DNA of 64,000 bases from Cryomorphaceae bacterium BACL11 MAG-121001-bin54 (GTDB lineage Bacteria > Bacteroidota > Bacteroidia > Flavobacteriales > BACL11): contig CAJJAH010000002.1 of NCBI GenBank assembly GCA_905182255.1, forward strand, positions 1-64,000, read 5' to 3'. Under the pieces are notes generated by a model that saw nothing but the letters and a program-made list of their open reading frames with translations, made no database searches and had not been told where the DNA came from. Of this stretch, positions 1 through 64,000 are shown piece after piece. Each line of letters starts with the position of its first letter. Positions within the stretch are counted from its first letter, which is position 1. A program made the position numbers and the translations under genes.

Positions 1-40
1 GCTTTTTTTTATAAAATAAATTCTTCTAATTAGAATTAAT

Positions 41-105
41 AAAACCCACTCAAATGAGTGGGTTTCTTTTTGGTGGGCCTTACGGTCCTAAGTTCGAACT
101 TTTTT
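41..105 (+). repeat. Dispersed structured repeat, copy R1
   Basis: aaaacccactcaaatgagtgggtttctttttggtgggccttacggtcctaagttcgaactttttt; two hairpins plus AGTTCGAACT palindrome and T-tract. Confidence 0.9.
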
Positions 106-889
106 ATTTCTTAGTAGCTTTTAGATTAAATACATAAGGAGTACTATTCTTTTCTCTTTTTTCTAAAACATATTTCCCTTTTTCCTTTTTAATCATTCCA
201 TCCAATAAGAATGGACTATAATCAAATTCTTCAAAATGTGTTAGTTTTAATCCGTTAGATTCTAATGCGGAAAATATATTTGTTAGTGAATGGTTCCACC
301 AACATGTTTTGGTTACTAATTCTGAACCACCATCAGTATAAGTACCGTTTTCAATTTCAATGTCAGGTTTAGGATCGTAGAAATAGTCGTATCCATTATC
401 TTTTATGAGATCTAAAAAAGGGTGAAATTCAGTTAATAGAAACAGTCCTCCTTTTTTTAGGTGAGTAGCAATGGTTGCAGCCCATTTATCTAAATCAGGA
501 AGCCATCCAATTACTCCATAAGAGCTAAAAATTATATCAAACTCTTTGTTAAGTTTTAAATCTAAAACATTGCTTTCTATAAAGTTAACATGCATATTCA
601 TTTCTGCTGCTATTCTTTTAGCTTCATTTATTGCTGCATCTGAAAAATCTACACCAGTTACTTTAGCTCCCATTCTGGCAAAAGAAATACTATCTTGACC
701 AAAGTGACATTGTAGATGAAGTAATGACTTTCCTTTTACATCTCCGATAGCATTAAGTTCAATAGGTTTTAATGAAGTCTTACCTTTCTTAAATTCTTCA
801 TTATTATAAAAGTTAGATTTTATATGAATAGGAGTTCTTTTATTCCAGGCTTTTTTATTGGTTTCTATATGTTTTTTAAATTCTGTCAT
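104..889 (-). CDS. Class I SAM-dependent methyltransferase
   Basis: ORF with SAM-binding motif I-like LLHLQCHFGQDSISFARMGAKVTGVDFS; stop codon abuts repeat R1. Confidence 0.85.
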   Translation of the reverse strand: MTEFKKHIETNKKAWNKRTPIHIKSNFYNNEEFKKGKTSLKPIELNAIGDVKGKSLLHLQCHFGQDSISFARMGAKVTGVDFSDAAINEAKRIAAEMNMHVNFIESNVLDLKLNKEFDIIFSSYGVIGWLPDLDKWAATIATHLKKGGLFLLTEFHPFLDLIKDNGYDYFYDPKPDIEIENGTYTDGGSELVTKTCWWNHSLTNIFSALESNGLKLTHFEEFDYSPFLLDGMIKKEKGKYVLEKREKNSTPYVFNLKATKK

Positions 890-926
890 ATTTAAATGTT
901 CTTGGCTTTAAATTATGCTAAAATAA

Positions 927-988
927 TAAAACCCACTCAATTGAGTGGGTTTCTTTTTGGTGGGCCTCTCGGTCCTAAGTTCGAACTA
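927..988 (+). repeat. Dispersed structured repeat, copy R2
   Basis: aaaacccactcaattgagtgggtttctttttggtgggcctctcggtcctaagttcgaac. Confidence 0.9.
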
Positions 989-991
989 TTT

Positions 992-1020
992 TAAAGTATT
1001 ATGCTTAGCATAATACTTTA
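992..1020. promoter_or_regulatory. Perfect 13-bp dyad TAAAGTATTATGC-TTA-GCATAATACTTTA upstream of a TAnnTTTG promoter motif (TATTTTTG, 1033-1040)
   Basis: Inverted repeat read directly; Bacteroidetes -7 consensus TAnnTTTG follows at 1033. Confidence 0.6.
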
Positions 1021-1067
1021 TTTAAAATCCTTTATTTTTGTGAAATATTAACTAAATAAAAAGAAAA

Positions 1068-1721
1068 ATGAAAAAATTACTTTACACATTATTAGCAGTA
1101 TCCATAATATTTTCTGCTTGCAAGAAAGAAGATGAAGAAACTAATTCAAGCAACAACAACAATAATAATAACTCTACCTCAATTGTAGGTGTGTGGACAC
1201 CTACTTCTGTTACTATAGACACATCAATGACAACTATTATAGATGGAGAAACAGTAAATGATTTGGATGGTGAGATAATGACATACTCTGGAACTGAAAC
1301 AACGACGCCAGCAGAAGCTGGGATAGACGGAAATTTGGAGTTTACTGATAATGGACTAGCAATTTTTGATGCTGATGATGATACAAGTATATATTCCTAC
1401 TCAAATAATGTAGTGACAATAATAAATGACGATGGAGAATTAACTGAGTTTACCTGTACATTCACAGGGTCTGACATTCTTGCATTAACAATGTCATACG
1501 GTATGGATACATCTTACAATGAACCAATGTTAATATTTCTTGGTTACCCTGAAGGGAATATTTCTATATCTGCAAATCAATCATTGACAATAAATGCCTC
1601 AAGAAGTACAGTTATAAACACTAATGTAAATCAAAGAATTGGAAATACAAATCATAATTGGTTTGTAAAACCGAGATTTGATAATATTTTGAAAAGAGTA
1701 TTAAATAAACTAAAAAAATAA
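1068..1721 (+). CDS. Lipoprotein (lipobox FSAC)
   Basis: MKKLLYTLLAVSIIFSACKKEDEE signal peptide/lipobox. Confidence 0.75.
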   Translation: MKKLLYTLLAVSIIFSACKKEDEETNSSNNNNNNNSTSIVGVWTPTSVTIDTSMTTIIDGETVNDLDGEIMTYSGTETTTPAEAGIDGNLEFTDNGLAIFDADDDTSIYSYSNNVVTIINDDGELTEFTCTFTGSDILALTMSYGMDTSYNEPMLIFLGYPEGNISISANQSLTINASRSTVINTNVNQRIGNTNHNWFVKPRFDNILKRVLNKLKK

Positions 1722-1754
1722 AAATAAATTATTTTTCATAAATTCTAAAATAAT

Positions 1755-1819
1755 TAAACCCACTCATTTGAGTGGGTTTTATTTTTTGTGGGCCTTACGG
1801 TCCTAAGTTCGAATTTTTT
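1755..1819 (+). repeat. Dispersed structured repeat, copy R3
   Basis: ttaaacccactcatttgagtgggttttattttttgtgggccttacggtcctaagttcgaatttttt. Confidence 0.9.
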
Positions 1820-1999
1820 CCATAGATATATTAATCTGAATATGTAAGGCTATTACTAGATATGAAAATTGTTATAAGTTTTTTGAATTCGTAAGATGTT
1901 ATTTAAAAAGATATTGTAAGTTGCAAGAAACTACATAATTTTGCATTGTTAAAATCGATTTAAGCATCTAAAATAAATTATTAAATTTAAAACAAAATT

Positions 2000-3157
2000 A
2001 TGAAAAAATTATTATTAACAACAATGGCAGCTTTGACAATCTTATTTGCTCAAGCACAAACCTTATGTGATCCAAACATGACTTACACAACAGGTTCACA
2101 ATATCAATTAGAAATAGCAATACCAGTAACTGGAAATAGTTTACCTACTATGGCACCTTTGTATGCTGTAACTTATGGTGATGGAAATATGTTAGCTGAA
2201 GATAGCTGTTTTAGTGGTCCTTGTACACATATGGTATACAACTATAACCCAAATGGAACGTATTATGATACACTTACAACTTGTATATCCTACACACTTA
2301 CCGATACAGTAGGTTATGTTGACACTTTAATGTGTTGTTTTTTTCAATATTGGGATGGAAGTGTTTGGTCAGTTCCAGGAGGAACTCCTACACCTTCTTG
2401 GGATTGTGCGCCAAATACAATATTAGGCTGTGTTGACTCAGGAACTGGATTAGGACAATATACTTCATTGTTATCTTGTCAATTAGGATGTGGAGCGCCA
2501 TGTCCTGGTGTAGCTTCTATCGCTCAGAACACAAACATTTTTACTGCAAATATTACTGGAGGAATAGCGCCATATACTTATTTATGGAGTACTGGTGAAA
2601 CTACACAAGCTATTACTGTTTCATTAAGTATGTCAGGAAATTGTGATGTTACTGATGCTAATGGGTGTGTCTATTCTGCTAATTATTCTTATTCAGCAGG
2701 ACAATTTGTTGCTTGTGATTCCATGACTCTTTTTAGTACAGGTGGTTCACCACAAACAATTTTAATGGCGGAAGTACCGTTTAGCATCATGGATATTGCT
2801 TCTTGGATTACTACTGCTCCAGATGGAACAGTTTTAGGAGTAGATAGTATGTCTAATTCACATCAGATTTTTAATAATATGAATAATGGTCAGCCCTATG
2901 ACACTATTAATGTTTGTATTTCTTACTTTGATGTTAATGGTTATTTTACATGTTGTGTAACCTGGATATGGGATACAAATTCAGGCGTTTGGGCTAAGAT
3001 GGGTAGTGTTACTTCATTAGATGAAATGAACTTAGATACCAAGAAATTGATTAAAATAGTAGATGTTTTAGGAAGAGAAACATTTCCAAAAAATAAACAA
3101 ATCTTATTTTATATCTATGAGGATGGTACAATAGATAAGAAATATATAATAGAATAG
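2000..3157 (+). CDS. Secreted Cys-rich protein with two internal domain copies and short T9SS-type C-terminus
   Basis: Signal peptide MKKLLLTTMAALTILFAQAQ; C-terminus LIKIVDVLGRETFPKNKQILFYIYEDGTIDKKYIIE. Confidence 0.7.
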   Translation: MKKLLLTTMAALTILFAQAQTLCDPNMTYTTGSQYQLEIAIPVTGNSLPTMAPLYAVTYGDGNMLAEDSCFSGPCTHMVYNYNPNGTYYDTLTTCISYTLTDTVGYVDTLMCCFFQYWDGSVWSVPGGTPTPSWDCAPNTILGCVDSGTGLGQYTSLLSCQLGCGAPCPGVASIAQNTNIFTANITGGIAPYTYLWSTGETTQAITVSLSMSGNCDVTDANGCVYSANYSYSAGQFVACDSMTLFSTGGSPQTILMAEVPFSIMDIASWITTAPDGTVLGVDSMSNSHQIFNNMNNGQPYDTINVCISYFDVNGYFTCCVTWIWDTNSGVWAKMGSVTSLDEMNLDTKKLIKIVDVLGRETFPKNKQILFYIYEDGTIDKKYIIE

Positions 3158-3187
3158 TTTAAGTGGTTAATCTATAAGTAATAATAT

Positions 3188-3206
3188 TAGGGGCTTTAAG
3201 CCCCTA
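3188..3206. terminator. Hairpin TAGGGGC-TTTAA-GCCCCTA between cargo genes
   Basis: Perfect inverted repeat just downstream of stop at 3157. Confidence 0.5.
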
Positions 3207-3230
3207 CTTTATATAATAAAAATTAAAAAT

Positions 3231-4610
3231 ATGAAAAAAGGGCTACTATTATTACTTTGCTTACCAATGATTGGGTTTGGGCAAAATTGTCCTACTATAG
3301 GCTTTCCAAGTTACTATAATTGTTCTGATATTGCTCAATTTGTTGTTGATTATCCAAACTGCAATAACCTACCTAGTACACTCAGACTACCTTTTGATGG
3401 AGGAGATCTAACTAATTATCCTGGCTTAACTCAATTAGATTCTATAAGTGGTAGTGTAGTGTGTAATGAATGTGAGATCACTTCATTTGCTGGGCTTTCT
3501 GCTTTAAAATATGTTGGTGGAAATGTTTATATTGATGAGCCTCATGATATAATTACAGATTTATATGGTTTAACAAATTTGAGTCACATTGGAGGGAGTC
3601 TATCTTTATTGGAATGTGGAGATCTTATTTCTACAAATGGGATTGCAAATTTAAATAGTGTAAATGAAGTTAGAATTGTGGAATGTGATAATATTGTTAA
3701 TATTGTTGGCTTTGATGATATAGATTCTTTAATAGGGGGCTTATATATAGAAGAAACATCTTTGACAAACCTTAATGGATTTAACAATTTGAAATTTATT
3801 GGAAACCTAGAAATTTCTGAAAATCCTATGCTTAATAATCTTATTGGCTTATCATCTGTTTTAACAGTAGATGGTTATATAGAAATTGTTGAAAATATAT
3901 CATTACAAAGTTTATTTGGATTAGACAGTATTATTCCAAATCAAATATCTAATCTTATTTTAACAGACAATGATTCTTTAAGTTACTGTAATCTTGATAA
4001 TATTTGTGAATATATTGACCAGGGGTATGGGCCATCTACTATTTATGCTAACAAAACAAATTGTAATTCAATTTTAGATGTTCAGAATCAGTGCCTCTCT
4101 CTCCCTCAGTATATTAGTGTAAATGGAGTCTATCATGCTGATACAGTTCAGTATGCAACCCCTTTAGATTTAGACTTTTGGTTTGTAAATAATAGTATCA
4201 CAACATACTTCATTAGTTCTATTACTGCTAACATAGCGATTATTCCAGTGAACGCATCTATAATTAATCTACAACCATTTTCATTTACACAAACTATACC
4301 TCAAGCTGCTTTTTATCCAGGAGATAGTATTTATATTTCACCTCCTGTTGGGGTTCAATTATATCAACAAGCAGGAGATAATTTAGTTGTTATCTGGCCT
4401 TCTATGGCTGTCCCATTCATTTCAGATACCAGTGTTACTCCATTATATGTAATTCCACCTGTAACATCTGTTAATGAGATGATTTATCCTATTTATGAAG
4501 AATTTGATAATTCTTTATACGATTTGATGGGTAGAAGGTATGATAATATTATTGATATTCCTTCAGGGGTTATGTACATAAGAGATGGTAAGAAATACAT
4601 TAAAAAATAA
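3231..4610 (+). CDS. Secreted receptor L-domain/LRR-like protein with T9SS-type C-terminus
   Basis: MKKGLLLLLCLPMIGFGQ signal peptide; repeated LxxIGG/LNGFNNLKFIGNLEI motifs; C-term YDLMGRRYDNIIDIPSGVMYIRDGKKYIKK. Confidence 0.65.
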   Translation: MKKGLLLLLCLPMIGFGQNCPTIGFPSYYNCSDIAQFVVDYPNCNNLPSTLRLPFDGGDLTNYPGLTQLDSISGSVVCNECEITSFAGLSALKYVGGNVYIDEPHDIITDLYGLTNLSHIGGSLSLLECGDLISTNGIANLNSVNEVRIVECDNIVNIVGFDDIDSLIGGLYIEETSLTNLNGFNNLKFIGNLEISENPMLNNLIGLSSVLTVDGYIEIVENISLQSLFGLDSIIPNQISNLILTDNDSLSYCNLDNICEYIDQGYGPSTIYANKTNCNSILDVQNQCLSLPQYISVNGVYHADTVQYATPLDLDFWFVNNSITTYFISSITANIAIIPVNASIINLQPFSFTQTIPQAAFYPGDSIYISPPVGVQLYQQAGDNLVVIWPSMAVPFISDTSVTPLYVIPPVTSVNEMIYPIYEEFDNSLYDLMGRRYDNIIDIPSGVMYIRDGKKYIKK

Positions 4611-4618
4611 TCATTCTA

Positions 4619-5941
4619 ATGAATAATGCTTTAGACACTATAGTTGCAACACTTTCAAAGGAGGAGGTTAGATTCTTTAAATTATTTCTAAACAGAACAG
4701 ATAATAAGAATCGAAAAGATGTAGATCTTTTTGATTATATGAAGAAGAAAAAAGGTGATTTCACTACTAAAGATGTCTTAAAGAAACTAGAAACAAATCC
4801 AAATAATTATTATCAAATTAAAAACCGACTTTATCATGAATTGAATAATTCTATGGTATGGCAGCATATTTGGAAAGATAACCAATCTAAATCCTTTAGT
4901 TATATATTGCTTTCAAGAGTATATAAAAATAAAGGTGAATTAGAGCTAGCTTTTCATTACTTACAGCATGCTGAGAAGGAAGCAATAGATTCAGAATTAC
5001 ATGAGGTTTTGTCTATCATTTATTCAGAGATAATTAAGATTTCTCATGAAATACTTTCTATTGATGTAGATTATTATATTGAGCTAAAAATAAATAATAT
5101 TAAGATATTGTCTGAGATTGATGAGATGGATTTATTATTAGCTAAAATAATGTATGATATAAGAACAAAACAGAATTTTGGCAAATCAGATATTAGCTTA
5201 GTTCAACTGATTAAAACAAAATACGGAAAGATTTCAAAAGAAAAGAATTTAGTAAATAGTGCTAGATTTAGAATAAGATTATTTAAAATGTATAGTCGTT
5301 TATTGCTGCAGGAACGCGATTATCAATCATTAGAGAAGTTTCTAATTGAAAGTAATAATGAGTTTAAAAAGGATATGTTATTTGATAGGTCAAATCATAA
5401 TGAAAAGTTAACTCTATTAACTTATTTAACAAATTGTTTGTATAAAACTAAGAAGCATAAGGAATCATTAAAATATGCTGAACTATTACTAATTAGCATG
5501 AAAGAGTATGATTCTTTTTTGCATGATAAGTATCTGTTTTTCTATTATAATAGTTTGGTGTTAAATTATGCTAAGACTGATAAAGATAAAGCACTAGATT
5601 ATTTAAATAAAGCAAGTAAAAATGAAGTCATTAAAAAATTACCATCTTACACTAGTTTCATTTATTTAAATAAATCATTAATTTATTTTCATCAGGATAA
5701 TTTTATTGATGCTCAAAAGAATATGTCTAGATTAATTCTACAAGAAGATTTTCTTTTATTAGATAAAGCTTTTCAATTAAAGATTTTGATTGCTGATGTA
5801 ATAATTAGGTTTAAAAATGGACAACACGATATTGTACAGAAGATTGAAGATATTAGAAAAAACCATAAGCAATTATTATTGGATGAAGAGTGTGTTCGAG
5901 ATAGAGAAATGATAAATATAATATCTAAAGAAGATCTATGA
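4619..5941 (+). CDS. Conserved hypothetical protein, helical/TPR-like; probably frameshifted near its 3' end
   Basis: Long ORF; an alternative frame continues KIYDEDIADDKKRILSYMSDSDSDDLDIISYNLWLRNNL to about 6049. Confidence 0.55.
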   Translation: MNNALDTIVATLSKEEVRFFKLFLNRTDNKNRKDVDLFDYMKKKKGDFTTKDVLKKLETNPNNYYQIKNRLYHELNNSMVWQHIWKDNQSKSFSYILLSRVYKNKGELELAFHYLQHAEKEAIDSELHEVLSIIYSEIIKISHEILSIDVDYYIELKINNIKILSEIDEMDLLLAKIMYDIRTKQNFGKSDISLVQLIKTKYGKISKEKNLVNSARFRIRLFKMYSRLLLQERDYQSLEKFLIESNNEFKKDMLFDRSNHNEKLTLLTYLTNCLYKTKKHKESLKYAELLLISMKEYDSFLHDKYLFFYYNSLVLNYAKTDKDKALDYLNKASKNEVIKKLPSYTSFIYLNKSLIYFHQDNFIDAQKNMSRLILQEDFLLLDKAFQLKILIADVIIRFKNGQHDIVQKIEDIRKNHKQLLLDEECVRDREMINIISKEDL

Positions 5942-6066
5942 TGAGGATATCGCAGATGATAAAAAAAGAATATTGTCTTATATGTCAGATTCTGATTCAG
6001 ATGATTTAGATATTATTAGTTATAATCTTTGGTTAAGAAATAATCTATAAATACTAAAATATCATT

Positions 6067-6844
6067 TTGGAAGTATATAATGGCCCTCATTTAATCATAG
6101 AATATGAAAAAGAAAATTCAAGGCTAATTAATACTTGGAAATCTAACCCGCATAATGATGTGGTGTACAGAGAAGAGTTGATAGAATATCTAGACATATC
6201 TAAGAAAATTAAGCCTAGTCAAATGATTTGGATTCTAGATAAAAAAACTTTTAAACCAAATCTTGCTACAAAAAAATGGGTTGATGAAGTTATTTTAAAT
6301 CCAATATTTAAATCTGGATTTGTAAAGAGAAGGGCTGATGGTTATGATCAATTGGCATTTGTTTTTGGACAAGATGTTTCGGTTTTGATGCAAGGAGTAG
6401 AGAAGCCCATATACTGGATTTAACCCAAAGTATTTTACAAATGAAATAGAAGCTATTAATTGGTTAAGTAAAGAATCAAAAGCTATAGATTATAAGACTA
6501 TTAATCAGAATTTAGATATCACTTTTAAAGGAATAGATGATAATGAAAAAATAGTATTTGAGTTTAAAGAAGATGCATCAAAATTTGATGGTATTATCAA
6601 TTTATTTAAAACTATTATTGAACAACATCACTTCATGAAGAATAATACTGATAAATATTCTAGCTTAACTAAAAGAGAAAGGGAAACACTCAAATTCATC
6701 ATTAATGGATATGACAATAAACAGATAGCTGAAAAAATGCATATTTCTCCCAATACCATCCGAACTCATAGAAATAGAATTTGGCATAAACTTGAAATTA
6801 AGCATTTTAGTAATTGCTTGAAATATAAATGTTTTTTCAACTAA
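6067..6844 (+). pseudogene. LuxR-family HTH regulator split by a frameshift near 6418 (ORFs 6067-6423 and 6422-6844)
   Basis: Frame 2 is open from 6422 (NPKYFTNEIEAINWL...) into SSLTKRERETLKFIINGYDNKQIAEKMHISPNTIRTHRNRIWHKL, a LuxR HTH; frame 1 ends PIYWI*. Confidence 0.6.
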
Positions 6845-6854
6845 ACCGCTTGAC

Positions 6855-6884
6855 TTAAATTACGCTTTATAGCGTATTGTGGTA
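6855..6884 (+). repeat. 30-bp direct repeat copy A containing dyad TACGC-TTTATA-GCGTA
   Basis: ttaaattacgctttatagcgtattgtggta identical to 7105-7134; TAttTTTG at 6900-6907. Confidence 0.85.
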
Positions 6885-6959
6885 ACTAAAGATAAAATCT
6901 ATTTTTGTTTTGTAAAACTTATTATTAAATACAAATTAATTTTTCAATAGATTACTTAA

Positions 6960-7034
6960 ATACACCTAACTTTCTCTAAATAAACTTAGTTTTCATAATA
7001 CATGCTTTAATAGGTATAGAGAAGTTAGGTGTAT
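6960..7034. repeat. Inverted repeat, arms 6960-6978 and 7017-7034 (one bulge)
   Basis: ATACACCTAACTTTCTCTA / TAGAGAAGTTAGGTGTAT. Confidence 0.75.
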
Positions 7035-7104
7035 GGCGGTATAAATCCTCTCACTTTTAATAGAATGCTTAAAATATGCATGGTTTTTTAATTAAACTCC
7101 TTTA

Positions 7105-7134
7105 TTAAATTACGCTTTATAGCGTATTGTGGTA
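7105..7134 (+). repeat. 30-bp direct repeat copy B; TTG plus TAATTTTG (7151-7158) promoter-like motif downstream
   Basis: Identical to 6855-6884; -7-like TAnnTTTG at 7151. Confidence 0.8.
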
Positions 7135-7181
7135 CTCTAACTCTATTACCTAATTTTGTTGTCTAAATTAACAATACGATT

Positions 7182-7955
7182 ATGAAAAAAAACAAGATCT
7201 TATCACTCGCATTTTTACTCTTTTTACAGTTAATAGCTTCAGGGCAATCTATAACTCTCACTCTTGACAGTATTTCTTCAAACACGAATTGTAATGATAT
7301 TTGGACAGAACAAAATTTAGATCTTAGCTTTGTCATTGGAACTAGTGATGATTGTGGGGCAGGAGCTTGTTATTTTGATGTAGAGCCAACATATGTATGG
7401 CTTTACCCATCAAGACTATCTGTTGATTTATCAGGTTTACAAAACATCCAAAAAGTAGAGATTGACGTTATAAGTTATTGCAGTTATTTTAGTCCACAAT
7501 GTACCTTCTCTCATTTAATGGATAGTACTGGGATGATCATAAATACTGTGGGAAACACAATCAATAATCCAGGAAACTCTATTAATGGTACGCTTGAAAC
7601 CATAATAATTGAAAACCCTACTGAAGGCTTTTTAAGCGAACTAGCTATTAGTTCTTGTGAGGGCAACGTACATGAGATACGAATCTATCAAAACATATTG
7701 AGTACTAATCAAATAGAGTTAGATGATAGAGCATTCGCTATTTATCCAAATCCGGTAATAGATATGATCAATATTGATGTTTCGGGCAACCTAAAATATG
7801 AGGCAACTATTTATGATTTACAAGGAAGAATAATGATCAGTACAACAAACCAATCTACAATTGATATTCAAACCTTAACTCAAGGAACTTATTTAATTAA
7901 AATCACAGACTTAGACTCTGGTCAAAATGTAAGTGAAAAAATAATTATAGAATAA
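7182..7955 (+). CDS. T9SS type A sorting domain-containing secreted protein
   Basis: Signal peptide; C-terminus FAIYPNPVIDMINIDVSGNLKYEATIYDLQGRIM...GTYLIKITD. Confidence 0.85.
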   Translation: MKKNKILSLAFLLFLQLIASGQSITLTLDSISSNTNCNDIWTEQNLDLSFVIGTSDDCGAGACYFDVEPTYVWLYPSRLSVDLSGLQNIQKVEIDVISYCSYFSPQCTFSHLMDSTGMIINTVGNTINNPGNSINGTLETIIIENPTEGFLSELAISSCEGNVHEIRIYQNILSTNQIELDDRAFAIYPNPVIDMINIDVSGNLKYEATIYDLQGRIMISTTNQSTIDIQTLTQGTYLIKITDLDSGQNVSEKIIIE

Positions 7956-7978
7956 ACGCTTAACAAACAACTAAGATT

Positions 7979-9127
7979 ATGAAAAAATTACTACTAGTAT
8001 TAATTTGCTTACCCTCTATTGGGTTTGGGCAATGTGATAGACAACAAATAGTTGACAATTACAATAATATATATTTAGGCAGTGAGGTTTCAACACCTCA
8101 ATTAGGATGGACGGGAAATATAAACACTTGTGATCCCGGTACAATCTCAACTCTCTCAATAAACAATACACTAGATAGAATAAACTATTTTAGAGATTTA
8201 GTAGGATTGCCTTCAGACATTATCTTTGACCCAATTTTAAATCAAAAATGCCAAGAATCAGCATTAATGATGGAGGCAAATGGAACAGTAGATCATTACC
8301 CTCCAGCAAGTTGGAATTGTTATACCACAGATGGAGCATCTGCTGCTGCAAATTCCAATTTAGTTATTGGTAGACATTCCTCAGGAGCTATAACTGGAAT
8401 GATAGAGGATCCTGGAAGTCACAATTACTTTGTTGGACATAGAAGATGGCTCTTATACACAAGAGCAAATACTTTTGGAACAGGTTCTACTGATAATACA
8501 AATGTAACCTGGGTGGCGGATATCCCGAGTTTTAACGCGCCATTCTATGAATTTGTAGCTTATCCATCTGAAGGTTTTTTCCCTGCTCCCTTAGTATTTG
8601 AGAGATGGTCTTTGTCTATGCCAGATGCAGACTTTAGTAATACTACAATATCTATGACTGATGAGCAAGGAATAAATATTCCTCTAACAATTGAACCGGC
8701 GTATCCTGGAGGTGCAATAATAGGTGATAATACAATAGTTTGGGTGCCTGATCAGGCTTATTTAAACCTAAATAGCTCTGAGGATGAAAAATATACTATA
8801 AACATATCAAGTTTTTCTATAGTACTACCCATTGCAAACCAACCGCCCATTATTGTACCTCCTTACAGCTATGAAGTTATTATAATGACTAAAATGAATG
8901 GTTCTAATCTAGTTCACCCACCAAATTGCCCTAACTTGACTGTATGGGATGAAGACTCCTGCTCCTGTATCAATCAAAGTACTTCTACAATTGAACTTTA
9001 TCCAAACAAAAGAGAACTATTAAAAATTACAAACATATTTGGTCAATCAACAAATGAGAAAAAGAATACACCACTCTTTTACATCTATGATGATGGAACA
9101 GTTGAGAAAAAAATAATTCTTGAATAA
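7979..9127 (+). CDS. Secreted CAP (SCP/PR-1) domain protein with short T9SS-like C-terminus
   Basis: TLDRINYFRDLVGLPSDIIFDPILNQKCQESALMMEANGTVDHYPP...GHRRWLLYT; C-term LFYIYDDGTVEKKIILE. Confidence 0.8.
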   Translation: MKKLLLVLICLPSIGFGQCDRQQIVDNYNNIYLGSEVSTPQLGWTGNINTCDPGTISTLSINNTLDRINYFRDLVGLPSDIIFDPILNQKCQESALMMEANGTVDHYPPASWNCYTTDGASAAANSNLVIGRHSSGAITGMIEDPGSHNYFVGHRRWLLYTRANTFGTGSTDNTNVTWVADIPSFNAPFYEFVAYPSEGFFPAPLVFERWSLSMPDADFSNTTISMTDEQGINIPLTIEPAYPGGAIIGDNTIVWVPDQAYLNLNSSEDEKYTINISSFSIVLPIANQPPIIVPPYSYEVIIMTKMNGSNLVHPPNCPNLTVWDEDSCSCINQSTSTIELYPNKRELLKITNIFGQSTNEKKNTPLFYIYDDGTVEKKIILE

Positions 9128-9150
9128 AAGATTAACAAACAACTAAGATC

Positions 9151-9256
9151 ATGAAAAAATTACTACTAATATTAATTTGCTTACTTTTATTGGTTTTGGG
9201 CAGCCTTCTAATGTAAATATACCTGACGCTAACTTTAAGGATATTTAGTTGGGAAT
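9151..9256 (+). pseudogene. Truncated, frameshifted relic of the 12886-type LRR cargo gene
   Basis: atgaaaaaattactactaatattaatttgctta...aatgtaaatatacctgacgctaactttaag matches the 5' end of 12886-13650. Confidence 0.75.
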
Positions 9257-9306
9257 ACGGTGGGGCTTTTATTTAAAAGTATTTTTTTCATAATTAATTA
9301 TAAAAT

Positions 9307-9371
9307 AAAACCCACTCAAATGAGTGGGTTTATTTTTGGTGGGCCTCTCGGTCCTTATTTCGAACTTTTTT
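9307..9371 (+). repeat. Dispersed structured repeat, copy R4
   Basis: aaaacccactcaaatgagtgggtttatttttggtgggcctctcggtccttatttcgaac. Confidence 0.9.
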
Positions 9372-9403
9372 AAGAATAGTTAGAGTTAATTTACCATAAA
9401 AAG

Positions 9404-9434
9404 CTATGCACGCATAGTTTTTATATTATATTTG
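9404..9434 (+). promoter_or_regulatory. Dyad CTATGC-AC-GCATAG followed by TATATTTG (9427-9434) promoter-like motif
   Basis: Inverted repeat plus TAnnTTTG 17 bp upstream of the patatin start codon. Confidence 0.5.
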
Positions 9435-9450
9435 CTATAATAAAACAGAT

Positions 9451-10305
9451 ATGAAGAAAAAAGAAAAAATAGCATTAGTAATTGAAGGAGGGGGATTTAA
9501 ATCTGTTTTTTCAGCGGGGGTTTTAGATGCATTTTTAATGAATAAATTTAATCCTTTTGATATTTATATAGGTGTTTCAAGTGGGGCAATGTCTTTAACT
9601 TATTATATAACTGGTCAATACAAATCATATTTTTCGCTTTCAAAAGAAGTATCTGTTAATGAGGAATTCTTAAGCTATAAACATGCCTTTTCAGAACAAG
9701 GATATATGGATTTAAAGTTTTTAACAGAATATGCTAAAAAAAATAAACCGTTAGAATTACAAAATATTAAGGATTCTACTGAGAATAAACAATTTTATAT
9801 AGTAGGTACAAATTTAGATAATGGTGAAGCTGTTTATTTAGAGCCAAACAAAAAGACTATTTATAGATGTCTACGAGCAACTTCTTCATTGCCATTTTTT
9901 ACTAAAGGTAAATGTAAGGTTAATGGGGTAAATTTAATGGATGGAGCATGGTCTGATGCAATACCAGCAAAATCAGCATCTGATTTTGGTGCAAATAAAA
10001 TAATTGTTATTAGACCACACCCTTTAGGTTATAAATTAGATGGATTAAGTTATTTGTCCTTGCTTGCTGGATATTGGTGGAAGAGTAAGCCGCATGTAAG
10101 TGATAATTTCTTTAAAGAAAAGAATAATTATAATGAAGCTGTAGATTTTTTAACGAAAAAACATAAAAACATAAAGATTCTACAGATCTGTCCTGACAAT
10201 CTCTTAAAGTCAGGAGTAGTTGGAACTAGCAAAGAAGATTTAATACGAGATTATCATTGTGGTTTTAAAAAGGGTATAGATTTCCTTAATACTAACTTTC
10301 TATAA
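9451..10305 (+). CDS. Patatin-like phospholipase
   Basis: EGGGFKSVFSAGVLDAF oxyanion-hole motif, GVSSGA nucleophile elbow, DGAWSDAIP. Confidence 0.9.
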   Translation: MKKKEKIALVIEGGGFKSVFSAGVLDAFLMNKFNPFDIYIGVSSGAMSLTYYITGQYKSYFSLSKEVSVNEEFLSYKHAFSEQGYMDLKFLTEYAKKNKPLELQNIKDSTENKQFYIVGTNLDNGEAVYLEPNKKTIYRCLRATSSLPFFTKGKCKVNGVNLMDGAWSDAIPAKSASDFGANKIIVIRPHPLGYKLDGLSYLSLLAGYWWKSKPHVSDNFFKEKNNYNEAVDFLTKKHKNIKILQICPDNLLKSGVVGTSKEDLIRDYHCGFKKGIDFLNTNFL

Positions 10306-10364
10306 ACCCATAATGATCGGGTTTCTTTTTAGTGGGCCTCTCGGTCCTAAGTTCGAACTTTTTT
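10304..10364 (+). repeat. Dispersed structured repeat, copy R5 (degenerate first hairpin)
   Basis: aaacccataatgatcgggtttctttttagtgggcctctcggtcctaagttcgaactttttt; overlaps the patatin stop codon. Confidence 0.85.
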
Positions 10365-10368
10365 GATC

Positions 10369-10902
10369 CTAACTTAAAATTTTTGAATAAGTAAATTGTA
10401 CTAAACCGCTTTCAAACTCATCTGTTTTTTTTAGTTGGAAATTTTGTGGGACTATTCCTTTTTCAAACAATAATGTTCCTTTTTTTAATTCAACAGGAAC
10501 TACAGAAAGAATGATTTGATCAATTAGATTTTTACTAATTAAGTATTTTGCTAATTCTGCTCCTCCGTCACAATATATATTTTTTGTAGAAGATTTCTTT
10601 AACTGAGCAACTAGCTCTGAAATATCATTAGAAAAAAAGGTTAGTTTCTTTTTTCCTAATTTTTTTTTATCTCTTGATATAACATAGACATTTTTGTTTT
10701 CATGATAAGGGAAGCCCATGGAAATTACTTTATCATATGTTTTTCTTCCAACTAATATAGGTCCTACAGAATTTATAAATTTCAAATAACCATAATCTTC
10801 ACCTTCAATTTCTACTAATTTTAAGAAACTTAAGTCATCTGATTCACCTGAAATAAAACCATCTTGAGATGATGCTATATATAGAACTAAGTTATTATTC
10901 AT
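10369..10902 (-). CDS. RibD C-terminal/dihydrofolate reductase-like protein
   Basis: MNNNLVLYIASSQDGFISGESDDLSFL...GPILVGRKTYDKVISMG...IYCDGGAELAKYLI; the longer track ORF starts inside repeat R6. Confidence 0.85.
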   Translation of the reverse strand: MNNNLVLYIASSQDGFISGESDDLSFLKLVEIEGEDYGYLKFINSVGPILVGRKTYDKVISMGFPYHENKNVYVISRDKKKLGKKKLTFFSNDISELVAQLKKSSTKNIYCDGGAELAKYLISKNLIDQIILSVVPVELKKGTLLFEKGIVPQNFQLKKTDEFESGLVQFTYSKILS

Positions 10903-10916
10903 TTCGTAAAAATAAT

Positions 10917-10974
10917 AAAACCCACTCAATTGAGTGGGTTTCTTTTTGGTGGGCCTTTCGGATCTCGAATTCAA
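10917..10974 (+). repeat. Dispersed structured repeat, copy R6 (divergent 3' part)
   Basis: aaaacccactcaattgagtgggtttctttttggtgggcctttcggatctcgaattcaaattt. Confidence 0.85.
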
Positions 10975-11187
10975 ATTTAATATTTTATAAAATAAGAGAT
11001 TACTCAGATAATCGAATAAATTTATTAAATTTGATTTAGTAGATTGGTTAGCGGTGCAAAATGTGGTGCAAATTTTAGTTTTAAAGCTTACTGTAATCTA
11101 GTGAAAAGGGTAGAGGTTGTAATCCTGCTACCCCGAAATCAAAACAATAAAGTATCTTTTATATTATATACTAAAGAATATAATATG

Positions 11188-11307
11188 CCATTTAAGAAAG
11201 GAATAAGCGGAAACCCTGTAGATAGACCTAAAGGTTCTCTAAGCACTACTACTAAGAACATAAGAGAGCATATAAGCCAAGCTATTGACGGAAACAAGAT
11301 AATGTAG
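11188..11307 (+). pseudogene. Truncated DUF5681-like (mobile-element/phage-associated) N-terminus
   Basis: MPFKKGISGNPVDRPKGSLSTTTKNIREHISQAIDGN resembles FKKGQSGNPKGRPKGxxNKTT; stops after ~39 aa. Confidence 0.5.
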
Positions 11308-11381
11308 TAGTTAATAATAATTCTTAAGTTTACAGACTTTAAAACAATAGATTAACAATAAACTAATTAAAACACACTATT

Positions 11382-11741
11382 ATGAGAAAACTACTTTACA
11401 CATTATTGGCAGTATCACTTATCTTTTCAGCTTGTAAGAAAGAAGAGGAAGATAATATTTTTACTGGAAATTGGACTGGAACTTATTCAGGTGATGATTC
11501 TGGAGTTTGGGCTGCTACAATTTCTTCAACTGGGAATATCAACGGAAGTTCAACTAATTCTGCTGGAGATAATCAAAATTTAAGTGGTTCAGTAACATCT
11601 AACGGATCTTTTTCAGCAACATCTGGGTCAGGCACACTTGGAAGTAATTTTGTTGGACAACTTAGCGGTAATTATGGAAGCGGAACTTGGAGTAATTCAT
11701 CAGTTGGTTTTACAGGAACTTGGGAAGGCAATAAACAATGA
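11382..11741 (+). CDS. Lipoprotein, Gly/Ser/Thr-rich
   Basis: MRKLLYTLLAVSLIFSACKKEEED; signal peptide near-identical to that of 1068-1721. Confidence 0.7.
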   Translation: MRKLLYTLLAVSLIFSACKKEEEDNIFTGNWTGTYSGDDSGVWAATISSTGNINGSSTNSAGDNQNLSGSVTSNGSFSATSGSGTLGSNFVGQLSGNYGSGTWSNSSVGFTGTWEGNKQ

Positions 11742-12010
11742 AAAAGCTATTACTTATGTTAATTGCTTTACCTATGATTGGGTTTGGGCAACAAAACTCA
11801 AATCAGATGGGAAGTAGTATGGATGCTGCAATAAATACTGTATTAGAATATACCTTTGAATACCTTAGCAAGGATAATTTTTATACTCCTAATGGGGAAT
11901 TTAAAATTTCTACTAAAAAATATAGTATTGACTGGAATAACACAAAATTTATAAAATGGAAAATAATTCAACCAAAGGATTCATTACAAGTAATTAAAAT
12001 AATAGATTAA
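11738..12010 (+). CDS. Small secreted hypothetical protein
   Basis: MKKLLLMLIALPMIGFGQQ signal peptide. Confidence 0.55.
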   Translation: MKKLLLMLIALPMIGFGQQNSNQMGSSMDAAINTVLEYTFEYLSKDNFYTPNGEFKISTKKYSIDWNNTKFIKWKIIQPKDSLQVIKIID

Positions 12011-12036
12011 AAAACAACTAATTAAAAGACACCATT

Positions 12037-12501
12037 ATGAAAAAACTACTACTTATATTACTTTGCTTGCCATTACTTTTTACAACTTGTAAGAAAGAAG
12101 ACGAAGAGCCAACATCTATATCAATTCTAGGAAGTTGGGAAAGTATTGAATGGAAAGCCTTATATAGTAGTGGATATTGGACTTCTTTCCCTAACGGACA
12201 AAAAGTAATAACATATAATAGCAGTGAAACAGAAGACTTTTGGTTAGATTTAATCTTTTTATCAGATGGTGATGTTTTGGGGATTGATGAAGATGGTTTC
12301 TCAATGCCTGGATCTTGGGCTAAAAATGGAAACACTTTAATAATAGATGACAATAACTTTACTATTACTAATTTAAGTGCTTCATCTTTAACAGTGTATA
12401 CAACTGAAGCAGATACAAGTACTCCCTATTGGAATCCAATGAATGATACAATATATTTTACTGAACGAACTGATACAATTAAATGGATAAGAAACAATTA
12501 A
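12037..12501 (+). CDS. Lipoprotein, lipocalin-like
   Basis: MKKLLLILLCLPLLFTTCKKEDEE lipobox; ILGSWESIEW...W.KNGNTLIIDD pattern. Confidence 0.65.
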   Translation: MKKLLLILLCLPLLFTTCKKEDEEPTSISILGSWESIEWKALYSSGYWTSFPNGQKVITYNSSETEDFWLDLIFLSDGDVLGIDEDGFSMPGSWAKNGNTLIIDDNNFTITNLSASSLTVYTTEADTSTPYWNPMNDTIYFTERTDTIKWIRNN

Positions 12502-12529
12502 AACAATAGATTAACAATAAACTAAGATT

Positions 12530-12820
12530 ATGAAAAAACTACTTTACTTAACAATTTTGATATTTAGCCTAACTTCTTGTGTTGATGAAGAAGAGAAGTG
12601 CATAGATCAAATAAAATCTTGTATTATTAACAAAGGAGGTGAACTTTGTATTTCTATAGCCATTAATGAATATTGTGGTACAAATTTTGATCCTCATTTT
12701 AATGAATGGTGGTATGAAATGCAAGATTGGGCAAAAGAATCTGATTTAAATAAGAAAAAACTAATTAAGCTTGCAAATAAAATAGAGAAAGAAGCAGAAA
12801 AACAGTTAGCAAGGAGTTAG
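12530..12820 (+). CDS. Small lipoprotein
   Basis: MKKLLYLTILIFSLTSCVDEEEK lipobox. Confidence 0.6.
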   Translation: MKKLLYLTILIFSLTSCVDEEEKCIDQIKSCIINKGGELCISIAINEYCGTNFDPHFNEWWYEMQDWAKESDLNKKKLIKLANKIEKEAEKQLARS

Positions 12821-12885
12821 ATGAAATTGCTCGCATTTGGATAAAAAAAGAGATTTGTAGAGTTAAAAAATAGATTAATAAACAA

Positions 12886-13650
12886 ATGAAAAAACTACTA
12901 ATTATATTACTTTACTTACCTATGATTGGGTTTGGGCAAAACGTAAACATACCTGACGCTAACTTTAAAGCATATTTAGTTGGAGAGCCTTCTATTAATA
13001 CTAATGGAGATTCTGAGATACAAGTAAGCGAGGCTGCTGCTTTTAATGACACTATTGATTGCGATAATAAAAATATTTCTGATTTAACAGGAATTGAATC
13101 CTTTACTTTACTTAATGCTCTTAGTTGCAATAATAACAACCTCACTAATCTAGACTTATCTAATAATATAGAATTAATTCTTATATATTGCGCGTACAAT
13201 CAAATTAGCTCTATTAATGTAAGTAATAATGAAGATTTAATTATGTTAGGTGCTGAAAATAATTTACTTAGCTCCATTGATGTCAGTAATAATACCAATC
13301 TAGTCAATTTGATATGTTATTCTAATCAATTACTAAGTGCCGATGTGAGGAATGGAAACAATCAGAATGCAGAATGGTATATGTTTAGCGATAATCCAAA
13401 TTTAGAATGTATTAATGTAGATAATCCAACTTACTCTACTAATAATTGGTTAGTTGCTTTTGGAATGATTGATTCATCAATGTATTTTAGTAGTAACTGT
13501 AATAACTCAACATTAATTCAAGAACAAACTAAAAACAAAAAACTACTTAAAATTACAGACCTATTAGGAAGAGAAACAAAACAAATCAACCAACCACTCT
13601 TTTACATCTACAATGATAGAACAGTAGAGAAAAGAATAGTTGTAGAATAA
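12886..13650 (+). CDS. Secreted LRR protein with short T9SS-type C-terminus
   Basis: NVNIPDANFKAYLVGEPSINTNGDSEIQVSEAAAF...LSCNNNNLTNLDLSNN; LLKITDLLGRETKQINQPLFYIYNDRTVEKRIVVE. Confidence 0.8.
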   Translation: MKKLLIILLYLPMIGFGQNVNIPDANFKAYLVGEPSINTNGDSEIQVSEAAAFNDTIDCDNKNISDLTGIESFTLLNALSCNNNNLTNLDLSNNIELILIYCAYNQISSINVSNNEDLIMLGAENNLLSSIDVSNNTNLVNLICYSNQLLSADVRNGNNQNAEWYMFSDNPNLECINVDNPTYSTNNWLVAFGMIDSSMYFSSNCNNSTLIQEQTKNKKLLKITDLLGRETKQINQPLFYIYNDRTVEKRIVVE

Positions 13651-14024
13651 ATAATTAAATTTACTTACTTTAAAACAATTAGCTAACTTAAATCCCTGTA
13701 AATTTTATAAATATATTTAAAGATTTAGAGAGTTATAAAATTGATCTTAAGTGTGAGTGTTTAAGTGTATTGCTTGAAGTAGAAGTTGAGGTGTTGTTTA
13801 CGATATTTAGTTTTTGAACTCTATAAATCAGGCCTATTATCATTAAGTTTAATATATTTGCAAAGCAGGCTATAAATAACTTTATACTCTTGTTAAAAGA
13901 TGTCCTAATAGGTGCACCTTTAAGAATGTAAAATATAAGTTACTGATAACAAGCAATATACTGGATAGGTTCATTTCCTGATTCGTATGCTAAAAAATTT
14001 AAGTTTTAAAAAACAACTATTATT

Positions 14025-14762
14025 ATGTATAATGAAAAATTTGAAAAATTAATTGAATTAGCCTTAGTTGATGGTGAAGTTACTGATAAAGAGAAAAATA
14101 TTCTTTTAAGAAAAGCTGAAGAGAATGGAATTGACCTTGATGAATTTGAAATGGTGCTTGATGCAAAATTGTATGAAAAACAGCAAAGTATTAAACAAAC
14201 AAAACCAGAAGATTCTAATACTGTAAAAACTGATAAATTTGGTGATGTAAAGAAATGTCCTGCATGTGGTTCAATGATTCAATCTTTTCAAATTAAATGT
14301 ATTGATTGTGATCATGAATTTTCAAATATTGAGGCAAATACTTCTATTCAAAAGCTTTCTAAATTATTATACGAAGCAGAGAGCCAGAGAGATGATAAAG
14401 TTACAGCAAGTAGTGTAATTGGTGGGTTATTTAAAAACTCTCTTGGGGGTGGTGCACTATCCAATGCTTTAGGTGGAGAATCCAAGACTGATAAAAGGAA
14501 AAAAGAAATTATTTCTACATTTTCTGTTCCTAACACAAAAGCTGATATTCTAGATTTTTTATCTTTAGCTTTTCCAAAATCAAAAAGTAAAGGAAATTTT
14601 TTTACAAAAAATAATCCAGAATATATAGAACATAATGAGTTTGTATCAGTATGGAAAACAAAGTCTGAACAAATAATTATGAAAGCAAGATTTTCAATGA
14701 AAGATGATAAAAAAACGCTGGATGAAATTAACTATTATGCTAATCAATTAAAAATATCATAA
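14025..14762 (+). CDS. TerB-like N-terminal region plus zinc-ribbon protein
   Basis: LIELALVDGEVTDKEKNILLRKAEENGID (TerB-like); CPACGSMIQSFQIKCIDCDHEF zinc ribbon. Confidence 0.65.
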   Translation: MYNEKFEKLIELALVDGEVTDKEKNILLRKAEENGIDLDEFEMVLDAKLYEKQQSIKQTKPEDSNTVKTDKFGDVKKCPACGSMIQSFQIKCIDCDHEFSNIEANTSIQKLSKLLYEAESQRDDKVTASSVIGGLFKNSLGGGALSNALGGESKTDKRKKEIISTFSVPNTKADILDFLSLAFPKSKSKGNFFTKNNPEYIEHNEFVSVWKTKSEQIIMKARFSMKDDKKTLDEINYYANQLKIS

Positions 14763-14764
14763 AT

Positions 14765-16120
14765 ATGGGGTTATTTGGAAAAAAATCAGAAGGTGGATTA
14801 ATGGATGTTATACGTTGTGATGAACAAGAATATCTTGTTTGGAAATGGCGACCATCTGGAGAAGCAGATTTTACAAAAAAGGAAAATGCGATTCGTTATG
14901 GTAGTAATCTAAGGATCAAAGATGGAGAGCTTGCTGTTTTTGTATATAAGAAGGATGAAGGTGAAAATCAAGATTTTATTATTGGACCTCATGATCAATC
15001 ATTAAAAACTGCAAACTTCCCTGTTTTAGCAAGTATTGTTGGACTTGCTTTTGGTGGAAAATCCCCTTTTCAAGCAGAAATATATTTTATAAATCTTTCA
15101 GGTAATATTCAAATAAGATTCGGTATTCCGTATTTTGATGTTTTTGATCCTCGATTTATGGACTTTGCTGTACCTATGGCTGCTAGAGGAACTCTTACAT
15201 TTAATATTACAGATTATAAAGGTTTTATTAAATTAAATCGCTTAATAAATTTTGAATTGGATAACTTTAAAAAGCAAATTAAGGATGCTTTAACGAAATA
15301 TATTAAAGGTGTTGTTACAAATATACCTTCAGATAATGGTATGCCTGTTTTACAGATGGAAAGAAAGATGCTAGAAGTTAATGATTTGGTTTCTAAATAT
15401 TTAGGTCCTCGTTTAGAAGCAGATTTTGGTATTAATATGAAGGCATTAGATATTTCACATTTAGAATGTGATAAGGATGCAAAGGGATATGCTGAATTAA
15501 GAAAAGTTACTTCAGAACAAGTTACTAAAACTATTGCTGGACAGACAGACATTAATATTAAAAATCTTAAGGATACTCAAGAAATTAATGCAAAAAATAT
15601 GAATGAAACTTTACGAATTCAAAGAGAAGAAGCACAAAGAGCTCAGAAACTACAGACTGAATCTCAAAATATTTCTGTTCATCAGTTGAATCAACAGACA
15701 GAAGTAGCAAAAACTGCAGCTGAAAGTATGGGTAAAATGGGTTCTGGTGGCGGAGATGGTTCTGGTGGAGGTGGCGGTGGCGGAATGATGGATCCTGGAT
15801 CAATGATGGCAAGTATGGCTATGGGTGGAGCAGTTGGCTCTGGAATGGCTGGTGCTGTTGGTGGGATGATGCAAGGCATGAATCAAGATAAACAAACTCC
15901 TCCTCCTCCTCCTCAAGTTCAGTATAATATTTCTGTTGGTGGACAAAAGAGTGGCCCTTTTGGTTGGGATATATTAAAGGAAATGGTACAAAGCAGTCAA
16001 ATCACAAAAGACACATATGTTTGGAAACAAGGAATGGAAAAATGGGAGTTTGCAAAAGATGTTGAGGAATTATCTTCACTATTTGGATCAATAGCACCTC
16101 CACCACCACCATTACCTTAA
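14765..16120 (+). CDS. SPFH-domain (virion core protein-like) protein with C-terminal GYF_2/DUF4339
   Basis: MGLFGKKSEGGLMDVIRCDEQEYLVWKWRP...IKFGN-type opening; C-term SVGGQKSGPFGWDILKEMVQSSQITKDTYVWKQGMEKWEFA. Confidence 0.75.
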   Translation: MGLFGKKSEGGLMDVIRCDEQEYLVWKWRPSGEADFTKKENAIRYGSNLRIKDGELAVFVYKKDEGENQDFIIGPHDQSLKTANFPVLASIVGLAFGGKSPFQAEIYFINLSGNIQIRFGIPYFDVFDPRFMDFAVPMAARGTLTFNITDYKGFIKLNRLINFELDNFKKQIKDALTKYIKGVVTNIPSDNGMPVLQMERKMLEVNDLVSKYLGPRLEADFGINMKALDISHLECDKDAKGYAELRKVTSEQVTKTIAGQTDINIKNLKDTQEINAKNMNETLRIQREEAQRAQKLQTESQNISVHQLNQQTEVAKTAAESMGKMGSGGGDGSGGGGGGGMMDPGSMMASMAMGGAVGSGMAGAVGGMMQGMNQDKQTPPPPPQVQYNISVGGQKSGPFGWDILKEMVQSSQITKDTYVWKQGMEKWEFAKDVEELSSLFGSIAPPPPPLP

Positions 16121-16143
16121 ATATTAACTAAAATAAATATATT

Positions 16144-16500
16144 ATGAATGATAGTAATTTTTTTTCAATGGATAGGTTAGTCGAATTTGGTATGGGTTTA
16201 ACTGTTGCTCAGCAAATGATTAAAACAATGAATGAATCTATGACAACTATGCATATACCTGGTGCAATGAATTCTATGGATAAGCCTCAGCAAATTTTTT
16301 TTTATGTAATAATTGAAGATAAGCAAGCAGGTCCTTTTTCTGAAAATGAATTAGCTAGATTAATTTCAGAAAAAAAAGTTGTTAAAGAAACTTATGTTTG
16401 GTTGCCTAGTTTACCAAGTTGGAAAATGGCAGAACAGATTCCTGAAGTTTTAAAATTAGTTGCTCTAGCTCCACCTCCTTTTAATTTAAATAAATTATGA
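16144..16500 (+). CDS. DUF4339/GYF_2-domain protein
   Basis: VIIEDKQAGPFSENELARLISEKKVVKETYVWLPSLPSWKMAEQ. Confidence 0.7.
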   Translation: MNDSNFFSMDRLVEFGMGLTVAQQMIKTMNESMTTMHIPGAMNSMDKPQQIFFYVIIEDKQAGPFSENELARLISEKKVVKETYVWLPSLPSWKMAEQIPEVLKLVALAPPPFNLNKL

Positions 16501-16841
16501 AATTAAATTTTGTAAATCTTTTTATAGCTCTTTTAATATCTACCTTATTGTCTTGCGGTTTGTTTAGCTTTAATAAATCAGAAAATGATATGTTATTAAC
16601 TTTAGGAGGTTTTCTGTGCTTTCTATTAACATTAGTTATTTCAATGGGAGTTGATTTTCAAAGGCTAAGAACTACAACAAATATTCGTGTTGTTTCTATT
16701 TTTTTCTTTTTAATTACCTTAGTAAGTAATTTAATTTTTGCAAATTTTATTTTTAATGTTCCTCTTTATATTATTATAAATGGAGTACTTATACTTATTT
16801 ATATTTTTATTGCAAAATCTATTTACACCTCAAAACAATAA
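16497..16841 (+). CDS. Small hydrophobic membrane protein
   Basis: Multiple hydrophobic helices; overlaps the preceding stop. Confidence 0.55.
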   Translation: MKLNFVNLFIALLISTLLSCGLFSFNKSENDMLLTLGGFLCFLLTLVISMGVDFQRLRTTTNIRVVSIFFFLITLVSNLIFANFIFNVPLYIIINGVLILIYIFIAKSIYTSKQ

Positions 16842-16872
16842 ATAATAAAAACAAAACCCAATATTCCATTCA

Positions 16873-16980
16873 TTGAAATCTATGATGATAGAACAGTAGA
16901 GAAAAGAATAGTTATTGAATAAAACAAAAGATTAACAATGAAAAAACTACTAATTATATTACTTTGTTTAACTATGATTG
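16873..16980 (+). pseudogene. Relic: T9SS CTD 3' end joined to a truncated signal-peptide start
   Basis: IEIYDDRTVEKRIVIE* followed by atgaaaaaactactaattatattactttgtttaactatgattgggctt. Confidence 0.7.
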
Positions 16981-17004
16981 GGCTTGAGTTAGAATATTAA
17001 GATT

Positions 17005-17727
17005 ATGTATAAAAAAATAATCTCTTTTATTTTAGTAATAATTTTTATTTATCTGTTATTTTATTTTATTCCAATTTATAAAGGCAATTCTAAAGCGATT
17101 TTTAATAATTATCAAAAATTATGGGCTCATAGAGTATTGGATGTTAATGATGCTAATAATAAGTTTGTAAATTTTAAAGGAATAGAGATTGATGTTTTTT
17201 TTGAAATAGAAAAAAATGTTTTTGATGTAAGACATCATGGTAAATATAGAGGCAATACTCTATTAAATTTTCTAAGGAATATAAATGATAAAGAATTATT
17301 TATTTGGATTGATTTAAAAAATCTAAACAATAAAAATGTTCTAGCTATACGTGATAGATTAAGTGTAATAATTGATAGTGGTGTAAATAAAGAACATCTA
17401 TTAATTGAATCTAAGAATATAGAATTGTTAGAGGTATTACAAAATGAAGGGTTTTATGTAAGTTATTGGTTACCAAATTTTAATCTTATCAAGAGTACCT
17501 ATGAAGTTTTTCAAGTGAAAAATGATTTAATAAAATATAAACCAAATGCGATATCATGTTCTTATCATAATGTTGATTTTTACTCTAGGAAATTCCCAAA
17601 ATATAATTTACATTGTTGGACAAACGGCCTAGAAGAAGGAAGAGATAACTTGAAAGTTTTTAAAATTAGCTTAAGGGATAATGTTAAGGTTATCTTAGTA
17701 GATTTTGAAAATAATTTTATACAATAA
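17005..17727 (+). CDS. Glycerophosphodiester phosphodiesterase/PLC-like protein
   Basis: AHRVLDVNDANNKFVNFKGIEIDVFFE...FIWIDLKNL...HCWTNG; distant GDPD-like pattern. Confidence 0.5.
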   Translation: MYKKIISFILVIIFIYLLFYFIPIYKGNSKAIFNNYQKLWAHRVLDVNDANNKFVNFKGIEIDVFFEIEKNVFDVRHHGKYRGNTLLNFLRNINDKELFIWIDLKNLNNKNVLAIRDRLSVIIDSGVNKEHLLIESKNIELLEVLQNEGFYVSYWLPNFNLIKSTYEVFQVKNDLIKYKPNAISCSYHNVDFYSRKFPKYNLHCWTNGLEEGRDNLKVFKISLRDNVKVILVDFENNFIQ

Positions 17728-17762
17728 ATTATTTAGTCATTATAAAATCTTAGCATAAATTT

Positions 17763-18329
17763 TTACTGCTTTCTAAACGAATTAGCCAATATTAAAATAA
17801 TTATAGACTGTAATACTACTAAAAAGTAATGTAAGATATTAATTTGAATCTTGGCATCATTAATGTTAAAACCATATTCAAGTGCTTTGTAAAATAAAAA
17901 AGAGAGGCCTAATCCTAATAAATAGCCCAATTGCTTATTTATGTCAATTCTTCCTATAAATACTTTATCTTTTGCAACTAGAGTTTCTGCTCTAACCAAA
18001 TACCCTCCAAAAATAAAAGTTAACTGATAGCCCATGTATACTAATAGAGCTGAAGTAAACGTGTATTGTAAAATCATAAATAGTATTAAAGTAAACAGCA
18101 TTATTATTTCAACTCCCAATGAGATTTGAAAAAATTTTCTGATATTTAACAATCTGTCATAAAATTTAGCAATAACTAACATTGCTGCAGCTAGAACAAT
18201 GCCACCTAAGGAATATATTGAAGGGTCTGAAAGTGGTTGGTAAATAGTAAATAATATACCAATTGATAAACCTGTAAAAGATGAATTTAGTAATTTATAC
18301 CAAAGAAAATATTTCTCATTTAACTTCAA
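17763..18329 (-). CDS. Hypothetical integral membrane protein
   Basis: Multiple TM segments. Confidence 0.55.
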   Translation of the reverse strand: MKLNEKYFLWYKLLNSSFTGLSIGILFTIYQPLSDPSIYSLGGIVLAAAMLVIAKFYDRLLNIRKFFQISLGVEIIMLFTLILFMILQYTFTSALLVYMGYQLTFIFGGYLVRAETLVAKDKVFIGRIDINKQLGYLLGLGLSFLFYKALEYGFNINDAKIQINILHYFLVVLQSIIILILANSFRKQ

Positions 18330-18341
18330 CTTTAGTGCCTA

Positions 18342-19781
18342 TTAATAGTAGGTTAACCTTCTTACTTTAGCAATTTGTTTTGCCAGACGTATAACTTGCT
18401 TAGTGTAGCCAAACTCATTATCATACCAAATATAAAGTACAATATCTTCACCATCTTCAGTGACAATAGTCGCTTTACTATCATAAACAGAGCAACAATT
18501 ATTTCCAATTATATCAGTAGATACTAATTCAGGATCAATTTGATAGTTAATTTGATTTACTAAATTTCCATTTAGAGCTGCCTCTCTCATTGTTTCATTA
18601 ATGTCAATTAATGATGTAGGCTTATTTAGGTTAAGTTTTAAAATTGCTAGTGAAACATTTGGTGTAGGAACGCGAACGGCATTTGCTGAAAGTTTTCCAG
18701 CTAAAGAAGGTATTACTTTAGTAACGGCATTACCTGCTCCTGTAGAAGTGATTACCATGTTAATTGCTGCTGACCTTCCTCTTCTCGGTTTTTTGTGCAT
18801 ATTGTCTAACAAATTTTGATCATTTGTATAAGAATGAACAGTTTCTAAATGTCCTTTGTTTACGCCATATTTGTTTTCTACAACATGCAAAATAGGAGCA
18901 ATGCAGTTTGTCGTACAAGAAGCTGCTGAAAAAATATCTATTTTATCAACATCAATATCTTTAGAGTTAATTCCGTAAACTATATTTGGAATTCCTTTTC
19001 CAGGAGCTGTTAATAATACTTTACTAACTCCTTTTGATTGTAAGTGTCTTGATAGAGCCTCTTTGTCAGTAAAAGCTCCAGTATTGTCAATTAATAATGC
19101 ATTTTCAATTTCATACTTAGTATAGTCAATATCTTCAGGATTACCTCCATCAATAAATTTTATAACTTGTCCGTTGACAATTATAGCTTGGTTAACTAAA
19201 TCAACATCAACAACACCTTTAAAAGCTCCATGAACAGAGTCGTTTCTTAATAAATCAGCTCTTTTAATAATTTGAGCATCAGATAGTTTTCTTACAACTA
19301 TAGCTTTTAGCCTTAATTGCTGACCTTTTCCTGCTTGTTTTATAAGCTCTCTAGCAGCTAATCTTCCAATTCTGCCGAATCCATAAAGTATAACATCTTT
19401 TGGTTTAACATTATGCTTGTCTGGGCCAATAAAGTTAGCAAGTTTTATAGATAGGAAAGAATTCATATCTGTGCCTCCTTGCTCAAAATATTCAGCACTC
19501 AGCAATCCAATGTCTATTTTTGAAGGAGCCAAGTTAAGTTTTAACATTTCTTCAGCTAATGCAGCGGCTATTTCAATATTTACTGTTCTGTTTACTACGT
19601 TGTTAGAATAAGAAATAGAATTCATTAATTCCGAAACCCCAATTTCTAATAGTTGATTTCTAAAAAGAATTAATTCAATTCCTTTATCATACATTAATGT
19701 TCCTACAGAGTTTAACAAATTTACTCCTAATTTTTCTTTATTTACCCAATTATTCAATTGTGTTTCATAAGATTCTGACAT
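18342..19781 (-). CDS. gap: Glyceraldehyde-3-phosphate dehydrogenase, long form with N-terminal extension
   Basis: YGFGRIGRLAARELI...SAASCTTNCIAPILHVV...WYDNEFGYTKQV. Confidence 0.95.
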   Translation of the reverse strand: MSESYETQLNNWVNKEKLGVNLLNSVGTLMYDKGIELILFRNQLLEIGVSELMNSISYSNNVVNRTVNIEIAAALAEEMLKLNLAPSKIDIGLLSAEYFEQGGTDMNSFLSIKLANFIGPDKHNVKPKDVILYGFGRIGRLAARELIKQAGKGQQLRLKAIVVRKLSDAQIIKRADLLRNDSVHGAFKGVVDVDLVNQAIIVNGQVIKFIDGGNPEDIDYTKYEIENALLIDNTGAFTDKEALSRHLQSKGVSKVLLTAPGKGIPNIVYGINSKDIDVDKIDIFSAASCTTNCIAPILHVVENKYGVNKGHLETVHSYTNDQNLLDNMHKKPRRGRSAAINMVITSTGAGNAVTKVIPSLAGKLSANAVRVPTPNVSLAILKLNLNKPTSLIDINETMREAALNGNLVNQINYQIDPELVSTDIIGNNCCSVYDSKATIVTEDGEDIVLYIWYDNEFGYTKQVIRLAKQIAKVRRLTYY

Positions 19782-19955
19782 ACGATTTATTTTAGTTATA
19801 AAAGAGTTGCAAAAGTAAGTTTTATAAATATATCTACCTAAAGTAACTGAAAAAAATAACTATTTGGGAAATGCTATTTATTGTTGTCCTTTCATGATTA
19901 TTAAAAACTAACAACTAATAACTTATAACCAGTAAGTATTTTCTATTTTTACAAA

Positions 19956-20729
19956 ATGATTATAGAATTTTACAAATATCAAGGTACAGGAAATGATTTT
20001 ATCATGATTGATGATAGAGAAAAAGAATTCGACCTTAGCGATAATAATTTGATTGCTGCACTATGTGAGAGAAGAATGGGAATTGGTGCTGATGGTTTAA
20101 TTTTATTGCGTGAGCATGAAACCCTTGATTTTGAAATGATTTATTTTAATTCTGACGGAAAGCAGTCTAGTATGTGTGGAAATGGAGGTAGATGCATAGT
20201 TGCCTTTGCTCAAATGTTAGAAATGATTGAAAATGAAACTACTTTTATGGCAATTGATGGTCAGCATAAAGGTAGATTAATGTATGATGGTATTTATTTA
20301 CAAATGCAAGACGTTAATCAAATTGAAGGTGTCGGTGATGGCTTAGTATTAAATACCGGATCTCCTCATTATATTGAAATGGTTGATGATTTGATGAGTA
20401 TTGATATTTCTAAACAAGGTAGAAAGATAAGAAATTCATTGCCTTTTAAAAAGGATGGAATAAATGTTAATTTTGTTTTGGATGCTAATGATTTACAAGT
20501 ACGTACTTATGAAAGAGGTGTTGAGGAAGAAACATTAAGCTGTGGTACAGGCGTAGTTGCTACAGCTATAGCTATGCACTATGCAAAATGTATTGAAGAA
20601 AATCTGGTGAATATTAAAACTAATGGGGGAGAGCTGACTGTGAGCTTTGAAGAGTTTAATGGTGGTTACCGTAATATTTGGTTGAGTGGAGAGGCTAGTA
20701 TGGTTTTTGCTGGCGAATTTGCATGTTAG
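19956..20729 (+). CDS. dapF: Diaminopimelate epimerase
   Basis: FYKYQGTGNDFIMID...NSDGKQSSMCGNGGRC...EEETLSCGTG. Confidence 0.95.
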   Translation: MIIEFYKYQGTGNDFIMIDDREKEFDLSDNNLIAALCERRMGIGADGLILLREHETLDFEMIYFNSDGKQSSMCGNGGRCIVAFAQMLEMIENETTFMAIDGQHKGRLMYDGIYLQMQDVNQIEGVGDGLVLNTGSPHYIEMVDDLMSIDISKQGRKIRNSLPFKKDGINVNFVLDANDLQVRTYERGVEEETLSCGTGVVATAIAMHYAKCIEENLVNIKTNGGELTVSFEEFNGGYRNIWLSGEASMVFAGEFAC

Positions 20730-21190
20730 AATCTTCTCTAATAAGTCTTAGGACTTTAGAAATTAATGATTTAGATTTTCTATTTTCATTAGAAAATGAT
20801 AAATCAATTTGGTCCGTTAGTGGTACAACTGAACCTTATTCACTAGAACAACTTGCAAACTACATAACTCATGCAACTGAAGATATTGCTATTTCTGAGC
20901 AATTTAGATTTGTGATTGATTGGAATGGAAAAGCAATAGGTTGTATTGATTTGTATGATTATAATTTTAAAAAGAAAAATGCAGCTGTAGGAATAGTTAT
21001 TCTTAAAGAATATAGAAAAAAAGGTTTTGCTAAGCAGTCACTTACTTTACTTGTTAAGTACGCTTGGGATAAATTAAATTTGAAGCAATTGCGTACAGAA
21101 ATTTCTTCTTCTAATAAAGAAAGTTTAGCTTTATTTCATTCCGGAGGTTTTGAGATGGTGCGACATAATAATTATATTTTGAATAGATGA
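20723..21190 (+). CDS. GNAT family N-acetyltransferase
   Basis: GNAT fold pattern, VGIVILKEYRKKGFAKQSLTLLVKYAWDKLNLKQLR. Confidence 0.85.
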   Translation: MLESSLISLRTLEINDLDFLFSLENDKSIWSVSGTTEPYSLEQLANYITHATEDIAISEQFRFVIDWNGKAIGCIDLYDYNFKKKNAAVGIVILKEYRKKGFAKQSLTLLVKYAWDKLNLKQLRTEISSSNKESLALFHSGGFEMVRHNNYILNR

Positions 21191-23031
21191 AAACTAGTTT
21201 TTTACTATTTATTTTTTCTATCCTATTGTTTTCCTGTCAAACTGGAGAGGTAAGTAATTATACTGAATATTTAAATCACAATGATACTGTTAAGTATGTT
21301 GGTAAACAGGAGTGCAGGGCTTGTCATGCTGAAATCTATGATTCTTATATGCAAACAGGAATGGGGAAATCTTTTCACTTCGCAACAAAAGAACATTCGG
21401 CTTTAACCGGTACTGAAATGCCAATTATTAATGATACTATTAAAAATTTATCTTACAAACCATTCTGGAAAAATGATAGTCTATATTTGAAAGAATTTCG
21501 AATAAAAGGCAATGATACTACTCATCAACTCATCAAAAAAGTAAATTATAAAATAGGAAGTGGACAACATACAAATTCTCACTTATTTGAAATTAATGGC
21601 TATTTACATCAAATGCCATATACTTATTATACCCAAAATAAAATTGCAGATTTACCTCCAGGATTTGAAAATGGAAATAATACACGTTTTTCACGTGAAA
21701 TTGGTTTAGAGTGTATAAGTTGCCATAATTCCTACCCTGATCATGTTGATGGCTCACTTAACAAATATGATGCTATACCTAGCGGAATAGATTGTGAAAG
21801 ATGTCATGGGCCAGGCGAGATACATGTAAAACAAAAGTTGGCGGGTAATATTATTGATACTTCGAAGTACATAGATTATTCAATTGTAAATCCTAAAAGA
21901 TTACCATTGGATTTACAGTTTGATGTCTGTCAAAGATGTCATTTACAAGGTACTGCAGTATTGGCTAATGGAAAAACATTTACTGATTTTAAACCAGGTA
22001 AGCATTTAAATGATGTGATGGATGTCTATCTGCCAAAGTATGAGAATGAAGAGTCATTCATAATGGCTTCTCATGTAGAAAGATTAAAGCAAAGTGCTTG
22101 TTTTAAAACAGCTGAAATAACTTGTATTACATGCCATGATCCACATAATAGTATAAATAATGTATCCACAGCCTATTTTGATAACAAATGTATGCAATGT
22201 CATAGTGATTGTAAAGACGAGCAAACTCAAAATTGCACTTCTTGCCACATGTCAACGTCAACAACCACTGACATACAGCATGTAAGTATTTCTGACCATA
22301 AAATATCAATTCCTTCAACTATTAAAAAGAAAAAAGGAAAATTCTTAGGATTGTTTGCCATTAATAATGATTTTCCAACTAATTTATCTAAAGCAAAAGC
22401 TTATTTAAAGCGTTTTGAAAGTTTTGAGCAAAACCCAATCTACTTGGATAGTGCATTAGTTTATCTTAATCTAACAACAATTGACTTCCCTGCTTATATT
22501 CAATATTTTTATCTTAAGAATGATGCTAAAGGTCTAGTGAATTTTGTAATGAGTAATACTATTGATAGTCTAATGTATAAAAAGAGTGACTTGGCATTGG
22601 CTTATAGTAGAATGGCTGAAATGTTCGCGTTAAAAAATTTGACATTGGATGCTAAAAGTTATTATGATAAGTCAGTTTATCTAATGCCGTTTGTAATAGA
22701 CTACAAGTTAAAGCTTGGAGCTTTTCTAATTGATAATAATCAAATAATGGCAGCTAAGGTAATTTTTGAAACTGCATTAGCACTTAATCCAACTCATAAA
22801 GAAATACACCTTAATCTAGGATATATATATATATTACAGCAAAATTTTATATTAGCAGATTTGTATTTGAAACAGGCTATTGCTTTAGATCCTGATTATA
22901 TATTAGCATATGAAAATTTAGTTCTTTGTGCGCAAATTCAAAATAATTTGATAAATGTAAAAGCGTATTTAAATAAAATTTTAGAAATTGTCCCAGATTA
23001 CAATTCTAGTTTAATTTTAGAAAACCTTTAA
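21187..23031 (+). CDS. Multihaem cytochrome c (7 CxxCH) with C-terminal TPR
   Basis: CRACH, CISCH, CERCH, CQRCH, CITCH, CMQCH, CTSCH; TPR-like ALNPTHKEIHLNLGYIYILQQNF. Confidence 0.85.
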   Translation: MKTSFLLFIFSILLFSCQTGEVSNYTEYLNHNDTVKYVGKQECRACHAEIYDSYMQTGMGKSFHFATKEHSALTGTEMPIINDTIKNLSYKPFWKNDSLYLKEFRIKGNDTTHQLIKKVNYKIGSGQHTNSHLFEINGYLHQMPYTYYTQNKIADLPPGFENGNNTRFSREIGLECISCHNSYPDHVDGSLNKYDAIPSGIDCERCHGPGEIHVKQKLAGNIIDTSKYIDYSIVNPKRLPLDLQFDVCQRCHLQGTAVLANGKTFTDFKPGKHLNDVMDVYLPKYENEESFIMASHVERLKQSACFKTAEITCITCHDPHNSINNVSTAYFDNKCMQCHSDCKDEQTQNCTSCHMSTSTTTDIQHVSISDHKISIPSTIKKKKGKFLGLFAINNDFPTNLSKAKAYLKRFESFEQNPIYLDSALVYLNLTTIDFPAYIQYFYLKNDAKGLVNFVMSNTIDSLMYKKSDLALAYSRMAEMFALKNLTLDAKSYYDKSVYLMPFVIDYKLKLGAFLIDNNQIMAAKVIFETALALNPTHKEIHLNLGYIYILQQNFILADLYLKQAIALDPDYILAYENLVLCAQIQNNLINVKAYLNKILEIVPDYNSSLILENL

Positions 23032-23032
23032 A

Positions 23033-24103
23033 TTGAAAAGACAAAGAAAATTTAAAAAAAAATCATCATTCCGTAAATTCATAACTGCTTTTTTTGTTCT
23101 AGTAATAATTGGTTGTATTGGAATGGTTTATGAATTATATTCAAGAGTATATCAACCCAATATAGTGCTAAATGATAATTCCGAAAAATATATTTATATT
23201 CCAAGTAATTCAGAGTTTCCAGATGTTGTAAAAGTACTATTAGAAAATGGATTATTGATAAATGCTAATTCTTTCGAATGGTTAGCAAAACAAAAAAAGT
23301 ATGATACTAATATTAAATCAGGTAGATATAGAATTAATAGGGCATTAAATAATAATGATTTAATTAATTTATTGCGTTCAGGCAAACAAACACCAATAAA
23401 AGTTACTTTTAATAATTTAAGAAATATAGAACAATTGGCGGGTAGGATTGCTAGTCAAATTGAGGCTGACTCTTTATCAATTATTAATTATATTACTGAT
23501 TCCATATTCTTAGATAAATTAAAACTCAACACTGAAAATGTTGCTTGCTTATTTATTCCAAATACTTATGAGTTTTATTGGAATACATCTGTAGAGGGTT
23601 TTGTGAATAGAATGATAAAAGAGTATTCAAATTTCTGGAATTCTTCTCGAAGTAAAAAGGCAACTAAGATTAAACTTAATTATTATCAGGTTGCTGTCTT
23701 GGCTTCAATTGTAGAAAAAGAACAAAGTATAAAAAGAGATGAGCGCCCTGAGATAGCAGGATTATACCTCAATAGGTTGAAAAAACAAATGAAGTTAGAA
23801 TCAGATCCAACTCTTATTTTTGCAATAGGTGATTTTACAATAAAGAGAGTTTTGAATAAAGACAAAAAAGTTAAATCTCCTTATAATACTTATAAAAATA
23901 AAGGTTTACCTCCAGGTCCTATCTGTATTCCATCTATTAATGCAATCGACGCTGTTTTAAATGCAAGTGAACATAAGTATATTTTTATGTGTGCCAAAGA
24001 AGATTTTACTGGTTACCATAATTTTGCTAAAACCTATTCAAAACATTTAATAAATGCGCGTAAATATCAAAAGGCATTAAATAAGCGTAAAATAATGCGT
24101 TAA
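23033..24103 (+). CDS. mltG: Endolytic transglycosylase MltG (TTG start)
   Basis: ASIVEKE...RPEIAGLYLNRLKKQMKLESDPT...SPYNTYKNKGLPPGPICIPS. Confidence 0.95.
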   Translation: MKRQRKFKKKSSFRKFITAFFVLVIIGCIGMVYELYSRVYQPNIVLNDNSEKYIYIPSNSEFPDVVKVLLENGLLINANSFEWLAKQKKYDTNIKSGRYRINRALNNNDLINLLRSGKQTPIKVTFNNLRNIEQLAGRIASQIEADSLSIINYITDSIFLDKLKLNTENVACLFIPNTYEFYWNTSVEGFVNRMIKEYSNFWNSSRSKKATKIKLNYYQVAVLASIVEKEQSIKRDERPEIAGLYLNRLKKQMKLESDPTLIFAIGDFTIKRVLNKDKKVKSPYNTYKNKGLPPGPICIPSINAIDAVLNASEHKYIFMCAKEDFTGYHNFAKTYSKHLINARKYQKALNKRKIMR

Positions 24104-24146
24104 TTATATAAATTTGCATCCCTTTAAAACTTAAAAATCAAAGAAA

Positions 24147-25547
24147 ATGACTAAAATTAGATTTGGAACAGATGGCTGGAGAGCTATTATTGCAAAAGAA
24201 TATACTACTGATAATGTAGCAAGAGTAAGTATTGCTGTATCTGATTGGTTGAAGGAAAACAGTAAAAATCCATCTGTAGTTATAGGGCATGATTGCCGAT
24301 TTGCTGGTGAGCTTTTTGCTGAAACAGCTGCAAAAGTGTTGGCAAGTAAAGGTGTTTTAGTAAAATTAGCAAAAGGTTTTGTTTCTACTCCTATGGTTTC
24401 GCTAGGCGTTGTTAGTGAAGAAGCATCATTAGGGGTTGTAATTACAGCTTCACATAATCCACCAAGTTATAATGGATATAAACTAAAAGGTGATTTTGGA
24501 GGACCTTTACTTCCTCATGATATTACTGCTGTTGAAAATAAAATTCCAGATGAAAATTCAGTTGATTATAATGCAATAAGTATGAAGGATTTAGTAGCTA
24601 AAGGAAAAGTGATTTATGTTGATTTAGAAGAGATGTATTGTAAACATGCAAAGGCTAATTTTGATTTGGAGGCTATCCGTAGTTCTGATATGAATTTTGC
24701 TTATGATGCAATGTTTGGATCAGGTATGAATGTTGTAAAACGTTTGTTACCAGAAGCTACTTTATTGCATTGTGATGAGAATCCAGGATTTTTAGGAATT
24801 GCTCCTGAACCTATTCATAGAAACTTACAAGAGTTTTCTGATTTGATGAAAAATAATTCTTTGGATTGTGGTTTGGCTACTGATGGTGATGCTGATAGAA
24901 TTGGGCTTTATGATAGCAAAGGAAATTTTGTAGATTCTCATCATATCATCCTTTTATTAATTCACTACATGGTGAAATATAAAGGAATAAAAGGTAAAGT
25001 GGTCACTGCATTTTCATGTTCAGTAAAAGTAGAACAAATGTGTAAGTATTACGGTTTAGAGCAAGAAACAGTTCAGATAGGTTTTAAGCATATTGCTGGT
25101 AAAATGATAACTGAAGATGTAATGTTAGGAGGGGAGGAATCAGGTGGTATTGCTATTACAGGTCATATTCCTGAGCGTGATGGGATTTGGATGGGATTAA
25201 TCTTGTTTGAATTTATGGCGAAATCAGGAAAATCACTTGAGGATTTAATAGCAGAGGTATATGATATTGTAGGTGAATTTGCTTTTGAACGTATTGATTT
25301 ACATATTGATAATGATACTAAATTAAGAATTATTGAAGATTGTAAGGCAGGGAAATTCACTCAGTTTGGAAAATATAAAGTGGATAGAATTGAAACGACT
25401 GATGGTTTTAAGTTCTTCTTTGATGAAGATACTTGGCTTATGATTCGCCCTTCGGGTACAGAGCCTGTTTTACGTACTTATGCTGAGGCTTCAGCTCAAG
25501 AAAAAGTATTTGATATTTTGGCTGATGCCAAAGCGACTATCTTGTAA
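24147..25547 (+). CDS. Phosphoglucomutase/phosphomannomutase family
   Basis: FGTDGWRAIIAKEYT, TASHNPPSYNGYK, TDGDADRIGL, MIRPSGTEPVLRTYAE. Confidence 0.95.
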   Translation: MTKIRFGTDGWRAIIAKEYTTDNVARVSIAVSDWLKENSKNPSVVIGHDCRFAGELFAETAAKVLASKGVLVKLAKGFVSTPMVSLGVVSEEASLGVVITASHNPPSYNGYKLKGDFGGPLLPHDITAVENKIPDENSVDYNAISMKDLVAKGKVIYVDLEEMYCKHAKANFDLEAIRSSDMNFAYDAMFGSGMNVVKRLLPEATLLHCDENPGFLGIAPEPIHRNLQEFSDLMKNNSLDCGLATDGDADRIGLYDSKGNFVDSHHIILLLIHYMVKYKGIKGKVVTAFSCSVKVEQMCKYYGLEQETVQIGFKHIAGKMITEDVMLGGEESGGIAITGHIPERDGIWMGLILFEFMAKSGKSLEDLIAEVYDIVGEFAFERIDLHIDNDTKLRIIEDCKAGKFTQFGKYKVDRIETTDGFKFFFDEDTWLMIRPSGTEPVLRTYAEASAQEKVFDILADAKATIL

Positions 25548-26462
25548 ATGAATCATCTGTTTCTAATATTATTTTGTTTCATTTTTATTACTCTTTCAGC
25601 TCAGGATTTGAAAACACCTACTTATCAGTATAACGATTTGAATTTAGACTTACCAAGTAGGGTCGACAAGAAAAAGAGAAACATCTTGCTAATTTCAGAA
25701 GCATCTGTTTACACAGGAGCTTTATTAGGTTTAAATAAGCTTTGGTATTTTGAATATCCTAAAAGTAGTTTTCATTTTATTAATGATAATGGAGAATGGC
25801 TACAAATGGATAAATTAGGTCATATGACGACCTCTTACCATAGTGGTGTTGCTGGTATCAAGGCTTATAAATGGACAGGTATGAAGCGAATAAATGCGAT
25901 TTGGTATGGTGGTTTGACTGGTACATTTTTTTTAACAATTATAGAAATTTTGGATGGACATTCTAAACAATGGGGTGCGTCTTCAGGAGATCTAATAGCT
26001 AATACTACAGGTTCTTTATTAGCAATTGGTCAAGCTCTAAAGTGGAATGAGCAAAGGATACAAATAAAATACTCTTACTCTCCATCTGAGTGGGCAAGTG
26101 AAAATAGTAAGCAGCTTGGAGAAAACCACTTGCAAAGGGCTTTAAAAGATTATAACGGACAAACGTACTGGTTATCGCTTAACCTAAAGTCCTTATTTGA
26201 CATTCAAACTACCAATTTCCCTAAGTGGTTAAATGTTGCATTAGGACATGGTGCTGATGGAATGGTTACTGCTTATCAAAAAGAAAATGATTCTCAAAGA
26301 AATAGACAGTTTCTGCTTTCATTAGATGTTGATTTAACAAAGGTAAAAACCAAAAGCAAAATATTGAATACAGTTTTACATTCTTTTGGTTTCATAAAAT
26401 TCCCTATGCCAACTTTAGAGCTTAGTAATGGAAAATTACATGCACATTCAATATATTTCTAA
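25548..26462 (+). CDS. DUF2279 family predicted periplasmic protein
   Basis: Signal peptide; DKLGHMTTSYHSG...GASSGDLIANTTGSLLAIGQ. Confidence 0.75.
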   Translation: MNHLFLILFCFIFITLSAQDLKTPTYQYNDLNLDLPSRVDKKKRNILLISEASVYTGALLGLNKLWYFEYPKSSFHFINDNGEWLQMDKLGHMTTSYHSGVAGIKAYKWTGMKRINAIWYGGLTGTFFLTIIEILDGHSKQWGASSGDLIANTTGSLLAIGQALKWNEQRIQIKYSYSPSEWASENSKQLGENHLQRALKDYNGQTYWLSLNLKSLFDIQTTNFPKWLNVALGHGADGMVTAYQKENDSQRNRQFLLSLDVDLTKVKTKSKILNTVLHSFGFIKFPMPTLELSNGKLHAHSIYF

Positions 26463-26968
26463 TGCAGTTTAAACTTGGCGATAAAATTCTTTTCAAAACT
26501 GAAAATCATAAAGGAAAAATAGTTAAAATTAATTCTGCCTACAAAGTGACTGTACAGACTGAAGATGGTTTTGAGATTTTAGCTTTTGTAAAAGATTTAG
26601 TGAAAGTTGAAGTAAATACTGATAAGGCCTTGGCTTATGGCAATTACTTTCATATGAAGGATAAGAATAATAAGTCAAGTAATTCCTTTAAACGAGATAA
26701 AAGTTCTACCATTTTAAAGATCGATTTACATATTGAACTTTTAATTGGTAGTTATCAGTATTTAGATAATTTTGAAATTGTTCAGATTCAATTAAATGAG
26801 TGTCATTTAAAAATTGAAAAGGCATTAAATAGCAATTATCAAAAACTAATTATTGTACACGGAATAGGTGCTGGCAGCCTTAAAACTGAAGTGCATAAAT
26901 TATTACGTAATTATAATTTACGCTTTTATCTGTCTAAGGATGCTGGTGCTACAGAAGTAATGCTTTAG
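26462..26968 (+). CDS. Smr domain protein
   Basis: IDLHIELL...LIIVHGIGAGSLKTEVHKLL. Confidence 0.8.
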   Translation: MQFKLGDKILFKTENHKGKIVKINSAYKVTVQTEDGFEILAFVKDLVKVEVNTDKALAYGNYFHMKDKNNKSSNSFKRDKSSTILKIDLHIELLIGSYQYLDNFEIVQIQLNECHLKIEKALNSNYQKLIIVHGIGAGSLKTEVHKLLRNYNLRFYLSKDAGATEVML

Positions 26969-26970
26969 TG

Positions 26971-28470
26971 CTATTTATTATTACCTAATCTTCCAATTAT
27001 TTCAACAATTTGAGAGTGCGAAATTCTTTTAGCAATTATCTTTTTATCTGCATCTAATAAATAAATAACAGGAGTAGAGTAGATATCATATTTATCTCTC
27101 CAATCACTACTTGCTACAGGATTTCCTTCTTCATCATGATTGATATCTGAAACATTAATCCAATCACCAGTTTGTTGATTATTGATGAATTCCTTCCATT
27201 CTTTTTTATCAAATTCCGTTGCAACTGCAAAGGTTTCTATATTATAGCCAGAAGAGATTAATGAATCTACATCATGCTTTATTTTAGGTATTTCTTCTTT
27301 ACAATGACCACATGTAGGACCATAAAATACTAGAACTGTATAATCAGAATCAATTTCTGAAAGAGTATGAGGAATTCCTAATGTATCCTTCATAAATGCA
27401 GTTCCGTAAGCTATAAACTCAGTAGCCTTTCTCCCTATTAGATTAGGTGCAATTTTTTGTGCTCTATCTTGTAATTTAACTAACTGGGTTGAATCCACCC
27501 AATCACATTGATTAGTAATATAGTATTTTTCTACCATGTGAACAAAAACTGCATCCATACCCATTATTTTTGAACGTTCATAAGTTGATGTAATGTAGGA
27601 GACAACATATTGAAAAATGTCCTTATTTTCTTTTGAAAGTTCAATGAGAATATCTGCAGAAACATTGATTGAGTCAGGTTGTTTAGCAGTCATTTTATCA
27701 AGATATTGATCCATTTTATTAAAAAATATTGGAGTTCTTAGAATTCTCGAATCTGTAAAATCAATATTATCCCAGAAATGTTTTTTTGAATAACGATAAG
27801 GAAAACTTTTGTCCGGATTTCCATCACTATCTAAAGGAGATTCTGGTATTTCTATTTGTTGATTAGCTTTTAGAAATTTACTAAAAAATGTTTTTGAATG
27901 TTTAGTAATAAAATCGTTAGTATACTCCTTAACAGAAGTGTTTATATTAGAAATTTTACTTTCTATTATTTTTCTATCATTATTGTCTAATGAATCAAGT
28001 TTATCAGAAAGTTTATTTCTAATCTGTAATTTAGCTTGAATAAATGATTGATATTCTGTAGCAATTGTATTGTCAATTGAATTTTCAAAATTTATTGTAT
28101 TATCAAAATCTTTTATATCAAAAGAGAATGTAAAATTTTGATTCGTAATAAAAAGTGGAAGAAGCATTCCACCTGTTTGAGGATCAAATATGAAATACAT
28201 ACCCTCATCTAAAGTTGAAATTTTTTTAAATAATATTTTATTATTTATAACTAAGGAGGTGTCAATTGCAAAGCTTTGAGTACCCTCAAATGTGGCTCGA
28301 TAAGATGCTAATATAAGTGTATCTTGAGTGCTTTCCAGATTTTTTATATGACCACTTATAGAATAACCTATTGGTTCAGTAACAACTTTATTTTTACCAA
28401 ATTTACTTTGAGAAAAAGAAAGTGATGTTATAGTCAAACTAAAGATTAATAATAAATTTATTTTTTTCAT
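26971..28470 (-). CDS. DUF5106/thioredoxin-like secreted protein
   Basis: Signal peptide; VLVFYGPTCGHCKEEIPKIK. Confidence 0.8.
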   Translation of the reverse strand: MKKINLLLIFSLTITSLSFSQSKFGKNKVVTEPIGYSISGHIKNLESTQDTLILASYRATFEGTQSFAIDTSLVINNKILFKKISTLDEGMYFIFDPQTGGMLLPLFITNQNFTFSFDIKDFDNTINFENSIDNTIATEYQSFIQAKLQIRNKLSDKLDSLDNNDRKIIESKISNINTSVKEYTNDFITKHSKTFFSKFLKANQQIEIPESPLDSDGNPDKSFPYRYSKKHFWDNIDFTDSRILRTPIFFNKMDQYLDKMTAKQPDSINVSADILIELSKENKDIFQYVVSYITSTYERSKIMGMDAVFVHMVEKYYITNQCDWVDSTQLVKLQDRAQKIAPNLIGRKATEFIAYGTAFMKDTLGIPHTLSEIDSDYTVLVFYGPTCGHCKEEIPKIKHDVDSLISSGYNIETFAVATEFDKKEWKEFINNQQTGDWINVSDINHDEEGNPVASSDWRDKYDIYSTPVIYLLDADKKIIAKRISHSQIVEIIGRLGNNK

Positions 28471-28521
28471 TTTTTTTTTTAAGATTACAAAATTAAGAAT
28501 TGAAACGAATTTCACAAATAA

Positions 28522-29397
28522 CTATTGCCTATTTTTTATGTAGCCATCTAAAAAAACTATTCCAATAATAACACAACTACCAAAATAGAAAGAGCTGCTC
28601 ATTAATTCATTATCACCAAAAATTATTAATGCAAAAATGATACTATATACTGGTTCAAGATTTATTGCCATTATTAATGAATAAGGAGTTATGTGTCTCA
28701 TAATTTCTGTTAACCAAACAAAAACCATTGCAGTGCAAAGTGTTCCCAAAATAACAAGATATGATAGATCAGTAACAGATATTTTAGTTGTAAATACTGT
28801 ATAGTCTTGTTGGAAAAATAAAATGCAACTAATAATTATTACACCTGAAAGCATCTCAATCATTGTAATTTTGGCAGCTTCAACCTTATTAATATACTTT
28901 GCGTTAAATAAAGTAAATAGAGTAGCTAGTAAGGCTGCAATAATACCATAAAAATATCCCCAAAAATATTTAGTTTCAGTGCCCATAATAAATGCTAATG
29001 CTAGGACAACTAATACACTCATTATTACTTCATAAAAAAGAAATTTTTTTTTGAAAAAAAAGGGCTCAATCAATGCTGAAAATAAAGAGGAGGTAGCTAA
29101 ACAAACTACAGCTACTGATACAGTGGATACTTTTATTGATTCAAAAAAGCATAACCAATGAAAGGTAACTAAAGCACCAACTCCTAGAATGCCAAAAAAA
29201 TCTTTCTTACTAATACTAAATAATTGTTTTTTAAAAGCTAAAAAAATAGCAATACTTACAAAAGCAATTCCCATTCTGTACCAAACTAAATGAATTGCAC
29301 TTAATGAAATTAATTTCCCAAATACTCCAGTTAAACCGAGTATAATTACCATTAAGTGTAATGAAGTTAGTTTATATTTTTTTAATATGTTATACAT
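28522..29397 (-). CDS. EamA/DMT family transporter
   Basis: Ten-TM pattern; NLEPVYSIIFALIIFGD. Confidence 0.85.
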   Translation of the reverse strand: MYNILKKYKLTSLHLMVIILGLTGVFGKLISLSAIHLVWYRMGIAFVSIAIFLAFKKQLFSISKKDFFGILGVGALVTFHWLCFFESIKVSTVSVAVVCLATSSLFSALIEPFFFKKKFLFYEVIMSVLVVLALAFIMGTETKYFWGYFYGIIAALLATLFTLFNAKYINKVEAAKITMIEMLSGVIIISCILFFQQDYTVFTTKISVTDLSYLVILGTLCTAMVFVWLTEIMRHITPYSLIMAINLEPVYSIIFALIIFGDNELMSSSFYFGSCVIIGIVFLDGYIKNRQ

Positions 29398-29437
29398 GAA
29401 TTAAATTGATAATTTTGTGCAATAATACAATATAACA

Positions 29438-30175
29438 ATGAAGATAATTATTTCTCCAGCTAAAAAACTTGCTAATGATAATTTTATAAATACTGGAACA
29501 TCTAATCAGTTCTTAAAAGAGACTAATTATTTAATAAAGGAATTAAAAACCTACTCAGTAAATGATATAAAAATATTAATGAAATTAAGTTACAAACTAG
29601 CTCAATTAAATTGGCAGAGGTTTCAAGATTGGAATTCTGAAGGTATTGGACAAGCTTTGTTTATGTTTAAAGGAGATGTTTACAAAGCTTTGAAAGCTGA
29701 AACACTTAATGAAAGTGAACTAGATTTTTCACAAGAAAATCTAAGAATTTTATCTGGATTATATGGTTTATTAAAGCCAAAAGATTTGATTTATCCTTAT
29801 CGTTTAGAAATGGGTACAAAGTTGAAAACAAAATCGGGAAATAATTTATATAAATTTTGGGAAAATAGATTGCATAATGCTTTATTATTAGAATTAGAAA
29901 ATGGAGAAGAAATTATTAATTTAGCTTCAGAAGAATATAGTAAGGCATTACAAATTAGCAAGTTTAAAAATCCTGTTATCACTCCTGTATTTAAGGATTT
30001 TAAAAATGGAAAATTGAAGGTAATTTCCTTTTTTGCTAAAAAAGCTAGAGGGGAGATGGTAAATTTTATTATTAAAAATAAAATAAACAAATCAGAGAAT
30101 TTAAAATCTTTTTCAAATTTGGGTTATCAATTTAGCGAAGAAACTGAAAAAGGTGAATTATTATTTACTAGGTAA
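29438..30175 (+). CDS. yaaA: Peroxide stress protein YaaA
   Basis: MKIIISPAKKL...GDVYKAL...YGLLKPKDLIYPYRLEMGTKL...ARGEMVNFI. Confidence 0.95.
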   Translation: MKIIISPAKKLANDNFINTGTSNQFLKETNYLIKELKTYSVNDIKILMKLSYKLAQLNWQRFQDWNSEGIGQALFMFKGDVYKALKAETLNESELDFSQENLRILSGLYGLLKPKDLIYPYRLEMGTKLKTKSGNNLYKFWENRLHNALLLELENGEEIINLASEEYSKALQISKFKNPVITPVFKDFKNGKLKVISFFAKKARGEMVNFIIKNKINKSENLKSFSNLGYQFSEETEKGELLFTR

Positions 30176-30206
30176 ATTTTATTAACTTTATAATAAATAT
30201 AAAACA

Positions 30207-30359
30207 ATGGTATTTAATAAAAAGTATTTTTTTAAAGTATTAGCAATTATTAATAAAGTAATTCTACCTTCTTTAATTACTAAAGATTTATCTAAACTTG
30301 TTTGGTACGAAAAATTAATTTTAGGATATAGGTATTGGATTACAAAAAATTGCTTGTAA
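30207..30359 (+). CDS. 50-aa small basic protein, conserved-looking, missing from supplied ORF track
   Basis: MVFNKKYFFKVLAIINKVILPSLITKDLSKLVWYEKLILGYRYWITKNCL* read directly. Confidence 0.65.
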   Translation: MVFNKKYFFKVLAIINKVILPSLITKDLSKLVWYEKLILGYRYWITKNCL

Positions 30360-30361
30360 TT

Positions 30362-30793
30362 TTATTTTTTGTTAAAATCATAGTTATAATCAATTATCTC
30401 CCATATATTTTTATCATTCTGTTTTAAAAGAATATGTTCATTATGATTTGATGTATTTGTGTAATCAGTTTCATAATCTATGAAAACATAGAATCCATTC
30501 TCCATTCCATCTATTTCAGTTTGGAATCTTTTTTCTATACTATTTCTGCTTACTAATCCTCCAAATTCAAATATTAACTCATTCATGAGGTTGCACCAGG
30601 CTTCTTTCTTGTAAGTGGCTTTAATTTCACTTGAAAGACTCATATAGGCATCCTCATATTGTTTATTGTTAATGTTCATTAACCATTCATCAGCAATTTT
30701 ACTTGCATCTAAAAGATATTGATCAGTATATTTTTGTGCACTTACTGAACACATACATAATACTGAAAAAAGTACTAAGGCTATTTTTTTCAT
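30362..30793 (-). CDS. DUF4019 family secreted protein
   Basis: Signal peptide MKKIALVLFSVLCMCSVSAQK; ASKIADEWLMNINNKQYEDAYMSLS. Confidence 0.75.
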   Translation of the reverse strand: MKKIALVLFSVLCMCSVSAQKYTDQYLLDASKIADEWLMNINNKQYEDAYMSLSSEIKATYKKEAWCNLMNELIFEFGGLVSRNSIEKRFQTEIDGMENGFYVFIDYETDYTNTSNHNEHILLKQNDKNIWEIIDYNYDFNKK

Positions 30794-31211
30794 GCTATGT
30801 TTTAATCTGTAAAAATAGTAATTTCCAAATTGAATCTTTAACAAAACACATTTTTATAGGTTTCAGTAATATCATATTGTTTAGAATTTCTATATTAATT
30901 GACTAAATTCATAAAATTACAACATAAGTTATTAACTACTATACCTAGGGAATAATGTGCTCTTATCTAGCAATTAATATATTATTTTGTAATATGATAG
31001 TTTTATTATAAGTTACTGTTATTTAAGTGTTTATGTAGTATATTATTTTTATTGTTATTTTGATTTCCAAAGTTATTTTCAAAAGTTATTTTTGTTTTAT
31101 ATTTTATAGTTATTAACAATAATTTTTGCTCTTATCTAGTAATAAATAATTTACGTGATATTTTTTTCTATATTAGTGCCATTAATAATTTATTAACCAA
31201 AAATAAAAAAT

Positions 31212-31436
31212 ATGGCTTATAAGCACACAAACGAAAGAGGAACAACTTACTACTTACACAAGCAAGAAGTTACTTTAAAATCAACAGGAAATGTACAAAC
31301 TATATATTTCTTTGCTAAAGAAGAATTAACTGTTTCTAAAAAAGGAAATCCAGTAACTTGTTTAGACGCTTTACCTGATGGTAAAATGGTTAAGGAAAAT
31401 AGTAGAACAGGTTTGCCATTTGTTAAAAAGAAATAA
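31212..31436 (+). CDS. Small conserved hypothetical protein
   Basis: MAYKHTNERGTTYYLHKQEVTLKSTGNVQTIYFFAKE...LPDGKMVKENSRTGLPFVKKK. Confidence 0.75.
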   Translation: MAYKHTNERGTTYYLHKQEVTLKSTGNVQTIYFFAKEELTVSKKGNPVTCLDALPDGKMVKENSRTGLPFVKKK

Positions 31437-31451
31437 TTTTTTTATAAAAAG

Positions 31452-31482
31452 AAAAGCCCTAACATTTGTTAGGGCTTTTTTT
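31452..31482 (+). terminator. Rho-independent terminator
   Basis: AAAAGCCCTAAC-ATTT-GTTAGGGCTTTTTTT. Confidence 0.9.
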
Positions 31483-31500
31483 TGCTTTTTATTTTATTGT

Positions 31501-32178
31501 TTAGTCTCTTAACATTGATACATAGTAAAGTAGATATGTTGCTGCTGCTAATGCTGCAACTACGTAAGTGCTAGCAGCCCATTTTAATGCATCATCTGCG
31601 TAATTTAATTCTTGATCGCTTGTTATTCCTGATGAACGTAGCCAAATTAAAGCTCTTCTACTCGCATCAAATTCAACTGGTAATGTAATTAAAGTAAAAG
31701 ATGTAACTATAGCTTGTAAAACAATAAATACCATCAGAAGATTAGTAAATCCTAAACCTATATAGCTACCACCTATTAGACCAAAAATAAAGACAGTACT
31801 CATCATTTTATTACTCATGTTAACTACAGGAACCATCATTGAACGCATTTGTAACCATGAATAAGCAGTAGCATGTTGAACAGCATGTCCACATTCATGC
31901 GCTGCTATAGCAGCCGCGGAAACATGTCTGCCTTGGTAAACATCTGGACTTAGATTAACTGTTCTATCAACTGGGTTGTAATGGTCAGTCAGTTTTCCAG
32001 GAACTGAAATTACTTTTACGTCATATATATTGTTGTCAGCTAACATTTTTTCAGCTATTTCCTTACCACTCTTACCAGAAATGGTTGGGATTCTACTATA
32101 TTTTTTTATTTTAGATTTAAGTCTTGAACTTACAATACCACCAGCAATCATAAAGCCTATCATTATTATCCAAATCAT
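31501..32178 (-). CDS. Zinc metallopeptidase, membrane (HECGH)
   Basis: AAHECGHAVQHATAYSWLQMRS. Confidence 0.9.
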   Translation of the reverse strand: MIWIIMIGFMIAGGIVSSRLKSKIKKYSRIPTISGKSGKEIAEKMLADNNIYDVKVISVPGKLTDHYNPVDRTVNLSPDVYQGRHVSAAAIAAHECGHAVQHATAYSWLQMRSMMVPVVNMSNKMMSTVFIFGLIGGSYIGLGFTNLLMVFIVLQAIVTSFTLITLPVEFDASRRALIWLRSSGITSDQELNYADDALKWAASTYVVAALAAATYLLYYVSMLRD

Positions 32179-32277
32179 AATTATATTTTTTAATATTTAT
32201 TATTATGCAAAATTAGGAAAATTCCTTCGTAGTATACAAAAATAATATAGTAATTTTGCTAAATAAAACCTAAACAA

Positions 32278-33045
32278 ATGAAAAGACCATTAATTTTAGT
32301 AACAAATGATGATGGTATATCTGCTTCAGGAATACGAAATTTAATTCGAATTATGAATGATTTCGGTAATGTTGTTGTTGTAGCCCCAGATGGACCACAA
32401 TCAGCAATGGGGCATGCTATTACAATTGATTCGGTTTTAAGATGTGATGAAATTATAGTAAATAAAGGGTCTCAAAAGGAATATTCGTGCAGTGGTACTC
32501 CTGTTGATTGTGTGAAATTAGCAATTAATCAGTTGTTAGAGACTAAACCTGATTTATGTGTTTCAGGTATTAATCATGGTTCTAATTCTTCTATTAATGT
32601 TATATATTCTGGTACTATGTCAGCTGCAGTAGAAGGAGCTTTGGAAGGAATTCCTTCAATTGGATTTTCATTGTTAGATTATTCTCATGATGCTGATTTT
32701 TCTGAAGCAGAACTTTACATAAGAAAAGTAACACAAACAGTTTTGGAACATGGAATGGATAAAGGTGTTTGTTTAAACGTTAATATACCTAAAGTAATAG
32801 AAAATAAAAAAATACAAGGAATCAAGATCTGTAGGCAAGCTAGAGCTAATTGGGAAGAACAGTTTGAAAAAAGGGTTGACCCTAAAGGCAGAGCATATTA
32901 TTGGCTTACAGGTAAATTTGTTAATTATGATGAAGGAAAAGATACTGACGAGTGGGCATTAGCAAATCATTATGTTTCGATTGTTCCTGTTCACTTTGAT
33001 ATTACTGCTTACCCCTCGATATCATCATTAGCTAAAATTTTCTAA
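32278..33045 (+). CDS. surE: 5'/3'-nucleotidase SurE
   Basis: ILVTNDDGISASGIRNL...CSGTPVDCVKLA...SGINHGSN. Confidence 0.97.
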   Translation: MKRPLILVTNDDGISASGIRNLIRIMNDFGNVVVVAPDGPQSAMGHAITIDSVLRCDEIIVNKGSQKEYSCSGTPVDCVKLAINQLLETKPDLCVSGINHGSNSSINVIYSGTMSAAVEGALEGIPSIGFSLLDYSHDADFSEAELYIRKVTQTVLEHGMDKGVCLNVNIPKVIENKKIQGIKICRQARANWEEQFEKRVDPKGRAYYWLTGKFVNYDEGKDTDEWALANHYVSIVPVHFDITAYPSISSLAKIF

Positions 33046-33046
33046 A

Positions 33047-33331
33047 ATGATGAATAAAGATGTTGCTAAGGGTTTTTCTATAGGAGTATTTGCACCAATT
33101 ATTGCATTTGTTATTTATGTTGGTTTTTATTTAGAGGTTGAATTTGATTCAGCAATTTACATGATTAATAAAATGGGAACTATTACACATCACATTAGTT
33201 TAAGTGTATTTTTAACAAATACACTCTTATTTTTTATGCAAATAAAACTATCTAAAGATGAGGCTGCCAGAGGAATACTTGGTGCTACCATAGTATATGC
33301 AATCTTAGTACTTATCTTAATTTTATTTTAA
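33047..33331 (+). CDS. Small membrane protein between surE and lpxB
   Basis: Hydrophobic ORF in operon context. Confidence 0.6.
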   Translation: MMNKDVAKGFSIGVFAPIIAFVIYVGFYLEVEFDSAIYMINKMGTITHHISLSVFLTNTLLFFMQIKLSKDEAARGILGATIVYAILVLILILF

Positions 33332-34413
33332 TGAAGTTCTACATTATTACTGGTGAACCTTCTGGAGATTTACATGCTGCTAATTTGGTAGAGGAACTTA
33401 AAAAATGTAATAATGAATTAGAGTTTAGAGCTTGGGGAGGAGAACGCTTATTAGCACAAGGAGTTAAGTTAGCTAAGCACATAAAAGAAACTGCTTTCAT
33501 GGGGTTTTTGGATGTTTTGAAAAATTTAGGGGCTATAAAGAAAAATTTAAATTATTGTAAGCAAGATATTTTAAAATATAAACCTGACGCACTTATTTTA
33601 GTTGATTATCCTGGTTTTAATTTAAAGATTGCAAAGTTTGCAAAACAGCAAGGGATAAAGGTATTGTATTATATTTCTCCAAAAGTTTGGGCTTGGAATA
33701 AAAGCAGAGTAACTAAAATAAAAAGATATGTTGATGAACTTTTAGTAATTTTCCCTTTTGAAGTTGATTTCTATCAAAAATATGGAATGAAAGTAACCTA
33801 TGTTGGGAATCCTCTGTTGGATGAAATTGGCAAGGGAAACTTTAGTTTTTCTTATAGCACTGAAAAACCAATAATTGCTTTGTTACCTGGAAGTAGAAAG
33901 CAGGAAATAGAAGGTATACTTCCTGAAATGTTAAGGATAGTTAGCCATTACCCGAATCATCAGTTTGTTATTGCAGCAACTAATAATTTTAGCAAGCAAT
34001 ATTATCACTCTTTCATTAAGGAAAATAATATAAAATTAGTATTTGATGAAACTTATGGTTTACTTTCTAATGCTACTGCTGCTTTAGTTACTTCTGGTAC
34101 TGCAACTTTAGAGACTGCATTGTTTAAGGTGCCACAAGTAGTATGTTATAAAACCAATTGGCTTACTTATTTTTTAGCAAAAAACCTGATTAAAATTAAG
34201 TATTTATCATTAGTAAACATCTTAATGGATAAGTTGGTAGTAATGGAACTTATTCAGAAAGAATTGAATAAATATAGGATAAAAGTTGAATTAGATATCC
34301 TGTTGAATAATAATAAGAAAATCTTAACTGATTATGAAAAAATTATTGATTTGCTAAACAAAAAAGGGGCTTCAAAAAATGCTGCTCAATTTATTATTTC
34401 TTTTTTTAGATAG
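33331..34413 (+). CDS. lpxB: Lipid-A-disaccharide synthase
   Basis: YIITGEPSGDLHAANLV...AFMGFLDVL...KVWAWNKSR...LLPGSRKQEI. Confidence 0.97.
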   Translation: MKFYIITGEPSGDLHAANLVEELKKCNNELEFRAWGGERLLAQGVKLAKHIKETAFMGFLDVLKNLGAIKKNLNYCKQDILKYKPDALILVDYPGFNLKIAKFAKQQGIKVLYYISPKVWAWNKSRVTKIKRYVDELLVIFPFEVDFYQKYGMKVTYVGNPLLDEIGKGNFSFSYSTEKPIIALLPGSRKQEIEGILPEMLRIVSHYPNHQFVIAATNNFSKQYYHSFIKENNIKLVFDETYGLLSNATAALVTSGTATLETALFKVPQVVCYKTNWLTYFLAKNLIKIKYLSLVNILMDKLVVMELIQKELNKYRIKVELDILLNNNKKILTDYEKIIDLLNKKGASKNAAQFIISFFR

Positions 34414-34521
34414 AAATCTAATTGGTATGCAGCATATTCATTTGCACCTAAATTTAGTAAATATAAATCAACTTCATTTTTTTTTGATTAATAATGCGGC
34501 AAAAATAACTTTATTAAATTA

Positions 34522-34546
34522 AAGTGTTATGCTTAGCATAGTACTT
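34522..34546. repeat. Palindromic hairpin AAGTGTTATGC-TTA-GCATAGTACTT, relative of 992-1020
   Basis: Same TATGC-TTA-GCATA core; substitutions give G-U wobble pairs. Confidence 0.6.
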
Positions 34547-34583
34547 GAGGTTTTACATGAGAAGGGATGTGAATGAAAAAATG

Positions 34584-35042
34584 CTACAGCAAGCCAAATT
34601 GACTCAAATGATGAATATAATGCTTTCTTTGAAATATTGACCATTGTGCAGCTGTTAATTCCCCAAAAAAAGGATGGATAGCTTTAAATTCTGTGTTTTC
34701 AATTAGAAAGACAAGCATATTATTGCTTGAATTTATTAATTCTGCTTTTAATTCTTCAATGTCCTCATTATTATTCGTAAAATTAAACCCTATATCATTT
34801 GGAACAACTAACCCTTTTTTTATTGCTTTGTCAGAATATAAAAAGGCAATTGCTTTTTCAACATACTCTTCTTTAATTAGTAGAGTGTTATTTCCAAAAT
34901 GCATCATTTTACTGCTTTGTGTTAAATGGATTAGCATTTGTTTGGCAGTCATAGTTCCCCATTTGGCTTTACTATCTTCTTTTAGGTTTCTTAAAGCATT
35001 AGTCAGAGAAGTATCAAAAAAAAGAATTAGTTCTTTTTCCAT
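34584..35042 (-). CDS. DUF1569 family protein
   Basis: WGTMTAKQMLIHLTQSSKMMHFG...HPFFGELTAAQWSIFQRKHYIHHLSQF. Confidence 0.8.
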   Translation of the reverse strand: MEKELILFFDTSLTNALRNLKEDSKAKWGTMTAKQMLIHLTQSSKMMHFGNNTLLIKEEYVEKAIAFLYSDKAIKKGLVVPNDIGFNFTNNNEDIEELKAELINSSNNMLVFLIENTEFKAIHPFFGELTAAQWSIFQRKHYIHHLSQFGLL

Positions 35043-35965
35043 TCATTTTGTTCTTTTTTAGTTAGGAAAGTCCAAGCTACAATTCTGCTAATTTTATTAC
35101 CAGTACCCATATTAATTGTCTTAACTTCAGATGCTTCTATCTTTTCTAACGAGCTATAAATTCTATTCAGGTTTTTCTCATTAGAAACTAATGTTGTAAA
35201 CCATAAGCAGTTTTCAGTATAGTTTACGCTTTCGTTTATCATGTTCTGAATGAATTGCTTTTCTCCACCCTCACATATCAGTTCATTTACCATTCCTGAA
35301 AAGTTGAGTTGTATTTTTTTTGATCTTTTTCCGGTAAGGTTTCTAACTTTTCGCATGCTACCTTTAAGGGCTTCTTTTTTTGAAGCATGAAATGGAGGAT
35401 TACAAATACTAACATCAATTTTATCCTTAGGCTTAATTATTCCTTTAAAGATTTTATTTTCATCTTTTTGCAATCTGAATTTTACTTTTCCTTTAAGTGT
35501 TGGGTTTGCTTTTATGATTTCTTTTGCACAAATAATAGCATCAGCATTTACATCAGAAGCAATAAAATTCCATTGGTATTCACTAATCCCCAATATTGGG
35601 TAGATGCAGTTTGAACCTACACCAATATCCAAGCAAGTAATATCATTATTTTCCTCTAATAAATCAGACATATAATGAATGTAATCTGCTCTACCAGGAA
35701 TAGGAGGGCATAAATTAGTATCAGGAAAATCCCAATTTTTTATTCCGTAATAATTACTTAAAAGTGCTTTGTTAAGTAGTTTTACAGCTGCAGGATCAGA
35801 AAATCGAATTGAATCCTCTCCATATTTATTTGGTTTTATGTGTTTCTTTAATTTAGGAATTTCCTTTAGTAGTTCCGCTAAATCATATTGCTCTCTGTTC
35901 TTATTTCTTGGGTGCAGATTAGTTTTGATTTTACTTCTTTCGGGTGTTTCCTTTTGTTCTTTCAT
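35027..35965 (-). CDS. rlmF: 23S rRNA (adenine1618-N6)-methyltransferase
   Basis: LHPRNKNREQYDLAELL...CNPPFHASKKEA...NFSGMVNELICEGGEKQFI. Confidence 0.95.
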   Translation of the reverse strand: MKEQKETPERSKIKTNLHPRNKNREQYDLAELLKEIPKLKKHIKPNKYGEDSIRFSDPAAVKLLNKALLSNYYGIKNWDFPDTNLCPPIPGRADYIHYMSDLLEENNDITCLDIGVGSNCIYPILGISEYQWNFIASDVNADAIICAKEIIKANPTLKGKVKFRLQKDENKIFKGIIKPKDKIDVSICNPPFHASKKEALKGSMRKVRNLTGKRSKKIQLNFSGMVNELICEGGEKQFIQNMINESVNYTENCLWFTTLVSNEKNLNRIYSSLEKIEASEVKTINMGTGNKISRIVAWTFLTKKEQNEWKKN

Positions 35966-35975
35966 TTCTTTCTGA

Positions 35976-36317
35976 TTAACCCTTTTTTACAAATTCTGAT
36001 TTTAGCTGCATAGAACCAAATCCATCAATTTTACAGTTGATATTATGCTCTCCTTCAGTTAAGCGAATGTTCTTTACTTTGGTGCCTGATTTTACTGGTT
36101 TTGGAGCCCCTTTAACAGGGAGGTTTTTAATAACGATAACGCTATCTCCTGTTTGTAAGCGAGTTCCATTACTGTCCAAAACTACAAATCCTCCTTCCAT
36201 TTCTAATTCTTTAGGGCTCCATTCATTTGCACATTCAGGGCAAGTATAGGAATCATTTCCTGTTGAATATCCATAAGGAGATTCGCAAACAGGACAGGCT
36301 TTCATTTCTTCTGACAT
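35976..36317 (-). CDS. PhnA/YjdM family zinc-ribbon protein
   Basis: [26 protein letters not shown]...[29 protein letters not shown]. Confidence 0.92.
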
Positions 36318-36322
36318 AATTT

Positions 36323-38020
36323 CTAATTTATTTTTGAATTCGTAATTTTCATAATCTCATCTTCCAAGGTACAAGCGTCATCAACTAATTGTTGTCCTCT
36401 TTCCAAAATATCTGCAACAAAGTCTTTTTCCTCACAATCTCCACAATTAATTTTAACATTCAAGAAAGCACTAATTACAGCAGTACGAGCACAAAGTGCA
36501 CCAACTCCAGCATCTGTTACTGAGTTAGGGTTTCCAAACTCAGCCATAGCTTTCATTACTTCCATAGATGCAAAAGCTATTTCCATAACCTTGAAAGGAG
36601 TAAGGATAGCATATTTTGTTGCTGCTTGTATTGCTTCTTCTCTTTTAGATTTATCAGCCTCAGTATCTTTTGGCAATCGGAAAGCATCCATGATTTTATT
36701 AAAAGCATTGGTGTCTTCATCTACTAAATCCAATAATGTATTTTGATAAGCCATCCCTTTTTCTGCCCAATTAGAAAACTCTTCCCATCTATCGTCCCAA
36801 CCTCTTTTATGTGCCGAAAGGTTAGCAACCATTGTGCCTAAGGAAATTCCCATAACTCCACAATAAGCTGCAATAGAACCACCTCCAGGAGCTGGGCTTT
36901 CACTTGCCGTTTCATTAGCAAAGTCAGTAAGTGTCATATTTACTAATGGTTTGTTGGTATCATTCTCCAACATGTATTCAATTATTCTTTCCTGCTGATT
37001 AAAAGGAGCTAACTCATCTAATCCTAAGCTTTTGATAGCAATTTTTATGATTTCACTTTCATTTATTCCTGTTGAGCGTTCTTGTTTTTTAAGGAAGTGT
37101 TTTCCGGCATCAATCAATACTTTTTTTGGTACCAGTCCTATTAATTCCGAACCAGTAACTCGCATTCCTCTTGCAATAGAACGCTCACAAGTTTTGTCGA
37201 ACACTTCATGTAAAGGTGAAATATTAATATTGGTAAGGTTGTATGAGATTTGAGCAACCCCATATTCTTCAATATACCAGCCAATTCCTTTTACTGCTTT
37301 GAATAGTCCTGGTTCTTTTAGAGGATTTCCATTTTCATCTTTCATTATCTTTCCTGATAATGAATCTCCTTCTCTTTTTATTCTTCCTGCTTCACGGATG
37401 TCAAAAGCTACTGCATTTGCTCTTCTTGTAGATGTAGTATTTAAGTTGATGTTATAGGCTACTAAAAAGTCACGAGCTGAAATAGCTGTTGCTCCTGATT
37501 TTTCTACTGATTTATTAAATTCAGCTGGACCGAAATCTGGTTTCCAATCCGCATCTACTAATTTTTTGGATAAACCTTCATATTCACCTTGTCGGCAGTT
37601 TGCCAAATTTTCACGCTTTTTTTCTTTTGCTGCTGCTTCATAATGATAAACAGGAATTCCTAGTTCTGTTCCAACTCTTTTTCCTAATTTATGTGCCCAC
37701 TGTGCACACTGTTCCATACTAATATTAGATATGGGTACAAGCGGACAAACATCAGTAGCTCCCATTCGGGGATGCTCTCCAGAATGCTTGCTCATATCAA
37801 TTAATTCTTGTGCTTTTTGTATAAGTAAGAATGCAGCATCAATTACGGATTGTGGTTCGCCAACAAAAGTAATTACTGTACGGTTAGTTGCTTTTCCTGG
37901 GTCTACATTTAATAGCTTGACACCATCAATTTCTTCAACTATTTGTGAGATAATTCTAATTTTATCAGCATCTCTACCTTCTGATATATTTGGTACGCAC
38001 TCTATAATTTGCTTGCTCAT
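36323..38020 (-). CDS. ftcD: Glutamate formimidoyltransferase fused to formiminotetrahydrofolate cyclodeaminase
   Basis: [13 protein letters not shown]...[18 protein letters not shown]...[17 protein letters not shown]. Confidence 0.95.
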
Positions 38021-38107
38021 TTTTCTGTTTTTATTATTGCAAACTTAAAGAAATAAATTGCTAAAAACTACAAACTAAAAACCAAAAACTATCTTACTTT
38101 TGTCAAT

Positions 38108-38740
38108 ATGGATAAACAAACTAAATCAGCAGTGGAAAGTGGAGAGATGCTACCTTTAATGGAAGCATTTTATACGATTCAAGGTGAAGGTTATTACTCA
38201 GGTAAAGCTGCTTATTTTTTACGCATTGGTGGTTGTGATGTTGGCTGCCATTGGTGTGATGTTAAGGAAAGTTGGAATGCTGACTTGCATCCACCAACTA
38301 GTATTACTGATATTCTAATAGGCATTGCTCAATTTCCTGTGGATACAGTTGTAATAACTGGGGGAGAACCCTTAATGTGGAATTTGGATAAATTGACTGC
38401 AGCCTTAAAATTGGAGGGTTTAAAAGTACATTTGGAAACTTCAGGAGCCTACCCATATAGTGGTGATTTTGATTGGGTGTGTATGTCTCCAAAAAAAATG
38501 CAAGCGCCCTTGCCAGCAATAAAACCCATAACAAGTGAGTTAAAGGTTATTGTGAATAATAAACATGATTTTGTTTGGGCTGAACAGCAAAGGGAAGGAT
38601 TGACTAATGATTGTAAACTCTACTTACAAGCTGAATGGAGTAAGCGTGAAAAAATAATTCCAATGATTATTGATTTTGTAAAAGAAAATAAGGATTGGAC
38701 CATTTCTTTGCAAAGCCATAAATACATGAATATTCCTTAA
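38108..38740 (+). CDS. queE: 7-carboxy-7-deazaguanine synthase
   Basis: MEAFYTIQGEGYYSGKAAYFLRIGGCDVGCHWCDVKESW...TGGEPLMW. Confidence 0.95.
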   Translation: MDKQTKSAVESGEMLPLMEAFYTIQGEGYYSGKAAYFLRIGGCDVGCHWCDVKESWNADLHPPTSITDILIGIAQFPVDTVVITGGEPLMWNLDKLTAALKLEGLKVHLETSGAYPYSGDFDWVCMSPKKMQAPLPAIKPITSELKVIVNNKHDFVWAEQQREGLTNDCKLYLQAEWSKREKIIPMIIDFVKENKDWTISLQSHKYMNIP

Positions 38741-40350
38741 TGAGATTTTTTCTTGTTATACTATTCTTGTTTCCTGCAACTTCCTTTGCACAAAAAAAGG
38801 ATTATAAAACTTATGATAAGGCAGTAAAATATAATAATGAAGGTAATATTAAAAAAGCCATAAAATATGCAAATAAAGTCCTTGAGAAATCATCAGATTG
38901 GAGTAAACCAAACTTGCTTCTAGCTTCAATTTATGCTAATAATAATCAGATTGAGCTTGCTGCTGATTATTTATTAAAGGTTTATGATGAAAATACTCTT
39001 AATGATGTAAAAGGAATTGAACAAGTTACTGAACTTTTTTATAATAATGGTTTTTATGAGAAAGCTCTTTATTACGCTGAAAAAACAATTTCAAATAATA
39101 TTGAAGAGTACAGGCTAACATCTAAAATTGATAGATATATTGAAAACTGCCAATTTGCAATTAAGGCATTAAAAAATCCTATTTATTTTGATGCAACAAA
39201 TATTGGTGAGCTTGTAAACTCTTCTATGACTGAGTATGTAAATGCAATAACTGTTGATGCAAAAAAAATACTTTTTACAAGAAGAATGGAATCGAATCAA
39301 AATCGTGATCAAGAGGATCTTTTTGTGTATGATATTCCAAGTAATACAGTAAGTCCTTTACCGTTCAATACATTACAAAATGAGGGTGCAATTACGGTTT
39401 CTGCTGATGGAACTATGTATGTATATACTGCTTGTGATAGGGCGAACAGTATTGGTGGTTGCGATTTGTATATCAGACAATATTCCAAGGAGAATGGATG
39501 GTCTAAAGAATATAATTTAGGTGAAAATGTTAACACTAATAAATGGGAATCTCAAGCCTGTTTTTCTCCTGATGAAAAGTATTTGTATTTTATAAGTAAT
39601 CGTTCTGGTGGTTATGGAAAAGAAGATGTTTGGAGGTCAGAAATTACTAAAAAAGGTTTTATGCCAGCTAAAAATTTAGGTAGTAGTATTAATACTAATC
39701 AAGTTGAAATGTCTCCTTTTTTGCATCCTGATAATTTAACGCTTTATTTTGCCTCAGATGGCCATATTGGTATGGGTGATGATGATCTATTCGTAAGTAG
39801 AAGAGTTAATGCCCAAGAGGATTGGGATATTCCTGAAAATATGGGTTATCCAATAAATACGCACAATTCAGAAAATTCTTTAATTGTATCAAGTGATGGG
39901 AAAACTGCTTATTACACGTCTGATATTAGTGGTTTTGGAAAGGAGGATATCTTTCAGTTTGAATTGCCTGAAAATTTGCAAGCCGAGCCATTAGCGGATT
40001 TAGAATTGGATATCATTACCAACAAAGCAGGAGAGGAGGTAATACTTAAAAATGTAACTTTTGAAAGTAATTCCTATTCCTTGAAGGAAAGCTCTTTTGA
40101 TGAATTGAATAAATTAATTATTTATCTTCAAAAGAGCCCGAACTTACAAATTGAAATTCAAGGTCATACGGACAATGTGGGTAATGAAACAGATAATAAA
40201 TTACTATCCAAACAAAGAGCCAAAGTTGTATTTGAATACTTAAGTGCCAAGCTTGAAAATAAATTGACCTATAAAGGATTTGGAGAAAGCCAACTTCTAG
40301 GAGAGAATAACGATAAGAATAGAAGGACTTCTTTTGTTATTAAAGAGTAA
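38740..40350 (+). CDS. OmpA family protein with TPR and PD40 repeats
   Basis: C-term LQIEIQGHTDNVGNETDNKLLSKQRAKVVFEYL; FSPDEKYLYFISNRSGGYG. Confidence 0.92.
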   Translation: MRFFLVILFLFPATSFAQKKDYKTYDKAVKYNNEGNIKKAIKYANKVLEKSSDWSKPNLLLASIYANNNQIELAADYLLKVYDENTLNDVKGIEQVTELFYNNGFYEKALYYAEKTISNNIEEYRLTSKIDRYIENCQFAIKALKNPIYFDATNIGELVNSSMTEYVNAITVDAKKILFTRRMESNQNRDQEDLFVYDIPSNTVSPLPFNTLQNEGAITVSADGTMYVYTACDRANSIGGCDLYIRQYSKENGWSKEYNLGENVNTNKWESQACFSPDEKYLYFISNRSGGYGKEDVWRSEITKKGFMPAKNLGSSINTNQVEMSPFLHPDNLTLYFASDGHIGMGDDDLFVSRRVNAQEDWDIPENMGYPINTHNSENSLIVSSDGKTAYYTSDISGFGKEDIFQFELPENLQAEPLADLELDIITNKAGEEVILKNVTFESNSYSLKESSFDELNKLIIYLQKSPNLQIEIQGHTDNVGNETDNKLLSKQRAKVVFEYLSAKLENKLTYKGFGESQLLGENNDKNRRTSFVIKE

Positions 40351-40415
40351 AACTAAAACTAGGTTTTATTATAAATATATTTCTATCGTACTGCTTGTAG
40401 TAATCACTTTCCAAG

Positions 40416-42260
40416 CTAAATAGATTCAACAAAATCTAAAAATACTTTTTTATGGTGATCTAAGTCCATGTTAGGAGAAAGTGCAACACGAGCAATATAA
40501 TCTTTATCAACTTCTTTAGTGGTTCCTTGTGTAGATGTAGCGGGAATAGTCCAATAACAGCCGTTTAACTGCCCATAACTTACGCAATACTTACTTTCAT
40601 TAGGAATTTCGGTAATCATCAAATTAATTAATACATGATTTAACTTTCTTTTATATTCTTCTTTTTCTGTATCAGTAGTTCCTTTAGTAGGTAGGTCTAA
40701 TGAAAATACTGATGGAGTAAATCCTTGTTGGGCCAATTCTTCTGAGACAAAATTGATTTTTGCTTCTGGTAGAGTTTTATTAATGAAATTTACAAATTCA
40801 CGTGTATTCAGGTATGCATCACTAATTCTTTTATTCATAGATGGCATTTGCTTTGCCAAAAGCTCATATTGTAGATTTGTTGCCTCATTATCGCAAAGTG
40901 TTAAGTGAAATTCTATTTTATCCATTAAGGATTCTGTTCTAGTATTTCCAACACAGTATCCAGCAGTACATTTTCCACCACTAGGAAACTTAGATCCACT
41001 CACATACGAAATGGTTCTAACTTTTGACAATATTTCATCTTTACCTAAAAAGTGAACATTAGGACAAAAAGTTTGATCTAATATAAAAACAGGTTCTATA
41101 GCCAACTGTCCAGTTACTGTTCTGCGTTCTTGACTTAGCACTTTCTCTAATTGTATTAATTCAGGTACTTCAACTCTTGGGTTGGTTGGAATTTCAGCAA
41201 TGATATAAGGGACGCCATCTTCTTTAGCAATTTCATCTAAAACTACATTAATACTATTTACCATATCATTACCACTATCTACTTGTAAATCTACAACTTC
41301 AACATTATCAATACAAGCAGCAACTCGTCTTGCTTGATCATTTGTTCCGCCATAACAATTTGGAGGTACAATAAATCGGATAGCTCTCCCTTTATGATTT
41401 TCTAGAGCATGATGAATAAGTCCCATCATAATTGCATACTGAATAGATAGACCACTAGAACCTACTACTGACTTTGTATTTGTTCCGGTAATATCTGCAA
41501 TTGATTCTAAAACAAGATTTTTATTTGATTCATAATTACTTCTATTATTTTCAAAATTAGATTTATTTATAATTGAATTTAAATTAGCAAGACAATTCAC
41601 TGGTGTCATTGCAATAGTTTCTCTTCTGCGTACATGTTGAATTTCCGAAATATAATTTTTATTTTTATCACCATTAATTAATAAAATACTTCCAAATTTT
41701 GACTGTATGTTAATAAAGAAGTCAATCTCAGGTTTAAGATAAATATTACTAATTTCATCTTGTTGTGAAATGAAAACGGTACTTCCATTAAACGCAGAAA
41801 TATCTTCTACTTTCTCAACTTTTTTTAAATCAAATTTATATCCATAGATATTCTTTAGTACTTTAAAATCAATAAACTTTGGCAACTCATCTGTAAAAAC
41901 AATTTGGGTACTTTTATTAGCTAACAAATTTTTTCTTAGAATTGCCAAAATAGGAATTGTCTTTGATGAAAAACTTATTACATTTTTTGGTTTTATATTA
42001 TTTATCTTAGCAATCACCCATTCTAATAAACAAGATAAAGGATGGCCTAATCGTATATAGTCGTAAGCAGTAGGCAGTTCATTTATTGCTAATGATTCAG
42101 AATTATTATTGTTAAATAAGATTTCAAACTTATCTAAGAATTGTGTTTTGGCTAATTTTTCATCAAAAATATCTAGTCGATGGGTTGTCAGATTTAGCCA
42201 GCTTGATGGCATATTTTCTAATGTATCTTTAATAAAATTTAGCATTTTAATGTCTTTCAT
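40416..42260 (-). CDS. PLP-dependent Cys/Met metabolism-like enzyme with N-terminal extension
   Basis: VSGSKFPSGGKCTAGYCVGN (PLP-lysine region); FIVPPNCYGGTNDQARRVA; FILDQTFCPN. Confidence 0.75.
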   Translation of the reverse strand: MKDIKMLNFIKDTLENMPSSWLNLTTHRLDIFDEKLAKTQFLDKFEILFNNNNSESLAINELPTAYDYIRLGHPLSCLLEWVIAKINNIKPKNVISFSSKTIPILAILRKNLLANKSTQIVFTDELPKFIDFKVLKNIYGYKFDLKKVEKVEDISAFNGSTVFISQQDEISNIYLKPEIDFFINIQSKFGSILLINGDKNKNYISEIQHVRRRETIAMTPVNCLANLNSIINKSNFENNRSNYESNKNLVLESIADITGTNTKSVVGSSGLSIQYAIMMGLIHHALENHKGRAIRFIVPPNCYGGTNDQARRVAACIDNVEVVDLQVDSGNDMVNSINVVLDEIAKEDGVPYIIAEIPTNPRVEVPELIQLEKVLSQERRTVTGQLAIEPVFILDQTFCPNVHFLGKDEILSKVRTISYVSGSKFPSGGKCTAGYCVGNTRTESLMDKIEFHLTLCDNEATNLQYELLAKQMPSMNKRISDAYLNTREFVNFINKTLPEAKINFVSEELAQQGFTPSVFSLDLPTKGTTDTEKEEYKRKLNHVLINLMITEIPNESKYCVSYGQLNGCYWTIPATSTQGTTKEVDKDYIARVALSPNMDLDHHKKVFLDFVESI

Positions 42261-42288
42261 AATATCCTATATAGGCTGGCAAAGTATA

Positions 42289-43779
42289 TTAATTAAAAAT
42301 ATCTTCTTTGCTTTTTGGTTGCTCAGCACCTCTCCATAAAAAACCTTTCAAGTAACGGTTTTTTTCATCAATATCTTTATAAGGCGTAGTAGTAGATTTA
42401 GGTTTAACTTCATAGTTAACCTCTTTTAGTTTATTTTCATTAAAGTAGAGAATCAAGTCTGAGCTTTCGGAGTAATTAAGACCTATTTTATCTTCAGTTT
42501 TTTCATCTCTAATTAAAAATGTACTCTGCCCATTCCCATTTACATCAATACGACTCATAATATTATTTGAAAAATAAGCAGTCATTTCTTTACCTTTTAT
42601 TTGGTTATAATCTAAAGAATCCTCTTTTAAAACAATCATAGGGTTAGGTTTTAAAAAGATACATGATATTTCCCCCTTGTTTATCAAGAATTGTAAGCTA
42701 TCAGCAGTTATTTGAAAGCCATCTGACCATAAAATAGGTTTGTTAAACATTTCAACTACAGAATCTTTAGAACTATAGCTTAAAGAATCGCATTTTCCTT
42801 GAAAGTCTGTTTTAAAGAATTTTACTTTATCGTATGCAAGTATTTTTTTTTCATCATCATTTTGATTATAAACAAATTGCTTGGCATGCATAAATAAACT
42901 ATCATCTTCAAAAATTAATTTCAGTATAGGAATTCCGCTAATAAGTATTTTTTCTTCTGCTTCAAAATACTCAGCAATTTCTCCATAGACAGTTATATTT
43001 TCTATTGTATCAATAAGTTGAACATTACTTAAAGCCTTGCCATATTGTAAATTCTTATTATAATATAGACTATCTCCTTTCAATAAGTAATTTTTAGTTT
43101 TGATATAGGAGTTTTCTCTAAATTGGGCTATGTCAGTTTTTGTATTATACCAACCATTTTCACAATAAATAGTTTTTTTATTAGAAATAATTAAAGATGG
43201 ACCAAAAAAATAAGTTACCTCATTGTAAGTATTATAGTGCATATTATCAGTAAGTATCTTGTAATCCTCATTAGTAACAACAACTGAATCTTCAAAAATA
43301 AAACTGTGAATATTTGAATTATAAGCACCTTTTTTAGAATTAATTATTTTATCATTATCAGTAATATTTCCTTGTTTTGGGTAAGAGGCTATATTTGTAC
43401 TTAAATTATAGAATACTTGTTTAGTTCTTAAGGTCATTTGCTTGTCAATTAGGATTACATCTCCCAAAATATCTGCTTTGTTATCTAAACCAAAATAGGT
43501 AAGTGTTTTACCTGTAAGAGTAATGCTATCACCTTGGTTAATTTTAATATTACCAAAGGCTTCCATTTTATTTTCAGTAGTATAATGATAAGCAGAATCA
43601 CAAGTCATTATAGCATTATTGTGTAAAAAGGAAACATTTCCAATTAATCTCCAATAATCTGGGTGAATATTAGAATTTGCATATGTTTTATCAGCATTTA
43701 AAATTTCTATTTTTTTATTTTCCTGAGCAATTAGGTTTGTACTCAATAATAATAGTAAAATATTAAATATAACTTTCAA
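42289..43779 (-). CDS. OstA/LptA-like LPS transport protein
   Basis: EILNADKTYANSNIHPDYWRLIGNVSFLHNNAIMTCDSAYHYTTENKMEAFGNIKINQGD. Confidence 0.85.
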   Translation of the reverse strand: MKVIFNILLLLLSTNLIAQENKKIEILNADKTYANSNIHPDYWRLIGNVSFLHNNAIMTCDSAYHYTTENKMEAFGNIKINQGDSITLTGKTLTYFGLDNKADILGDVILIDKQMTLRTKQVFYNLSTNIASYPKQGNITDNDKIINSKKGAYNSNIHSFIFEDSVVVTNEDYKILTDNMHYNTYNEVTYFFGPSLIISNKKTIYCENGWYNTKTDIAQFRENSYIKTKNYLLKGDSLYYNKNLQYGKALSNVQLIDTIENITVYGEIAEYFEAEEKILISGIPILKLIFEDDSLFMHAKQFVYNQNDDEKKILAYDKVKFFKTDFQGKCDSLSYSSKDSVVEMFNKPILWSDGFQITADSLQFLINKGEISCIFLKPNPMIVLKEDSLDYNQIKGKEMTAYFSNNIMSRIDVNGNGQSTFLIRDEKTEDKIGLNYSESSDLILYFNENKLKEVNYEVKPKSTTTPYKDIDEKNRYLKGFLWRGAEQPKSKEDIFN

Positions 43780-43781
43780 AG

Positions 43782-45044
43782 TTATCTGTAAAGAGTTTGA
43801 TTTCTATCAGGACCAACTGATACAATTGTAATAGGAGTTTCTAACACTTCTTCTAACCATGATATATATTCATGTACTTCTTTTGGAGCAAGCGATAAAT
43901 TTTTTAATTGCATTAAGTCCATTTTCCATCCTTTAAGGTCTTTGTAAATGGGAATAAGATCTTCATTATCCTCAAAAGGCAAATAGTCAATTTTTACACC
44001 ATTTAATTCATAATGTGTACAGGCTTTAATAGTATCAATTCCAGATAATACATCAGCTTTCATCATCATTAATTGAGTAACACCGTTAATGTTAATTGCA
44101 TATTTTAAAGCAGGAATATCAATCCAACCACATCTTCTTGCACGACCTGTAGTTGACCCAAATTCATTTCCAACTTTTGCTAATTGATCTCCGACTTTAT
44201 CAAATAGCTCTGAAGGAAAAGGTCCACTACCAACTCTTGTACAGTAAGCTTTAAAAATTCCAAATACTTCTCCAATTTTATTTGGAGCAATTCCTAAACC
44301 CGTACAAGCTCCTGCAGTGATTGTGTTAGAAGAGGTAACAAAAGGATATGAACCAAAATCTATATCTAATAATGCACCTTGAGCTCCTTCTGCTAATATC
44401 TTTTTATTATTTTTTAAAGCATTATGTATATAATGTTCACTTTCAATATGAGCAAAACTTTTTAAAGTTTCTAATGAGTCAAACCAAGCTTTTTCTAGTT
44501 TTTCTAATTCATATTCAAAATCGAAGAAATTAAGCAACTGAATATGCTTTTGTTTTAGTTTTTCATATCTTTTTTTAAAATCAATAGCAGAAATATCACC
44601 AACTCTAAGTCCGTTACGTCCCGTCTTATCCATGTAAGTTGGGCCAATTCCTTTTAAAGTAGAACCAATTTTTTCTTTTCCTTTTGCCTTTTCACTTGCA
44701 GCATCTAATAATTTGTGTGTAGGAAGTATAAGATGTGCCTTTTTAGAAATTAACAACTCAGACATTGGAATATTAAGGGCTTTAATATCAATTATTTCTC
44801 TTTCAAAAATAACAGGATCAATTACAACACCATTTCCAATTAAGTTGATAACACCAGGGTGAAAAATACCTGAAGGAATAGTGTGTAATACATGTTTTAT
44901 TCCATTAAACTCAAGAGTGTGACCAGCATTTGGCCCACCTTGAAAGCGTGCAATTATATCATATTTTGATGTTAATACATCAACAATTTTTCCTTTTCCC
45001 TCATCCCCCCACTGGAGTCCTAATAAAACATCTGCTTTCATCAA
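43782..45044 (-). CDS. purA: Adenylosuccinate synthase
   Basis: VLLGLQWGDEGKGKIVDVL...GPNAGHT...STTGRARRCGW. Confidence 0.97.
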   Translation of the reverse strand: MMKADVLLGLQWGDEGKGKIVDVLTSKYDIIARFQGGPNAGHTLEFNGIKHVLHTIPSGIFHPGVINLIGNGVVIDPVIFEREIIDIKALNIPMSELLISKKAHLILPTHKLLDAASEKAKGKEKIGSTLKGIGPTYMDKTGRNGLRVGDISAIDFKKRYEKLKQKHIQLLNFFDFEYELEKLEKAWFDSLETLKSFAHIESEHYIHNALKNNKKILAEGAQGALLDIDFGSYPFVTSSNTITAGACTGLGIAPNKIGEVFGIFKAYCTRVGSGPFPSELFDKVGDQLAKVGNEFGSTTGRARRCGWIDIPALKYAININGVTQLMMMKADVLSGIDTIKACTHYELNGVKIDYLPFEDNEDLIPIYKDLKGWKMDLMQLKNLSLAPKEVHEYISWLEEVLETPITIVSVGPDRNQTLYR

Positions 45045-45058
45045 TTATTTTGAAATTA

Positions 45059-45538
45059 CTAGTTATTTAACTTAATTTGACAATCTTGACACAGGCCATA
45101 TAAATTCAGAGCATGTCTACTTATTTTAAAACTCATGACTTCTTCAATTACATTTTTAATTCCTTGTATTCTTGGATCACAAAACTCAATTACCTTATCG
45201 CAGCTTGTACATATTAAGTGATCGTGCTGACGGTTAGAATATGATTTTTCGTATTGCGCTTGTGCCTTGCCAAACTGGTGCTTTCTAATCAAATGACAAT
45301 CTAGTAAAATTACTACTGTGTTATAAAGAGTGGCTCGACTAACACGGTATTTTTTGTTTTTCATTTGAATATACATTGATTCAATATCAAAATGACCTTC
45401 AAAATCGTAAATTTCTTTTAAAATTGCATAGCGCTCAGGAGTTTTCCTTTGCTTATTAACATTTAGATATTCTGTAAATATCTCAGAAACAGTTTCAATT
45501 ATTTTTTTGTCTGACACAATATTTATATTAAAAAACAA
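45059..45538 (-). CDS. Fur family transcriptional regulator
   Basis: KTPERYAILKEIYDFEGHFDIESMY...HDHLICTSCDKVIEF. Confidence 0.93.
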   Translation of the reverse strand: MFFNINIVSDKKIIETVSEIFTEYLNVNKQRKTPERYAILKEIYDFEGHFDIESMYIQMKNKKYRVSRATLYNTVVILLDCHLIRKHQFGKAQAQYEKSYSNRQHDHLICTSCDKVIEFCDPRIQGIKNVIEEVMSFKISRHALNLYGLCQDCQIKLNN

Positions 45539-45593
45539 AAATATAAAAAATTGGTATTTAGTAAAGGTAAATACTTAATAATGATTAATAAAT

Positions 45594-47795
45594 TTAGCTG
45601 TGTTTATAAGTTCGAGTAATTGAAGTGATCGCTTCAACTTTTTGAAGTTTTGTTGTAAGTTCTTTTAAGAACGCTACATTATGTACTTTTAAGGTTATAA
45701 TTCCTTCAAATACGCCATCATCACTTGTTATATTTATTGATTTTATATTTACATTCATTTGATTAGATATGATCTGAGTGACTTTGTTCATAAGGCCTAA
45801 ACTGTCTATTCCTTTTATGCTTATTGTAGCAATGAAGTCAATCTCATCTTTATTAACCCAATTGGACTTTAAAATTCGGTAAGCGTAGTTTGCCCTTAAC
45901 TGAATTGCATTTGGACAATCAGACCTATGAATTTTTATGCCATCAACAACTGTTAGAAAGCCAAATATAGTATCCCCAGGAATTGGATTGCAGCACTTAG
46001 CCATACCATAGTCTAATACTTGATCATTATCATTAAAAACAATCAGTTTTCTATCATCTTTAACTTTCGTTAGAAAAACTGGAGGACCGTAGATCTTGTT
46101 TTTAATTGTTTGATACCATCCTCTATTTTTAAGTTTAGAAAATTGTTTTATTTCAGTATTAGAGATTGCTCCAGTACCAAACCTAAAGTATAATTCTAAA
46201 GATGTGCCAGCATTAAAGTGTTTTATAAGCTCAGTTTCTGTTTGCTTAGAAAATTTAATTTTTAAGTGTCTTAATTTGCGCTCTGCTATTTCTTTTCCAA
46301 TTTTAGAAATTCTTTTTTTATCTTCTTTTAAGGCTGATTTTATTTTTGACTTTGCTCTAGATGTGATGACAAATCTAAGCCAATCTTTTCGTGGTCTTTG
46401 TTTAACTGATGTGATTACTTCTACTTGATTTCCACTATTTAATTGATGACTTAACGAAACTAGTTTACTATTTACTTTTACACCCATACATTTTAAACCT
46501 ACATCTGTATGTATTGAAAAAGCAAAATCAAGAGCTGTAGCTCCTTTGGGTAAAGTTTTTAAGTCACCTCCAGGAGTAAATACATATATCTCACCAGAAT
46601 ATAAATTTAATTTAAAATCATCAATAAAATCAATAGCATTAGTTTCAGGATTTTCTAAAAGTTCACGTATGTTATCAATCCATACGTCTAAAGAATTCTC
46701 CTTACTTCCCTCTTGTTTGTATTTCCAATGTGCAGCATATCCTTTTTCTGCAATCTCATCCATTCTTCTACTTCTTATTTGTACCTCAACCCATTTTCCA
46801 TCATCTCCCATTACAGTAGTATGTAAAGATTCGTATCCATTGGCTTTAGAAGTAGAGATCCAATCTCTTAATCGATCAGGATTTGGCTTATAAAAATCAG
46901 TAACAATGGAATAGACTTTCCAGCAATCCGATTTTTCATTTTCGTTAGTCGAATCTACTATAACTCGAATTGCAAATTTGTCAAATACATTATCAAAATT
47001 AACACCTTTACTTACTATTTTATTTCGTATTGAAAAAATAGACTTAGGCCTTCCTTTAATTGAAAAATCTAAGTTATTCTCTTTTAATTTATTTCTAATA
47101 GGTCGGCAGAATTTTCCAATATACTTTGTTCTTTCTTCTTTTGATTCATTTAAGCTTACAGCAATTGCCTTATAAACTTCTGGTTTAGTAAATTTTAGTC
47201 CTAAATCCTCCATTTCAGTTTTAATAGAATATAGTCCTAATCTGTGAGCTAATGGTGCATAAAGATAAAGAGTTTCAGATGCTATTTTTAGCTGCTTTGC
47301 TTTAGTCATAGCATCTAAAGTCCTCATATTGTGTAGCCTATCAGCTAGCTTTATCAATATGACTCTAACATCATCTGACAGTGTAAGAAGCATCTTTCTA
47401 AAATTTTCAGCTTGCATTGATACATTTTTATCAAATACGTCCTGAATTTTAGTTAATCCATCAATTATTTTAGAAACTTTTTTGCCAAATAATTTTTCTA
47501 TATCATTTAAAGTATAATTAGTATCTTCTACAACATCATGTAAAAGTGCACATATAATTGAAGTAGTTCCAAGACCAATTTCTTTTGCTGCAATATGTGC
47601 AACAGCAATAGGGTGATAAATATAAGGTTCTCCAGATTTTCTGCGCATATTTTTGTGCGCTTCAACCGCCAGATTAAATGCTGCTCTTATTTCTTTCTTA
47701 TCTTGCTTGTTTGTCTTGTCTGCACATGCACGCAAAAGTGATTTATACTTATTAAGTATTTCCTTTTTTTCCTTTTCAAAATCAATTGGATGCAT
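45594..47795 (-). CDS. Bifunctional (p)ppGpp synthetase/hydrolase RelA/SpoT family
   Basis: HPIAVAHIAA...LLHDVVEDT (HD); TGS LPKGATALDFAFSIHTDVG; CCNPIPGD; C-terminal ACT. Confidence 0.95.
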   Translation of the reverse strand: MHPIDFEKEKKEILNKYKSLLRACADKTNKQDKKEIRAAFNLAVEAHKNMRRKSGEPYIYHPIAVAHIAAKEIGLGTTSIICALLHDVVEDTNYTLNDIEKLFGKKVSKIIDGLTKIQDVFDKNVSMQAENFRKMLLTLSDDVRVILIKLADRLHNMRTLDAMTKAKQLKIASETLYLYAPLAHRLGLYSIKTEMEDLGLKFTKPEVYKAIAVSLNESKEERTKYIGKFCRPIRNKLKENNLDFSIKGRPKSIFSIRNKIVSKGVNFDNVFDKFAIRVIVDSTNENEKSDCWKVYSIVTDFYKPNPDRLRDWISTSKANGYESLHTTVMGDDGKWVEVQIRSRRMDEIAEKGYAAHWKYKQEGSKENSLDVWIDNIRELLENPETNAIDFIDDFKLNLYSGEIYVFTPGGDLKTLPKGATALDFAFSIHTDVGLKCMGVKVNSKLVSLSHQLNSGNQVEVITSVKQRPRKDWLRFVITSRAKSKIKSALKEDKKRISKIGKEIAERKLRHLKIKFSKQTETELIKHFNAGTSLELYFRFGTGAISNTEIKQFSKLKNRGWYQTIKNKIYGPPVFLTKVKDDRKLIVFNDNDQVLDYGMAKCCNPIPGDTIFGFLTVVDGIKIHRSDCPNAIQLRANYAYRILKSNWVNKDEIDFIATISIKGIDSLGLMNKVTQIISNQMNVNIKSINITSDDGVFEGIITLKVHNVAFLKELTTKLQKVEAITSITRTYKHS

Positions 47796-47802
47796 GATAT
47801 AA

Positions 47803-49074
47803 TTAAGCGAAAATAGGGTATTTATTCATTAGCTCATTTACTGATTTTTTAACTTCAGTAATTACAATATTATCTTCATAGTTCATAATTACTTTGTCAA
47901 TTAGCTCTACTATGTAAGGAATTGTTTCTTCATTCACTCCTCTAGTAGTTATTGCAGGAGTTCCTACTCTAATTCCTGAAGTTATAAATGGAGATTGAGT
48001 GTCAAAAGGAACCATATTTTTATTTGCAGTAATGTCAGCAAGAACTAAAGCATTTTCCGCATCTTTTCCTGTTATATTTTTATTTCTTAAATCAATAAGC
48101 ATACAATGATTTTCAGTTCCTCCTGAAATAATTTTATAATCTCTTTTTATAAATTCCTCAGCCATTAGTTTAGCATTCTTTAAAACTTGTTTGCTATAAA
48201 TTTTAAACTCTGGTTTTAAAGCTTCACCAAAAGCAATAGCTTTAGCAGCAATTACATGTTCTAACGGACCACCTTGTGATCCTGGAAATACTCCTGAATT
48301 TAGAATTGCAGACATCATTCTAGTCTTTCCTTTAGGTGTTTTTAATCCCCACGGGTTTTCAAAATCTTTACCCATCATTATCATTCCTCCTCTTGGACCT
48401 CTTAAGGTTTTATGAGTTGTTGTAGTTAAAATATGACAATGTGGTGCAGGGTTATTAAGTAATTTAGCAGCAATTAGTCCAGAAGGATGTGCAATATCAC
48501 CCATTAATATAGCTCCTACTTTATCAGCAATATCTCTAAAACGAGCATAATCCCAATCTTGAGAATAAGCTGAACCTCCACAAATAATTAACTTGGGTTT
48601 TTCAATAATAGCAATTTCTTCTAATTTGTTATAATCTACCTTACCAGTTGACTTCTCAACATTATAAAAAGAAGTAGTGTAAAGTTTACCTGAAAAATTA
48701 ACAGGTGATCCATGAGTTAAATGTCCTCCATGAGAGAGGTTAAATCCTAATATTTTATCGCCGGCATTTAAACAAGCTAAAAATACAGCAGAATTAGCTT
48801 GAGATCCTGAATGAGGTTGCACATTTGCATACTCAACTCCAAATAATTCCTTAGCTCTATCAATAGCTAATTGCTCAACTTTATCTACCACTTCACATCC
48901 TCCATAATACCTTTTACCTGGATATCCTTCAGCATATTTATTGGTTAAACATGAGCCGAGAGCTTGCATTACCTCATCACTAACAAAGTTTTCTGAAGCA
49001 ATTAATTCAATACCATTTCTTTGCCTTTTATCTTCTTTTTTAATTAAATCAAAAATTATTTGATCATTTTTCAT
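47803..49074 (-). CDS. glyA: Serine hydroxymethyltransferase
   Basis: [39 protein letters not shown]...[14 protein letters not shown]. Confidence 0.97.
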
Positions 49075-49128
49075 CTGATAATTTATTTAAATTTATATTT
49101 TCGTGAACGCAACAAATGTATATATTTT

Positions 49129-50082
49129 ATGAATAGAATAAACGAACTTTTCGGAATAAAATACCCAATCATTCAAGGTGGAATGATATGGTGTAGTGGT
49201 TGGGAATTGGCCTCTGCTGTAAGTAATGCAGGGGGATTAGGTATAATTGGTTCAGGATCAATGTATCCAGATGTATTAAGGTTGCAGATTAGAAAATGCA
49301 AACAAATGACAGATAAACCTTTTGGTGTAAACATTCCACTTTTATATCCTGATATTGAAGAGCATGTAAAAATAATAATAGAAGAAGGAGTTAAATTCAT
49401 ATTTACTTCAGCAGGTAATCCAAAGAAATATACTTCAAGATTGCAAAAACATGGAATTAAAGTTGTGCATGTTATTGCAAATAAGAAATTTGCATTAAAA
49501 TCTATTGAAGCTGGGGTAGATGCAATTGTTGCTGAAGGATTTGAAGCTGGAGGACATAATGGAGTTGAAGAAATTACCACAATGTGTCTGATACCTATGA
49601 TTAAAGATATAGTTAATATACCAATAATAGCAGCTGGAGGAATATCTAGTGGTAGAGCTATGTTAGCTGCAATTGCACTTGGAGCTGATGCCGTGCAGAT
49701 AGGAAGTAGATTTATAGCATCTAATGAGTGTTCTGCTCATATTAATTTTAAAAATAAAGTTGTTAATTCTGATGAAGGGGAGACAGATTTAACCTTAAAA
49801 GAACTAACAGCAGTTCGATTAATGAAAAATAAATTTTATTATCAAATACAAGACGCATATGCTAAAAATGCAAGTAAAGATGATTTGAGGTTATTGTTAG
49901 GAAGAGGAAGAGCTAAAAAAGGTATGTTTGAGGGAGATTTGGAAGAAGGTGAATTAGAAGTTGGGCAAGTTTCAGCAATGATAAATAAAATTATTTCTGT
50001 TGAAGAGATTATAAAAGAAATTACTGAAGAATATGAGTTAGAGAGAAAAAATATAGTTTCTTTAAAAGATTTAGGTCTATAA
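49129..50082 (+). CDS. Nitronate monooxygenase/FabK-like enoyl-ACP reductase
   Basis: GIKYPIIQGGMIWCSGWELASAVSNAGGLGIIGSGSM...AAGGISSGRAMLAAIALGADAVQIGSRF; ATG at 49129. Confidence 0.9.
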   Translation: MNRINELFGIKYPIIQGGMIWCSGWELASAVSNAGGLGIIGSGSMYPDVLRLQIRKCKQMTDKPFGVNIPLLYPDIEEHVKIIIEEGVKFIFTSAGNPKKYTSRLQKHGIKVVHVIANKKFALKSIEAGVDAIVAEGFEAGGHNGVEEITTMCLIPMIKDIVNIPIIAAGGISSGRAMLAAIALGADAVQIGSRFIASNECSAHINFKNKVVNSDEGETDLTLKELTAVRLMKNKFYYQIQDAYAKNASKDDLRLLLGRGRAKKGMFEGDLEEGELEVGQVSAMINKIISVEEIIKEITEEYELERKNIVSLKDLGL

Positions 50083-50150
50083 GATATTAATATTTAAAAA
50101 TCATTTCCAAAATTTATTTTTTGTAAATTTGTAGATAAATATTTAACTTT

Positions 50151-53100
50151 ATGAAACGTATATTACTTTTTTTATTATTATCAATTTTTTCATTCAACTT
50201 ATCTGCTTCGCATTTTGTAGGAGGTGAAATCACATGGGAATGTAATACTGACCCTTTAAGTGTTGATTACGGAAAGTATACATTCTTTTTAACGATTTAT
50301 CAAGATTGTGACGGAATAGACTTCAGTTCTTCTTATGATATTACTGTTCATAATCATCCTTCTTTATCTTCAATTAATTTACCTTTAATATCTACATCTG
50401 ATATCTCGCCAACTGGTATAGCTAGTTCTGTGCCTTGTTATAATTGTGATAATCAGCCTTTTGGTGGATTTGGAGCTGTTAAGCAATGGAGCTATGTTTC
50501 TTCGCCGATTACTATTATAGGAACTCCTCCTGCAAATGGATGGCATTTTACCTGGGGTTCATGTTGTAGAAGTGGAGCAATAGTGAACATACCAACTCCA
50601 GATAGCGAAGATTGGACTGTAAGATCAGTTATGTATCCTTATACTGACCCTAATGGAAACGTTTTTCCTAATGGAAATTTGTGTCATGATAACTCTCCAA
50701 TCTTTAAGGAAGAGCCTAAATCAATTTTATGTACAGGTTATCCATTTTCGTATAGTCATCTAGCTTTTGATGTTGAACTTGATTCATTAAGCTACAGCTG
50801 GGCAGAACCTTTGGACGATAATTTTAATTATAATCCAGCTAACCCAAGTGCAAGTGCATTAACATATTCTCCTCCTTACACAGTCAATTCGCCAATTCCA
50901 GGTAATCCAACTTTGAATAATGAAAATGGTGAAATCTCATTTCTTTCATTTACATCAGGAGTTTTTGTTACAGTGATAAAAGTTGAAGCTTTTAAATGCG
51001 GACAACTAGTTGCAGAAGTATTTAGAGACGTTAATGTTGCACTTTTAGGCTGTGGAACGTTACCAAATGGTGCACAAAATTTACCACCTGTAATTACAGC
51101 TCCATTAGGACCCCAAGATTGGATTACAAATTTAAATATTTCAACCGGATTACCTTCTTACGAAACTACAATTATGGCTGGTGAATTAGTAAGTTTCTCA
51201 GTAGTTGCTACAGATAATGATATAAATACAACAGGTAATTTGCAAGGATTATCTTTAGAAGTTGAGGGTGGACAATTGGATCCTGCTTACGCTTTAAGTA
51301 ATCCAGCAACATTTACTGTTATATCTTCAACTCCAGGAAATATATCTGGAGATTTTTTATGGCAGTCAAACTGTGATCATATGCAAGACTATGGGTGTGG
51401 TAGACAAGGAGGAGCCTTTACTTTTAATATGAAAGCTTACGATGATTTTTGCCCAGCAAATGGAATTGTAATAGCAACTATTACAATTAATGTAATTCCA
51501 CCTAGACCTGATTTGAGATGTCTTGCAGTCGATTCTATTGGAGGAGTAGAATTATCTTTTGTTTTCCCTGAAGGTGTCGTAGATACAAATATTAAATATG
51601 ATATTTATCATTCAAAACAATTTGCAGGAAATTATATTTTACTTGACAGTGTCTATTATCCAGAAACTAATTATTTACATATTAATTCTAATGCTAATAC
51701 TTCTCAAAGTTTTTATTATTTATTAGGCACAGTAAATTGTGGAACAGGAATTTCAGGAGGAAATGATTCTCTTTTGTTTTCCGATACTTTAAGTACGATT
51801 TTAATGAATTCAACTGCTGTTAATATGGGCGTTACAGCTGACCTGAACTGGAACTCGATGCATGATCCATTAATAACTTCATCATCAACAGATTACTTCT
51901 TGCATTATGTTAATAATGATGATATTGATATTGTTTTTTCAATACTAACAGATACTTTTTCTCAATTTGATGGAGATCACTGCGATTACATTCCTGGTTT
52001 TTATGTAGAGATTTCTGATGCTAGTGGATGTACTTCAAAATCATCTGTCTCTTCGCTAAATTTATTAGATACTATATCTCCTCAAAAAGTAGTTATTAAA
52101 GATGTATCTGTTAATCCATTAGGTAAGTCAGTCATTAGTTGGCTTCCATCTACAGGGACAGATTATTATATTGTTTACATGGAGGATGATAATGGGGCTT
52201 GGATAACTATTGATACTGTTCCTTTATCTATTAATTCTTATGAAATTACTAGTTCTTCAGCTTTTCAAAAAATAGAAAAATTTAGTGTCAGGGCAGTTGA
52301 TAGCTGTGGAAACACAAGAGAAAGATCCTTAGGTCATAATTCTATTTTCTTGCAAAATAGTTCTGATGTATGTGACTATTCAATTTCATTAAATTGGAAT
52401 AATTATATAAATTGGATAAATGGCGTTAGTCATTATAAAGTTTTTTTGTTAGAAATAGATCAAAATAATGTTTCTATTGATTCTGAAATAAGAGTTTCAA
52501 CAGATACAGAATTACTACTAAATAATATTAATTCACAATCTAATTATTCTGTTTATATTCAAGCATACAATATTGACTCAACTTTCATTGCAAAATCAAA
52601 TGTTTTAAATCTTGATATTGACATTCCAAATAGGCCAATATTTAATTATTTAGAATTTGCTACAGTTAATCTTGATAATGGATTAATTGAAATAAATTGT
52701 ATGGTTGATAATAATGCAGTTATTGATCATTACGACATTTATAGAACTGAAGAATTTGATATTAATGGTGTGGGCTTAAATTTCTCTAAAATTGATGAAG
52801 TTACTTTCGAAGGAAATTCAAATTTTATTTATATTGATAATTCAGCAAATTCAAATATAAAATCATATAGATATAAAGTTTATCCAGTAGATACCTGTGG
52901 AGTTAGTTTAACTCCTCCGACTGTAAATAGTCCTTCTTACTTAAATGATATTTCATATGCTCAAACAATTCTACTTAATTTAGAAAAGAATATTGATTAT
53001 TCAGATATTTCAACTTTATCAAGTGAGTATACAAATACTTTATTTTTTAATGAATATGAAAAATGGCTAGGAGAGGTTTCTAAATATGAATTATACCGAT

Positions 53101-53594
53101 CAGTAAATAATGAACCGTTTAATCTATTACCAATACACACATGGAATAGAAATACTAATTCAGATGAAGAGTTAAATTACATTGATATTGTAACAAATGA
53201 AGGGAAAGGAAATGGTAAATTCTGTTACTATATTAAGGCTAGTGAAGGAAATAACACACCATATGGATCTACTCTCTTAGGTAGTTATTCTAATATTACA
53301 TGCATATCACAAACTCCGGTTATTTATGTACCTAATACATTCACACCTAATAGTGATGACCACAATGAAATTTTCAAACCATTTACGTATTTTGTTTCTG
53401 AAAAGGGTTATTTATTTTCAATTTACAATAAGCAAGGAATAAAATTATTTGAAACAAATAACCCACTAAAAGGGTGGGATGGAACATTTAAGAATTATCC
53501 AGTTCAAAATGATAATTATGTTTATTATTTAAAATACATAAATGGTGTTAGTGAACTAACTGAAAATACTGGAGTTATTACTCTAGTAAGATAA
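50151..53594 (+). CDS. Gliding motility-associated C-terminal (T9SS type B) protein
   Basis: SHFVGGEITWEC; C-term VIYVPNTFTPNSDDHNEIFKPF...GWDGTFKNYPVQNDNYVYYLKY. Confidence 0.9.
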   Translation: MKRILLFLLLSIFSFNLSASHFVGGEITWECNTDPLSVDYGKYTFFLTIYQDCDGIDFSSSYDITVHNHPSLSSINLPLISTSDISPTGIASSVPCYNCDNQPFGGFGAVKQWSYVSSPITIIGTPPANGWHFTWGSCCRSGAIVNIPTPDSEDWTVRSVMYPYTDPNGNVFPNGNLCHDNSPIFKEEPKSILCTGYPFSYSHLAFDVELDSLSYSWAEPLDDNFNYNPANPSASALTYSPPYTVNSPIPGNPTLNNENGEISFLSFTSGVFVTVIKVEAFKCGQLVAEVFRDVNVALLGCGTLPNGAQNLPPVITAPLGPQDWITNLNISTGLPSYETTIMAGELVSFSVVATDNDINTTGNLQGLSLEVEGGQLDPAYALSNPATFTVISSTPGNISGDFLWQSNCDHMQDYGCGRQGGAFTFNMKAYDDFCPANGIVIATITINVIPPRPDLRCLAVDSIGGVELSFVFPEGVVDTNIKYDIYHSKQFAGNYILLDSVYYPETNYLHINSNANTSQSFYYLLGTVNCGTGISGGNDSLLFSDTLSTILMNSTAVNMGVTADLNWNSMHDPLITSSSTDYFLHYVNNDDIDIVFSILTDTFSQFDGDHCDYIPGFYVEISDASGCTSKSSVSSLNLLDTISPQKVVIKDVSVNPLGKSVISWLPSTGTDYYIVYMEDDNGAWITIDTVPLSINSYEITSSSAFQKIEKFSVRAVDSCGNTRERSLGHNSIFLQNSSDVCDYSISLNWNNYINWINGVSHYKVFLLEIDQNNVSIDSEIRVSTDTELLLNNINSQSNYSVYIQAYNIDSTFIAKSNVLNLDIDIPNRPIFNYLEFATVNLDNGLIEINCMVDNNAVIDHYDIYRTEEFDINGVGLNFSKIDEVTFEGNSNFIYIDNSANSNIKSYRYKVYPVDTCGVSLTPPTVNSPSYLNDISYAQTILLNLEKNIDYSDISTLSSEYTNTLFFNEYEKWLGEVSKYELYRSVNNEPFNLLPIHTWNRNTNSDEELNYIDIVTNEGKGNGKFCYYIKASEGNNTPYGSTLLGSYSNITCISQTPVIYVPNTFTPNSDDHNEIFKPFTYFVSEKGYLFSIYNKQGIKLFETNNPLKGWDGTFKNYPVQNDNYVYYLKYINGVSELTENTGVITLVR

Positions 53595-53610
53595 ATCAAG
53601 TTAAGCTTTG

Positions 53611-53641
53611 TAAAATAGTCTCTTTTAAAGAGACTATTTTA
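53611..53641 (+). terminator. Rho-independent terminator
   Basis: AAAATAGTCTC-TTTTAAA-GAGACTATTTT. Confidence 0.85.
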
Positions 53642-53686
53642 TTATATAATATGTTAATTTTGCAAACTTATTTAAATACTGCAACT

Positions 53687-55147
53687 ATGAATAATAAAAT
53701 AATGAAAGAGGGACTAACCTACGATGATGTTTTAGTAATCCCTGCATATTCTGAAGTATTACCTAGCATGGTGAGTACAAATACTCAATTTACAAAAAAT
53801 ATTAATTTAAAAATTCCAATTGTTTCTGCAGCAATGGACACTGTTACAGAATCTAGAATGGCAATTGCAATAGCACAAGAAGGAGGAATTGGAGTTTTAC
53901 ATAAAAATATGAGTATTGAACATCAAGCTCTAGAAGTTAGAAAAGTAAAACGTTCAGAGAGCGGAATGATTCTTGATCCAATCACATTAACTTTATCTGC
54001 AACTGTGGGAGATGCATTTGCTTTAATGCGCGAAAATAAAATTGGAGGCATTCCTATTGTTGATAAAGATTTAAAGCTTTTAGGAATTATAACTAATAGA
54101 GATTTAAGATTTGAAAAAGATATGAATCTTTCTATTTCTGCTGTAATGACAACATCAAAATTAGTTACTACAGAATTAAAAGATTTAAAAAATGCAGAAA
54201 GCATTTTAAAAGAAAATAAAATTGAAAAACTACCTATTGTTAATTCTGAAAATAAACTTGTAGGGTTAATTACATTTAAAGATATAATAAAAAACAGAAT
54301 GCGTCCTAATGCTTGTAAGGATCAATATGGTAGATTAAGAGTTTCAGCTGCTGTAGGTGTAACAGATGATGTATTAGAAAGAGTTAAAGCTCTTTATAAT
54401 GTTTCTATAGATGCTATTATTATTGATACTGCTCACGGACACACCAAAGGAGTTGTTGATGTTCTTAAAAAAATTAAATTAAATTTTCCTAAATTAGATG
54501 TTGTAGTAGGTAATATTGCTACTGGATCTGCTGCTAAAGCATTAATTGAAGCTGGAGCGGATGCAGTAAAAGTTGGTATAGGTCCAGGATCAATTTGTAC
54601 AACTAGAGTTGTAGCAGGAATTGGTGTTCCGCAATTAACAGCTATTATGGATGTTGCTGAAGTTACAAATAAATATAATATTCCATTAATAGCTGATGGT
54701 GGTATAAGATATTCAGGAGATATAGTGAAAGCTTTTGCAGGAGGAGCTAATACAGTAATGCTAGGATCTATAATTGCTGGAGTTGAAGAGGCTCCAGGAG
54801 AAACAATTATTTTTGAAGGTAGAAAATTTAAAACCTACAGAGGTATGGGATCAATTGATGCCATGCAAGATGGTTCTAAAGATAGGTATTTCCAAAGTGG
54901 TGAAGTAGATGTTAAAAAATTGGTGCCTGAAGGAATTGTTGGAAGGGTAGCTTATAAAGGAACCTTGAGAGAAGTGATTCATCAAATGATGGGTGGCTTA
55001 AGAGCGGGTATGGGTTATACTGGTTCTGCAACAATAAAGGATTTAAGTAAAGCTGAGTTCTTAAAAATCACGTCAGCTGGGGTAACAGAAAGTCATCCTC
55101 ATGATGTGACAATTACTAAGGAAGCTCCAAATTATAGTAGAAAATAA
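53687..55147 (+). CDS. guaB: IMP dehydrogenase
   Basis: EGLTYDDVLVIPAYSEVLP...GIGPGSICTTRVVAGIGVPQ; CBS domains. Confidence 0.97.
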   Translation: MNNKIMKEGLTYDDVLVIPAYSEVLPSMVSTNTQFTKNINLKIPIVSAAMDTVTESRMAIAIAQEGGIGVLHKNMSIEHQALEVRKVKRSESGMILDPITLTLSATVGDAFALMRENKIGGIPIVDKDLKLLGIITNRDLRFEKDMNLSISAVMTTSKLVTTELKDLKNAESILKENKIEKLPIVNSENKLVGLITFKDIIKNRMRPNACKDQYGRLRVSAAVGVTDDVLERVKALYNVSIDAIIIDTAHGHTKGVVDVLKKIKLNFPKLDVVVGNIATGSAAKALIEAGADAVKVGIGPGSICTTRVVAGIGVPQLTAIMDVAEVTNKYNIPLIADGGIRYSGDIVKAFAGGANTVMLGSIIAGVEEAPGETIIFEGRKFKTYRGMGSIDAMQDGSKDRYFQSGEVDVKKLVPEGIVGRVAYKGTLREVIHQMMGGLRAGMGYTGSATIKDLSKAEFLKITSAGVTESHPHDVTITKEAPNYSRK

Positions 55148-55164
55148 AATTTAAATTAAAAAAA

Positions 55165-57090
55165 ATGAAAAAAATTATACTAAGTTTTTTATTCAGTGCT
55201 AGTGCACTGGTAATTATTGCTCAGAATGTGTTAACAATCGATGATCAAAATATATCGTTAGATGAATTTAAAAATATTTTTTATAAGAACAATAATAATA
55301 TAGAATTCACAAAAGAATATTTAGATGAGTACATGAATTTATTTGTTAATTTTAAATTAAAAGTCAAGGAAGCATATGATTTAAATTTAGATACTATTCT
55401 TGCATTTAAAACTGAGTTAGATGGATATAAAAAACAATTAGCAAAACCATATTTGAAAAATAAGAAGTTTGATAATAATATGCTATCTGAAGCTTATGAG
55501 AGAATGAAACAAGACATTAAAGTTAGTCACATTTTAATTGCACTTGATGAAACTTCTTCTATTCAAAAAGAGAAACTGGCTTATGATAAAATTCTATCAA
55601 TTCGATCATCAATTTTAGATAGTTCCATTTCTTTCGAAACTGCTGCAAAAAATAATTCAGATGATAAATCAGCTTTAGCTAATGGAGGTGATTTAAGTTA
55701 CTTTACTGCGTTTATGATGGTGTATAATTTTGAGTCTGCAGCTTACTCCACAAAAATTGGTGAAATCTCAATGCCTATTAGAACTAAATATGGCTATCAC
55801 ATCATTTCAGTTACTGACAAACGTAAGGCTTCAGGAGAAGTTAAAGTTGCACATATTATGTTTAAATCAGGTGAAGGATCAGATAATAATAAAATAAATG
55901 AAGCGAAAGATAATATTTATAAAATAGCTGAACTGCTTAAAAATGGTGAAGTATTTTCTGATGTTGCTGAGCGTTTTTCAGAAGATCGATCAACTGCTGT
56001 GAAAGGTGGTAATCTTCCAGCATTTGGTGTTGGAAAAATGGTGCCAGAATTTGAATTAGCTGCATTTGGATTAAAGGAAATAGGTGAAGTTTCTTCTCCT
56101 TTTCGCACTCAATATGGATGGCATATAATAACTTTATTAGAAAGAAAAGGAATTCCTTCTTTTGAAGAGATAAAATCAGAGCTAAAAAGGAAAATTGAAA
56201 GTGATTCTAGAGGTGAGTTAAGTAAAGTGGCTTTATATGCTAAACTTCGTAAAACTTATAAAGTTAAAAACAATCCACAAGTTTATACAGCTTTTCGTAA
56301 AAATTCTGCAAATGCAATAGCTTTAGGAAAATTTAAATCTTTTTCTAAAGGTAATTCTAAACTAGTTACTATTAATGGAAAATCAATTTATGTCAGTTCA
56401 TTTATAAATTTTATTTTAATTAATCAAAAGTTAGGAAGTAATATTGATAATATGTATTTAGATTTTGTTAATGAGGAATTATTAATATATGAGGAAAGTC
56501 AATTGGAGATAAAATATCCTGAATACAAAGCACTATTACAAGAATATCGCGAAGGCATTTTGCTTTTTGATTTAACAAATGCTAAAGTATGGAATAAGGC
56601 AGTTGAAGATACTGTTGGATTACAAAGTTTCTATAATTCAAATATAAACAATTACAAATGGGAAGAAAGAGTTGATGCTTCAATATACAGATGTATTGAT
56701 TTAGTGACTGCTAAGACAGTAAAAAGAGCAATACACAAAAAACATAGAGGTAATATTAACAATGCTGAAATATTAATCAAAGCAAATGAAGGAGCACCTT
56801 TAAGTTTACAAATAAATTCCAAGAAATTTGTTAAAGGAGAAAATAAGTATATTGATTCTATAAATTGGAAAGTAGGTATATCTAAAGACATAAAGACGAG
56901 TGATGGTAGTTATATAATTATTGATATTAACGAAGTACTTGAACCTAGATCAAAAACCTTAAATGAAAACAGAGGAAAAGTTATTTCTGATTATCAGAAT
57001 ATTCTTGAGAAAGAGTGGATTGTTTTATTGAAAGAAAAATACAAAGTTAAAGTAAATAAAGATGTATTATATAAACTTATTAAACAATAG
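55165..57090 (+). CDS. Parvulin-type peptidylprolyl isomerase, two rotamase domains
   Basis: Two parvulin blocks: GGDLSYFTAFMM...GYHIISV and GGNLPAFGVGKMVPEFELAAF...GWHIITL. Confidence 0.9.
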   Translation: MKKIILSFLFSASALVIIAQNVLTIDDQNISLDEFKNIFYKNNNNIEFTKEYLDEYMNLFVNFKLKVKEAYDLNLDTILAFKTELDGYKKQLAKPYLKNKKFDNNMLSEAYERMKQDIKVSHILIALDETSSIQKEKLAYDKILSIRSSILDSSISFETAAKNNSDDKSALANGGDLSYFTAFMMVYNFESAAYSTKIGEISMPIRTKYGYHIISVTDKRKASGEVKVAHIMFKSGEGSDNNKINEAKDNIYKIAELLKNGEVFSDVAERFSEDRSTAVKGGNLPAFGVGKMVPEFELAAFGLKEIGEVSSPFRTQYGWHIITLLERKGIPSFEEIKSELKRKIESDSRGELSKVALYAKLRKTYKVKNNPQVYTAFRKNSANAIALGKFKSFSKGNSKLVTINGKSIYVSSFINFILINQKLGSNIDNMYLDFVNEELLIYEESQLEIKYPEYKALLQEYREGILLFDLTNAKVWNKAVEDTVGLQSFYNSNINNYKWEERVDASIYRCIDLVTAKTVKRAIHKKHRGNINNAEILIKANEGAPLSLQINSKKFVKGENKYIDSINWKVGISKDIKTSDGSYIIIDINEVLEPRSKTLNENRGKVISDYQNILEKEWIVLLKEKYKVKVNKDVLYKLIKQ

Positions 57091-57927
57091 ATGAGTAAAC
57101 AACAAATTTTTTTAATATTAGTATTTCTTACTTTTAGTGTTTCATGTTATAATAATAATGATAAACTAATCATTGCTAGTGTTAATGAAAAAAAATTACT
57201 TTTATCAGAAGTAACAAAAGAAATGCCTAAAGAAATTGAAGATAGCACTTTTTTTATTGACCAATACATGAACCTTTGGATAAGAAAACAATTAATGATT
57301 TATCACGCCGAAATAAATTTAAATAGTGATTTATTAGACTATGAGACACAGATTTCAGAGTATCGTTCTTCTCTTTTAATTTATGCGTATCAACAAGAAC
57401 TGATCAATCAGAATTTTGATACAAGTATTTCATTAAAAGAAGTGTCACACTATTATAATATATACAAAGAGGATTTTAAACTATTTAAAAATATATTTAA
57501 GGGAAGGTATATTGTACTAGATAAATCTGCTCCAAAATTAAAAAGTTTTGAAAAATGGTATAAATCAGAAGACCCCAAAGATTTAGAAAGATTAGCAGAT
57601 TATTGTAATCAATTTGCAAAAGAATACTATTTATCAGATACGAGTTGGCAATATTTTTCCAGAATTAACAACAAATTACCAAAACTTATAAATGAAGAAG
57701 AATATTTTTTAAAGAATACTAAAAGTATTTGGTTTGAAGACATTCAATATCGTCATTATATTTACATTAAAAATTATCAAATAAAAGGAAGTGTTAGTCC
57801 GTTAACACTGGAAAGTGAAAAAATTCGTAACGTTTTACTAAATAAAAACAAAATACAATATTTAAAGCAACTTGAGGATGAATTATATCAGAATGCTTTA
57901 GATTTGAAAAAAATTAAAATATACTAA
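57091..57927 (+). CDS. Lipoprotein lacking an obvious parvulin domain, between two PPIase genes
   Basis: Signal peptide FLTFSVSCYNNND; operon overlap. Confidence 0.65.
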   Translation: MSKQQIFLILVFLTFSVSCYNNNDKLIIASVNEKKLLLSEVTKEMPKEIEDSTFFIDQYMNLWIRKQLMIYHAEINLNSDLLDYETQISEYRSSLLIYAYQQELINQNFDTSISLKEVSHYYNIYKEDFKLFKNIFKGRYIVLDKSAPKLKSFEKWYKSEDPKDLERLADYCNQFAKEYYLSDTSWQYFSRINNKLPKLINEEEYFLKNTKSIWFEDIQYRHYIYIKNYQIKGSVSPLTLESEKIRNVLLNKNKIQYLKQLEDELYQNALDLKKIKIY

Positions 57928-59252
57928 TGAATAAATTATCTTTCTTTCTATTTTTACTCCTAACCAGTTTTGGTTTATCAGCTCAATCAATTGATAAAAT
58001 AGAAGCAGTAATTGGTGAAGAAATCATTCTTACATCAGAAATTGAGTCACAATATCTACAGTTCCTATCTCAAGGAAACACAAGTTCAAATAATATTAGA
58101 TGTCAAATTGTAGAGGATTTATTATTTCAAAAGCTTTTAGTAAACCAAGCAAAGTTTGATAGTTTAATTGTCTCTAATGATGAAGTTGAAGATGAAGTTA
58201 GTAAACGACTAACTTATTTTGAAAATCAATTAGGCTCTTTACAAAAAGTAGAGAATTATTTTGGGAAATCTAAAACAAAAATAAAAATTGAACTTTCAAA
58301 AGTTATAAAAGATCAATTTATGGCACAAAAGATGCAGACTAAATTAACTTCATCAATAAAGGTAACCCCGTCAGAAGTAAAAGAATCCTATGAATTACTT
58401 TCTGATACTGATATCCCAATTATGCCAACTCAAGTAGAAGTTGCTCAAATCGTTATTAAGCCAGAAATTACAGATAATCAAAAAGATAACATCAGAAAAA
58501 AACTAAATAGCTTTAGAGATAGAGTCTATAAAGGAGAAGATTTTAAAATGTTAGCTACATTATATTCAGATGACCCTGGATCAGCAACAAAAGGGGGAGA
58601 ACTTGGCTTTGTAAATAGAGGGGATTTAGTTCCTGAATTTGAAAGAGCTGCTTTTCGTTTAAAAGAGGGTGAAATTTCAGAAATTGTAGAATCAAAATTT
58701 GGATATCATATTGTACAGTTAATTGAAAGAAGAGGAGAGCAAATTAATGTAAGACATATTCTTATTAAAACAAAAGTAACAGCTACAGCTTTATATGCTG
58801 CAAAAACTAAAATGGATAGTATTGCAAAAGAAATAAATGAAGAAAAAATTACTTTTGACAACGCTGTAATTAAATATTCTGATGATGAAAATAAGAACAA
58901 TGGAGGATTGCTATTAAATCCAAATACTATGTCTAATTCTCATACGCTTGAAGATATGGCTCCAGCTTTAAGATTAGTAGTTAATAAATTAATTGAAAAT
59001 CAAGTTTCTTCTCCTACTGTTATACAAATGGAAGACGAAAATAAAGCTTATCGTATTTTAAGGCTTAACAGTAGATCCGAAGAGCATAAAGCAAACTTAG
59101 TTGATGATTTTGCAAAAATTAAAGAATATTCAATAAATACTAAGAAACAATTGATACTTGAAAAATGGTCAAATAAAGCAATTGCAAATACCTATATAAG
59201 ATTATCTTATGATTTATCAAACTGTGAGTTAGCAAAAAAATGGAGTAAATAA
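57927..59252 (+). CDS. surA: SurA-like periplasmic PPIase
   Basis: IDKIEAVIGEEIILTSEIE...GGELGFVNRGDLVPEFERAAFRLKEGEISEIVESKFGYHIVQL. Confidence 0.85.
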   Translation: MNKLSFFLFLLLTSFGLSAQSIDKIEAVIGEEIILTSEIESQYLQFLSQGNTSSNNIRCQIVEDLLFQKLLVNQAKFDSLIVSNDEVEDEVSKRLTYFENQLGSLQKVENYFGKSKTKIKIELSKVIKDQFMAQKMQTKLTSSIKVTPSEVKESYELLSDTDIPIMPTQVEVAQIVIKPEITDNQKDNIRKKLNSFRDRVYKGEDFKMLATLYSDDPGSATKGGELGFVNRGDLVPEFERAAFRLKEGEISEIVESKFGYHIVQLIERRGEQINVRHILIKTKVTATALYAAKTKMDSIAKEINEEKITFDNAVIKYSDDENKNNGGLLLNPNTMSNSHTLEDMAPALRLVVNKLIENQVSSPTVIQMEDENKAYRILRLNSRSEEHKANLVDDFAKIKEYSINTKKQLILEKWSNKAIANTYIRLSYDLSNCELAKKWSK

Positions 59253-59253
59253 T

Positions 59254-60210
59254 ATGAATAATGAAGTTAATGAAATAGATAAATTTGTTGTTAAATACAA
59301 TGAATTTAAGAATGAAATAGCAAAGATTATAGTTGGACAGGATGCTGTTATTCAACAAGTATTGATATCTATTTTCTGTAATGGACATTGTCTTTTAGTA
59401 GGTGTTCCTGGTTTAGCAAAAACCTTACTGGTACAAACTATTTCTGATTCTTTAGGTCTTAATTTTAACCGTATTCAGTTTACACCCGACTTAATGCCTT
59501 CAGATATTGTTGGCGCTGAAATACTAGACGAAAACAGAAATTTTAAATTTGTAAAAGGACCATTATTTGCTAATATTATTCTTGCAGATGAGATAAATCG
59601 TACACCTCCTAAAACTCAATCAGCTTTGCTGGAAGCTATGCAGGAAAGATCTGTAACCAACTCAGGAAATAAATATGAACTGGATAAACCTTTCTTTGTT
59701 TTAGCAACTCAAAACCCTATTGAACAAGAAGGAACTTATCCATTACCTGAAGCACAACTTGATAGATTTATGTTTAATGTAATTTTAGATTACCCTTCAT
59801 TCGAAGAAGAACTTCAGATTGTTAAACAAACTACTGTTAAGAATAATGTTCATTTAAATACCATTATGACTGCAAATGAAATTTTGGAATGTCAGGAAGT
59901 TATTACAAAATTACCCGTAACTAACAATGTATTAGAATACAGTGTTAATTTAGTTGCTAAAACTAGACCAAAATCAGAAAAAGCTGCTGAATTAGTGAAA
60001 CAATATATTGAATGGGGTGCTGGACCTAGAGCATCTCAGTTTATGCTTATGGCCGCTAAGTGTCATGCAGCAATAAATGGAAAGTATGCTCCTGACATTG
60101 AAGATGTAAAAGCTGTTGCTAAGCCAATTTTACGACATAGAATTGTTATGAATTATAAAGCAGAAGCAGAAGGAATGAGTGTAGATAAAATTATCGAATC
60201 AATACTCTAA
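59254..60210 (+). CDS. MoxR family AAA ATPase
   Basis: GVPGLAKTLLVQTI...LADEINRTPPKTQSALLEAMQE...LATQNPIEQEGTYPLPEAQLDRF. Confidence 0.95.
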   Translation: MNNEVNEIDKFVVKYNEFKNEIAKIIVGQDAVIQQVLISIFCNGHCLLVGVPGLAKTLLVQTISDSLGLNFNRIQFTPDLMPSDIVGAEILDENRNFKFVKGPLFANIILADEINRTPPKTQSALLEAMQERSVTNSGNKYELDKPFFVLATQNPIEQEGTYPLPEAQLDRFMFNVILDYPSFEEELQIVKQTTVKNNVHLNTIMTANEILECQEVITKLPVTNNVLEYSVNLVAKTRPKSEKAAELVKQYIEWGAGPRASQFMLMAAKCHAAINGKYAPDIEDVKAVAKPILRHRIVMNYKAEAEGMSVDKIIESIL

Positions 60211-60770
60211 TGATATTACCAATAGTAGCTTTCGGATCAGCAGTTTTAAGAAAAAAATGTTCTAATATTTCCTCAGACTACCCTGAAATTGATACAATTC
60301 TTGCAAATATGTGGGAAACAATGTATGAAGCTAATGGTGTAGGTTTAGCGGCTCCTCAAATTAATAAAGGGATACGCCTTTTTTTAATTGATACAACACC
60401 TTTTTTTGAAGAAGAAAATGAAGAAAATGAGGTAATTGTTAAGCAAGCATTTATAAATGCTAGAATTATTGAAGAATCGGGTGATGAATGGGAATTTAAC
60501 GAGGGCTGTTTGTCTATTCCTGATTTAAGAGAAGATGTTATTAGAAAGTCAATAATTAAGATTGAATATCTTGATGAAAACTTTAAGAAACATATTAAAA
60601 CTTATGATGGTTTAACTGCTAGGGTTATACAACATGAATATGACCATATTAATGGAATTCTTTTTACAGATAAATTAACAGCATTACGTAAAAGAATGAT
60701 TAAAGGAAAACTAATAGATATAAGTAAAGGTAGAGTTAGTGCTAAATATAAAATGCGATTTCCTAGGTGA
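60210..60770 (+). CDS. def: Peptide deformylase
   Basis: GVGLAAPQI, EGCLSIP, QHEYDHINGILF. Confidence 0.97.
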   Translation: MILPIVAFGSAVLRKKCSNISSDYPEIDTILANMWETMYEANGVGLAAPQINKGIRLFLIDTTPFFEEENEENEVIVKQAFINARIIEESGDEWEFNEGCLSIPDLREDVIRKSIIKIEYLDENFKKHIKTYDGLTARVIQHEYDHINGILFTDKLTALRKRMIKGKLIDISKGRVSAKYKMRFPR

Positions 60771-60771
60771 A

Positions 60772-61383
60772 TTATTTTACTAAAACCGTAAGCATCTCTT
60801 GTTTACTAATAAATCCCTTTAATTTATCTCCAGATTTCACAGATCCAACTCCTTCAGGAGTTCCAGTATAAATTAAATCTCCAATTTTTAAAGTGTAAAA
60901 TTTTGATATATAAGAAATAATAAAATCAAAGTTAAAACACATATCTTTACTGTTTCCTATTTGTACTTGTTTTGAATTCTTATGTAAACTAAAAGAAATG
61001 TTATTTAAATCCAAATTTGATTTATCTATAAATACTCTACTAATTTGAGCTGAACCATCAAATCCTTTCGCTTTTTCCCAAGGAAGACCTTTTTTCTTAC
61101 ATTCTTTCTGAATATCTCTTGCAGTAAAATCAATTCCTAACCCAATCTCGGAATAATAGTTGTGTGCAAAACGTTCTTCAATGTGTTTTCCTGCTTTATT
61201 TATTCTAATTACTAATTCGACTTCATAGTGAATGTCATTCGAGAAAAAAGGAATGAAAAATGGGTGCCCCTTGGGCTGTATTGCAGTATTAGGTTTTAGA
61301 AAGAATAAAGGCTCAATAGGTAAAGAATTACCTAATTCCTTAGCATGATTTATGTAATTACGACCAATGCAAATTATTTTCAT
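60772..61383 (-). CDS. Fumarylacetoacetate hydrolase family protein
   Basis: MKIICIGRNYINHAKELGN...DIHYEVELVIRI...GDLIYTGTPEGVG. Confidence 0.93.
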   Translation of the reverse strand: MKIICIGRNYINHAKELGNSLPIEPLFFLKPNTAIQPKGHPFFIPFFSNDIHYEVELVIRINKAGKHIEERFAHNYYSEIGLGIDFTARDIQKECKKKGLPWEKAKGFDGSAQISRVFIDKSNLDLNNISFSLHKNSKQVQIGNSKDMCFNFDFIISYISKFYTLKIGDLIYTGTPEGVGSVKSGDKLKGFISKQEMLTVLVK

Positions 61384-61386
61384 GTG

Positions 61387-61749
61387 TTAATTTTTTAATC
61401 TGTTTCCTTCTTTATCAAAGACCTTATTTATTTCAATTTCAGTTTTCCATATACTTAATCCAAGAGAAATAATAAGAAAACCATAACTGAGTGGAAGAAA
61501 ATCTTCACTAGTGTAGTTTAAAATAATGCCTAAAAGTTGAAATATAATTGTAGCTAAAGAAGCTATAATCATATACTTTGCACTTTCTTTATTTGCAAAT
61601 TCCCAGATATCATTATTACACATACTTGTTGTTGTTCTGTACCCGTAAATAGTGCTGATTTCTTTAGGTTGGTATTTTAAGTAAATAAAACTAAAAAATA
61701 ACATCAAGGGACCGCATGCGAGCTGTCCTGCAATTAAATCAGATGACAT
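61387..61749 (-). CDS. SdpI-like membrane protein
   Basis: TIYGYRTTTSMCNNDIWEFANKESAKYM. Confidence 0.75.
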   Translation of the reverse strand: MSSDLIAGQLACGPLMLFFSFIYLKYQPKEISTIYGYRTTTSMCNNDIWEFANKESAKYMIIASLATIIFQLLGIILNYTSEDFLPLSYGFLIISLGLSIWKTEIEINKVFDKEGNRLKN

Positions 61750-62534
61750 TAGTTTTTAAACTTTTTTTCTAACTTCATTTTTGTTGCAAAATTACGCATT
61801 ACATTTTTTGTGTACAAAGGGAAATCTGCTTGGTTAATCCATGAAAAATATCCAGGATTATCTTTCCATATTTGAGCTAAAGTTACATCACGGTATTTTC
61901 CAAAACTTAGTACTTCTTCTCCTTTATCATTAAAACGAACAAAACCTGCCATATCTGCAAACTTTCCTCCTCTTTGAGAAAATTCTGAAAGAAAGTTAAC
62001 ATCATTTTCTAGTTCATCATATTTATCCAATTGAGCCAATAACACCTCAAATGTTGCTGTTGTATCAGCTTCAGCTGAATGGGCATTGGTTAAGTCTTTA
62101 TCACAGTAAAACTTATAGGCAGCAACTAATGTTCTTTGTTCTAGTTTATGGAATATATTTTGAATGTCTACCGCTTTTCTGTTTTCCATACTAAAATCAA
62201 TTCCTACTCTTAAAAATTCTTCAGCTAGTAAAGGAATATCAAATTTATTAGAATTGAATCCTGCTAAATCACAATTATGAATAAGTTCAAATATTTCTAC
62301 AGCCAATTGATCAAAAGTAGGTTCGTTTGCTATTTTTTCATTAGTTATTCCGTGTATAGCTGTTGTTACTTCAGGAATAGGGATAGTAGGATTTACCAAC
62401 CAAGTTTTACTTTCTTTATTTCCATTTGGGAAAACTTTTAAGATAGATATCTCTACAATTCTATCTTTAGCAACTTGAACTCCAGTTGTCTCCAAATCAA
62501 AGAATACTATAGGTTTTTCTAGTTTTAAATTCAT
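61749..62534 (-). CDS. DnaQ-like 3'-5' exonuclease
   Basis: IVFFDLETTGVQVAKDRIVEIS...HGITNEKI...LAGFNSNKFDIPLL. Confidence 0.92.
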   Translation of the reverse strand: MNLKLEKPIVFFDLETTGVQVAKDRIVEISILKVFPNGNKESKTWLVNPTIPIPEVTTAIHGITNEKIANEPTFDQLAVEIFELIHNCDLAGFNSNKFDIPLLAEEFLRVGIDFSMENRKAVDIQNIFHKLEQRTLVAAYKFYCDKDLTNAHSAEADTTATFEVLLAQLDKYDELENDVNFLSEFSQRGGKFADMAGFVRFNDKGEEVLSFGKYRDVTLAQIWKDNPGYFSWINQADFPLYTKNVMRNFATKMKLEKKFKN

Positions 62535-62547
62535 AATATAAATGTAA

Positions 62548-62575
62548 AAAAGCCTCAAGAAAACTTGAGGCTTTT
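62548..62575 (-). terminator. Hairpin terminator AAAAGCCTCAAG-AAAA-CTTGAGGCTTTT
   Basis: 12-bp perfect stem, downstream of the E2 gene on the minus strand. Confidence 0.8.
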
Positions 62576-62592
62576 GATATTGTTAGTTATAT

Positions 62593-63898
62593 TTAAACAA
62601 TTGTATTTGTATCGAACTGTTCTAAGTAATCAGCAACTCTTCTCACAAACTGACCTCCTAAAGCTCCATCGACAACTCTATGATCATATGACAATGATAA
62701 GAACATCATGTGTCTAATTGCAATAACATCTCCTTCAGTAGTTTCTAATACAACTGGTTTCTTTTTGATGATACCACAAGCTAAAATAGCTACTTGAGGT
62801 TGGTTAATAATAGGAGTCCCCATTAAATTTCCAAAAGTACCCACATTAGTCATGGTGATAGTACCACCTTGAATATCGTCTGGTTTTAACTTTCCGCTTC
62901 TAGCTCTTACAGCTAAATCATTTACTGCTTTAGTAATTCCTACTAAGTTTTTATTTTGCGTTTCTTTAATAACAGGAACAATAAGGTTTCCATCAGGTAG
63001 GGCAGCTGCCATACCGATATTTACATTTTTATGAATATGAATGTTTGTTCCATCTACTGAAACATTAATCATTGGGAAATCCTTAACCGCTCTTGCCATT
63101 GCTTCAATTATAATAGGAGTAAAGGTGATGTTTTGTCCTTCTCTCTTTTTAAAATCAGATTTTACTGAATTTCTCCAGTTTACAATGTTTGTCATATCTG
63201 CTTCAACAAAAGAAGTTATATGTGCTGAAGTTTGTTTTGACATAGTCATGTGAGCAGAAATTAACTTTCTCATTCTGTCCATTTCAACAATCTCAGTACC
63301 ACCCGTATTAGGAATATTTACTGGAGTTGGTGTTGGTGCAGTAGGCGTAGTTTTTTTAGCTTCTACTTTAGCAGGAGTTATTGTTGGAGCTGCTGTTCCT
63401 CTAGTTTTTAAATAAGTAATCATATCTGATTTTGTAACTCTACCATCTTTACCATTTCCAGGAATAGTTTCTAATTCAACCATTTCAATTCCCTCTTCAG
63501 AAGCCATACTTCTTACTAATGGAGAGTAGAATCTATCTCCTTCATTAGTTATAGTTAGTTGGATTATTTTGGCGCTAATTATAGTTGCTGCCTTCTCAAC
63601 TACTGCAGTTGCAGTAGGTGTTGCAGTTTCTACTGATACAGGAGTACTCATCTCCACCTTCAGTTTCTAATATAGCAAATGGTTCACCAACTTGTACAAC
63701 ATCATCCGCTTCAAATAATTTTTCTACTAATTTTCCTTCATGAGTAGATGGTACTTCAGAATCTACTTTATCAGTAGCTATCTCAACAATAGTTTCGTCT
63801 AACTCTATCATTTCACCAACCTCCTTAGCCCATGTAATTATAGTTGCTTCCGAAACACTTTCTCCCATTTTGGGCATAATCAATTCTACTCTAGCCAT
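62593..63898 (-). CDS. 2-oxo acid dehydrogenase E2 (dihydrolipoyl acyltransferase), apparently split by a frameshift near 63650
   Basis: Lipoyl domain in one frame (VELIMPKMGESVSEATI...ETIVEIATDKVDSEVPS); E3-binding and catalytic domains in another (LSYDHRVVDGALGGQFV). Confidence 0.85.
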
Positions 63899-64000
63899 AG
63901 TCTTATTTATTTTTGGCAAAATTAAGAAAAGTAAATAAATTGCAACTATTTTGCTAAAGAGTTTTCATAAGGCATTCTACTAGATAGAGCAGTGCCTAAA

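Follow-up and report, generated by a model that had tools for sequence, protein, structure and literature searches.

Integrons, which use a tyrosine recombinase, have so far been the main known case of gene-cassette capture; the attC sites of integron cassettes end in RYYYAAC and GTTRRRY. By mechanism, the nearest known systems to the one described here are the ssrA islands of Dehalococcoides and SCC. The serine recombinases of the Dehalococcoides islands are DsiB and DsiA, and 15 of the 31 islands have no integration module of their own (PMC3146451). In the attachment sites of serine integrases, the motif for the zinc domain lies 5 bp nearer the centre in attB than in attP (Rutherford et al., PMC3783163). 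A comparable cassette arrangement with a serine recombinase seems to have arisen in marine Flavobacteriales with small genomes, in which it is a mark of regions that change rapidly.

We analysed a stretch of 64,000 nucleotides (the window) from the genome of Cryomorphaceae bacterium BACL11 MAG-121001-bin54. A preliminary description had counted six copies of a repeat, and these correspond to joints at positions 73, 960, 1788, 9339, 10332 and 10949 in the first 11 kb. It had read the minus strand of the repeat as a tRNA-tail-like sequence followed by CCA and a terminator, with 18 nt from TTCGAAC to CCA, and was correct in both the order and the count: positions 73-105 read GTGGGCCTTACGGTCCTAAGTTCGAACTTTTTT, and the reverse complement is GTTCGAAC...GGCCCACCA-AAAAGA-hairpin. 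We interpret the repeat as an attachment site that separates mobile units. With high confidence, although recombination data are lacking, we consider the repeats to be the recombination joints of an integron-like cassette system that is most likely run by a large serine recombinase (LSR). The features of the array are listed in Table 1.

Table 1 Half-sites, units and adjoining repeat of the array in the window
Feature	Position	Strand	Description
Left unit's end (P' half-site)	43..72		Hairpin terminator 43-65 and T-run; same block after tRNA-Val on contig C1 of the same genome
P-type half-site	73..105		Crossover within GTGG (4 bp); TCGA at offset 21
Unit 1	73..959		Single gene 104-889 (minus), SAM methyltransferase
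Unit 2	960..1787		P half 960-992; lipoprotein-like gene 1068-1721 (+); terminator 1757-1779
Unit 3	1788..9338		P half 1788-1820; several genes; terminator 9309-9331
Unit 4	9339..10331		P half 9339-9371; patatin-like phospholipase gene 9451-10305 (+); variant terminator
Unit 5	10332..10948		P half 10332-10364; RibD_C/DHFR-like gene (minus); terminator 10919-10941
B-type (target-type) half-site without tRNA gene	10949..10974		GTGGGCCTTTCGGATCTCGAATTC; TCGA at offset 16
Second repeat family, ~155 nt	10975..11140	+	Degenerate tRNA-Pro(UGG)-like tail GGTTGTAATCCTGCTACCCCGA at end

A column profile of the site, built from 176 copies, gave the order hairpin terminator, T-run, G^GTGG[GA]CCT(CT/TA)CGGTCC (the caret marks the joint here and below), four variable bases, TTCGAAC and TTTTTT. 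The P half, consisting of GTGG, GGRCC-TNNC-GGTCC, a 4-nt spacer, TTCGAAC and TTTTTT, is not replaceable, whereas the terminator can be exchanged: frequently it is AAACCCACTC..GAGTGGGTTT, and in some units an unrelated hairpin takes its place. On the minus strand, the P' end that heads Table 1 reads CAAAAAG-AAACCCACTC... and gives the tRNA its CA and a terminator when the unit is first in an array. The sixth copy differs in its right half (GTGGGCCTTTCGGATCTCGAATTC), where TCGA lies 5 bp nearer the joint. This half-site is, as we read it, a decoy attB that anchors the right end of the window array, and it is fused to a member of a second repeat family, whose tail resembles tRNA-Pro. The second family has up to 21 copies per genome, is often interleaved with the first repeat and is linked to tyrosine integrases of ~400 aa, for example one adjoining tRNA-Pro at G013 C2:706137. 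It is a separate, parallel tail-mimic system that is associated with tyrosine integrases. Next to tRNA-Val and the second repeat, many genomes also encode a small protein, MPFKKGTSGNPIGRPKGSVSTT... (L302:11001-11279, L338:8565-8807 and window 11044-11307).

The extent of the units could be deduced from pairs of copies with one flank in common (52 pairs with the left flank only and 58 with the right flank only). Since the inspected pairs switch at GTGG, a unit extends from GTGG as far as the terminator at the following joint. The median length of the units was 1,172 bp (n = 109), and 71 of the 109 contained one ORF of at least 80 aa. TAnnTTTG, a Bacteroidetes-type promoter motif, was present after 62 of 168 joints, compared with 7 in the control stretch, which suggests that many units carry a promoter, a gene and a terminator. 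Unit 3, whose genes include secreted proteins with a common C-terminal tail as well as others, is unusually long and may represent several units with decayed joints. The methyltransferase unit was also found in a second array of the window's genome (C1:258192-259155) with other neighbours, and both ends of a unit with a SnoaL-like gene are unchanged in five contexts, one of them the tRNA-Val of a Crocinitomicaceae contig. The window's contig (C2) and the overlapping contig C3 share 99.8% identity across 10,364 bp but diverge at the joint at 10332, past which C3 carries other units.

Several cargo features were observed in addition. A near-identical tail, PLFYIYDDGTVEKKIILE, which resembles a secretion-signal C-terminus, is present in 26 of 133 unit-encoded proteins (L009, L041-L049, L046), and unrelated genes have in common the DNA that leads from this tail into the terminator, as though gene 3' ends had been swapped along with the joint. 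Homologues of homoserine kinase and threonine synthase are encoded in one unit (L011:6368-8812, L013:1782-4226), that is, core amino-acid genes move as a cassette. At L121 (3137-3769), the end of the SnoaL-like unit abuts GTGGTCC inside an apparent ruvX coding sequence, which looks like a secondary non-tDNA target or a rearranged end.

The tRNA-Val(UAC) gene of the window's genome (C1:252573-252650) ends in GCCCACCAAAAATAAACCCACTCATTTGAGTGGG and is directly followed at its 3' side by CAAAAATAAACCCACTC... and then by an array, with the junction CCCAC^CAAAAA-terminator. The check proposed in the preliminary description, whether any tRNA gene of the genome shares the tail of the repeat, is passed with this gene, where the array starts and which has the CCCACCA plus AACCCACTC tail in common with the repeat. 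At another locus (L180), a unit end meets the tail of tRNA-Val(UAC) in GTTCGAATCCAGTATTCCCCAC^CAAAAAG, and tRNA-Val(GAC), tRNA-Met, tmRNA and decoys are further anchors of the same units. Empty tRNA-Val sites in four genomes (G002, G003, G006 and G029) read GCCCAC^AACCATTAAG. The attL was found in C1 itself, in G013 and in others, and the attR in G007, where the native flank ...TTAATGGTT lies directly against a P half and is followed by the neighbour gene that also follows the empty sites in G002 and G006. Together with many unit-unit joints, all the expected integration products could be identified by sequence comparison, and they point to one crossover inside CCAC, the position of which is resolved to 4 bp only. 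A P site was located within 3 kb on the left of 21 of 26 B-type sites and on the right of only 1 of 28, showing that B-type sites close the arrays on one side only. The decoys recur: 15 B-type halves start with GTGGRCC, one of them (L178) at a real tRNA-Met. One criterion for SCC and for ssrA islands, tandem elements of a serine recombinase located at a single conserved gene's 3' end, is fulfilled.

The two types of half-site differ in the position of the TTCGAA motif. In GTGG joints preceded by a terminator, the TCGA offset is 21 for unit ends, as against 16 for tDNAs and decoys, and 164 of 171 joints have one of these two values. The loci were gathered by searching for these sites and for tDNAs, and the counts are not a random sample. 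The tDNA spacing to CCA is found in B-type halves and is absent from the P-type halves of the unit ends. As the spacing in tDNAs is set by tRNA structure, it is the unit ends, with the motif 5 bp further out, that are informative: the far end of a unit is a tRNA-tail mimic with attP spacing. This shift explains why there are 18 rather than 13 nt between TTCGAAC and CCA, and a motif shift between attP-type and attB-type half-sites is what is expected of an LSR system. TTCGAA is inferred to be the motif that the recombinase recognises. The preliminary description had offered att sites or tRNA-tail copies as the origin of the repeats. The att site can be retained, but a literal tRNA copy cannot, since no tDNA target has TTCGAA as far from the crossover as the unit ends, the difference being 5 bp. 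The enzyme found at the crossover is an LSR and not a tyrosine integrase.

This LSR, a protein of 536 aa, is located at the same crossover in tRNA-Val of G001 and of G044, which belongs to another family, and in tmRNA of G022 and G002, and a truncated remnant is present at tRNA-Val of G013. In the four genomes with the LSR gene, it is thus next to the integration site in attL, as expected of an LSR system. The protein (P0001) has the domains PF00239 Resolvase (E = 9e-26) and PF07508 Recombinase (E = 1e-10), S33 in YTRVS is invariant across eight homologues, and TP901-1 integrase is among its solved relatives. Its zinc-domain region has one Cys instead of the usual four and P0001 has no zinc-ribbon Pfam match, so that the enzyme is called an LSR by the two other domains, and its zinc domain is regarded as degenerate. 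The last codons of the LSR gene run into the target gene (...ALVGNEGLEPPTSSV in tRNA-Val and ...ALVELVGFEPTSKQGIK in tmRNA). All LSR contigs stop before the far end of the element, and its own P half is thus outside our data. No paired second recombinase was seen beside the LSR in G001, where two adjoining genes had no Pfam domain and the contig does not reach the remainder of the element. The LSR and the units have in common the junction, both targets (tRNA-Val and tmRNA) and, in some units, the terminator half, with 14 P-type joints carrying the LSR-type terminator half. The resemblance between the P' half of the units (CAAAAAGAAACCCACTCAATTGAG) and that of the LSR (CAAAGCGGAATCCATCTCATTNTGAG) is only partial, and the P' and P halves are only weakly similar. 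That this enzyme serves the unit system is an inference. Since most array-bearing genomes, including the incomplete genome of the window, lack the LSR, its action in trans is probable. A third family has relatives with 42-46% identity, of which at least three end in tRNA-Arg; here too the joint has a terminator, and no repeated half-site was seen near these relatives. Plasmid and phage records contained only distant LSRs (<60% identity, and ~26% or less among the best matches listed).

A different assignment would be that a tyrosine integrase targeting tRNA tails made the repeats and that the LSR is an unrelated visitor at the site. Tyrosine integrases of ~400 aa are indeed found beside tRNA-Val in G008 and G004, and they are linked to the second, tRNA-Pro-like repeat; several tyrosine-integrase islands in the group also use tRNA-Val. 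However, the junction of the two islands that were checked, those in G008 and G004, is a different one, CCCAC^AGATATTC, and comes with a direct repeat of the real tRNA tail, whereas the unit ends carry the 5-bp-shifted motif typical of serine integrases and are not tRNA copies. As the junction, both targets and the terminator half of some units are also common to the LSR and the units, we regard this explanation as improbable, albeit the strongest of the alternatives to our own. The islands in G008 and G004 (L299:4745, L300:11728) have a displaced tRNA-tail copy with its own AACCCACTC terminator at their end, and their presence at tRNA-Val means that two recombinase classes compete for one tDNA. 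Even less support remains for a dispersed terminator repeat whose units are shuffled by homologous recombination between copies. The hairpin is common and a plausible bidirectional terminator, but it is the P half that is fixed and the terminator that is replaceable, the switch points are confined to 4 bp, and units with the same ends have entered the tDNA of other families. An insertion like that of group-IIC introns behind terminators, considered because the units sit behind hairpins, was dropped, as the targets are tRNA ends and decoys.

One-gene units, the polarity of the array, array clusters free of recombinase genes and a small inverted repeat in the site would also fit a classical integron with attC sites and cassettes that had lost IntI. 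This is very hard to reconcile with the complete absence of integron integrases above the curated cut-off (0 of 38 genomes), with a 176-copy profile that contains no RYYYAAC/GTTRRRY ends and with tRNA and tmRNA genes as the anchors of the arrays. IntI-like tyrosine genes in G013, G019, G022 and G005 are distant from the first-repeat arrays. The tyrosine recombinase genes or remnants that partly resemble integron integrases (G013 C1:322273, G019 C6:73131 and G022 C28:27357; L334, L336 and L337) are flanked by uvrC-like and lysS-like genes in both G013 and G019; the one in G022 adjoins the uvrC-like gene at a contig end. We consider equally implausible a regulatory tRNA-like RNA on the minus strand, a T-arm mimic with CCA, to which the order of TTCGAAC, CCA and terminator had pointed. 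Of the five positions of the putative T-stem, only two pair in most copies (one of them mainly as G-U), and the other three pair in less than 10%. In the GGRCC/GGTCC hairpin, only one side changes, and half of the copies have an A-C mismatch on the minus strand. An Rfam scan of the window gave no match, and an ARAGORN scan detected no tRNA. The suspicion of a mere tRNA mimic, voiced in the preliminary description, was thus justified, but since the T-stem is unpaired, what is mimicked is a DNA binding site, and the repeat is neither an RNA nor a tRNA remnant.

We therefore return to recombination by an LSR, for which we propose the following scheme. A unit would consist of a P half-site, a gene, often with its own promoter, and a terminator with the P' half-site. 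As a circle in which P is joined to P', it would recombine with an attB formed by the 3' terminus of a tRNA or tmRNA gene, and the crossover is inferred to be in CCAC. As the sequences show, the tRNA then reads CCCAC^CA followed by the unit's terminator, so that CCA and a terminator are restored. Repeated insertion would lead to arrays with P joined to P' at the inner joints, B to P' at the anchor and P to B' at the far end. The LSR would be supplied in trans by rarer units or passing elements, most units having no recombinase. The circular intermediates and the recombination activity itself are, like the trans action, inferred. LSRs normally pair attP with attB only and, to our knowledge, canonical LSRs do not join attP to attP or to attL, so that the growth of such arrays requires either relaxed pairing, which has been described for Ccr enzymes, or a different route. 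The attP-like inner joints thus pose a testable question of array growth.

BLASTN matched the repeat in 39 of the 60 genomes compared: 33 of the 37 genomes of the window's GTDB family carry it, with up to 25 copies per genome, as do 6 of the 23 genomes outside the family, with one or two weak matches apiece. The window's genome has ~25 copies, far above chance. A pattern search of named genomes yielded 94 stretches, nearly all from uncultured marine Flavobacteriales and a few from Crocinitomicaceae, Cyclobacteriaceae and others. A viral origin was rejected, as neither the site pattern nor the LSR was present in the viral contigs searched. The joints provide a handle for finding accessory genes (secreted proteins, lipoproteins and enzymes) and a large natural collection of half-sites of the attP and attB types, in which the 5-bp rule can be seen in operation.

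The Dehalococcoides ssrA islands are similar in having tandem elements behind tmRNA, a serine recombinase beside the target and a tail repeat at each boundary; however, islands such as vcr are ~12 kb long, have a 20-bp direct ssrA repeat at the boundary and are cut in the T-loop (PMC3146451). Here, most units contain a single gene and are bounded by an attP-spaced mimic instead of a tRNA copy, cutting takes place at the CCA end, several tDNAs as well as decoys are used, and no second small serine recombinase adjoins, in contrast to DsiA/DsiB. The staphylococcal and enterococcal cassette chromosomes, SCC and ECC (CcrAB), are likewise driven by LSRs and located where a conserved gene ends (3' end), with composite arrays and variable cargo, but they have two recombinases, rlmH as the target, a size of 21-78 kb (ECC) and no single-gene units (PMC6222049). 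Phage serine integrases (LI/A118, Bxb1, phiC31) share the Resolvase and Recombinase domains and the 5-bp shift between attB and attP (PMC3783163), but have one attP per element, whereas here the same half-site type ends many recombinase-free units. Islander-type tyrosine islands at tRNA tails also restore their target and have a displaced or mimicked tail at the far end (PMC4383910), but differ in recombinase class, the shifted motif and unit size. We found no description of single-gene cassette arrays of a serine recombinase in the open-licence literature. Integrons, finally, have the same polar array of mobile one-gene cassettes with the recombination site at the end distal to the anchor, but the system described here has no IntI and no attC ends, and it has a tDNA anchor, its own terminators and often its own promoters; integrons work alike but are unrelated. 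On balance, we lean towards regarding this system as a serine-recombinase counterpart of the integron, in which an LSR with relaxed pairing rules acts in trans to mobilise a lineage-wide stock of self-contained, one-gene cassettes that are stacked at tRNA and tmRNA genes and decoy attB platforms and exchanged between families.
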